From an uncultured bacterium (GTDB taxonomy: Bacteria > Pseudomonadota > Gammaproteobacteria > Burkholderiales > Burkholderiaceae_C): DNA of 39,652 nt. The DNA lies in assembly GCA_903830565.1 (NCBI GenBank), contig CAIKUF010000204.1, positions 1-39,652 of the forward strand. The letters run 5' to 3'. Below, in pieces: positions 1-39,652 of this stretch; the stretch's first letter is position 1; every line of letters starts with the position of its first letter. Made by a program: the position numbers and the translations under genes. The notes under the pieces are model-generated. The model saw only the letters and a program-made list of their open reading frames with translations, was not told the origin of the DNA and searched no databases.

Positions 1-1
1 C

Positions 2-640
2 TTCGAGGCGGTGCTGCTCAAGCTGCAAGGCGGCCTGAGCAAGCCACGTGGCACCAAGGATCTGGCCAAGATCATGGAGCGGCTCGGACGCGCCAAGCAA
101 CGCTACTCGCGCGCGGCGCAGCACTATCAGGTCGAGGTGAGAGAGGACGACACCGGCACGCAGGTGCGCGCCATCACCTGGACCAAACGCATCAAGCCCG
201 GCAGCGCGGTAGCGCACCCGGGCGTGTACTGCCTGCGCACGACCCTCGTGGAGTTGGACAACGCCACGCTGTGGCGCACCTACACGATGTTGACCAATCT
301 CGAGTCGGTGTTCCGCTCACTCAAGACGGACCTGGGCCTGCGGCCCGTCCACCACCAGATCGATCGCCGGGTCGAAGGGCATCTGTTCATCACCGTGCTG
401 GCCTATCACTTCGTGCACACGCTGCGCCTACAACTCAAGGCCAAAGGTATCGACGACAGTTGGGAGACGCTGCGCGAGACGCTCGCCACACAGCGGCGCG
501 TGACGGCTACGTTGCAACGCCGCGATGGAAGAGCCGTGCATGTACGCAAGGCCACCCGGCCCGAGCCGCAACACCAACAGCTCAACGCGATCCTGGGCCT
601 CTCCCCCAATCCCGGCGGCACTCATCGCGTGCTCGTCTGA
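2..640 (+). CDS. IS1634-type transposase, C-terminal part (5' end outside window)
   Basis: The reading frame is already open at base 2 and ends at the TGA at 638-640, so only the last ~212 residues of a DDE transposase are present. The diagnostic block is the C-terminal catalytic region, with NLESVFRSLKTDLGLRP followed by RRVEGHLFITVLAY. This is the signature with the last catalytic glutamate (LESVFR) found in the IS1634 branch of the IS4 superfamily. The segment before it contains an arginine/lysine-rich stretch (RLGRAKQRYSRAA) typical of the insertion domain. Role: cut-and-paste transposition of its own element. Nothing here shows whether the 5' part is intact. It runs convergent to the hydrolase gene at 868-2076. 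Confidence 0.8.
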   Translation, partial: FEAVLLKLQGGLSKPRGTKDLAKIMERLGRAKQRYSRAAQHYQVEVREDDTGTQVRAITWTKRIKPGSAVAHPGVYCLRTTLVELDNATLWRTYTMLTNLESVFRSLKTDLGLRPVHHQIDRRVEGHLFITVLAYHFVHTLRLQLKAKGIDDSWETLRETLATQRRVTATLQRRDGRAVHVRKATRPEPQHQQLNAILGLSPNPGGTHRVLV

Positions 641-672
641 CGCGATCTCAAGGTCGGGCAATCTGCGACGCC

Positions 673-692
673 GCACTACACAAAAGTAGTGC
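673..692. terminator. Hairpin after transposase, possible terminator
   Basis: GCACTAC (673-679) and GTAGTGC (686-692) form a perfect 7-bp stem around the loop ACAAAA. It sits 33 bases after the transposase stop and between convergent genes. It has no T-run, so it may instead be part of the IS end. The rest of 641-867 holds no gene that I can support. Confidence 0.4.
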
Positions 693-867
693 CATACGCG
701 CCGCCAAACCCACCTAAGTCATTGATTCCATTGGGGGTCGTAGTGCCAAATGACAAACTTGGGCTAGGGACGCGCGTGGCGACTCGGTACAGGCCCGCGG
801 ATGCGGACGCCTCCCGGCGCGTGACGCGGCGACGCGGTGTCCGCGCGCAAGTGCCGACGCGAAGGGG

Positions 868-2072
868 TCAGGGGCTGGTCCAGACGACCTGGTCGTCGAC
901 TGCGTACACGCGGCAGGGGTCGCCAAGCTTCTCGCAGTTGCGCACCGCGGTCTCTATCGCCTGCGCCCCATATCCGCGTGCGAGTGCGCCTTGGCCGGAG
1001 ATCGCGACTGCGCGCGGAAACGGCTTGGTCAGCCACTCGCGATACAGCGCCTTTCCGTTTTCCGAGACCTTGGGCAGACGGTCGACGTAGGCCAGCGCCG
1101 CGAACTGTGTCGGCGCGGGAACCGCCGACGCATGCACCTCGGCCAGCTTCGACTCCGCCGCCGGATGGAGACCGAGGTACTGCTCATAGAAGCGCAGCAT
1201 CTCCGCCGCGGAGGCCGCGCGCGCCTCCGGGTTGCCGCCGGCCATCGCCTTGCCGAAGCGAGTGCCGCCCGCGTTGTCGCGTTCGGTCACTGGGCTGGTG
1301 CCGTCGAAGGCGTGGTAGCTGCCCGGATACGGCACGTAGCGCACCGGCTGCCCGCGCGAAGTCAGGCGCTCGCAGGGCGCGGCAGGCGTCCAGTTGTCCA
1401 ATTCGCCCGTCATCACGAGCAAGGGTGCGACGACGTCGTAACGGAGCATCAGGTCATACGCGCCGCAACCCGGGTAGAACGCGACCAGCGCCGCCGGCTT
1501 GATCGCTGCCTGGCGCACCGCGTCGTTGGTGGCATCGGCCACGGCGAGCACGGCGCTGCCTCCGTGCGACCAACCCAGCACCCCCAGGCACCGCGCATCG
1601 ACGTCGGGCTGCTTGGCAAGCCAGTGCAGCGCTCCGGCAACGTCCATGCGCCGGTTGTCGTCGAAGATCTTCCGGTCCGAGAGCTTCTGCGCGCAAATGC
1701 TTGCCTCGCCGCGGGGACCAAAGCTGTCGACGTACAACACACCGGCTCCGGCGTCGCGCAGCATCTTGGTGTAGCGATTGCGCGGGTAGCCCACGCGGGA
1801 GCGGTCGGTGGGCAGCCCGTCGCACCCGTGCAGGGCGATGATGGCTAGCGCGCCGTCGGCGGCGACCGGCGGAGCGGTCCAGTGTGCGGTCAACACGACG
1901 CCGGGTTCAGCGCTGGGGAAGCTCACCTCCAGTGTGCGAATGACCTCAAGCGGCGCCGCATGCACGCGCACCACAAGTGCAACGGCGCAGGCAATGAAAA
2001 GAAACTGGCGGATCGCGGGTCGCGTCGTCGACGGCTCGTGGGCAGCAGAGCATTGCAGCCTGGTCGCCGCCC

Positions 2073-2076
<4 letters not shown>
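868..2076 (-). CDS. Secreted dienelactone hydrolase-like alpha/beta hydrolase
   Basis: 402 residues if started at the GTG at 2076-2074, which overlaps the livF stop as GTGA and implies translational coupling. An N-terminal region with the hydrophobic core FLFIACAVALVV followed by VHA-AP (residues 25-42) looks like a signal peptide, so the enzyme is probably periplasmic. The alpha/beta hydrolase core is clear: HGCDG (83-87, oxyanion region), the nucleophile elbow GWSHGG with Ser170, Asp227 in GELDNW and His255 in SYHAFDG. True dienelactone hydrolases use Cys as nucleophile; here it is Ser. Beyond ~residue 300 there is an extra module ending in a Cys-containing block (NCEKLGDPCRVYAVDDQVVW, Cys381 and Cys388), which could form a disulfide. 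The substrate cannot be told. Placement directly after livHMGF suggests cotranscription with that transporter. Confidence 0.75.
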
Positions 2077-2786
<710 letters not shown>

Positions 2787-2801
2787 TCGTTGGTCCTCTG
2801 C

Positions 2802-3578
2802 TCAGTGCGCGGTATGGCTGGCGCCGAGATAGGCCTCGATCACCTTCTCGTTGCGCTGCACGTCGTAAGGGTTGCCCTCGGCGATCTGCTTGCCGTAGTC
2901 GAGCACTGTCACGCGGTCGCACAGGCCCATGACGAGCTTCACGTCGTGCTCGATCAAGAGGATGGTGCGGCCGTCGTTGCGGATGCGGTCGATCAGCTCG
3001 CGCAGCACGACCTTCTCGGTCGCGTTCATTCCGGCTGCCGGTTCGTCCAGCGCGATCAGTTTGGGGTCCGTCGCGAGCGCACGTGCGATTTCGAGCCGGC
3101 GCTGGTCGCCGTAGCTCAGCGTGCGCGACTTGAACTCGGCGTACTTGCCGATGCCCACGTAGTCCAGCAACTCCTGCGCGCGCTGCGCGATCTCGGCCTC
3201 CTCGCGCTTGAAGCCTCCGGTGCGAAACACCGCACCGACCAGGCCCGAGTGCGTGCGGATGTGGCGGCCGACCATCACGTTCTCGAGCGCCGTCATCTCG
3301 GCAAACAGGCGGATGTTCTGGAAGGTGCGTGCGATGCCGGCCTTGGCCACCTCGTGCACCGCGCTGGGCTTGTAGGGCTTGCCGCCGAGCTCGAAGCTGC
3401 CGGAGTCCGGCAGGTACAGGCCCGTGAGCACGTTGAAGAAGGTCGTCTTGCCGGCGCCATTGGGACCGATGAGGCCGTAGACCTGGCCCTTCTCGATCGT
3501 GATGCCGACGTCGGACAAGGCCTGCAGACCGCCGAAGCGCTTGGAGACGCCGGCCACCTTGAGGATGTTTTCGCTCAT
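2802..3578 (-). CDS. livG: Branched-chain amino acid-type ABC transporter ATPase LivG
   Basis: 258 residues. Walker A GPNGAGKTTFF, the long insert before the signature (RHIRTHSGLVGAVFRTGG), signature LSYGDQRRLEIARAL, Walker B LIALDEPAAGMN and switch LLIEHDVKLVMG are all LivG hallmarks, as is the C-terminal tail that ends with an IEAYLG block. It energises the LivHM permease together with LivF. It starts 10 bases after the livM stop, with GAGGAT lying next to that stop as ribosome site, and is followed after 15 bases by livF, so the four liv genes are one transcription unit. Confidence 0.94.
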   Translation of the reverse strand: MSENILKVAGVSKRFGGLQALSDVGITIEKGQVYGLIGPNGAGKTTFFNVLTGLYLPDSGSFELGGKPYKPSAVHEVAKAGIARTFQNIRLFAEMTALENVMVGRHIRTHSGLVGAVFRTGGFKREEAEIAQRAQELLDYVGIGKYAEFKSRTLSYGDQRRLEIARALATDPKLIALDEPAAGMNATEKVVLRELIDRIRNDGRTILLIEHDVKLVMGLCDRVTVLDYGKQIAEGNPYDVQRNEKVIEAYLGASHTAH

Positions 3579-3588
3579 GTCGTCATCC

Positions 3589-4674
3589 TCACTTTAGCGC
3601 CGGCGTCGGTGCGGCCTTGCCGTGCTCGGGCGACGGCCATAGGCCGCGCGGGCGGGCCAGCATGACGCCGATCATCGCCAGCGCGATGAGCAACTGGCGC
3701 AGGATGGACGCGTCGAGCCGGCCGCCGCTCATCGCCTGCAGCGGCCCGGCGACGTAGCGCAGCACCTCGGGCAGCGCGGCCAGCAGCAGCGCGCCCAGGA
3801 TCACGCCCGGGATGTGGCCGATACCGCCGAGAACGACCATGGCGACGATCATCACCGACTCCATCAGGCTGAACGATTCGGGCGAGATGAAGCCCTGGAA
3901 GCTCGCGAACATCACCCCCGAGACGCCACCAAAGGTCGCCCCCATGCCGAAGGCGAGGAGCTTGAGGTTGCGGGTGTTGATGCCCATCGCCTTGGCCGCG
4001 GTCTCGTCCTCGCGGATCGCCATCCACGCGCGGCCGATGCGCGAGCGCTCGAGGCGGTAGCAGATCAGCACGCTCGCCACGACGAGCGCGAGGAAGAGGT
4101 AGTAGTAGAGCGACACGGACGGCAGCGCGATGAACCCGAGGTCCAGCGTCTTGCCGAGGTTCAGGCCGAAGAACTTGATCGAGTCGATCTGCGTGATGCC
4201 CTTGGGCCCGTTCGTGATGTTGACCGGTGCATCGAGGTTGTTCAGGAAGACGCGAATGATCTCGCCGAAGCCGAGCGTCACGATCGCTAGGTAGTCGCCG
4301 CGCAGCTTGAGCGTCGGCGCGCCGAGCAGCACGCCGAAGGTGCCGGCGATCGCCGCGCCGAGCGGAATGATGAGCCAGATCGGCGCATGCAGCCCGGCCG
4401 GGAACATCGCCTTGACGGCGGGGAAGGTCTCGGTCAGGTGGGGCGACGCGAGCAGGCCCATCATGTAGGCGCCCACCGCATAGAAGGCGACGTAGCCGAG
4501 GTCGAGCAACCCGGCATAGCCGACGACGATGTTCAGGCCGAGCGCGAGCAGTACGTAGAGCAGCGCGATGTCGACGATGCGCACCCAGGCATTGCCGAAC
4601 TGCTGGAAGACGAGCGGCAGGACCAGCAGACCGATAGCGGCGATGAGAAAGGTGATGAGCTTCTTGCTTTGCAT
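3589..4674 (-). CDS. livM: Branched-chain amino acid-type ABC permease LivM
   Basis: 361 residues, strongly hydrophobic with about ten predicted membrane helices. LivM-specific blocks are visible: LGLNIVVGYAGLLDLGYVAFYAVGAYM near residue 45, the loop GAPTLKLRGDYLAIVTLGFGEI and the cytoplasmic EAA-like contact segment RIGRAWMAIREDETAAKAMGIN. Role: one half of the inner-membrane channel of the HAA-type importer, with LivH. The ATG is preceded by GGGAG. The C-terminus ends in a short proline/lysine-rich tail after RPRGLWPS. Lies between livH (13 bases upstream) and livG. Confidence 0.93.
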   Translation of the reverse strand: MQSKKLITFLIAAIGLLVLPLVFQQFGNAWVRIVDIALLYVLLALGLNIVVGYAGLLDLGYVAFYAVGAYMMGLLASPHLTETFPAVKAMFPAGLHAPIWLIIPLGAAIAGTFGVLLGAPTLKLRGDYLAIVTLGFGEIIRVFLNNLDAPVNITNGPKGITQIDSIKFFGLNLGKTLDLGFIALPSVSLYYYLFLALVVASVLICYRLERSRIGRAWMAIREDETAAKAMGINTRNLKLLAFGMGATFGGVSGVMFASFQGFISPESFSLMESVMIVAMVVLGGIGHIPGVILGALLLAALPEVLRYVAGPLQAMSGGRLDASILRQLLIALAMIGVMLARPRGLWPSPEHGKAAPTPALK

Positions 4675-4687
4675 GATGACGCTCCCT

Positions 4688-5611
4688 TCAGGCGCGATCG
4701 GCGACGCGTTCGCCGAGCAGGCCCTGCGGCCGCAGCGTCAGCACCAGGATCAGCACGATGAAGGCGAAGATGTCGGAGTAGTGGCTGCCGAGCACGCCAC
4801 CCGTCAGGGCGCCGATGTAGCCCGCGCCCAGCGACTCGATCAGCCCCAGCAGCACGCCGCCGAGCATCGCCCCGGCCAGGTTGCCGATGCCGCCGAAGAC
4901 CGCCGCGGTGAACGCCTTGAGGCCGGGCAGGAAGCCCATCGTGTGCTGCACCGAGCCGTAGTTGGCAGCGTACATCACACCCGCCAGCGCGGCCAGCGCG
5001 GCGCCGATGACGAAGGTCGCCGAGATCACCATGTCGGGCTTGACGCCCATCAGCGCGGCGACGCGCGGGTTCTCGGCCGTGGCCCGCATCGCGCGGCCGA
5101 GCCGCGTATGGTTGACGAGGTACATCAGGCCCGCCAGCGCGAGCGCGGTCACGACGAGGATCACGACTTGCGTCGTGTTGATCACCGCACCGCCGATGTG
5201 GAAGGGCTCGCGCGGCAGCAGCAGCGGGAAGGACTTGTAGTTCGGCTTCCAGATGATCATCGCCAGCGTCTGCAGCAGCAGGCTCATGCCCATCGCGGTG
5301 ATCAGCGGCGCCAGCCGCGGCGCGTTGCGCAGCGGCCGGTAGGCGACCTTTTCGATCACGAAGTTCAGCACCGAGCAGACGATGACGGCGGCGACAAGCG
5401 AGATCAGCATCAGCAGCCAGCCCGGCAGCCCGGCGTCGGCGAGGAAGGTCACGACCGTCCAGCTCGTCAGCGCGCCCACCATCAGCACCTCGCCGTGGGC
5501 GAAGTTGATGAGGTTGATGATGCCGTAGACCATCGTGTAGCCGAGTGCGACCAGCGCATACACGCTGCCCAGCACCAGGCCATTGATGATCTGTTGGATG
5601 AAGGTGTCCAT
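4688..5611 (-). CDS. livH: Branched-chain amino acid-type ABC permease LivH
   Basis: 307 residues with about eight hydrophobic helices. The start MDTFIQQIINGLVLGSVYAL, then LGYTMVYGIINLINFAHGE, the loop RPLRNAPRLAPLITAMGMS and the coupling segment TRLGRAMRATAENPRVAALMGV identify LivH. It forms the membrane channel with LivM. The ribosome site AGGAGA (5619-5624 read on the minus strand) is 7 bases from the ATG. It is the first gene of the liv unit. The usual periplasmic binding protein gene (livJ/livK type) is not upstream here; rarA is. The transporter must therefore use a binding protein encoded elsewhere. Confidence 0.93.
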   Translation of the reverse strand: MDTFIQQIINGLVLGSVYALVALGYTMVYGIINLINFAHGEVLMVGALTSWTVVTFLADAGLPGWLLMLISLVAAVIVCSVLNFVIEKVAYRPLRNAPRLAPLITAMGMSLLLQTLAMIIWKPNYKSFPLLLPREPFHIGGAVINTTQVVILVVTALALAGLMYLVNHTRLGRAMRATAENPRVAALMGVKPDMVISATFVIGAALAALAGVMYAANYGSVQHTMGFLPGLKAFTAAVFGGIGNLAGAMLGGVLLGLIESLGAGYIGALTGGVLGSHYSDIFAFIVLILVLTLRPQGLLGERVADRA

Positions 5612-5760
5612 CTGAACGTCTCCTGCGATTCCCCGGCCGCCGGGCTCGACCGCGTTGTGGTTGCGCCCGACTCTAGACGCAATAAGCGCGCCACGCTGCG
5701 CGTGCCGACCCTATGGCCGAGACGCGCCATCTCGTGTACGAATGGACGGCGGCGCGGATT
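5612..5760. other. Spacer between rarA and livH, probable liv promoter region
   Basis: 149 bases between the rarA stop and the livH start, both genes on the minus strand. It carries the livH ribosome site (5619-5624) and a TAGAGT -10-like hexamer on the minus strand near 5673-5678 without a convincing -35. No open frame of note and no strong terminator hairpin for rarA are visible, so read-through from rarA is possible. Confidence 0.3.
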
Positions 5761-7083
5761 CTAGCCCTCGCCCGTCGTGCGGCGAGCCGCCGTGGCCTCG
5801 TCGTTGAGCCGCCGCAGCTCGGCCAGCTTCTCGGCAATGCGCAGTTCCAGCCCGCGCGGCTGCGGCCGGTAGAAGTGCGGCAGCGGCTTGTCGGTCGGCC
5901 CGTAGTGCTCGCCGGCCGCGAAGGCGCCCTCCTCGTCGTGCGCATAGCGGTAGCCCTGGCCGTAACCCAGGCCCTTCATCAGCTTGGTCGGTGCATTGCG
6001 CAGGTGCATGGGCACGGGCTGGGTGCCCTCCTGCGCAATGAAGGCGCGCACTTCGCCGTAGGCCTTGTAGACGGCGTTGCTCTTGGGCGCCACGGCCAAG
6101 TAGACCACCGCCTCGGCCAGCGCCAGCTCGCCTTCGGGCGAGCCCAGGCGCTCGTAGGTCTCGCTCGCGTCCAGCGCCAGGCGCAGCGCGCGCGGGTCGG
6201 CGAGGCCGATGTCCTCGCTCGCCATGCGGACGATGCGCCGCGCCGCGTAGCGCGGGTCGACGCCGCCGTCGAGCATGCGCGCGAACCAGTACAGCGCGGC
6301 GTCGGGGTCCGAGCCGCGAACCGACTTGTGCAGCGCCGAGATGGTGTCGTAGAACTGCTCGCCACCCTTGTCGTAGCGGCGCAGTTGCTCGCCCAGCGCG
6401 CGCTCCAACATGGCCTCGTCGATCAGGCTCGCCGCGCCCGCCGAGCGCGCCACCGTCTCCAGCGTGTTGAGCAGGCGCCGCGCGTCGCCGTCGGCAAAGC
6501 CGATCAGGCGCTGCACCGCCGCTTCGCTGAGCGGCGGCGCGCCGAGCGTCTCGCTGCCACGCGTGAGCACGACGCGCAGGTCGTCATCGCTCAAGGGCTG
6601 CAGCACGTGCACGCTGGCGCGCGAGAGCAGCGCCGAGTTGACCTCGAATGACGGGTTCTCGGTCGTCGCGCCGATGAAGGTGAACAGGCCCGACTCGACA
6701 TGCGGCAGAAAGGCGTCCTGCTGCGCCTTGTTGAAACGGTGCACCTCGTCGACGAAGACCACCGTGCCGCGCCCGCCGGCGCGCGCCACCTGCGCGCGCT
6801 CGACTGCCTCGCGGATGTCCTTCACGCCCCCGAGCACGGCCGAGATGGTGATGAACTGGGCTTCGAAGGCGTCGGCCATCAGCCGCGCCAGCGTCGTCTT
6901 GCCGACTCCCGGCGGGCCCCACAGGATCATCGAGTGCAGGTGGCCCGACTCGAACGCCGTGCGCAGGGGTTTACCCGGACCGAGCAATTGCGCCTGGCCG
7001 ATCACGGCATCGAGCGTGCGCGGGCGCAGGCGCTCCGCCAGCGGGACGTCGGGCGTGGCATCTGCGGGCGGCAGCAGGCTCAT
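5761..7083 (-). CDS. rarA: Replication-associated recombination AAA ATPase RarA (MgsA)
   Basis: 440 residues from the ATG at 7083-7081. The frame is open further upstream, but those codons lack RarA similarity, while MSLLPPADATPDVPLAERL matches the usual RarA beginning. Motifs: LAERLRPRTLDAVIGQ, Walker A GPPGVGKTT (56-64), Walker B VVFVDEVHRF (108-117), sensor 1 GATTENPS (138-145), and the tetramerisation region with DPDAALYWFARMLDGGVDPRYAARR. The conserved C-terminal KPLPHFYRPQPRG block is present. RarA acts at stalled replication forks, related to the clamp-loader ATPases. Length matches the family. It is divergent from the WS/DGAT gene. GGCGCG-TT-CGCGCC (7100-7113) is a perfect palindrome just upstream of the start. 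Confidence 0.95.
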   Translation of the reverse strand: MSLLPPADATPDVPLAERLRPRTLDAVIGQAQLLGPGKPLRTAFESGHLHSMILWGPPGVGKTTLARLMADAFEAQFITISAVLGGVKDIREAVERAQVARAGGRGTVVFVDEVHRFNKAQQDAFLPHVESGLFTFIGATTENPSFEVNSALLSRASVHVLQPLSDDDLRVVLTRGSETLGAPPLSEAAVQRLIGFADGDARRLLNTLETVARSAGAASLIDEAMLERALGEQLRRYDKGGEQFYDTISALHKSVRGSDPDAALYWFARMLDGGVDPRYAARRIVRMASEDIGLADPRALRLALDASETYERLGSPEGELALAEAVVYLAVAPKSNAVYKAYGEVRAFIAQEGTQPVPMHLRNAPTKLMKGLGYGQGYRYAHDEEGAFAAGEHYGPTDKPLPHFYRPQPRGLELRIAEKLAELRRLNDEATAARRTTGEG

Positions 7084-7225
7084 TGGTGCGATTGTGGCAG
7101 GCGCGTTCGCGCCCATCTCCCCGTGCCGCGGCCATGATCTGGGGCAGATTGGGCCGCGTTTCCTCGCTATCGCGCGGTCCGGGCCGTGGTTATATTCGAG
7201 CACCGAGGCACCCTAAGCACTCCCC
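7084..7225. promoter_or_regulatory. Divergent promoter region rarA / WS-DGAT
   Basis: 142 bases between divergent genes. On the plus strand a TATATT hexamer at 7191-7196 is a fair -10, 29 bases before the WS/DGAT ATG, though no good -35 is visible. On the rarA side a 14-base perfect palindrome (7100-7113) lies 16 bases from the start codon and could be an operator or hairpin. Confidence 0.35.
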
Positions 7226-8776
7226 ATGAGCCAACTCAGCGGTCACGACGCCATCTTCCTCTATTCGGACACGGCGCACTCGAACTCCAACGTCAGCCTG
7301 ATTCACATCTACGACCAGTCGACCGCCGCGGGCGGCAAGGTCCGCTTCAAGACCATCCTCGCCCACATCGAGAGCCGGCTCGACCGCTCGCCGATGTTCC
7401 GCCGCAAGCTCAAGCACGTGCCGCTCGAGATCGACTATCCGTACTGGGTCGAGGACGAGAACTTCGACCTCGAATACCACGTGCGCCACATCGCGCTGCC
7501 CAAGCCGGGCGACTGGCGCCAGTTCTGCATCCAGGTCTCGCGCATCCACGCCCGACCGCTCGATCTCAAGCGCCCGCTGTGGGAGCTGTACGTGATCGAG
7601 GGCCTGGACAGCTTCCTCGACCTGCCCGCGGGTAGCTTCGCCGTGCTCGCGAAGACGCACCACGCAGCGATCGACGTCGAGAGCGGCAGCGAGATCACGA
7701 TGCTGCTCCACGACACGACGCCGACACCGCCGCCCGCGACGCCGCCCGCACCGTGGTTCCCGGCTTCGCCTCCGAGCACGCCGGCGATGCTGTGCCGCGG
7801 CGTGGCCCGGGCAGCACTGTCTCCGTTTCGCCTTGCGCAGCCTCTGGCGCGTGCGCTGGCGCGCTTCGCACCGATCGCAGTCACCCTCGCCGGCGACATG
7901 CTGCTGCGGCCCGAGAACATGCCGCCGACGCGCTTCAATTCGGTCATCTCGGCGCATCGCGTGTTCGACACCCGGCGCTTCATGCTGTCCGAATTCAAGG
8001 CCATCCGCAGGCTCGCCGTCGGCGCGACGGTGAACGACGCGGTGCTGGCCGTCTGCGGCGGCGCACTACGGCGCTACCTCGACGAGCAGGGCGAGTTGCC
8101 CGACGCCAGCCTGACCGCCATCGCGCCCTTTGCGATCCGCGGCGCCGACTCGGGCACAGACGCTCGGGCCGAACTGACGTGGTTCCACGTGCAGATCGGC
8201 ACCCACATCGCCGACCCGGTGCGGCGCCTGGCCTTCATCCGCGATCAACTCGCCTCGTCGGACACGCTTGCCCGCGCCAAGGGCGTGCATGAGCTGGCCG
8301 CGGCCGGTCAGCACGCACCCGCGGCCGCGCTGGCGCTGACGAGCAAGATGCTCAGCCGCGCCTCGCTGGGCATCGGTCGCCGCGCGCCGCTGGCCAACTG
8401 CAGCATCGCCAACGTGCCCGGGCCGGAGGTGCCGCTCTATCTGTGCGGCGCCCGCATGACCTACTTCTCGGCCATCATGCCGATCGTCGACGGCATGGGC
8501 CTCGTGTTCGCGGTCACGAGCTACGACGGCCGAATCGTGATCTCGCCGACTTCGTGCCGCGACCTGATGCCCGACCCGGAAGCGTTCACGCAGTGCATAC
8601 GCGACAGCTTCCAGGAGTACCTGGGCATTGCCGCCGAGAAGCCGAAGGCGGTGCCGCGGCCCAGGCGGCCGAGAGCGGCTGCGACCGTGGCCAGGAAGCG
8701 GGCAACGGTCAAAGCCAAGCGCGTCATCCCGCCCTCGCGGGCCAGCGCGGCACGTCGCGCCGCCGCAGCGGCCTGA
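7226..8776 (+). CDS. Wax ester synthase / diacylglycerol acyltransferase (WS/DGAT)
   Basis: 516 residues. Bifunctional WS/DGAT enzymes condense acyl-CoA with fatty alcohols or diacylglycerol to make storage lipids at the inner membrane and on lipid droplets. Family motifs seen: start MSQLSGHDAIFLYSDT, PLDLKRPLW (111-119), the active-site block HHAAIDV (145-151), VNDAVLAVCGGALRRYL, and NVPGPEVPLYLCGA. The catalytic HHxxxD residues (His145, His146, Asp150) are present, but the usual Gly after Asp is Val. The last ~45 residues are a basic Ala/Arg/Lys/Pro tail (RPRAAATVARKRATVKAKR and on), not part of the catalytic fold and reminiscent of the histone-like tails of granule proteins such as PhaF/PhaM. 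Length without the tail (~470) fits the family. Substrates cannot be read from sequence. Confidence 0.88.
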   Translation: MSQLSGHDAIFLYSDTAHSNSNVSLIHIYDQSTAAGGKVRFKTILAHIESRLDRSPMFRRKLKHVPLEIDYPYWVEDENFDLEYHVRHIALPKPGDWRQFCIQVSRIHARPLDLKRPLWELYVIEGLDSFLDLPAGSFAVLAKTHHAAIDVESGSEITMLLHDTTPTPPPATPPAPWFPASPPSTPAMLCRGVARAALSPFRLAQPLARALARFAPIAVTLAGDMLLRPENMPPTRFNSVISAHRVFDTRRFMLSEFKAIRRLAVGATVNDAVLAVCGGALRRYLDEQGELPDASLTAIAPFAIRGADSGTDARAELTWFHVQIGTHIADPVRRLAFIRDQLASSDTLARAKGVHELAAAGQHAPAAALALTSKMLSRASLGIGRRAPLANCSIANVPGPEVPLYLCGARMTYFSAIMPIVDGMGLVFAVTSYDGRIVISPTSCRDLMPDPEAFTQCIRDSFQEYLGIAAEKPKAVPRPRRPRAAATVARKRATVKAKRVIPPSRASAARRAAAAA

Positions 8777-8826
8777 GCGCCGAAAGCGACGCAGCGGCTT
8801 GCGCCCGGCGCCGCGGCGATTCCGTC

Positions 8827-9681
8827 ATGCGCATCGCCGACGAGACGCTCGAGCTGCTGCGCCGTGCGCTCGGCGATCACGCGGCGCCGCGCGTACGTGC
8901 ACTGCACCTGCCGCCCGCACCATGGGACGGCGGCAAGGCCGGTGAGTTCTGCGCGATCGAACTCGATGACGGCTCGCTCGGGCTGAGCTTCGTGCTGCTC
9001 GGCGACACCCTGGCCGAGCTGGCGGCGGGCACGCACGGCGAGGCCCTGGTCGGCGCCGAAGCGCTGGCCGTCGCCCATCTGTGGTCCCACGGCCGCGGTG
9101 CCAAGCGCACGCTGGGCTTCGCCGCCGTCAACGCGCTGACGCGGCATCTGTTCGATCGCGCCAGTTTCGTTCCGCCCGCAGCGTCCGACTCGATCGGCGG
9201 CCTCGATCCGCAACCGGGCGAGCACATCGGCATGGTCGGCTTCTTTCCGCCGCTGGCGAAGGCCGTCACCGCCAGCGGCGCGCGGCTCACCGTGCTCGAA
9301 CTCCGGCCCGATCTCGCTGGCAAGCGCGACGACTTCCACATCACGCTGGCCGCGCACGAGCTTGCAAGCTGCGCCAAGGTACTTTCGACCAGCACCGTGC
9401 TCCTCAACGACACGCTGGGCGACGTGCTCTCACATTGCACCGCGGCGCGCACCTTCGCGATGATCGGCCCCGGCGCAAGCTGCCTACCCGACGTGCTCTT
9501 CCATCGCGGCGTCACGCTGCTCGGCGGCGTCTGGATCGAGGACGCCGATGCCTTCAAGCAGGCGCTCGCGGGCGGCGAGCCCTGGAGCCGGCATGCGCGC
9601 AAGTTCGCGCTGCTGCGCTCGCACTACCCCGGCATCGAAGCATTGCTCGCAAAGGCCGACAGGTCGACAACGACTCGCTGA
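8827..9681 (+). CDS. DUF364-type protein (putative heavy-metal chelation family)
   Basis: 284 residues from ATG 8827, chosen because the similarity begins there (MRIADETLELLRRALGD); the frame is open further upstream, inside the WS/DGAT gene. The N-terminal half resembles the DUF4213 enolase-N-like domain. The C-terminal half has the DUF364 pattern: GMVGFFPPLAKAV, a glutamate-proline block LELRPDL, STSTVLLNDTLGDVL, then AMIGPGASCLPDVLFHRGVTLLGG. Family members sit near metal and molybdenum or nitrogenase-related loci in other bacteria, and their biochemical role is unsettled. Here the neighbours are a WS/DGAT and a TPR protein, which gives no metal context. It follows the WS/DGAT stop by 50 bases and has no clear ribosome site. 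Function unknown. Confidence 0.75.
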   Translation: MRIADETLELLRRALGDHAAPRVRALHLPPAPWDGGKAGEFCAIELDDGSLGLSFVLLGDTLAELAAGTHGEALVGAEALAVAHLWSHGRGAKRTLGFAAVNALTRHLFDRASFVPPAASDSIGGLDPQPGEHIGMVGFFPPLAKAVTASGARLTVLELRPDLAGKRDDFHITLAAHELASCAKVLSTSTVLLNDTLGDVLSHCTAARTFAMIGPGASCLPDVLFHRGVTLLGGVWIEDADAFKQALAGGEPWSRHARKFALLRSHYPGIEALLAKADRSTTTR

Positions 9682-9815
9682 TCGGCACACGCGATGGCCG
9701 AGCGCACACGCAGGCTCGGAAATCGTCCATGACCTCGCCCTCGCCGCGCCGGCATTCTTGAGTTGCCTTTCGGCGGCCGCGCTCGCACTCGGGCGAGGTC
9801 TTCCGAAGCCGGACA

Positions 9816-11198
9816 ATGACACCCATGAGCAACCACCTCGCCCACGACCCCTTCGGCCTGCCCATTCACGTTCAGCGCCCCGAGAGCGCAGCCGCCGTTG
9901 CCGGCTTCATCGAAGGCTTTCTCGCCTACGAGCCGCGCATCCTGGACGTGCTGGCCGCGGCCGAGCACGACGACAGCCTGATCGTGCAGACCTGCGCCGC
10001 GGCGCTGCAGATGTTCTCCGAAGCGCCCTCCGGCCCGCCCGCGGCACGCCGGCACCTCGAGCGCGCGGCGCGCGCCGGCCTGCCCAGCAGCGAGCGCGAA
10101 AGGCGCTTCGCCGAGGCGGTGTCGCACTGGGTGGCGGGCGACGTGCGCGCGGCGATTGCCGGCCACGAAGCACTGGCCGCCAGCCATCCGCGCGACCTCG
10201 CCTCGCTCAAGCTCGGCCAGTACCTCGCCTTCAACCTCGGCGATTCGCCGACCATGCTGCGCCTGGCGCTCAAAGCCCTACCCGCCGCGCACGACGTGGC
10301 CTGGCTGCACGGCATGCTCGCCTTCGCGTACGAGCAGTGCCACCTTCTCGATGACGCCGAGGCCGCGGCGCGGCGCGCGCTCGCGATCCGCCCGGCCGAG
10401 CCCTGGGCCGAGCACGCGCTGGCGCACGTGATGCTGACCGCCGGCCGGCTGCGCGAGGGCCTGCACTTCATGCAGGCCGCGAGCGGCGGCTGGTCGGGAC
10501 TGACCTCGTTCATGCGCACGCACAACTGGTGGCACATCGCGGTCTTCCACATCGAGCTCGGCGACGACGCGGCCGCGCTCGCGCTCTACGACAACGAAGT
10601 CTGGGGCGTCGACAAGAGCTACTCGCAGGACCAGGTCGGCGCCGTCTCGCTGCTGGCGCGGCTGGAACTGGCCGGCGTCGACGTCGGCGGGCGCTGGGAG
10701 GAGCTTGCCAACTGGCTCGCGGTGCGCGTCGCCGACCAGGTGCAGCCCTTCCTCGACATGCAATACCTCTACGGCCTGGCCCGCACCGGCCGGCCCGAGG
10801 CGGCCGCGTTGCTGGCCCATGTCGAGGCCTTCGCGCCGAACGCACCCGCCGCCGCGCACGAGGCCTGGCAGCGCGTCTGCATTCCGGCATGCCGCGGCCT
10901 GCTCGCCCACGCGCGCGGCGAGTGGACCCTCGCCGCGCAGCAGCTTGAACTCGCGCTGCCGCGCCTGGTCAGCATCGGCGGCAGCCATGCGCAGCGCGAC
11001 CTGTTCGAGCAGATCCGCATCGACGCGCTGCAGCGCTCGGGCCAGCTCGCCGGCGTGCAGAACCTGCTGCAGCCGCTCGCCAACGCGCAGCCGCAATCCG
11101 AGCGCGTGCAGCGCCGCCTGCGCACCGTCTATGCCGGGCTCGGCCTGCCCAAGCCGCACTCGATCTCGGGCACCCACGCCGCGCGGAGCCTCGCATGA
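9816..11198 (+). CDS. TTC38-like tetratricopeptide repeat protein
   Basis: 460 residues from ATG 9816, or 457 from ATG 9825 (MSNHLAHDPFG), which may be the true start. It is Ala/Leu-rich and wholly helical in character, with repeated A-helix/B-helix pairs such as HGMLAFAYEQCHLLDDAEAAARRALAIRP. The central block FMRTHNWWHIAVFHIELGDDAAALALYDNEVWG is the hallmark of the TTC38 family (present from bacteria to human TTC38). No signal peptide or membrane segment is seen, so it is likely cytoplasmic. TPR folds mediate protein contacts; the partner is unknown. Its stop overlaps the ATG at 11195 (ATGA) that opens the xsc remnant, suggesting the two were once cotranscribed. Confidence 0.82.
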   Translation: MTPMSNHLAHDPFGLPIHVQRPESAAAVAGFIEGFLAYEPRILDVLAAAEHDDSLIVQTCAAALQMFSEAPSGPPAARRHLERAARAGLPSSERERRFAEAVSHWVAGDVRAAIAGHEALAASHPRDLASLKLGQYLAFNLGDSPTMLRLALKALPAAHDVAWLHGMLAFAYEQCHLLDDAEAAARRALAIRPAEPWAEHALAHVMLTAGRLREGLHFMQAASGGWSGLTSFMRTHNWWHIAVFHIELGDDAAALALYDNEVWGVDKSYSQDQVGAVSLLARLELAGVDVGGRWEELANWLAVRVADQVQPFLDMQYLYGLARTGRPEAAALLAHVEAFAPNAPAAAHEAWQRVCIPACRGLLAHARGEWTLAAQQLELALPRLVSIGGSHAQRDLFEQIRIDALQRSGQLAGVQNLLQPLANAQPQSERVQRRLRTVYAGLGLPKPHSISGTHAARSLA

Positions 11199-12135
11199 GC
11201 CAGACCCTAACCCCCGATCTGCGCAGCGTCATCAGCGGTGTGCAGACCATGACGCCGTCGGAGGCCTTTGTCCAGACCTGTCGAGACCTTGGTCGCGCAG
11301 GGCGTGACTGATATCTTCGGCATCATGGGCTCGGCCTACATGGACGCGATGGACATCTTCACGCCGGCCGGCATCCGCTTCATCTCGGTCGTCCACGAGC
11401 ACGCGCCGGCCACATCGCCGACGGCTATGCGCGCGTGTCGGACCGCCACGGCGTCGTCATCGGCCAGAACGGCCCCGGCATCACCAACTGCGTCGCCGCC
11501 ATCGCCGCCGCGTACTGGGCGCTCAGCCCGGTCGTGATCGTGACCCCCGAGGCCGGCACGATGGGCATCGGCCTCGGCGGCTTCCAGGAAGCGAACCGGC
11601 TTCCGGTGTTCCAGGAATTCACGAAGTACCAGGGCCACGTCAACAACCCCGCCGCATCGCCGAGTACACGGCACGCCGCTTCGACCGCGCCTTGAGCGAA
11701 CTCGGCCCGACGCAGCTCAACATCCCGTGCGACCACTTCTACGGCGAGATCCGCTGCGAGATCCCGTTGCCGCAGCGCCTGGACCGTGGCGCCGGCGGCG
11801 ACGCGAGCCTCGCCAAAGCGGCCGACCTGCTCGCCACGGCACGCTTTCCGGTCATCATCTCGGGCGGCGGCGTGTTGATGGCGGGCGGCGTCGCCGAGTG
11901 CCAGGCGCTCGCCGAGCGCCTCGGCGCGCCGGTCGTCAACAGCTACCTGCACAACGACTCGTTCCCGGCCAGCCACCCGTTGCGGTGCGGCCCGCTCGGC
12001 CACCAGGGCTCGAAGGCGGCGATGAAGCTGCTCGCCAGGGCCGACGTGGTGCTCGCGCTCGGCTCGCGCCTGGGCCCGTTCGGCACGCTGCCGCAGCACG
12101 GCCTGGACTGCTGACCGGCGAACGCGAAGGTGCGG
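11195..12135 (+). pseudogene. xsc: Decayed 5' half of xsc, sulfoacetaldehyde acetyltransferase
   Basis: Concatenating three frames rebuilds the N-terminal ~300 residues of the ThDP-dependent Xsc, which turns sulfoacetaldehyde plus phosphate into acetyl phosphate and sulfite. The family start MTPSEAF is at 11249; the segments VETLVAQGVTDIFGIMGSAY, ADGYARVSDRHGVVIGQNG, GLGGFQEANRLP and PVVNSYLHNDSFPASHP follow. Lesions: a 10-base tandem duplication at 11270-11289 (+1), a one-base loss near 11402-11404 in the HEHGAGH codons, a one-base loss near 11653 in the NNPARIAEY codons, and TGA at the Trp of HGMDYWP (12112-12114). Similarity ends near 12135, so the 3' half is deleted. The 18 codons from 11195 to 11248 are not family sequence. 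Several independent lesions plus truncation argue for a real pseudogene rather than one sequencing error. Confidence 0.85.
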
Positions 12136-12242
12136 GCAAGCTGAATGTCGAGACAACACGTGGTGTGACGTCCGGGCGCCGCGGCGCGCCCTCGCGCGAC
12201 AGTGTCGGTGTTAGCCTCGACCGTCTCACTCCCGGGTCGTTC

Positions 12243-15017
12243 ATGTTCTCTCCGATTCGATACGCGGGGCCCAGGAATGCAGCGGTTCGCTTCATTGCGC
12301 CGCTGGTAGGTGGGGTCGTCCTGCTCAACTTGATCGTCCTGGGCATGGCGGCCCTCGGCCTGTCGCAGAGCCGGGACAGCTACGAGGAGCGCGCGGTGAC
12401 GGCGTCGAAAAACCTGGCCGTCCTGCTCGAGCGCGAGATCTTGTCGACCATCGGCAAGGTCGACCTCGCGCTGATGGCGGTTGCCGACGACGTCGCCCGC
12501 GTCCGCGCCCTGCCGGGCGGCGAGACCGAAGCGCTCGATGCGTTCATCCTTCGCCAGAGCTCGCGCCTGCCCGAGTTGCACGGCCTGCGCATCACCGATG
12601 CGCAGGGCGACGTGACGCGCGGCTTCGGCATGGTCAAGGGCGTGCGCGCAAACCTTGCCAACCGGCCCTACTTCATGCAGCTGGCGAGCCAGCCCGGCGC
12701 GGGGCTCGTGATCTCCAAGCCGGTCGTGAGCCGCGTCAGCGGGGAATGGGAGATCGTGCTGGCGCGCCGCCTGAATCGCGTGGACGGAGCGTTCGACGGC
12801 GTCGTCTACGCAACCATTGCCCTGGAGCATTTCAGCGACATGTTTTTGGCCCTGGACGTCGGGCGCCGCGGCGTCGTCGTCCTGCGCGATGCGGACCTCG
12901 CCATCATCGTCCGCAAGCCGGTGATCACGACGCTCGGCGGCGACGTCGGGAACACCGCCGTGTCGCCCCAGTTGCGCGCTTTCGTAGAAGGCGGACAGGC
13001 TGCCGGCACGTACACGGGCCGCGCGGGATCGGACGGCATCGAGCGCACGACTTCGTTTCGCCGCATCGGCGGCTATCCGATGAACATCGTGGTCGGCCTC
13101 GGCACCGAGGACTACCTCGCCGAATGGAAGAATGAAGCCGCCAAAACCGGCGCACTGGCGTGCGCGTTCGTCTTTCTCACGCTGGTGTTCACGGCGCTGA
13201 TGGTGCGGTCGTGGCTGCGGCGCGAGGCCGACCTGCAGACGCTGGCCGTCGAGGAGCGCAAATTCCGCACCTTGCTCGAGTCGTCGCCCGATGCGCTGAT
13301 CATCGTCGACTCGCGGGAGATCATCGGCGTCGTCAACCGGCAGGCGGTGGCGCTGTTCGGCTACTCGCACTCGGAGCTGATCGGAAGCACGATGGCGATG
13401 CTGCTTCCCGAGCGCTACCGCGGGCTGCGCCTGGGTTCGCTGACCGAAGCGTCCGGCTCCGCGATCGATGCCAGCAAGGAGCGCGACCTCTGGGCCGTGA
13501 CCAAGGACGGCCGCGAGTTCCCGGTCAATATCAGCCTGAGCCCGATCGCGACCGAGCAGGGCGGCATGGTGGCGGCCGCCATTCGCGACATGACCGAGCG
13601 CCGCGCGAGCGAGGAGCACATCGAGTTCCTGGCCCATCACGATGCGCTGACCGGGCTGCCCAATCGCCTGGTCGTGCAGTCGCGCTGCGAGCAGGCCATC
13701 GCGCAGGCCGCGCGCACGGACTCCAAGGTCGCCCTGCTCTTCGTCGACCTCGACAACTTCAAGACCGTCAACGACTCGCTCGGCCACTCGACGGGCGACG
13801 CCATGCTCAGGGCGGTGGCGGCCCGCCTACGCGAGTGCGCACGCGAGACCGATACCATCAGCCGCCACGGCGGCGACGAGTTCTTGGTCGTGTTCGCGGA
13901 ACTCGCCGACGCCGAGGCCGCGATCGCACTCGTCGAGCGACTGATCCAGCAGTTCCAGCAGCCGCTGCAGGTCGAAGGGCGCGAGATCACGACTTCGCTG
14001 TCGCTCGGGATCGCGCTCTATCCCGACGACGGCCAGGACTTCGTGGCGCTGTTGAAGAAGGCCGACATCGCGATGTACCAGGCCAAGGAGGCCGGGCGCA
14101 ACACGCACCGCTTCTTCAACGAGTACATGAACGTCGAGACGGTCGAGCACCTGCAGATACGCAACGGCCTGCGCCCGGCGCTGGACCGCGACGAGTTCAC
14201 GCTTTGCTACCAGCCGCAGATCGACCTCGCCAGCGGCAGCGTGGTCGGCGCCGAGGCGCTGATCCGATGGAACCACCCGGAGCTCGGCCTGGTGCTGCCG
14301 GGGCGCTTCATCTCCGTCGCCGAGGAAAGCGGCCTCATCGTTCCCATGGGCGACTGGGTGCTTCGCGAAGCCTGCCGGCAGGCGGCGGCCTGGCAGAAGG
14401 CCGGGCTGCCACCGCTGGCCGTCGCGGTAAACCTGTCGGCCGTGCAGTTCGGGCGCGGCGGCGTGGAGCACTCGGTGGAGCGCGCCGTCGAGGCCGCGGG
14501 CCTGGACCCAGCGTACCTGGAACTCGAACTGACCGAGTCGATCCTGATCCGCAATGCCGAGAGTGCGCTCGCGACGATCCAGCGCCTCAAGCGCCTCGGC
14601 GTGAAGCTTTCGATCGACGACTTCGGAACCGGCTATTCGAGCTTGTCGTACCTGAAGCGCTTTGCCGTCGACAAGCTCAAGATCGACCAGTCGTTCATTC
14701 GCGATCTGGGCGCCGACCCCGAAAGCATGGCCATCGTGCGCGCCATCCTGCAGATGGCCGCCGGCCTGGGCCTGAAGACCATCGCCGAGGGTGTCGAGAG
14801 CGAGTCCGCACTCAAACGCCTGCTCTTCCTTCGATGCGACGAGGCGCAGGGCTACTTCTTCGCGCACCCGCTGGCGCCGGAGCAGTTCGCCGCCTACCTC
14901 GCTGCGGCGGCGCACGGAACGCCGCCGGGCGTCTTGTCTTCGCGCTACGCGGCGCTGGTGGCAGACGTGCCTGCGACTTCGCGCGAGGACGATCCGGTCC
15001 ACCCACGGCCGCGCTGA
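12243..15017 (+). CDS. Membrane-bound sensor protein with Cache-like, PAS, GGDEF and EAL domains
   Basis: 924 residues from ATG 12243. Order: membrane helix ~18-41, periplasmic sensor region ~45-300 (double-Cache-like, with NRPYFMQLASQPGAGLVISKP), second helix ~302-322, PAS ~335-450 (LLESSPDALIIVDSREIIGVVN), GGDEF ~460-625 and EAL ~640-885. GGDEF is intact at 543-547 (RHGGDEFLVV), and an RxxD product-inhibition motif (RETD, 534-537) lies five residues before it. EAL is intact (GAEALIRW, 670-677), as are the downstream metal and catalytic blocks ELTESI, DDFGTGYSS and EGVES. So both cyclic-di-GMP synthesis and degradation are possible, set by an unknown periplasmic signal. It follows the xsc remnant and precedes the fatty-acid cluster on the same strand by 118 bases. 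Confidence 0.92.
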   Translation: MFSPIRYAGPRNAAVRFIAPLVGGVVLLNLIVLGMAALGLSQSRDSYEERAVTASKNLAVLLEREILSTIGKVDLALMAVADDVARVRALPGGETEALDAFILRQSSRLPELHGLRITDAQGDVTRGFGMVKGVRANLANRPYFMQLASQPGAGLVISKPVVSRVSGEWEIVLARRLNRVDGAFDGVVYATIALEHFSDMFLALDVGRRGVVVLRDADLAIIVRKPVITTLGGDVGNTAVSPQLRAFVEGGQAAGTYTGRAGSDGIERTTSFRRIGGYPMNIVVGLGTEDYLAEWKNEAAKTGALACAFVFLTLVFTALMVRSWLRREADLQTLAVEERKFRTLLESSPDALIIVDSREIIGVVNRQAVALFGYSHSELIGSTMAMLLPERYRGLRLGSLTEASGSAIDASKERDLWAVTKDGREFPVNISLSPIATEQGGMVAAAIRDMTERRASEEHIEFLAHHDALTGLPNRLVVQSRCEQAIAQAARTDSKVALLFVDLDNFKTVNDSLGHSTGDAMLRAVAARLRECARETDTISRHGGDEFLVVFAELADAEAAIALVERLIQQFQQPLQVEGREITTSLSLGIALYPDDGQDFVALLKKADIAMYQAKEAGRNTHRFFNEYMNVETVEHLQIRNGLRPALDRDEFTLCYQPQIDLASGSVVGAEALIRWNHPELGLVLPGRFISVAEESGLIVPMGDWVLREACRQAAAWQKAGLPPLAVAVNLSAVQFGRGGVEHSVERAVEAAGLDPAYLELELTESILIRNAESALATIQRLKRLGVKLSIDDFGTGYSSLSYLKRFAVDKLKIDQSFIRDLGADPESMAIVRAILQMAAGLGLKTIAEGVESESALKRLLFLRCDEAQGYFFAHPLAPEQFAAYLAAAAHGTPPGVLSSRYAALVADVPATSREDDPVHPRPR

Positions 15018-15061
15018 CGCGGCGCGCCCGGACCGGGGCCAGCGGCAGGCGGGGCAGCGGC

Positions 15062-15067
15062 TAAAAT
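15062..15067 (+). promoter_or_regulatory. Candidate -10 box for the fatty-acid cluster
   Basis: TAAAAT at 15062-15067 lies in the 118-base gap before the enoyl reductase gene, 68 bases from its ATG, inside the short AT-rich patch CTAAAATGCCGTTTTG in otherwise very GC-rich DNA. No clear -35 hexamer is seen 17 bases upstream. AGGA at 15123-15126 is the likely ribosome site. Confidence 0.4.
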
Positions 15068-15135
15068 GCCGTTTTGCCCGCCAACGTGGTCGTGCCGGGC
15101 ACCACCCACGCAAGAGCGACTCAGGAATCCCCAAC

Positions 15136-15891
15136 ATGACCGGCGCACTCAGCGGCAAGGTTGCGCTCGTCAGCGGCGCGGCGCGCGGAATCGGGCGTGC
15201 GATTGCACTCAAGCTCGCGCGCGAGGGCTGCGACGTCGCCGCCAACTACTACAACAGCGCCGACGAGGCCGAGGCGCTGTGCGCCGAGATCCGCGCCCTC
15301 GGCCGGCGCGCGGTGGCGATCCAGGCCAGCGTCGGCATTCCGGACAGCGTGGACGAGTTGTTCGTCGAGTTCGGCAAGCACTTCGACCGCGTCGACATCC
15401 TCGTCAGCAACGCCGCCAGCGGCGTCTTGAAGCCGACGACAGAGATGACGCTCAAGCACTGGCGCTGGTGCATGGAGACCAACGCGCTGGCGCTGAACCT
15501 GCTAACCCAGCGCGCACTGCCGCTGATGCGTGCCGGCGGGCGCATCGTGGCCCTGTCCAGCCTTGGCGCATCGCGCGCGATGCCGGGCTACGGCTTCATC
15601 GGCGCCTCGAAGGCGGCGCTCGAAGCACTGGCCCGGGCATTGGCGCAGGAACTCGGCCCGCGCGGCATTCGCGTCAACACCGTCAGCGCCGGCGTCGTCG
15701 ACACCGACGCGCTGGCCTACTTCCCGAATCGCGATCAGGTGCTCGCCAACTATGCCGAGCGCACGCCGGCCGGGCCGGTGCTAACGCCGCAGGACGTGGC
15801 CGGGGCCGTCTACCTGCTGTGCCTGCCCGAAGCCGACATGATCAACGGCCATACGCTGATCGTCGACGGCGGCTTTGCCATCTCGGGTTGA
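15136..15891 (+). CDS. fabL: FabL-like enoyl-[acyl-carrier-protein] reductase (SDR)
   Basis: 251-residue short-chain dehydrogenase. Cofactor loop GAARGIG (14-20), then NAASGVLKP (92-100), HWRWCMETNALAL, SSLGASR (141-147), the active site Y152-x6-K159 (GYGFIGASKAALEAL), DTDALAYFPNR (189-199) and ADMINGHTLIVDGG. Ordinary SDR ketoreductases have Tyr-x3-Lys; the x6 spacing and nearly every block listed match Bacillus subtilis FabL, the NADPH enoyl-ACP reductase III, as I remember it. Role: last reduction of the elongation cycle, making the acyl chain saturated. FabL-type enzymes are known for low triclosan sensitivity. It heads the fatty-acid cluster. The start is supported by AGGA at 15123. The exact substrate chain length is unknown. 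Confidence 0.83.
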   Translation: MTGALSGKVALVSGAARGIGRAIALKLAREGCDVAANYYNSADEAEALCAEIRALGRRAVAIQASVGIPDSVDELFVEFGKHFDRVDILVSNAASGVLKPTTEMTLKHWRWCMETNALALNLLTQRALPLMRAGGRIVALSSLGASRAMPGYGFIGASKAALEALARALAQELGPRGIRVNTVSAGVVDTDALAYFPNRDQVLANYAERTPAGPVLTPQDVAGAVYLLCLPEADMINGHTLIVDGGFAISG

Positions 15892-15932
15892 AATGATGCC
15901 CCCCAAGCTCACTTTGTGCGGCGAGGCCGCAT

Positions 15933-16020
15933 CCCGTTTCGCGGGACCAGCCTTCGGCTGTCCTTCGGCCTTCGGCCTTGTGTTCGCTGCCCCCCGAGGG
16001 GGCGCAGGCCTCCCTTGGGG
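15933..16020. repeat. Hairpin-rich intergenic repeat between fabL-like gene and fabG
   Basis: A chain of short inverted repeats: CCCG/CGGG (15933-15945), AGCC-TTC-GGCT (15949-15959), GGCC-TTC-GGCC (15967-15977), a C-run/G-run pair (15990-16003) and CCTCCCTTGGGG. The GCTGCCCCCCGAGGGGGCG block with a following CTTGGGGCGGC is a dispersed intergenic element I recall from Burkholderiales genomes (unchecked). It fills most of the 150-base gap inside the operon and could stall, stabilise or terminate the transcript. Confidence 0.6.
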
Positions 16021-16029
16021 CGGCCCGCC

Positions 16030-16035
16030 AGGAGG
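16030..16035 (+). promoter_or_regulatory. Strong ribosome binding site of fabG
   Basis: AGGAGG sits 6 bases before ATG 16042. It decides this start over the open frame that continues upstream through the intergenic repeat. Confidence 0.8.
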
Positions 16036-16041
16036 CCTGAT

Positions 16042-16800
16042 ATGACCAAGGATTCCGGCATCTCGGGCAAGACCGCCATCGTCACCGGCGGCAGCCGCGG
16101 CATCGGGCGCGCGATCGTCGAGCGCCTCGCCGACGACGGCGCCGACGTGACCTTCTTCTACCGCGACAACGCCACCGCGGCCAATGAAGTCGTCGCGGCT
16201 GCGCTGGCCGCGGGGCTCAAGGTCGCGGCCGAGCAAGTCGACATCCGCGATTCCGCCGCCTGCGCCGCCGCGGTGGAACGCATCGCCGACCGCTGCGGGC
16301 GCATCCACATCCTCGTCAACAACGCCGGCATCACGCGCGACAACCCGCTCGCCGCGTTCGACGACGACGACGTCGCCGCGGTGCTGGCGACCAACGTGAC
16401 CGGCGTCTTCAACGTCACGCGCGCGGTCGTCCCTTACATGACCTCGCAGCGCTCGGGCAGCATCGTCAACCTGAGCTCGGTCTCGGGCGACAAGGGCGGC
16501 CGCGGGCAGACCAACTACGCGGCGAGCAAGGGCGCGATCAACGCCTTCACGCGCGCGCTGGCCGTCGAGCTGGCGCCGCGCAAGGTGCGCGTCAACTGCG
16601 TCGCGCCGGGCGTGATCGAGACCGAGATGTCGGCCGACGTGCGTGAGCAGTCGGGCGACGCGGTGCTGGCGCGCATCCTGCTGCGCCGCTACGGCAAGCC
16701 GGAGGAAGTGGCCGATGCGGTATGGTTCCTCGCTTCCGCGCACGCGAGCTACGTGACCGGACAGGTATTCGCCATCGATGGCGGTTTCAAAATGGAGTGA
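16042..16800 (+). CDS. fabG: 3-oxoacyl-[acyl-carrier-protein] reductase (FabG-type SDR)
   Basis: 252 residues. NADPH loop GGSRGIGRAI (16-25), NNAGITRDN (93-101), catalytic Ser146 in NLSSVSG, and Y159-x3-K163 in NYAASKGAI, with the C-terminal VDGG. The NAGITRDN block and the Ser-Tyr-Lys arrangement are characteristic of FabG. Role: reduces 3-oxoacyl-ACP to 3-hydroxyacyl-ACP after each condensation. It lies between the enoyl reductase and the carrier protein (whose ATG is 7 bases after this stop), so it is probably the dedicated ketoreductase of the cluster rather than the housekeeping fabG, which normally sits with fabD/acpP/fabF. Confidence 0.88.
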   Translation: MTKDSGISGKTAIVTGGSRGIGRAIVERLADDGADVTFFYRDNATAANEVVAAALAAGLKVAAEQVDIRDSAACAAAVERIADRCGRIHILVNNAGITRDNPLAAFDDDDVAAVLATNVTGVFNVTRAVVPYMTSQRSGSIVNLSSVSGDKGGRGQTNYAASKGAINAFTRALAVELAPRKVRVNCVAPGVIETEMSADVREQSGDAVLARILLRRYGKPEEVADAVWFLASAHASYVTGQVFAIDGGFKME

Positions 16801-16807
16801 CAGAACA

Positions 16808-17236
16808 ATGACGACGACCCCAATCACCAAGGAAGACATCGCGGCGGTCTTCCCGACCGTTGCCGAGACGATGGCCGACGCGCTCGGCTGCGATCTGGAC
16901 GACATCAAGCTCGACGTCTCGCTGATCGAGGGCCTGGACGCGGAGTCGATCGACTTCCTGGACATGGTGTTCCGTCTGGAACGCGCGTTCAAGATCAAGA
17001 TCCCGCGCGGCAAGATCGTCGAGAACGCGCGCGGCGCCTTGAGCGAAGCCGAGTTCGAGGACAAGGGGCTAGTCACCGACGCGGGCCTGGCGCAACTGCG
17101 CGCCTATCTGAGCGAGATCCCGTCCGAACGCTTCAAGACGCCGATGAAGGTGAAGGACATTCCGCGCCTGTTCACGCCGGAGACCTTCTGCAAGCTCGTC
17201 ATCACCGCGCAGCGCGAGGCCGGCGCGGCGGCGTGA
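16808..17236 (+). CDS. Long acyl carrier protein
   Basis: 142 residues. The core (8-90) has the four-helix ACP pattern, with the phosphopantetheine serine at Ser47 in GLDAESIDFLDMVFRLE, a DSLD variant reading ESID. KIKIPRGKIVENARG follows the usual helix III position. A C-terminal extension of ~50 residues (ERFKTPMKVKDIPRLFTPETFCKLV) goes beyond the ~80 residues of ordinary ACP. Role: carries the growing acyl chain between the enzymes encoded around it; it needs activation by a phosphopantetheinyl transferase, and such a domain is encoded at 21539. Specialised long ACPs occur in very-long-chain or secondary lipid pathways. It is 7 bases downstream of fabG, in the same unit. Confidence 0.85.
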   Translation: MTTTPITKEDIAAVFPTVAETMADALGCDLDDIKLDVSLIEGLDAESIDFLDMVFRLERAFKIKIPRGKIVENARGALSEAEFEDKGLVTDAGLAQLRAYLSEIPSERFKTPMKVKDIPRLFTPETFCKLVITAQREAGAAA

Positions 17237-17503
17237 CGGCGTGACGGCAAGATTGCACTCAATCGGCGAGATGGACCCGCAGCCCCGCTACCCTCACCCC
17301 AGCCCTCTCCCGCAAGCGGGAGAGGGAGTAGAGCGCGCCGACTTGCCCCCTCTCCCGCTTGCGGGAGAGGGCTGGGGGCGAGGCGGGGCTTTCGAGGCGC
17401 CTGCGCCGAGCAGGACGAGCGGCATTGGCTTGCAAGCCAATGCGCGCACCGCAGGTGAGGGCATGGCCGCGGCCATCGCACAGGGATAGGCCGACACCTG
17501 CCC
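17237..17503. other. 267-base gap inside the cluster, with inverted repeat
   Basis: Largest gene-free stretch of the window. It holds the paired inverted repeat at 17291-17383 and otherwise nothing I can assign. No convincing promoter for the dehydratase gene was seen. Confidence 0.5.
17291..17383. repeat. Large inverted repeat of two palindromic arms
   Basis: Left arm 17291-17326 and right arm ~17347-17383 are near-perfect reverse complements (CCCCAGCCCTCTCCCGC against GCGGGAGAGGGCTGGGG). Each arm itself contains the palindrome CCCTCTCCCGC-(2 bases)-GCGGGAGAGGG. The transcript could fold either as two small hairpins or as one long stem with a ~20-base loop. This sequence type is a widely dispersed intergenic repeat in many proteobacteria. 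It lies between the ACP and dehydratase genes and may act as terminator or processing site within the cluster. Confidence 0.75.
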
Positions 17504-18316
17504 ATGCCCGACCACTTCGCCGCGTTCTCGTTCGTCGACCGCATCACCGCATTCGCTGCCGGCAAGAGCGCGCGCGGCGAGTTCGCGGTGCCGCCTGGCA
17601 TCGCAGCCTTCCCGTCCTGCCTGGTCGCCGAAGCCGTCGGCCAGCTCGCGGCGTGGGTGGCGATGGAGCACATCGCGTTTCGCGGCCGTCCGGTCGCGGC
17701 GCTTGCGAGCGAGACGCGCTTTCACGGCGAGGTGCGGCCGGGAGACACCTTGCATCTCGGCGTCGAGATCGAGCAATGCGACGACGAGGCCGTGGCTTAC
17801 TCGGGCTGGGCGCGCGTGAACGACGCACTCGTGATCGAGTTGCAAGACTGCCTCGGCCCGATGCTGCCCGTCGACGAATTCGACTCGCCGGCGGCGCTGG
17901 CCGAGCGCCTCGTGCTGCTGCGCGGCGCGGGCGCTGCGCCGGGGCGCTTTCACGGTGTCGTCGCACCGCGCATCGTCGCCGGCGAGTGCGTGGCCGGCGA
18001 GTCGGTCTCAGCGACGCTGCACGTGCCGGAAGCAGCGCCCTTCTTCGGCGACCACTTTGCGCGCCGCCCGGTGTTCCCGGCGACGCTGCTGCTCGATGTG
18101 CAGATCGGCCTCGCGATGCAACTCGCGCCCGAAGGCGCCGTGCCCGAGCGCATGACGCACGTGAAGATGCGCTCGTTCATCGCGCCCGGCGATGTGCTGC
18201 AGATCGAAGCCCGGCGCGCGCCGGGCGACGCGAAGCGCATCCTGCTCAGCGCGCGCAGCGAGGGCGGCAAGACCGTCGCCACCGCGCGCCTCGAACTCTC
18301 GACAGAGGAAACCTGA
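17504..18316 (+). CDS. Double-hotdog 3-hydroxyacyl-ACP dehydratase (FabA/FabZ-like)
   Basis: 270 residues with two hotdog units. Unit 1 (~1-125) has the FabZ helix FPSCLVAEAVGQLAAW with Glu43, but Val29 at the position of the catalytic His (14 residues before). Unit 2 (~150-265) has FFGDHFARRPVFPATLLLDVQ with His184 and Asp198, exactly the 14-residue spacing of FabA. In hotdog dehydratases one subunit gives the His and the other the Asp/Glu. Here unit 2 would give His184 and unit 1 Glu43, so one working site per chain is expected, with a dead second site. Role: dehydrates 3-hydroxyacyl-ACP to enoyl-ACP. The stop is one base before the ketosynthase ATG region, so translation is probably coupled. 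The gene begins after the inverted repeat. Confidence 0.78.
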   Translation: MPDHFAAFSFVDRITAFAAGKSARGEFAVPPGIAAFPSCLVAEAVGQLAAWVAMEHIAFRGRPVAALASETRFHGEVRPGDTLHLGVEIEQCDDEAVAYSGWARVNDALVIELQDCLGPMLPVDEFDSPAALAERLVLLRGAGAAPGRFHGVVAPRIVAGECVAGESVSATLHVPEAAPFFGDHFARRPVFPATLLLDVQIGLAMQLAPEGAVPERMTHVKMRSFIAPGDVLQIEARRAPGDAKRILLSARSEGGKTVATARLELSTEET

Positions 18317-18317
18317 G

Positions 18318-19634
18318 ATGACCCAAGGCAAGCGGCGCGTCGCGATCACCGGCGTCGGCATGGTGACGCCCGTCGGCAACGATTTAGAGGCGACCTGGCA
18401 GGCGCTGCTCGCCGGGCGCAGCGGTGGCGGCCAGATCAGCCTCTTCGACGCCAGCGGCTTCCCGGTCCACATCGCGGCCGAGGTGAAAGGTTTTCAGGGC
18501 GACCTGATCGAAGACCGGCGTCTGCTCAAGCACACGACGCGCGCGCACCGCTTCGCGCTCGTCGCCGCCGAGCAGGCGCTGCGCGACGCCGGCATTCGCC
18601 CGACCGAGGCAAGCGCGACGCGCTGGGGCTGCGCAGTCGGCGCCGGCATGATGACCTCGGAGTTCGCCGACCTCACTGCCCTGCACGAGCATTCGGCGGC
18701 CGACGGCGAACTGCACGCCGAGCGCCTGCTCAGCGACCCGTCGGCGAACGACCCGATGGTCTTTTGCCGCAGCAACACCAACGCGGGCCTCGCGCTGCTG
18801 ACGCGGCGCTACGGCATCCGCGGCTATTCGACGGCGGTGCACACCGCGTGCGCGTCGGGCGGGCAGGCGCTGGGAACGGCGCTCAAATTGATCCGCCGCG
18901 GCGCGGTCGATCGCGTGCTCGCGGGCGGCTTCGATTCGATGATCAGCCCGGTGGGTATCTCGGGCTTTTGCCTGCTCAGCGCGCTCTCGCCCGACAACGA
19001 CGCGCCGCAGCAGGCCAGCCGCCCGTTCGATGCCACGCGCAACGGCTTCCTACTCGGCGAAGGCGCGGGCTTCCTGGTCCTCGAGGAGTGGCAGTCGGCG
19101 CGCGATCGCGGCGCGCGCATCTACGCCGAACTCGCGGGCGACGGCAACTCGCTGTCGAGCTACCGCATCACCGATTCACCGCCCGACGGCGACGGGCCGA
19201 TCCAGGCCATGCGCGCCGCGCTCGCCGATGCCGGCGCGACGCCGGCCGACATCGACTACCTGAACGCGCACGGCACCTCGACCGGCATGAACGACCGCAG
19301 CGAGAGCGCGGCGACACGCGCGGTCTACGGCGACGAAGTGGCGCGCCTCAATGTGAGCTCGACCAAGAGCAGCATGGGCCACTTGATCGCCGCCGCGGGC
19401 GCGGTCGAGATTGCCGTCTGCGCGCTCGCGATCCAGCGCGGCGAGATGCCGGTCAACGCCAACTACCGCGTCGCCGACCCCGACTGCAATCTGAACTTCG
19501 TGCTCGGCGAGCCGCGCCGCCAGCGCGTGCGGATGGCGATGTCCAACTCGTTCGGCTTCGGCGGCTCGAACAGTTGCGTCGTCCTGCGCCACCCCGACGA
19601 AGTCGACGGCGAGCGCGCCGTCTCGGCGTCCTGA
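18318..19634 (+). CDS. 3-oxoacyl-[acyl-carrier-protein] synthase, FabF-type, complete active site
   Basis: 438 residues. The thiolase-fold condensing enzyme triad is intact: Cys178 (HTACASGG), His318 (NAHGTSTGMND) and His355 (KSSMGHLIAAAG), with the C-terminal NSFGFGGSN loop. Start RRVAITGVGMVTPVGND is the usual KAS II/FabF beginning. GAGGAA at 18305 precedes the ATG. Role: Claisen condensation of acyl chain with malonyl-ACP, the elongation step. Its stop overlaps an ATG (TGATG) and the next ketosynthase-like gene follows within 20 bases, an arrangement like the ketosynthase pairs of aryl polyene, polyketide and rhizobial XL clusters. It is probably the catalytic member of that pair. Confidence 0.9.
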   Translation: MTQGKRRVAITGVGMVTPVGNDLEATWQALLAGRSGGGQISLFDASGFPVHIAAEVKGFQGDLIEDRRLLKHTTRAHRFALVAAEQALRDAGIRPTEASATRWGCAVGAGMMTSEFADLTALHEHSAADGELHAERLLSDPSANDPMVFCRSNTNAGLALLTRRYGIRGYSTAVHTACASGGQALGTALKLIRRGAVDRVLAGGFDSMISPVGISGFCLLSALSPDNDAPQQASRPFDATRNGFLLGEGAGFLVLEEWQSARDRGARIYAELAGDGNSLSSYRITDSPPDGDGPIQAMRAALADAGATPADIDYLNAHGTSTGMNDRSESAATRAVYGDEVARLNVSSTKSSMGHLIAAAGAVEIAVCALAIQRGEMPVNANYRVADPDCNLNFVLGEPRRQRVRMAMSNSFGFGGSNSCVVLRHPDEVDGERAVSAS

Positions 19635-19645
19635 TGCGAGCCACT

Positions 19646-19649
19646 GGAG
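19646..19649 (+). promoter_or_regulatory. Ribosome binding site deciding the second ketosynthase start
   Basis: GGAG lies 5 bases before ATG 19655. That favours this start over ATG 19634, which overlaps the stop of the preceding gene and has no ribosome site in the right place. Confidence 0.6.
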
Positions 19650-19654
19650 CAAGC

Positions 19655-20932
19655 ATGGCATCCCGCAACCGAATCTTCGTCACCGGCAGCGGCGCCGTCT
19701 GCGCCGCCGGCATGGACCCGCAAACCATCCTCGCGGCGGTGCTCGCCGGGCAAAGCGCCATCGGCCCGATCCGGCAGTGGGACACCACCGGCTGGCCGAT
19801 GCGTGATGCCGGCGAGGTGGCGGGCCTCAACCCGCGCGCGCTGGTCGAAGACCGCAAGCTGCACAAGCTGATCCGCCGCACCGATCTCTTCGGCCTGCAC
19901 GCCGCCGGGCGCGCGATCGATGGCTCGGGCCTGCTCGCCCACCGCGAGACTCAGGACGCAGCAGCAGCAGCCATCACCAGCGACCGCAGCGGCGTCTACG
20001 TCGGCTCGGGCGGCGGAAACTACCAGAACCAGTACGACTATCTACCGCTTCTGACCGAGTCGCACGGCGACCTGCAGGCCTTTGGGCGCCAGCTTCTCGA
20101 CACGGTGAACCCGATGTGGCTGCTGCGCACGCTGCCCAACAACGTGCTTGGCCATATCGGCATCCGCCACGGATTGAAGGGCCCGAACGCCTGCATCACC
20201 AACCACAGCGTCGGCGGGACGATGGCGGTCATCGAAGCGCTGGAGGCGCTGCGCCACGGCGAAGCCGACCGTGCGGTGGCGGTAGGCCACGACGCGCCCA
20301 TCGAGCCGCAGATGCTGCTCTACTACCACGGCGTCGGCCTGCTCGCGAGCGAGGCGCTGCGCCCCTTCGACGCCCGCCACGACGGCAGCCTGTTCGGCGA
20401 AGGCGCGGGCGCGCTGATGCTCGAAACAGAAGCCTCGGCCACTGCGCGCGGTGCGAGCGTGATCGGCGAGGTGCTTGGCGGCGGCGTCGCTTGCGAAGCC
20501 GAGGGCCTGTTCACGATCCGCGACGATGGCGACGGCGTCGCCCGCGCGATCGAGCAGGCGCTCGCGGACGCAAACCTGCGCCCGCAGGACGTCGGCATGA
20601 TCGTCGCCCATGGCAATGGAACGCCGCAGTCCGACGCGTCGGAAGCCGCTGCGCTGCGCCAAGTCTTCGGCGCCGCGATGCCACCGGTGACGGGCTTCAA
20701 GTGGGCCTTCGGCCACCTGATCGCTGCTGCCGGCATCCTCGACGCGTTGCTCGCACTGGGCGCGCTGAAGCAAGGCGTGGTGCCCGGCATCGCCACACTC
20801 GATCGAATCGCTCCCGACTGCGAAGGAATTGCACTGTCTGCAACACTCCGGGCACCGCGCAGCGACGTCGGGCTCATCGTCTGCCGCGGCTTCGCGGGGA
20901 TGAACGCGGCCCTGCTGCTGCGCGCCCTGTGA
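19655..20932 (+). CDS. Ketosynthase-like protein with Ser in place of the active-site Cys
   Basis: 425 residues from ATG 19655 (432 from ATG 19634). It keeps the FabF fold blocks: FVTGSGAVCAAGMDP, GEGAGALMLE, His319 (VAHGNGTPQSD), Lys349 and His354 (KWAFGHLIAAAG), and GFAGMNAAL at the end. At the nucleophile elbow, GPNACITNHSVGG aligns without gaps to FabF GPSISIATACTSG, which puts Ser185 where Cys belongs. Chain length factors of type II polyketide synthases and the partner ketosynthase of aryl polyene systems also lack the Cys. My inference is that it pairs with the preceding ketosynthase and shapes chain length, or acts as a decarboxylase for starter formation. Cys180 nearby is at the wrong position to replace it. 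Confidence 0.82.
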   Translation: MASRNRIFVTGSGAVCAAGMDPQTILAAVLAGQSAIGPIRQWDTTGWPMRDAGEVAGLNPRALVEDRKLHKLIRRTDLFGLHAAGRAIDGSGLLAHRETQDAAAAAITSDRSGVYVGSGGGNYQNQYDYLPLLTESHGDLQAFGRQLLDTVNPMWLLRTLPNNVLGHIGIRHGLKGPNACITNHSVGGTMAVIEALEALRHGEADRAVAVGHDAPIEPQMLLYYHGVGLLASEALRPFDARHDGSLFGEGAGALMLETEASATARGASVIGEVLGGGVACEAEGLFTIRDDGDGVARAIEQALADANLRPQDVGMIVAHGNGTPQSDASEAAALRQVFGAAMPPVTGFKWAFGHLIAAAGILDALLALGALKQGVVPGIATLDRIAPDCEGIALSATLRAPRSDVGLIVCRGFAGMNAALLLRAL

Positions 20933-20955
20933 CCTGAACTTGAAAGGACATCACC

Positions 20956-21507
20956 ATGCAAGCACTGAGCCAGTCCCGCCGAATTTCTGTCGCTGCCCTG
21001 CTCGTCGCACTGCTCGTGCCAGCTGGCGCATTCGCGGCGGACCGTAGCGCACTCACCATCGAGGCGCGCAATGCGTTGCAGAGACTCACGTCGACCGTCC
21101 CCGCGGCGAAGGCGCTTTCCGGCAGGGCGGTTGCCGTGGTCGTCTTTCCCAAGGTGACCAAGGCCGGCCTGGGCTTCGGCGGCCAGTACGGCGATGGCGT
21201 GCTCTTCAAGGGCGGCAAACCCGTCGCCTACTACAACACCAGCGGCGCGTCGTTCGGCCTGCAGGCAGGTGCGCAAACCTACGGCTACGCGATGTTCCTG
21301 ATGAACGAACAGGCGGTCGCGGCGCTCGGGGCGAACGAAGGCTTCGAGGTCGGCGTCGGTCCGAGCGTGGTCGTCGTCGACCAGGGCATGGCCAAGACCG
21401 TGACCACGACCACGGCCACGAACGACATCTACGCTTTCATCTTCGGCCAGAAGGGCCTGATGGCCGGCGTGGGTGTGCAGGGCAACAAGATCACGCGACT
21501 GGATTGA
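20956..21507 (+). CDS. Secreted SYLF (Ysc84) domain lipid-binding protein
   Basis: 183 residues. A signal peptide is clear: basic MQALSQSRR, hydrophobic ISVAALLVALLVPAG, cleavage at AFA-AD (~residue 28). The mature part has the SYLF pattern: AKALSGRAVAVVVFPKVTKAGLGFGGQYGDGVLF, YYNTSGASFGLQAGAQTYGYAMFLMN and GLMAGVGVQGNKI. Eukaryotic SYLF domains bind phosphoinositides and other lipids. Bacterial members are periplasmic or lipoprotein forms of unsettled role; this one has no lipobox Cys. AAAGGA (20943-20948) is the ribosome site. It lies between the second ketosynthase and the AcpS-acyltransferase gene, so a role in handling or placing the lipid product in the periplasm is plausible but unproven. 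Confidence 0.88.
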   Translation: MQALSQSRRISVAALLVALLVPAGAFAADRSALTIEARNALQRLTSTVPAAKALSGRAVAVVVFPKVTKAGLGFGGQYGDGVLFKGGKPVAYYNTSGASFGLQAGAQTYGYAMFLMNEQAVAALGANEGFEVGVGPSVVVVDQGMAKTVTTTTATNDIYAFIFGQKGLMAGVGVQGNKITRLD

Positions 21508-21538
21508 AGCGCCAACCTGTTCCCGGCGCCGCCGCCCG

Positions 21539-22783
21539 ATGACCGAAGCGCCAGCGCCCACCCCCGGGCGCTGCGGCATCGACAGCGTCGAGATCGCGCG
21601 CATCGAGCGCCTGCTGCGCGAGACGCCTGCCGACGGATTGCTGCAGTTCTTCAGCGCGCAGGAGCTCGAGGACAGCGGCGACGGCCCCGGCCGCGCGGCC
21701 AGCCTGGCAGCGCGCTTCGCGGCCAAGGAGGCCTGCGTCAAGCTCTTCCCGCGCGAGGCCGCGCTGGGCCAGATCGCGCCCGGCGATTTTTCGGTCGCGC
21801 GTGACAGTTACGGCGCGCCGCAACTCGTCTGCAACGCGAACGCGCAGTACGTGCTCGACCGCCATCGCATCGCTGCGATCAAGCTTTCGCTGACGCATGA
21901 CCGCGTCAGCGCATCGGCCATCGCGCTGGCCGAGCCGGCACGGGCGCCCATCTCGCGCGCCGGGCGCTTCATCTTCCGTTTCCTGCCGCTGCGGCGCGAG
22001 GTCGTGATGGCCAACCTGAGGCGCGTCTACGGCGAGACTGTGGACGAGGCCGAGATCGAGCGCCTGACCGCTGCGCACTACGGCCACCTGTGGCGCCTGC
22101 TGGTCGAGTTCGTGCGCTTTCGCTGGCTCAGCGCGGCGCAGAAGACGGCGCTGGTGCGCGTCGAGGGTGTCGCCAACTTCCTCGCCGCGCGCGACCAGGG
22201 CAAGGGCATCCTGATCCTCACCGGGCATTTCGGCAACTGGGAGGTCTCGACGACCGCCGGCATCGCCCAGTTCCCCGAGATGCGCGGCAAGTTCCACTTC
22301 GTTCGGCGGCCGATCAAGCCGCAGTGGCTGGACCGCCTGGTCACGCGCCGCTTCAACCGGGCGGGCTTCGGTGTCTTCTCCAAGCGCGACTCGCTGGACG
22401 CGATGCTCAAAGCCCTGGCCGGGGGCCATGGCGTCGTGCTGCCCTTCGACCAGCACGCCGGGCCGCCCGACGGCATCGCAGTCGACTTTCTCGGCCAGCC
22501 GGCGTGGACCTTCAAGAGCCTGGCCATCATCGCCCTCTCGACCGGCGCGCCAGTGCTGCCGGCGTCGAGCTGGCGGGAAGCCGATGGCCGCCACGTGATG
22601 CGCTTCGAGAAACCGCTCGCGCCCATCGAGAGCGAGAGCACGAGCGAAGCACTCCGCCTCAACACGCGCGCCTACAACCAGGCGCTGGAACGCCTTGTCG
22701 TGCGCCACCCGGAACAGTGGTGGTGGGTGCACCGGCGCTGGAAGCACGTCGAGGTCAAGCGCAAGCGGCAACCTGCAGCCTAA
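21539..22783 (+). CDS. Fusion of AcpS-type phosphopantetheinyl transferase and LpxL-type acyltransferase
   Basis: 414 residues in one uninterrupted frame from ATG 21539. Residues 10-132 form a complete AcpS domain: CGIDSVEIARIERL with Asp15 as metal ligand, SLAARFAAKEACVKLF with Glu64, and the closing strand IKLSLTHDRVSASAIAL. Residues ~138-405 are an LpxL/HtrB-family acyltransferase: LRREVVMANLRRVYGE, the HxxxxE motif GHFGNWE (His230, Glu235), LPFDQHAGPPDG, and WWWVHRRWK near the end. The N-terminal membrane helix usual in LpxL is missing; AcpS occupies its place. Role by family: charging the ACP with phosphopantetheine and moving an acyl chain from ACP to a glycolipid such as lipid A. It closes the cluster and stops 14 bases from the convergent histidine kinase gene. 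Confidence 0.88.
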   Translation: MTEAPAPTPGRCGIDSVEIARIERLLRETPADGLLQFFSAQELEDSGDGPGRAASLAARFAAKEACVKLFPREAALGQIAPGDFSVARDSYGAPQLVCNANAQYVLDRHRIAAIKLSLTHDRVSASAIALAEPARAPISRAGRFIFRFLPLRREVVMANLRRVYGETVDEAEIERLTAAHYGHLWRLLVEFVRFRWLSAAQKTALVRVEGVANFLAARDQGKGILILTGHFGNWEVSTTAGIAQFPEMRGKFHFVRRPIKPQWLDRLVTRRFNRAGFGVFSKRDSLDAMLKALAGGHGVVLPFDQHAGPPDGIAVDFLGQPAWTFKSLAIIALSTGAPVLPASSWREADGRHVMRFEKPLAPIESESTSEALRLNTRAYNQALERLVVRHPEQWWWVHRRWKHVEVKRKRQPAA

Positions 22784-22797
22784 CCCAAGAAGTGCGT

Positions 22798-24114
22798 CTA
22801 CCCCAGCGGCGCGAAGCGCACGACGAAGCGCAGGCCCCCGAGCGGCGAATCGGCGAGTGTCAGCGTCGCCCGGTGGCGGTCGGCGACGCTCTTGACGATC
22901 GCGAGGCCCAGGCCCGTGCCTTGGGTCGCCTGGCCTTCGCTGCCGACCTCGCGGCGGTAGAAGCGGTCGAACACGCGCTCGCGATCGGCGGGCGCAATGC
23001 CGGGGCCAGCGTCGTCGACCCACAGCGTCGGCGCGCCATCGTCGATGGCCACACGCACCTTCACGCTGCTGCTCGGCGGCGCGTAGCGCACCGCGTTGTC
23101 GGCCAGGTTGCGCACCAGCGCGGCCAGCGCGGCGCGCTCGCCGACGACGCTGACCACCGCCTCGGCGTCCAGTTCCAGTTCGGTGCCGCGCGACGCCGCA
23201 TAGGGCACCGCATCGGCCACCGCCTGGCGAACGAGCTCGGCCAGGTCCAGCGTTTCCTGGTTCGCCTTCGGCGCCCCGGGCTCGCTGCGCGCCAGGGTCA
23301 GCAATTGCTCGACCAGGCGCACCGCGCGCTCGACGCCGGCCGACAGCGCGTCGAGCGCCTCGGCGCGCGCGGCATCGTCGGGCGAGCGGCGCAGGCGGCC
23401 GATCTGCAGGCGCAGCGCGGTCAGCGGCGAGCGCAGCTCGTGCGCGGCGTCGGCGACGAACGCGCGCTGCGCGCCGAAGGCCGTCGACAGCCGCTGCAAC
23501 AGCACGTTGAGCGCCTGCACCAGCGGCGTCACCTCGGCGGGCAGGCCGGCGAGCGAGAGCGGCTCCACCGACTCGGCTTCGCGCATGCTTACCTTGGCCG
23601 TTAGCTTCTTGAGTGGGCGGAACGCGAGCGCGACCAGCCACCAGACGACGGCGGCCATCAGCGGCGCCACCGCCAGCAGCGGCACGATGGTGCGCAGCGC
23701 GGCCTCGGTCGCCAGGCGCTGGCGGATCTGCGCCGGCTGTGCGACCTGGATCACGCGCTCGGGCGTGGCGACGCTGAAGGTGCGCCAGGTGCGGTTCTGC
23801 ACCGCGATGTCGGCAAAGCCGAGCACGGCCCGCGCCGGCAGTTCGGTCTGCGGGCGCGAGGCGTAGATCGCGCGGCCGTCGACGCTCCAGATCTGGACCA
23901 CGAAGTCGAGCTCGGGGTCGACCAACGCACCCGCCTGCGCCGGCGCGACCGCGCCCTGGTCGCGCAGCGAAAACGCCATCTGCCGCAACTGGTAGTCGAA
24001 CAGCGTCTCGGTTTCGCGCAGCACGTTGCGATAGGCGGCGTAGCCCATCGCCAGCGCGCCGAACATCAGCGTGGCAAGAATGGACGCGAGCAGCCGCGCC
24101 CGGATCGACGTCAT
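22798..24114 (-). CDS. QseC-like sensor histidine kinase
   Basis: 438 residues. Membrane helix ~8-28, periplasmic domain ~30-138, second helix ~143-165, HAMP-like linker, then the H box FVADAAHELRSPLTALR with His225. The ATP domain has N box NLADNAVRYAP, G1 VDDAGPGIA, F box VFDRFYR and G2 GTGLGLAIVKSVADRH. The ~100-residue sensor and the RLVEQLLTLAR segment are like the QseC/PmrB/TctE group. It phosphorylates the regulator encoded just upstream; the start overlaps that gene's stop (ATGA at 24111-24114). The stimulus is unknown. It is convergent with the AcpS-acyltransferase gene. Confidence 0.9.
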   Translation of the reverse strand: MTSIRARLLASILATLMFGALAMGYAAYRNVLRETETLFDYQLRQMAFSLRDQGAVAPAQAGALVDPELDFVVQIWSVDGRAIYASRPQTELPARAVLGFADIAVQNRTWRTFSVATPERVIQVAQPAQIRQRLATEAALRTIVPLLAVAPLMAAVVWWLVALAFRPLKKLTAKVSMREAESVEPLSLAGLPAEVTPLVQALNVLLQRLSTAFGAQRAFVADAAHELRSPLTALRLQIGRLRRSPDDAARAEALDALSAGVERAVRLVEQLLTLARSEPGAPKANQETLDLAELVRQAVADAVPYAASRGTELELDAEAVVSVVGERAALAALVRNLADNAVRYAPPSSSVKVRVAIDDGAPTLWVDDAGPGIAPADRERVFDRFYRREVGSEGQATQGTGLGLAIVKSVADRHRATLTLADSPLGGLRFVVRFAPLG

Positions 24115-24806
24115 CCGCCGCCCTGCCCTTCGTCGCCGCGCCCGCCGACGTAGTAGCCGACGCCGCGCACATTGCGAATGACGTCGGCACCGAGCTTGCG
24201 GCGCAACTGATGCACGTAGACCGAGACCGCGTTGCTTTCGATCTCCTCGCCCCAGCCGTAGAGGCGATCTTCGAGCTGCGCCCGGGAAAGGATCGCGCCC
24301 GGACGCGCGAGCAGCGCCTCGAGCACCGCGAACTCGCGCGCCGACAGCGCGACAGGCTCGCCATGCAGGGTCACCTGGCGCGTCGCCGGGTCGAGCTTGA
24401 GGCCCGCGTGTTCGAGCACCGGCGCGCCGCGCCCGGCGTGGCGGCGCAGCACGGCGCGCATGCGCGCATTCAGTTCGTCGAGTTCGAACGGCTTGACGAG
24501 GTAGTCGTCGGCGCCGGCATCCAGGCCCGCCACGCGGTCACCGAGCGTGTCGCGCGCGGTGAGCACGATCACCGGCGTCGCGTCCTTGCGCTCGCGCAGC
24601 GTGCGCAGCACATCGAGGCCGCCGCCCCACTGCTGCGCATTGGGCAGGCCGAGGTCGAGCAGCACGAGGTCGAAGCGTTCGGTGGCGAGGGTCGCGTTCG
24701 CGGCGCGCGCGTCGTAGACCCAGTCGACCGCGTAGCCCTCGTCGCGCAGAGCGTGACGCAGGCTGTCGCCGATCATGCGGTCGTCTTCGACCAGCAGCAG
24801 TCGCAT
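24111..24806 (-). CDS. OmpR-family response regulator (QseB/PmrA-like)
   Basis: 231 residues. Receiver domain with acidic pair Glu7-Asp8-Asp9, phospho-acceptor Asp51 (LVLLDLGLP), Thr83 region VLTARD and Lys105 (LVKPFELDEL). The C-terminal winged helix (~130-220) has LSAREFAVLEALL and SNAVSVYVHQLRRKLG, then RNVRGVGYYV, which is the OmpR/PhoB DNA-recognition pattern. After Asp51 there is NAQQWGGGLDVL where most family members have a shorter GMDGLEVL-type turn, so about four extra residues sit beside the phosphorylation site. It is the first gene of the pair with the kinase. Targets unknown; PmrA/QseB relatives often control envelope modification. Confidence 0.9.
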   Translation of the reverse strand: MRLLLVEDDRMIGDSLRHALRDEGYAVDWVYDARAANATLATERFDLVLLDLGLPNAQQWGGGLDVLRTLRERKDATPVIVLTARDTLGDRVAGLDAGADDYLVKPFELDELNARMRAVLRRHAGRGAPVLEHAGLKLDPATRQVTLHGEPVALSAREFAVLEALLARPGAILSRAQLEDRLYGWGEEIESNAVSVYVHQLRRKLGADVIRNVRGVGYYVGGRGDEGQGGG

Positions 24807-24863
24807 GGGTAGTGTGGCTCTCTGAAGTGACGCTGCGCGAAGGATAGCGCCGAGTTCAGCCTC

Positions 24864-26366
24864 TCAAGGCCGGCTGGCGACGCCGAACGAGAAGGTCAAG
24901 GTCAGGTCGGCCACCGGGCTGCTCAGCGGCCCGTTCATCGACTTCACGTATCCGGCACCCAAGCGCGCCGAAAGCGACGGCGTGAAGTCGTAGCCGGCGT
25001 AGACCATTGGCTTGGCGATCGCCCCGCCGCTGGTGTCGACGCCGCCGCCGCCGGCCGCGCCGACCAGCATCTCGGCGCCCGCCACGACGCGCTCGCCGAA
25101 GTGCGTCTGTGCGCCCAGGCCGACCAGCCCGACCGAGAACGCGCCGGCGCCGCCAGCGAAAGCGCTCTGCACCTGGCCGGTGATGTAGAGCGACTCGCTG
25201 ACGAAGCGGTTGAGCTTGAAGGTGACGTTCTCCAGGCTCTGCTGCGGTCCGGTCTTGCGCGCCGCGTTGACGTAGGTCTCGACACCGCTCGAGAACTCCT
25301 CGCGCGTGAGCTTGGTCGGCTGGCCCTGCGGGTGGTCGAGGTCCCAGCGCAGCGCGAGCGAGCCGAACGGCGCCTTGAATTTGCCCTGCGGCGCCTGCGC
25401 CCAGCCGCCCGCCAGCGTCAGGCTCAGGTTGCGCGACACGCGCAGGGATGCGTCCAGCGCCGCCTTCGCGAGCAAGCCGCCGCCGGTGGGCAGATCGCCG
25501 CCGCCGCCCATGCCGAGCGCGGCGCGTCCGCCGAGCGTCAGCGTGTCCGAGAACAAGGACCACTCGAGGCCCAGCGTGCCCAGGAACTCGGCGTACCCGG
25601 CCGCCCCGCCGCTGGCCGCGCCGTTGGCCTCGAGGCCGCCGAAGAAGTTCGGCGTATAGAACCGATCGGCCCGCATGCCGACGTAGCCGATCTGCGAGCT
25701 CAAGGCGTTGCCGCTGTTGCCTTTGATGCCCGACGTCGGGCGATACACGCCGACAACGCCCTGGATGCGGTCGAACCCGAGCCCGGTGCGTCCGCTGCCG
25801 TAGAACGGCACCGCCGAGCGGCCCGAAGGCAGGTAGGTGAAGCTCGTGTTCATGCCGAACACCAGGCCGACTTGCGTGCTGTCGATCTGCCCGCTCGGGA
25901 AGCGGATGTTCGACACCGACAGCCCGACGCGGTAGCCGCCGAAGTCCCACAGCAGGTCGGCGTGCGGGCGCAGCATCAAACCGCTGCCGACCGGCGCCCC
26001 GCCCCCGCCGCCCCCGCCGACGTACAGCCCGGCTTCCAGGCTCAACGGACCGGTCAGGCGCGTGCACCAAGCGGCTTCACCGCCGACGGTGAAGAGGCCG
26101 CCGTACTGCCCGCTGACGGCGCCGTAGACAGCCGGCCCGACGCACAGGCCCGGCGACAACTCGGCCAGGTAGCTCGTTCCGACCAGGCCCATGTGTTCGT
26201 TGCCGGGCAGCTTGACGGTCTCGAAACCGATACGCAGGTCGGCGTTCACGCGCTGCCATGCGTCCGCGGTCGAGGTCTGCCCAAGCACGAGGCCGGGCAG
26301 CAGGAGCAACGCGCCGACGAGCCAGCACCGGGCTGCGCGGTGCGTGGGCGATGGGCGGGTCGGCAT
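24864..26366 (-). CDS. Predicted outer-membrane beta-barrel protein
   Basis: 500 residues. Signal peptide: basic and proline-rich start, hydrophobic CWLVGALLLLPGLVL, cleavage near residue 29-30 (LVLG-Q). The rest is rich in Gly, Ser and alternating hydrophobic residues in strand-like 9-11 residue units, for example YRVGLSVSNIRFPSG and LTLGGRAALGMGGGG, as in a porin-like barrel. It ends ADLTLTFSFGVASRP, a strand a few residues short of the C-terminus. A run of seven glycines lies at 117-123. Two periplasmic Cys residues (75, 101) are widely spaced. I do not recognise a family. It is 57 bases upstream of the QseB-like gene on the same strand and divergent from the TAXI gene. Confidence 0.65.
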   Translation of the reverse strand: MPTRPSPTHRAARCWLVGALLLLPGLVLGQTSTADAWQRVNADLRIGFETVKLPGNEHMGLVGTSYLAELSPGLCVGPAVYGAVSGQYGGLFTVGGEAAWCTRLTGPLSLEAGLYVGGGGGGGAPVGSGLMLRPHADLLWDFGGYRVGLSVSNIRFPSGQIDSTQVGLVFGMNTSFTYLPSGRSAVPFYGSGRTGLGFDRIQGVVGVYRPTSGIKGNSGNALSSQIGYVGMRADRFYTPNFFGGLEANGAASGGAAGYAEFLGTLGLEWSLFSDTLTLGGRAALGMGGGGDLPTGGGLLAKAALDASLRVSRNLSLTLAGGWAQAPQGKFKAPFGSLALRWDLDHPQGQPTKLTREEFSSGVETYVNAARKTGPQQSLENVTFKLNRFVSESLYITGQVQSAFAGGAGAFSVGLVGLGAQTHFGERVVAGAEMLVGAAGGGGVDTSGGAIAKPMVYAGYDFTPSLSARLGAGYVKSMNGPLSSPVADLTLTFSFGVASRP

Positions 26367-26457
26367 GGCGTCGGCGTGGGCTGGTATGTGCAGTGCGCGA
26401 GCATAACCGGGCCGCTACGCGGTATCGTCAGGGGTCGTCGATCCGCGCCCCATCGCC

Positions 26458-27810
26458 ATGCACCGAGAATTTCGATCCGCTCCCCTGTCGAAACGCGACC
26501 TTTTCGTCACCGTCGGTCCCTTCGTGCTCCTTGCCCTGGCACTGTTCGCCCTCGCCTATTGGATTCTCGATCCGTCGCCGCCGCGCCGCGTCGTGCTTGC
26601 GACCGGGGTCGAAGGCGGCGCCTATGCCGAGTTCGGCAAACGCTACGCCAAACTGCTCAAGGCCGACGGCATCAAGGTCGAGCTGCGCACGACGCAGGGC
26701 TCGGCCGACAACCTCAGGCTGCTGCGCGACCCGAACTCCGGTGTCGACTTCGCGTTTGTGCAGGGTGGCGCCGATCCCGCATTCACAGCGCCCGAAGAGG
26801 CCAATGCCGGGCTGGTCTCGCTGGGCAGCTTGTTCTACGAGCCGGTGTGGGTCTTCTATCGCGAGGATGCCGATCGCGGGCTGCTCAAGGGACAACCCTT
26901 CGCGAGCCTTGCCCAGTTGCCGAACTGGCGCATCAACGTCGGCGCCCAGGGCAGCGGCGTGGCGGTGCTGATGGACAAGCTGATCGCGGCCAACAATCTC
27001 GATACGAGCCAGCTCTCGCTGGCGCGCCTCACCCAGGCGGCAGCGGTGGCCGACCTGCTCGAAGGCCGGCTCGACGCGCTGGTGCTCGTCTCCGCGCCCG
27101 AGTCGCCGACCGTGCAAGGGTTGCTGCGCGCTCCGGGCATCGGGCTGCTCGACTTCGCGCAGGCCGACGCCTATTCGCGCCGCTTCCCGTTCATGAGCGC
27201 CGTCGCGCTGCCGCGCGGCGTTATCGACCTTGGCCGCGACATGCCGCCGCACGACGTGCGGCTCATCGCGCCGACCGGCACCCTGGTCGCACGCGAAAGC
27301 ACGCACCCGGCGCTGGTGCAACTCTTCGTGCAAGCAGCGAAGGAGGTGCACGGCGGCGCAGGCTGGTTCCAGAGCGCGGGTGCATTCCCGAACCCGCGCA
27401 ACACCGAGCAACCGCTGGCCACCGAGGCCGAACGCTTCTACCGCTCCGGCGTGCCGTTCCTTCAGCGCTACCTGCCGTTCTGGTTGGCCAACCTGTTCGA
27501 ACGCATGTGGCCGGTGCTGGCGGCGCTGGTCGCGGTGTTGATACCGCTCGCGCGAACGGTACCGCCGCTGTACGAGTTCCGAATCCGCTCGCGCGTCTTC
27601 CGCTGGTACGGCCAGTTGCGTACGCTCGAAGCCAAGCTCGGCATGCACGACCCCGCGGAGCTGACGCGCGAGCTCGATGCGCTGGAGCAGCGTGTCGAGC
27701 GCACGACGGTGCCGCTGTCGTACTTCGACGAGTTGTACGCGCTGCGCAGCCACATCGGCCTGGTGCGCGATCGGCTCAAGGCGCTGGCGGCACTGGGTTC
27801 GCCGGGGTAG
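26458..27810 (+). CDS. Membrane-anchored TAXI-family solute-binding protein
   Basis: 450 residues. An uncleaved-looking N-terminal helix (residues 17-36, VGPFVLLALALFALAYWIL) is followed by the TAXI/NMT1-like binding domain: VVLATGVEGGAYAEFGKRYAKLL, TQGSADNLRLLRD, FAFVQGG and NVGAQGSGV. Around residues 346-366 a second helix (MWPVLAALVAVLIPLA) leads into a ~80-residue cytoplasmic helical or coiled-coil tail (LTRELDALEQRVERTTV). Typical TAXI proteins are free periplasmic receptors of TRAP transporters and end after the binding domain. No TAXI-type 4TM-12TM permease gene is adjacent; the dctPQM genes nearby are another TRAP class. It may sense rather than carry the ligand. The ligand is unknown. 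Confidence 0.85.
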   Translation: MHREFRSAPLSKRDLFVTVGPFVLLALALFALAYWILDPSPPRRVVLATGVEGGAYAEFGKRYAKLLKADGIKVELRTTQGSADNLRLLRDPNSGVDFAFVQGGADPAFTAPEEANAGLVSLGSLFYEPVWVFYREDADRGLLKGQPFASLAQLPNWRINVGAQGSGVAVLMDKLIAANNLDTSQLSLARLTQAAAVADLLEGRLDALVLVSAPESPTVQGLLRAPGIGLLDFAQADAYSRRFPFMSAVALPRGVIDLGRDMPPHDVRLIAPTGTLVARESTHPALVQLFVQAAKEVHGGAGWFQSAGAFPNPRNTEQPLATEAERFYRSGVPFLQRYLPFWLANLFERMWPVLAALVAVLIPLARTVPPLYEFRIRSRVFRWYGQLRTLEAKLGMHDPAELTRELDALEQRVERTTVPLSYFDELYALRSHIGLVRDRLKALAALGSPG

Positions 27811-27834
27811 ACGGGCATGGCCCAGGCGGACTTC

Positions 27835-27840
27835 TAGAAT
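27835..27840 (+). promoter_or_regulatory. Candidate -10 box for the M24 peptidase gene
   Basis: TAGAAT lies in the 84-base gap, 54 bases before ATG 27895. There is no clear -35. It suggests separate transcription from the TAXI gene. Confidence 0.35.
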
Positions 27841-27894
27841 CTGCCCCTTCCGGCCCGCCCACACGGCCCAATGGGCTCTTGAAAGCAACACCCC

Positions 27895-29697
27895 ATGGAC
27901 ACCCGCACCTCCACCGTCGCCCTCCGCCTTGAACGCGTTCGCGAAGCGCTGCGGCAACGCGGCATCGACGCGCTGCTCGTTCCGCCCGGCGACCCGCATC
28001 TGTCGGAGTACCTGCCCGAGCGCTGGCAGGCGCGGCAGTGGCTCTCGGGCTTCACCGGCTCGGCCGGGACGCTGGTCGTGACGCGGGACAAGGCCGCCCT
28101 GTTCACCGACTTTCGCTACTGGACGCAGGCCGAGGCCGAGCTCGCCGGCAGCGGCATCGCGCTCGAGCGCATCCCGACCGGAGCCCCGGTGCACCACCTC
28201 GCATGGATCACGCGCGAGATGGCGCGCGGGCAGACGGTGGCCGTCGACGGGCAGGTGATCGGCCTCGCGTCCGCGCAGGCGCTGCGCACGGCGCTCGACG
28301 CGGCCGGCGTGACGCTGCGTACCGACCTGGATATCTTCGACGAGGTCTGGCCCGAGCGACCCGCCCTGCCCTCGGGGCCGGTCTACGAACACCTCGCCCC
28401 GCACGCGCCGACGCCGCGCGCCGCCAAGCTCGCCCAGGTGCGCGCAGCGATGCAGGGCCACGGGGCGACGCAGCATTTCATCTCGTCGCTGGACGATATC
28501 GCCTGGCTCTTGAACCTGCGCGGCTCGGACGTTCCTTGTAACCCGGTGTTCCTCGCCCACGCGCTCGTCGCCGCCGACCAGGCCACGCTCTTCATCGGCC
28601 ATGGAAAGCTAACGCCTGAACTGATCTCACGCTTGGCTGCCGACGGCGTGCACGTCGCGCCCTACGACCAGGCCGCCGCGGCACTGGCCGGGTTACCGGC
28701 AACGGCGGTGCTGCTGCTCGACCCCAAGCGCATCACGCTCGGCCTGCGCGAGCGCGTGCCGGCGGCGGTGCGCGTCGTCGAGGCGATCAACCCGAGCACG
28801 CTCGCCAAGAGCCGCAAGAGCGATGCCGAAGCAGTGCACGTTCGCGAGTCTATGGTGCAGGACGGCGCCGCGATGTGCGAGTTCTATGCCTGGTTCGAGA
28901 GTGCCATGGCGCGCGGCGAGCGCATCACCGAACTCACCGTCGACGAACATCTCTCGGCCGCACGTGCGCGCCAGCCGGACCTGCGCGGGATGAGCTTTCC
29001 GACCATCGCCGGCTTCAACGCCAATGGCGCGATGCCGCACTACCGGGCGACGCCCGATTCGCATGCGGTGGTCGAAGGCGACGGCCTGCTGCTGATCGAC
29101 TCCGGCGGGCAGTACCTCGGCGGCACGACCGACATCACGCGCGTGTGGGCGATCGGCACGCCGAGCGCGGCGATGAAGCGCGACTTCACGCTCGTGCTCA
29201 AGGGCACGCTCGCGCTCAGCCGCGCGCGCTTTCCGCGCGGCACGCTCTCGCCGATGCTGGACGCGATCGCGCGTGCGCCGCTGTGGGCCGAGGGCCTGGA
29301 CTACGGCCACGGCACCGGCCACGGCGTCGGCTACTTTCTGAACGTGCACGAGGGCCCGCAGAGCATCAGCAAGGCCGTCCCCGAGCCGACGATGGCGATG
29401 GAGCCGGGGATGGTCACCTCGATCGAGCCGGGCCTCTATCGCGTCGGCCAGTGGGGCGTGCGCATCGAGAACCTCGTGCTTGCCGTGCCCGCGGCGAGCA
29501 ACGAGTTCGGCGAGTTCCTCGACTTCGAGACGCTGTCGCTGTGCCCGATCGACACGCGCTGCATCGAGCGTTCGCTGCTGCGCGACGATGACATCGAGTG
29601 GCTGAACGCCTACCACCGGGTCGTACGCGAACGCCTTGCGCCGAGGCTCGTGGGCGACGCGCTCATGTGGCTGAACGAGCGCACGCTGCCAATCTGA
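27895..29697 (+). CDS. M24B aminopeptidase P family metallopeptidase
   Basis: 600 residues, the long three-domain form of Xaa-Pro aminopeptidase. Two creatinase-like N-terminal domains (~1-155 and ~160-310) precede the pita-bread catalytic domain (~315-535). Metal ligands are all visible: Asp402 (LLIDSGGQY), Asp413 (TTDITRVW), His476 (GHGTGHGVGYFLNVHEGP), Glu511 (SIEPGLY) and Glu525 (RIEN). A C-terminal domain of ~60 residues (LCPIDTRCIERSLL, LNAYHRVVRERL) completes the long form. Role: removes the N-terminal residue from peptides with Pro in second place, in the cytoplasm. No signal peptide. Convergent with dctM, with a hairpin between. Confidence 0.92.
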   Translation: MDTRTSTVALRLERVREALRQRGIDALLVPPGDPHLSEYLPERWQARQWLSGFTGSAGTLVVTRDKAALFTDFRYWTQAEAELAGSGIALERIPTGAPVHHLAWITREMARGQTVAVDGQVIGLASAQALRTALDAAGVTLRTDLDIFDEVWPERPALPSGPVYEHLAPHAPTPRAAKLAQVRAAMQGHGATQHFISSLDDIAWLLNLRGSDVPCNPVFLAHALVAADQATLFIGHGKLTPELISRLAADGVHVAPYDQAAAALAGLPATAVLLLDPKRITLGLRERVPAAVRVVEAINPSTLAKSRKSDAEAVHVRESMVQDGAAMCEFYAWFESAMARGERITELTVDEHLSAARARQPDLRGMSFPTIAGFNANGAMPHYRATPDSHAVVEGDGLLLIDSGGQYLGGTTDITRVWAIGTPSAAMKRDFTLVLKGTLALSRARFPRGTLSPMLDAIARAPLWAEGLDYGHGTGHGVGYFLNVHEGPQSISKAVPEPTMAMEPGMVTSIEPGLYRVGQWGVRIENLVLAVPAASNEFGEFLDFETLSLCPIDTRCIERSLLRDDDIEWLNAYHRVVRERLAPRLVGDALMWLNERTLPI

Positions 29698-29709
29698 TCT
29701 GGCGCGCGG

Positions 29710-29737
29710 CGCGCGGCGCTCGTCGAAGCGCCGCGCG
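29710..29737. terminator. Bidirectional terminator-like hairpin
   Basis: CGCGCGGCGCT (29710-29720) pairs perfectly with AGCGCCGCGCG (29727-29737) across the 6-base loop CGTCGA. It lies in the 69-base gap between convergent pepP-like and dctM genes. No T-run follows on either strand, so efficiency as an intrinsic terminator is uncertain. Confidence 0.65.
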
Positions 29738-29766
29738 GCGGCGAAGTGCCTATCCGTAAATGGGTT

Positions 29767-31050
29767 CTAGGTCTTACCCAACAGGTGCGGAAGCCACAGC
29801 GTCAGGCCGGGCCAGTAAGTCACGACGCCGAGGAAGATCAGCATCGTCAGCAACCACGGCCAGACGGCGATCGTGAGCTCGCTGATGCCCATCTTCGTGA
29901 TGCCCGAGGCCACGTAAAGGTTCAGCCCGACCGGCGGGTGGCACATACCGACTTCCATGTTGACGACGATCAGGATGCCGAAGTGGAGCGGGTCGATGCC
30001 GAGCTTCATCGCGACCGGGAACAGAATGGGCGCCATGATGAGGATGATCGAGCTCGGCTCCATCACATTGCCGGCCAGCAGCAGCAGCACGTTGACGACG
30101 AGCAGGAACGCGACCCAGCCGAAGCCCTGCGCGATCATCCAGTCGGCCATCGCCTGCGGGATGTTCTCGCTCGTCATCAGGAAGCTGAACAGCACCGCAT
30201 TGGTGATGATGTAGAGCAGCATCGCGCTCATGCTGGCCGAGTCGAGCAGCACCTTGGGGATGCGCCTGAGTGGCATGTCCTTGTAAATGAACACGGTGAC
30301 GATGAAGGCGTAGACGGCCGCCATCGCCGCCGCCTCGGTCGGCGTGAACAGGCCGGTGTAGATGCCGCCCATCACGATCACGACCAGGAACAGACCCCAG
30401 GCACTCTCGCGAAACGCCTTCCAGCGCTCACCCCACGTCGCTTTGGATAGGCGCGGGTAGTCGTGCTTGCGCGCCAGGTACCAGGTCGTGAAGCCAAGCG
30501 CTGTCGCCAGAGCGATGCCGGGGACGATGCCGGCGATGAACATCGATCCCACCGAGACGTTGGTCGAGACCGAGTACATCACCATCGCAATCGACGGTGG
30601 AATCAGGATACCCAGCGCGCCCGAAGTCGTGATCACACCGGCGCCGAAGCGGTTCGGAAAGCCCTGCTTGACCATCGCCGGCAGGATCACCGAACCGATC
30701 GCGACGACGGTGGCCGGTGAGGATCCCGACACCGCGGCGAAGAGCGCGCAGGCCATCACACCGGCCAAACCCAGACCGCCGTGCCAGTGGCCGACCATCG
30801 ACGAGGCGAAGCGGATCATCCGCCGCGCGACGCCGCCATGGGTGAGGAAGTTACCAGCCAGGATGAAGAACGGGATCGCCATGATCTCGAACTTTTCGAT
30901 GCCGGTGAAGAGCTTCAAGGCGACCGACTCGATCGGCACCTGCGTCATCGTGAAGAGGAAGGTCAGCACCGTGAGGCCGAGCGAGATGCTGATCGGCATG
31001 CCGGTCAGCATGAGCACGATCAGCAGGACGAAGATGATGGCGGCGTTCAT
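29767..31050 (-). CDS. dctM: TRAP transporter large permease DctM
   Basis: 427 residues, ~12 membrane helices. DctM blocks: MNAAIIFVLLIVLMLTGMPISISLGL, FEIMAIPFFILAGNFLTHGGVARRMI, AAVSGSSPATVVAIGSVILP, NRFGAGVITTSGALGILIPPSI and PPVGLNLYVASGI. Role: inner-membrane Na+-coupled transport channel for carboxylic acids captured by DctP. Its ATG overlaps the dctQ stop (ATGA, 31047-31050), so the small and large subunits are coupled. Last gene of dctPQM. Confidence 0.95.
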   Translation of the reverse strand: MNAAIIFVLLIVLMLTGMPISISLGLTVLTFLFTMTQVPIESVALKLFTGIEKFEIMAIPFFILAGNFLTHGGVARRMIRFASSMVGHWHGGLGLAGVMACALFAAVSGSSPATVVAIGSVILPAMVKQGFPNRFGAGVITTSGALGILIPPSIAMVMYSVSTNVSVGSMFIAGIVPGIALATALGFTTWYLARKHDYPRLSKATWGERWKAFRESAWGLFLVVIVMGGIYTGLFTPTEAAAMAAVYAFIVTVFIYKDMPLRRIPKVLLDSASMSAMLLYIITNAVLFSFLMTSENIPQAMADWMIAQGFGWVAFLLVVNVLLLLAGNVMEPSSIILIMAPILFPVAMKLGIDPLHFGILIVVNMEVGMCHPPVGLNLYVASGITKMGISELTIAVWPWLLTMLIFLGVVTYWPGLTLWLPHLLGKT

Positions 31051-31637
31051 CCGCGGGCTCCATGCAGTTCTTCATCGGACGGCACGGCAACCGCGGCGAC
31101 GTCCTCGATGCCTTCGACGTGGCTGTGGTCGTGGTGCGGCAGTTCGCCGGTGGCCCAGAACGTGTACGCCACCTGCAGAAAGCGGTAGCACATCAGCGAC
31201 GAGCCGAGCGGAACGCACAGGTAGACGATCCACATCGGCATCTCGAGGTCGGCCGAGACCTGGTCGGTGTGCGCCATCGACCACACGAAGTTGCCGCCCA
31301 GCGTGGCGACGATGCCTGTGAAGAGCGCGCCGGCCAAAAGGCCGAACAGCACCAACATGCGCTGCGGCGTGCCAGTCAGCTTGCGGATGATCACATCGAC
31401 ACCGACGTGGATGCCGGTGCGAACGCCGTAAGCGGCACCGAACTTGGCCATCCACACGAACATAAAGATGCACAGCTCCTGGGCCCAGCTCACGTCCATG
31501 CGCACCGTGTAGTCCTGTATCCACGGCACGCCGGAGAGGTAGCGGTGCACGACGGCGAAGAAGATCACCAGCGTGGCCGCCGCCATCAGGAAGGTGATGA
31601 TCCACTCCTCCAGATGGTTCAAGGCGCGATTGATCAT
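31047..31637 (-). CDS. dctQ: TRAP transporter small permease DctQ
   Basis: 196 residues with four hydrophobic helices; the first begins LEEWIITFLMAAATLVIFFAV. Conserved features are RYLSGVPWIQDYTVRMDVSWAQELCIFMFVWMAKFGAAYGVRTGIHVGVDV, the usual DctQ centre. The C-terminus has a His/Asp-rich cytoplasmic stretch (LPHHDHSHVEG). It associates with DctM in the inner membrane. A strong ribosome site GGGAGGA (31642-31648 on the minus strand) lies 4 bases from the ATG. Separated from dctP by 31 bases. Confidence 0.93.
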   Translation of the reverse strand: MINRALNHLEEWIITFLMAAATLVIFFAVVHRYLSGVPWIQDYTVRMDVSWAQELCIFMFVWMAKFGAAYGVRTGIHVGVDVIIRKLTGTPQRMLVLFGLLAGALFTGIVATLGGNFVWSMAHTDQVSADLEMPMWIVYLCVPLGSSLMCYRFLQVAYTFWATGELPHHDHSHVEGIEDVAAVAVPSDEELHGARG

Positions 31638-31668
31638 GTCGTCCTCCCGGCGGCGCCGATCAAGGGGC

Positions 31669-32691
31669 TTACTTCGGAGCGACGAAGCCGGCGGCCTTGT
31701 AGACGGCGTCGATGGTCGGCTTGCCGACGCGCGACTCCATCTCCTTGTGGACCGGCATCAATGCCCTCTTCCACTCGTTGATCTCGGCCGCCGTCGGCGT
31801 GTAGATCACGGTCTTGCCGCTGGCGCGGATCTTCTCCAGCGCGGCCTCGTTCTCGGTCGCCGCGATCGCGTTGGCGTAGGTGGTCGCGTCCTTCATCGCG
31901 CCTTCGAGAGTCGTGCGAATGTCGGGCGGCAGGCCGTCCCAGAACTTCTTGTTGACGATCACCGCATACGCGAGGTGGCCGTGGTTGGACAGCGTGATGT
32001 GCTTTTGCACCTCGAAGATCTTCTGCGTGTAGAAGTTCGAGGGCACGCCCTCTGTGCCGTCGACGACGCCCGACTGCAGCGCCTGATACAGCTCGGAGAA
32101 CGCCATCACCTGCGGGATCGCGCCGAGCGCGCGCATCTGCGCGTCGAGCACCTTGGACGACTGGATGCGCATCTTCAGGCCCTTGAAGTCGGCCACCACG
32201 TGCAGCGGCTTGTTGGCGCTCATGATGTGAAAGCCGTTGTCCCAGTAGGCCAGGCCCAGGATGCCCTTGGGTTCGAGCTTCTTGAACAGGTCGGCGCCGA
32301 CCGGGCCGGTCGTGACGGCGCGAAACGCGGCTTCGTCCTTGAAGATGAAGGGCAGGTCGAAGACTTCGAACTCCTTCACCCCGAGCGGGCCGAACTTGGC
32401 CAGCGACGGGGCCAGCATCTGCACCGAGCCGAGTTGCAGTGCCTCGAGCTCTTCCTTGTCCTTGTAGAGCTGGCTGTTGGGGTAGACCTCGACCTTCACG
32501 CGGCCCTTGGTGCGCTCCTCGGCGAGCTGCTTGAAGCGCTCGGCGCCCTTGCCCTTGGGCGTGTCGGGCGCGACGACGTGGCTGAACTTGATGACGATGG
32601 GCGCCTGCGCGAATGCGGCGGGCAGCGCGAACAGGCCGGCTGCGGCGATGGCAGCGGTCAGGGTCAGGCGGCGGGTGAAGTTGGCTGGCAT
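31669..32691 (-). CDS. dctP: TRAP transporter periplasmic solute-binding protein DctP
   Basis: 340 residues. Signal peptide MPANFTRRLTLTAAIAAAGLFALPAAFA with cleavage after AFA (~28). The mature part begins with IVIKFSHVVAPDTPKGKGAERF, the standard DctP motif, and has VEVYPNSQLYKDKEELEALQLGSVQM and the carboxylate-binding arginine block KGLKMRIQSSKV. The C-terminus FYTQKIFEVQKHITLSNHGHLAYAVIVN region is also typical. It captures C4-dicarboxylate or related carboxylates for DctQM. Ribosome site GGAGA precedes the ATG. First gene of the minus-strand operon, divergent from the dctB-like gene. Confidence 0.95.
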   Translation of the reverse strand: MPANFTRRLTLTAAIAAAGLFALPAAFAQAPIVIKFSHVVAPDTPKGKGAERFKQLAEERTKGRVKVEVYPNSQLYKDKEELEALQLGSVQMLAPSLAKFGPLGVKEFEVFDLPFIFKDEAAFRAVTTGPVGADLFKKLEPKGILGLAYWDNGFHIMSANKPLHVVADFKGLKMRIQSSKVLDAQMRALGAIPQVMAFSELYQALQSGVVDGTEGVPSNFYTQKIFEVQKHITLSNHGHLAYAVIVNKKFWDGLPPDIRTTLEGAMKDATTYANAIAATENEAALEKIRASGKTVIYTPTAAEINEWKRALMPVHKEMESRVGKPTIDAVYKAAGFVAPK

Positions 32692-32761
32692 GGTGCGTGT
32701 CTCCGCGATCGTGGGTTTAGATGGCCGATGATTTTGCGACTGCCGCCTCGGGCCGGCCAGT

Positions 32762-32775
32762 TGTGGAGTTCCACA
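32762..32775. promoter_or_regulatory. Perfect palindrome between dctP and dctB, candidate operator
   Basis: TGTGGA-GT-TCCACA is a 14-base perfect inverted repeat, 71 bases from the dctP ATG and 53 bases from the dctB ATG. It is well placed for a regulator such as the FixJ/LuxR-type protein encoded at 34778 to control both directions. The assignment is inference. Confidence 0.5.
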
Positions 32776-32828
32776 TTTCGGCGCTACCGAGACGGAGCCC
32801 GCGCGAGACCGCGCCTAGACTTGCGCCC

Positions 32829-34781
32829 ATGCCCGAGCCGCTGCAAGCCCCGCCCCGGCCGGCCGTGGCCCTGCCGCCGCGGCCGGCGATGCGGCGCGGG
32901 CTGTGGGCGCTGCCGCTGCTGCTCTCGCTCGCCTTCGTCGCCGGCGTGCTGACCTGGCTGCGTTCGGCCGAACGCGACGAACGCGAGCAGCAGCGGCTGG
33001 ATCTGATCTCGGACGCGCTCTCCCTCGAAGCCCAGATCGGCGCGCGCATCGAGCTCGAACAGCTCTATCTCGTCGAACTCGCGACGCAGTTGCAGTCGCG
33101 CCAGTTGCAGCCTGCGGCCTTCGCCGCGATGCCCGAGGTGCAGCAGGGGCTGCACCGCTTCTGGCTCAGCATCACCTGGCTCGACAACGCCAACCGCTTC
33201 CTGGCCCACCTGCCCGAGCAGGCGCCGCAACCGCCGGCGGCGCCGCTCGCCGGCACCGCCAGCGCAGGCCTGTCGGGCCACCTGTCGGTGCCGCTGGCGT
33301 CCGGCCAGACCTTGGTCGCGCGCTATTCGCCGAGCGACATGCTGCGCCAGAGCGTGCCCTGGTGGCTGGCGCGCAAGTACGACGTGCGGCTGGTCGACAG
33401 CTTCGACGAGGTCATCGCATCGACCGCCGAAGGCCGCGACGTGCCTGGCCGGCAGACCTACCGCGTCGCGATGTCGCCGGCGCTCGGCGACCGTTACCTG
33501 GAGCTGATCGCGCGCGACACGATCACACCGTGGTACCGCGCCTTTCCGATGGCGATGGTGGTCGGCTTCGTGGTCCTGATCGCCGGCATCACCTGGATGC
33601 TGCGGCGGCAGGTGCGCGACGTCTCGCGCGCTGAGCAGGCCTGGCGCACCGAGGCCGCCTGGCGCAGCGCGATGGAGGATTCGCTCACCGTCGGCCTGCG
33701 CGCGCGCGACCTCGACGGCAGGTTGCTCTACGTGAACCGCGCGCTCGCCGACATGGTCGGCTACGCGCCGGAGGAGCTCGTCGGCCAGGTCCCGCCCATG
33801 CCCTACTGGCCGCCCGATTCGCTGGAGGAGATCATGCTGCGCCACCGCCGCAACATGGCCGGCAACGCGCCGCGCGAGGGCTACCAGGCACGCTGGCGGC
33901 ACCGCGGCGGCCGCCTGCTCGACGTGATGGTGTTCGAGGCGCCGCTGGTCGACGCGCGCGGTCAGCGCATCGGCTGGATGGGCTCGATCATCGACGTCAC
34001 GCAGGCGCGCCGGCTCGAGGAGCGCGAGCGCCACCAGACCGAGACCATGGCCCACCATGCACGGTTGACGATGTTGGGCGAGGTCGCGTCCGCGCTCGCG
34101 CACGAGCTCAACCAGCCGTTGACGGCGATCTCGAGCTACAACGCGGGCGTCATCAATTCGGTGCAGCGCCAGCCCGATCCCGACCCGGTCGTGCTGCGCG
34201 CGCTGCAGCGCCTGGGCGAGCAGGCCGCGCGCGCTGGGCGCATCGTGCAGCGCATCCGCGAGTTCCTCACCCGCCGCGAGCCGCAGCTCGAATCGTGCTC
34301 GCTGGCGGCGATCGTCGAAGGCAGCGTCGCGCTGTTGCGGCGCGAGCTCGACCGCCAGGACGTGCAGCTCAATCTGGTTCTCGCGCCCGGCCTGCCGCCG
34401 CTGGTCGCCGACGCGGTGCTGATCGAGCAGGTGCTGATCAACCTCGTGCGCAATGCCGGCGACGCGCTGGCCGGGAAGGACGGCCCGCGGCGCATCGAGA
34501 TCCGCGCGCGACGCACCCCCGACGAGCACTTCGTGCGCATCGACGTCATCGACAACGGCCCCGGCCTGCAGGGGCGCAGCGTCGAAGCGCTGTGCGCACC
34601 GTTCTATTCGACCAAGCCCGAGGGCATGGGCATGGGCCTGGCGATCTGCCGCTCCATCCTCGAAGCTCACCACGGCGCCTTCGACGCCAGCGAGACCCCC
34701 GGCGGCGGCGCCACCTTCTCGCTGACGCTGCCGCTCGATCTGCAGCCGACGGCATGGCCCGTTGAAGAGGTCGCCCTGTGA
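32829..34781 (+). CDS. dctB: DctB-like sensor histidine kinase
   Basis: 650 residues from ATG 32829; the frame is open further up, but that part overlaps the promoter region. Proline-rich start, helix ~24-43, periplasmic sensor ~45-240, helix ~241-258, PAS ~275-395 (MEDSLTVGLRARDLDGRLLYVN), then the DctB/NtrB-type H box MLGEVASALAHELNQPLTAI with His425. The ATPase has LINLVRNAGDAL (N box), DNGPGLQ (G1), FYSTKPEGMGMGLAI (F/G2). It probably detects the substrate of the adjacent TRAP transporter. A TAGACT hexamer (32816-32821) directly before the ATG hints at a near-leaderless transcript. The stop overlaps the GTG of the regulator gene. Confidence 0.88.
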   Translation: MPEPLQAPPRPAVALPPRPAMRRGLWALPLLLSLAFVAGVLTWLRSAERDEREQQRLDLISDALSLEAQIGARIELEQLYLVELATQLQSRQLQPAAFAAMPEVQQGLHRFWLSITWLDNANRFLAHLPEQAPQPPAAPLAGTASAGLSGHLSVPLASGQTLVARYSPSDMLRQSVPWWLARKYDVRLVDSFDEVIASTAEGRDVPGRQTYRVAMSPALGDRYLELIARDTITPWYRAFPMAMVVGFVVLIAGITWMLRRQVRDVSRAEQAWRTEAAWRSAMEDSLTVGLRARDLDGRLLYVNRALADMVGYAPEELVGQVPPMPYWPPDSLEEIMLRHRRNMAGNAPREGYQARWRHRGGRLLDVMVFEAPLVDARGQRIGWMGSIIDVTQARRLEERERHQTETMAHHARLTMLGEVASALAHELNQPLTAISSYNAGVINSVQRQPDPDPVVLRALQRLGEQAARAGRIVQRIREFLTRREPQLESCSLAAIVEGSVALLRRELDRQDVQLNLVLAPGLPPLVADAVLIEQVLINLVRNAGDALAGKDGPRRIEIRARRTPDEHFVRIDVIDNGPGLQGRSVEALCAPFYSTKPEGMGMGLAICRSILEAHHGAFDASETPGGGATFSLTLPLDLQPTAWPVEEVAL

Positions 34782-35401
34782 ACGCGAACGCGCATCCGCC
34801 GGGCGTGGTCTACCTGCTCGACGACGAGGCCCCGGTGCTCGACGCACTCGGCTTCATGCTCTCGTCACGCGGGCTGGACGTGCGCCCGCATGCGAGCGGC
34901 CCCGAGTTGCTCGCCACCGTGGACGCGACGCCGCGCCCGCTGACCGGCGTCTTCCTGCTCGACATCCGCATGGAGCCGATGTCGGGCCTGCGCGTGCACG
35001 AAGAGCTGATGGCGCGCCGGCTGCGCAACCCGGTGCTCTTCCTGAGCGGCCATGGCGACATCCCGATGGCCGTCGAGGCGCTCAAGCGCGGCGCCTTCGA
35101 CTTTCTCGAAAAACCCTACAGCGACAACGCGCTCGCCGACCGCGTCGAGCAGGCGCTGGCGGTCGACGCCGCGATGCAACAGCACGACACGCGCCAGGGT
35201 GAACGCCAGGCGCGGCTGGGCAGCCTGACCGAGCGCGAGCGCGAGGTGATGCAGCGCGTTGCCGCGGGCAAGCTGAACAAGGTCATCGCCGACGAGTTGC
35301 ATGTCTCGGTGCGCACGGTCGAAGTGCACCGGGCCCGCGTCTACGCCAAGCTCGGCGTGCGCTCGGCAGCGGAAGTCGCGACCTTGCTCGCCGGGCCCTG
35401 A
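34778..35401 (+). CDS. dctR: FixJ/NarL-type response regulator, partner of DctB
   Basis: 207 residues from a GTG start overlapping the dctB stop (GTGA). Receiver with acidic Asp15-Asp16, phospho-acceptor Asp62 (FLLDIRMEPMSG) and Lys112 (FLEKPYSDN). FLSGHGDIPMAVEALKRGAFDFLEKP is the FixJ/TtrR pattern. The C-terminal LuxR-type helix-turn-helix (~147-200) has LTEREREVMQRVAAGKLNKVIADELHVS and then VRTVEVHRARVYAKLGV. Unlike rhizobial DctD it has no sigma-54 AAA domain, so it should act at a sigma-70 promoter, most likely the dctP promoter next door. Confidence 0.9.
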   Translation: MNANAHPPGVVYLLDDEAPVLDALGFMLSSRGLDVRPHASGPELLATVDATPRPLTGVFLLDIRMEPMSGLRVHEELMARRLRNPVLFLSGHGDIPMAVEALKRGAFDFLEKPYSDNALADRVEQALAVDAAMQQHDTRQGERQARLGSLTEREREVMQRVAAGKLNKVIADELHVSVRTVEVHRARVYAKLGVRSAAEVATLLAGP

Positions 35402-35404
35402 ACG

Positions 35405-36346
35405 ATGGCCGACGCCCTAGCGTGCGCCATCGGCGTTGACCTCGGCGGCACCAAGATCGAGGCCGTTGTGCTCGACGCCGTCGGGCACGGTCTATGGCGC
35501 AAGCGCGTCGCCACGCCACAAGGCGACTACCGCGCAACGCTGGCGGCCGTGGCCGCGCTCATCGCGCGCGCCGAGCGCGACACGGGCCGCAGAGCGGCAC
35601 GCATCGGCATCGGCACGCCCGGCAGCGCCACCGCGAGCGGGCTGATGCGCAACGCGAACTCGACCTGCCTCAACGGCCAGCCCTTGCAGCGCGATCTCGA
35701 AGCGCTGCTCGCGCGACCGGTACGCCTTGCCAACGATGCGAACTGCCTGGCGCTGTCGGAAGCCACCGACGGCGCGGGCGCGGGCGCCGAGCTCGTGTTC
35801 GCGGTCATCCTCGGCACCGGCGTCGGCGGCGGCCTGGTCGTGCGCGGCGAGCCGATCGTGGGCGCCAACAGCCTGGCCGGCGAGTGGGGCCACAACCCGT
35901 TGCCGTGGCCCGACGCGGACGATGCCGACGCGGCCGCGTGTTATTGCGGCAAGACCGGCTGCATCGAAACCTGGCTCAGCGGCCCCGGGCTCGTGCGCGA
36001 CCATGGTCGCCATGGCGGCGAGGGGTTGAGCGCACTGGCCATCGCCGACCTCGCTACGCGCGGCGATGCAGCCTGCGAGGCCAGCCTTGGACGCTATGCC
36101 TCGCGTCTGGCGCGCGCGCTGGCGGCGGTGATCAACGTCGTCGACCCCGACGTGATCGTTCTCGGCGGCGGGCTGTCGCAAATCGACAGCCTTTATGCGA
36201 TGGTGCCCGCGCTGTGGGAGCGCCACGTGTTCTCGGCCGGCGCCGCGCAACCGTTGCACACGCGGCTCGCGAAGAGCGTGCACGGCGACTCGTCCGGCGT
36301 GCGCGGCGCGGCGTGGTTGTGGGGCGCGCCGCCGCACAAGCGTTGA
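35405..36346 (+). CDS. mak: ROK-family fructokinase (Mak-like)
   Basis: 313 residues. ATP-binding start IGVDLGGTKIEAVVLD, RNANSTCLNGQPL, NDANCLALSEATDGAGAGA, VILGTGVGGG, the catalytic and sugar-binding GEWGHNPLPW, the ROK zinc motif CYCGKTGCIETW, DPDVIVLGGGLSQ and the end HGDSSGVRGAAWLW. These blocks follow E. coli Mak (manno(fructo)kinase) closely as I remember it, better than NagK. Role: phosphorylates fructose or a related hexose in the cytoplasm. Starts 3 bases after the regulator stop, so possibly cotranscribed with dctBR, though a functional link is not evident. Convergent with lrgB. Confidence 0.88.
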   Translation: MADALACAIGVDLGGTKIEAVVLDAVGHGLWRKRVATPQGDYRATLAAVAALIARAERDTGRRAARIGIGTPGSATASGLMRNANSTCLNGQPLQRDLEALLARPVRLANDANCLALSEATDGAGAGAELVFAVILGTGVGGGLVVRGEPIVGANSLAGEWGHNPLPWPDADDADAAACYCGKTGCIETWLSGPGLVRDHGRHGGEGLSALAIADLATRGDAACEASLGRYASRLARALAAVINVVDPDVIVLGGGLSQIDSLYAMVPALWERHVFSAGAAQPLHTRLAKSVHGDSSGVRGAAWLWGAPPHKR

Positions 36347-36363
36347 CGGACGCAGCCGCACCT

Positions 36364-37080
36364 CTACGCGAGCCAGCGGAAAGCGAGCGGCATGAGCAGG
36401 GAGGCGAGCAGCACCTGCAGGCCGAGCGCGATACCCGCGTACGCACCCGCATCGGCATTGACTTGCAGCGCCCGTGCCGCGCCGATGCCATGCGACACGG
36501 TACCGAGCGCGAAGCCGCGCACGGCCCACTCGTCGATGCGCAGAAGGTCGAACAGGTATTTCGCCGAGAGGGCGCCGATCATCCCCGTCAAGACGGCAAA
36601 CACGGCCGCGAGCGCCGGCACGCCGCCGATCCGATCGGCGATGCCCATCGCCACCGGCGCCGTTACCGACTTCGGTGCCAGTGATCGCAGCACGTCGAGC
36701 GGCAAGCCGAGCGCCCACCCCAACGCGACGGCGCTGCCGGCCGCCGCCAGGCCGCCGACCAGCGCGGCGATCGTCAACGCCGCGCCGCGCCGGCGCAGTT
36801 CCGAGCGCCGCAACCAGAGCGGCCATGCAAGCGCCACCACGGCCGGACCCAGCAGCACATGGATGAACTGTGCGCCTGCAAAGTAACTCGGGTACGAGGT
36901 TGCCGTCACCACCAACACGCTGCCGATGCAGACGACGGACCACAGCACCGGATTGGCCCACGGCGGGCGACCCAGGCGGTCGTAGATGCCGGCAGCGACG
37001 ACGTAGGTGACCAGCGTCGCCGTCAGGCCGAAGAGCGGCGTCGACGAGAGGTAGACCCAGAGCTGGACGAAGTCAGACAT
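36364..37080 (-). CDS. lrgB: LrgB/CidB family membrane protein
   Basis: 238 residues, hydrophobic, ~6-8 helices. Typical LrgB blocks: SYFAGAQFIHVLLGPAVVALAWPLW, LAPKSVTAPVAMGIADRIGGVPALAAVFAVLTGMIGAL, and GFALGTVSHGIGAARAL. LrgAB was first linked to murein hydrolase control (holin/antiholin-like), and later work in Bacillus and Streptococcus ties such pairs to pyruvate transport. Its start overlaps the end of lrgA by 8 bases (37073-37080), so the two products probably form one complex. Confidence 0.92.
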   Translation of the reverse strand: MSDFVQLWVYLSSTPLFGLTATLVTYVVAAGIYDRLGRPPWANPVLWSVVCIGSVLVVTATSYPSYFAGAQFIHVLLGPAVVALAWPLWLRRSELRRRGAALTIAALVGGLAAAGSAVALGWALGLPLDVLRSLAPKSVTAPVAMGIADRIGGVPALAAVFAVLTGMIGALSAKYLFDLLRIDEWAVRGFALGTVSHGIGAARALQVNADAGAYAGIALGLQVLLASLLMPLAFRWLA

Positions 37081-37435
37081 CGCGGCCTTCGCCTTTGGCC
37101 GCGCCGGGCAGGAGTCGACGCAGGACCAGCGCCGTCACGGCCATGCCTATCCATGTCGAGACGACGATCACCGCCAGCAGCCGTGCACCGTAGCTGGAGA
37201 CCACATCGAGGTGCGTGATCACACCGACACCGATCGGCACGAACAAGAGCGACAGATGGGCCAGCAACAGTTCCGCGGCCGCCTGCACGGGAACCCGCAC
37301 CGAACTCACCTGCAGAGCGGGCAACAGCAACGCCATGCCAAGCACCGGCCCGGGAAACGGCAACGCCAAGGCGTGGACGAGTGCTTCTCCGGCCGCCTGC
37401 AGGAGTAGCAACATGGCGAGACCCCGAAGCGCCAT
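37073..37435 (-). CDS. lrgA: LrgA/CidA family membrane protein
   Basis: 120 residues with four hydrophobic helices. LRGLAMLLLLQAAGEALVHAL at the start, the PFPGPVLGMALLL block and LLFVPIGVGVITHLD identify the CidA/LrgA family. It begins 12 bases after the dehydrogenase stop and runs into lrgB, making a dehydrogenase-lrgA-lrgB unit. AGAGG abuts the ATG, closer than ideal, so the later ATG at 37414 is possible, but family alignment favours the first. Confidence 0.88.
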   Translation of the reverse strand: MALRGLAMLLLLQAAGEALVHALALPFPGPVLGMALLLPALQVSSVRVPVQAAAELLLAHLSLLFVPIGVGVITHLDVVSSYGARLLAVIVVSTWIGMAVTALVLRRLLPGAAKGEGRDV

Positions 37436-37447
37436 CCTCTGTGCGCC

Positions 37448-39652
<2,205 letters not shown>

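Follow-up and report, generated by a model that had tools for sequence, protein, structure and literature searches.

The last gene of a seven-gene operon in an uncultured member of the Burkholderiaceae_C encodes an AcpS-type phosphopantetheinyl transferase and an LpxL-type acyltransferase as a single protein. The gene occupies positions 21539-22783 on the forward strand of the 39,652-nucleotide stretch of DNA analysed here (hereafter the window) and runs uninterrupted from ATG to stop over 414 amino acids. The attachment of AcpS to the terminal transferase of a fatty-acid synthase with a dedicated acyl carrier protein (ACP) appears to be new; such a synthase combined with an LpxL-type transferase is itself known. 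Judged by titles and the starts of abstracts, we found no description of an AcpS-LpxL-type fusion in the open-access literature, in keeping with an earlier note on this DNA, which knew of no described protein with such a layout. Our preferred reading, to which we give an even chance, is a dedicated type II fatty-acid synthase whose ACP is primed by the fusion; the fusion would then esterify the chain to a lipid of the outer membrane, with lipid A the likeliest acceptor.

Two enzymes in one reading frame

Two Pfam domains stand above their cut-offs in the protein: ACPS (PF01648) at residues 12-101 (37.2 bits, cut-off 25) and Lip_A_acyltrans (PF03279) at residues 137-402 (138.5 bits, cut-off 22.3). 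The domain search that the earlier note had proposed thus finds both families in one 414-residue frame, and its observation of the fusion as one protein is confirmed. The AcpS-type half (approximately residues 8-134; 21539-21940, forward strand) passes the broader NCBIfam model TIGR00556 (52.4 bits, cut-off 45.35) and lies below the cut-off of the curated AcpS equivalog TIGR00516 (42 versus 59.8 bits). The LpxL-type half (21947-22744, same strand) carries an HX4E motif, contains GHFGNWE as the earlier note had read it, and has no N-terminal membrane helix; on the LpxL-type NCBIfam models the fusion stays below every cut-off among the 25 of 27 families listed, its best score there being 126.8 bits on NF006270 (cut-off 248). 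An AF2 model of the fusion, built on 46 aligned sequences, reaches a pLDDT of 88.5 and a pTM of 0.85, and VIA-align of this model matches residues 8-133 to AcpS structures (Z up to 17.5), residues 151-404 to PatA (5f2t, Z 27.2) and residues 147-406 to LpxM (5kn7, Z 26.2). With the same model, each of the 50 Foldseek matches listed, out of 832, spans one half only.

To follow the protein across genomes, we used the best 80 of 142 relatives from a scan of named species genomes. The two search patterns, one per half, favour close relatives, so these 80 loci are no measure of how often the fusion splits. Five of the 80 fusion frames reach a contig end (L044, L115, L116, L119 and L120). The remaining 75 are uncut and are all single frames of at least 400 amino acids, with the alignment covering both halves in 74 of them; the exception is L118, the AcpS half of which is degenerate. 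The window comes from a fragmented assembly (339 contigs), which could raise the suspicion of an assembly or frameshift artefact joining two genes; because the 75 uncut loci come from many assemblies, cultured isolates included, and are single frames without exception, that reading is refuted and its probability is next to nil. Two genes with a stop between them, the arrangement that the earlier note said would undo its claim, were not seen, either in these loci or in the unfused relatives described below.

By deposited names, the loci belong to betaproteobacteria, gammaproteobacterial bins and Verrucomicrobia, and the cultured hosts are Zwartia panacis, Z. vadi, Z. hollandica (operon L098) and Jezberella montanilacus. 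The names Bordetella parapertussis and Akkermansia muciniphila, under which some metagenome bins (L045, L076, L081, L084, L097 and L108) are deposited, may be wrong. In a separate search of 40 genomes, the full fusion was present in five, the window's own included (G000, G002, G003, G004 and G033), and no full fusion was found in G001, a genome of the same genus with 87% completeness; judged by their length, the contigs of G003, G004, G002 and G033 are the same as L042, L043, L044 and L064, respectively. A plasmid search returned 19 records matching the fusion, none of which spans 80% of the query, and the 10 of these that were listed match the acyltransferase half only.

The two metal ligands singled out in the earlier note, Asp15 and Glu64, are both present and are kept in 77 of the 77 loci aligned at these positions (of 80, the unaligned ones at Asp15 being two contig-cut loci and L118). 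Lys68 is kept in 77 of 78 aligned loci, and His230 and Glu235 of the acyltransferase half in 80 of 80. Having the AcpS fold, the metal ligands and the PF01648 match, the first half is predicted to be catalytic. Such catalysis is not universal, since the AcpS half is degenerate, albeit partly retained, in two fusions: L168 (9215-10459; genome G436) has Glu64 replaced by Arg, and L118 (9806-11047) has lost catalytic residues of this half. An inactive AcpS half, which the earlier note had counted as evidence against its idea, is therefore predicted for L168 and L118, while the residues kept in all 77 aligned loci speak for activity.

The fusion closes a probable fatty-acid synthase operon

All 58 loci that reach SDR1 show one gene order on one strand: SDR1, SDR2, ACP, dehydratase, KS1, KS2 and, as the last gene, the fusion. 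In 21 of the 22 loci not reaching SDR1, recognised genes begin less than 600 bases into the locus, and L121 has no ACP, dehydratase or SDR match in the 4.4 kb upstream of KS1. In the window, all of these genes lie on the forward strand. SDR1 (15136-15891) is a FabL-type enoyl-ACP reductase: it scores 343 bits on the FabL equivalog NF005975 (cut-off 328), and its best sequence match in the PDB is the enoyl-ACP reductase 3oic (216 bits; next match 145), so that the product of the operon should be reduced. SDR2 (16042-16800), a FabG-like ketoreductase matching adh_short_C2 and adh_short, has Tyr159 and Lys163 in 59 of 59 loci. The ACP gene (16808-17236) is followed by a two-domain (double-hotdog) 3-hydroxyacyl-ACP dehydratase (17504-18316), FabA-like in two stretches and with His184 in 68 of 68 loci, which also matches 4HBT below the cut-off.

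The ketosynthase KS1 (18318-19634) has the active-site Cys178 in 70 of 70 aligned loci and His318 and His355 in 71 of 71; its active site is complete. KS2 (19634-20932), a ketosynthase-like partner by profile matches, has Ser in place of the nucleophilic Cys. Across the 74 aligned loci, this position is Ser, Thr, Ala or Ile in 65 and Cys in nine. The Cys loci (L061, L085, L089, L107, L108, L111, L112, L113 and L114) are all Verrucomicrobia by deposited name; the KS2 of L121, also from Verrucomicrobia, has Ile, and the other 64 aligned non-Cys loci have Ser, Thr or Ala. In the window, KS2 is separated from the fusion by a gene for a SYLF (Ysc84) protein (20956-21507; PF04366, 37.6 bits) with a signal-like N terminus. 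This insert is shared only with the congener L042 (the contig of G003), one of 80 loci at E 1e-8, and the gene is probably not part of the operon core. The 40 largest clusters in the flanks of the 80 loci, viewed by eye, comprise lineage-specific genes and shadow frames and offer no clear lead.

From its set of enzymes, the operon might alternatively be a type II polyketide cluster, of the aryl-polyene-like kind or another. A ketosynthase with a ketosynthase-like partner, a ketoreductase, a dehydratase, an ACP and a membrane acyltransferase are common to aryl polyene clusters, as described in an excerpt of PMC8253772; according to the same excerpt, the E. coli cluster differs from this operon in having neither an enoyl reductase nor a phosphopantetheinyl transferase. 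The FabL-type reductase, which passes its curated cut-off, would saturate a polyene, and a scan of ten window proteins gave no match above cut-off to an aryl starter ligase, a methyltransferase, a thioesterase or an RND or Lol-like transporter. In addition, the operon carrier Z. hollandica (L098) is described as unpigmented in an excerpt of PMC10535154. Taken with these points, a polyene or other polyketide product is very unlikely, and a fatty-acid synthase remains our preferred reading.

The carrier protein and its likeness to AcpXL

The ACP that the earlier note had placed at 16808 is genuine: it comprises 142 amino acids with a C-terminal extension, matches the PP-binding domain at 34 bits (cut-off 20.8) and has its attachment serine, Ser47, in 60 of 60 loci. 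Its AF2 model (pLDDT 83.6) has extra helices between residues 80 and 141. This ACP and the fusion are present in the same six of 399 same-order genomes. As the fusion shares its operon and its host genomes with one dedicated ACP, its two halves are most naturally read as activating and unloading a single carrier. The proposal of the earlier note that the two activities are tied to one carrier holds up in this form, as suggested by the conserved, unbroken fusion, the two catalytic residue sets and the ACP alongside.

The closest described arrangement is the rhizobial system for very-long-chain acylation of lipid A, for which an excerpt of PMC11901934 gives the gene order acpXL-fabZXL-fabF2XL-fabF1XL-adhXL-lpxXL. 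Using the acpXL-lpxXL cluster of Sinorhizobium meliloti as a reference (L133, CP090106.1; a 3.7-Mb record named pSymB, a label that may be wrong), we find that both systems comprise a dedicated ACP, a dehydratase, two ketosynthase genes and a last-placed LpxL-type acyltransferase, all in one direction, and that the order ACP, dehydratase, KS, KS, acyltransferase is common to the reference and to the 58 loci reaching SDR1. Both ACPs have S-[IL]-D-F-L-D around the attachment serine, and the acyltransferases are 29% identical over 254 residues. By contrast, the present operon additionally encodes an enoyl reductase of the FabL type and a ketoreductase and has no Zn-dehydrogenase; its ACP is longer, and its acyltransferase is anchorless and joined to AcpS. 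The acyltransferases of the two systems fall into separate clades, and the ACP and KS1 of the present operon stay below curated cut-offs reached by the S. meliloti genes. KS1 reaches 327.7 of 629 bits on NF005076 and 74.1 of 320 on NF005084, both below cut-off, and KS2 reaches 135 and 56.1, respectively; the S. meliloti control genes score 770 and 618.

The tests of kinship between the two carriers are mixed. On the NCBIfam model NF005079, named 'acyl carrier protein' and taken by us to be the AcpXL equivalog, the ACP scores 38.7 bits, below the cut-off of 83 (S. meliloti control, 189.5), and slightly higher, at 44.5, on a general ACP model. AcpXL comes third in a PDB sequence search with the ACP, tied with ordinary ACPs, and is likewise tied with ordinary ACPs in VIA-align. 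In Foldseek, the AcpXL-type structures 3lmo and 2kw2 rank first and second at E 2-3e-3, no match falling below 0.001. Among the best matches of the ACP profile A4 outside the class, three of the three members of family f256 that were fetched lie in AcpXL-type clusters, and a fourth match, fetched from another family, is an ACP adjoining a ketosynthase only. We conclude that the ACP has a likeness to AcpXL, not membership.

Other known systems share parts of the layout. LpxL/LpxM and mycobacterial PatA have in common with the second half PF03279, the HX4E motif and the fold seen in PatA 5f2t and LpxM 5kn7; they differ from it in that the present protein has no N-terminal membrane helix, bears an N-terminal AcpS and belongs to a clade of its own. 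Fungal type I fatty-acid synthases similarly carry an AcpS-like domain on the chain of a fatty-acid enzyme, with a fold match to the first half, but their phosphopantetheinyl transferase domain ends the alpha chain of a megasynthase, whereas here it is joined to the terminal acyltransferase, in a system of dissociated enzymes.

Unfused relatives and the absent membrane anchor

A search with the ACP, as opposed to the fusion, across 369 genomes of the class brought out eight genomes besides the window's own with the long ACP at E ~5e-34 or better; ten further matches are weaker. One of the eight, G436, has the fusion with Glu64 replaced by Arg. In four others (G450, G462, G602 and G708), the operon encodes an unfused acyltransferase of ~285 amino acids; no AcpS was found in the operon of these four, and no SDR2 match in the fetched stretch of the last three. 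The sequences of G445 and G521 end before the acyltransferase, and the ACP of G658 lies outside such an operon. In the latter genome, this long ACP of the same kind (L175, 6175-6537) is situated between an HsdM-type methylase gene and aminotransferase/transketolase genes.

The earlier note had rightly seen that the LpxL half has no N-terminal membrane helix: the PF03279 match begins at profile position 37, meaning that the N-terminal part of the family is absent, and the top 19-residue hydropathy within the first 100 residues of the fusion is 0.75, compared with at least 1.65 in eight of ten standard relatives, 0.81 and 1.39 in the remaining two and 1.25 in the host's own LpxL. It had also spoken of a loss of the anchor; taken as a result of the fusion, this is not supported: the unfused acyltransferases of G450, G462, G602 and G708, encoded in the same operon, equally have no such helix, so the anchor was not lost through fusion.

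The acyltransferase tree, which includes one long row (L127) and has a bootstrap that has not settled, groups fused and unfused forms in a single clade (99/99) and separates them from LpxL and the LpxXL of rhizobia. The KS1 tree, in which the outgroup branches are long, places the fused rows on one side of a branch with support of 66/99; a single origin of the fusion, judged from this tree, is neither shown nor rejected.

Other transferases in the host genomes

The genome of the window encodes a separate AcpS, a HetI/Sfp-like enzyme and two further PF03279 proteins. More generally, 15 genomes whose fusion is catalytically complete were tested, and each holds at least one further PF01648 protein, which makes the fusion an extra enzyme, dedicated by its place in the operon. 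The fused half thus resembles AcpS holo-ACP synthases in its fold, metal ligands, PF01648 match and passing of TIGR00556, and differs from them in being joined to another enzyme, in falling below TIGR00516 and in its coexistence with a separate PF01648 enzyme in 15 of 15 genomes. Nine of the 15 were typed: in six, a separate AcpS exceeds the cut-off of TIGR00516, and three have only a HetI/Sfp-like enzyme as other phosphopantetheinyl transferase. In G340, G419 and G1051, which besides the fusion have only a HetI/Sfp-like PF01648 match, the fusion may be the cell's only AcpS-type enzyme. The five genomes without a complete fused AcpS (G436, G450, G462, G602 and G708) have one PF01648 match each, a protein that best fits the HetI model, below its cut-off. 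This pattern across fused and unfused genomes is suggestive and is not independent of kinship.

These other enzymes raise the question of whether the AcpS half serves mainly as a docking and oligomerising scaffold that keeps the ACP close to the acyltransferase, its transferase activity being dispensable or vestigial. Such a role would fit the non-catalytic remnants kept in L168 and L118, the additional PF01648 protein in all 15 genomes and the shortfall on TIGR00516. It is difficult to reconcile with Asp15 and Glu64 in 77 of 77 and Lys68 in 77 of 78 aligned loci, a constancy hard to explain without catalysis, and the only PF01648 match in the genome of L168 is a longer HetI/Sfp-like enzyme. 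We therefore consider a scaffold role improbable and retain a catalytic AcpS half in the preferred reading.

Regarding the acceptor, LpxC is present in 20 of 20 operon-bearing genomes tested, and three of them (G462, G708 and G1057) yielded no PF03279 protein besides the acyltransferase of the operon, a result in favour of lipid A. In the same direction, G462 has a match to Legionella_OMP (313 bits), and excerpts of PMC5613085 and PMC11901934 count Legionella among the bacteria whose lipid A bears very long chains. The other 17 genomes have further PF03279 proteins that could serve lipid A, and this would suit the same synthase and dual enzyme acting on another membrane lipid (a glycolipid, aminolipid or phospholipid), as for PatA. 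Mycobacterial PatA acylates a mannoside, and the membrane-associated PatA is the closest fold to the second half, with LpxM near; the acyltransferase clade separate from LpxL and LpxXL likewise favours this alternative. For Zwartia vadi, an excerpt of PMC10535154 lists an aminolipid and further lipids, all unidentified. Against a different lipid stand the three LpxC-positive genomes without another PF03279 protein and the seven-gene core, which has no glycosyltransferase or headgroup gene, the flanks having been judged by clusters. An acceptor other than lipid A is, in our estimate, possible rather than probable, and lipid A is kept as the acceptor in the preferred reading.

Several further observations were made in these genomes. 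In G340 (L206, 7036-8706), G419 (contig C50) and G1051 (contig C43), none of which yielded a separate AcpS-type enzyme, a separate LpxL gene adjoins and diverges from a HetI/Sfp-like transferase gene. This neighbourhood in G340 was considered as a possible polyene cluster; the ten frames scanned show no sign of one. Across two contigs, C326 and C233 (L186 and L187), the window's own genome has two more ketosynthase genes, an SDR and a DUF3261 gene and, on the other of the two contigs, a HetI/Sfp-like transferase gene; together these may be pieces of an aryl-polyene-type cluster.

A proposed cycle for one carrier

Under the preferred reading, the N-terminal half of the fusion would attach 4'-phosphopantetheine to the ACP of the operon, the operon synthase would build a reduced, probably long and perhaps very long acyl chain on this extended carrier, and the C-terminal half would take the finished chain from the same ACP and esterify it to a lipid of the outer membrane, lipid A being the likeliest. 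The acyl transfer would occur at the membrane surface without a transmembrane anchor. AcpS enzymes are homotrimers whose active sites lie at the subunit interfaces; if the fusion likewise trimerised via its first half, three acyltransferases would be grouped round one ACP-docking core. Concerning chain length, the fatty-acid profiles of Zwartia isolates in an excerpt of PMC10535154 give no unusual chain, although MIDI would hardly show C26 or longer.

A more specific version can be advanced only tentatively: a trimeric AcpS core may prime the ACP, dock it again once loaded and feed three anchorless acyltransferase sites at the membrane surface. If this were true, one protein would control both ends of the carrier's cycle, and the special fatty acid would be kept out of the general pool. 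Overall, the interpretation put forward in the earlier note is partly supported.

If the proposed function holds, freshwater betaproteobacteria and Verrucomicrobia should acylate a lipid of their outer membrane in a special way; to our knowledge, no such acylation is known in either. The family would also provide a clean case for studying why an enzyme that primes a carrier is tied to the enzyme that unloads it, with natural controls at hand in operons in which AcpS was not found (G450, G462, G602 and G708), is degenerate (L168 and L118) or is intact. The cultured Zwartia and Jezberella hosts make the prediction testable.
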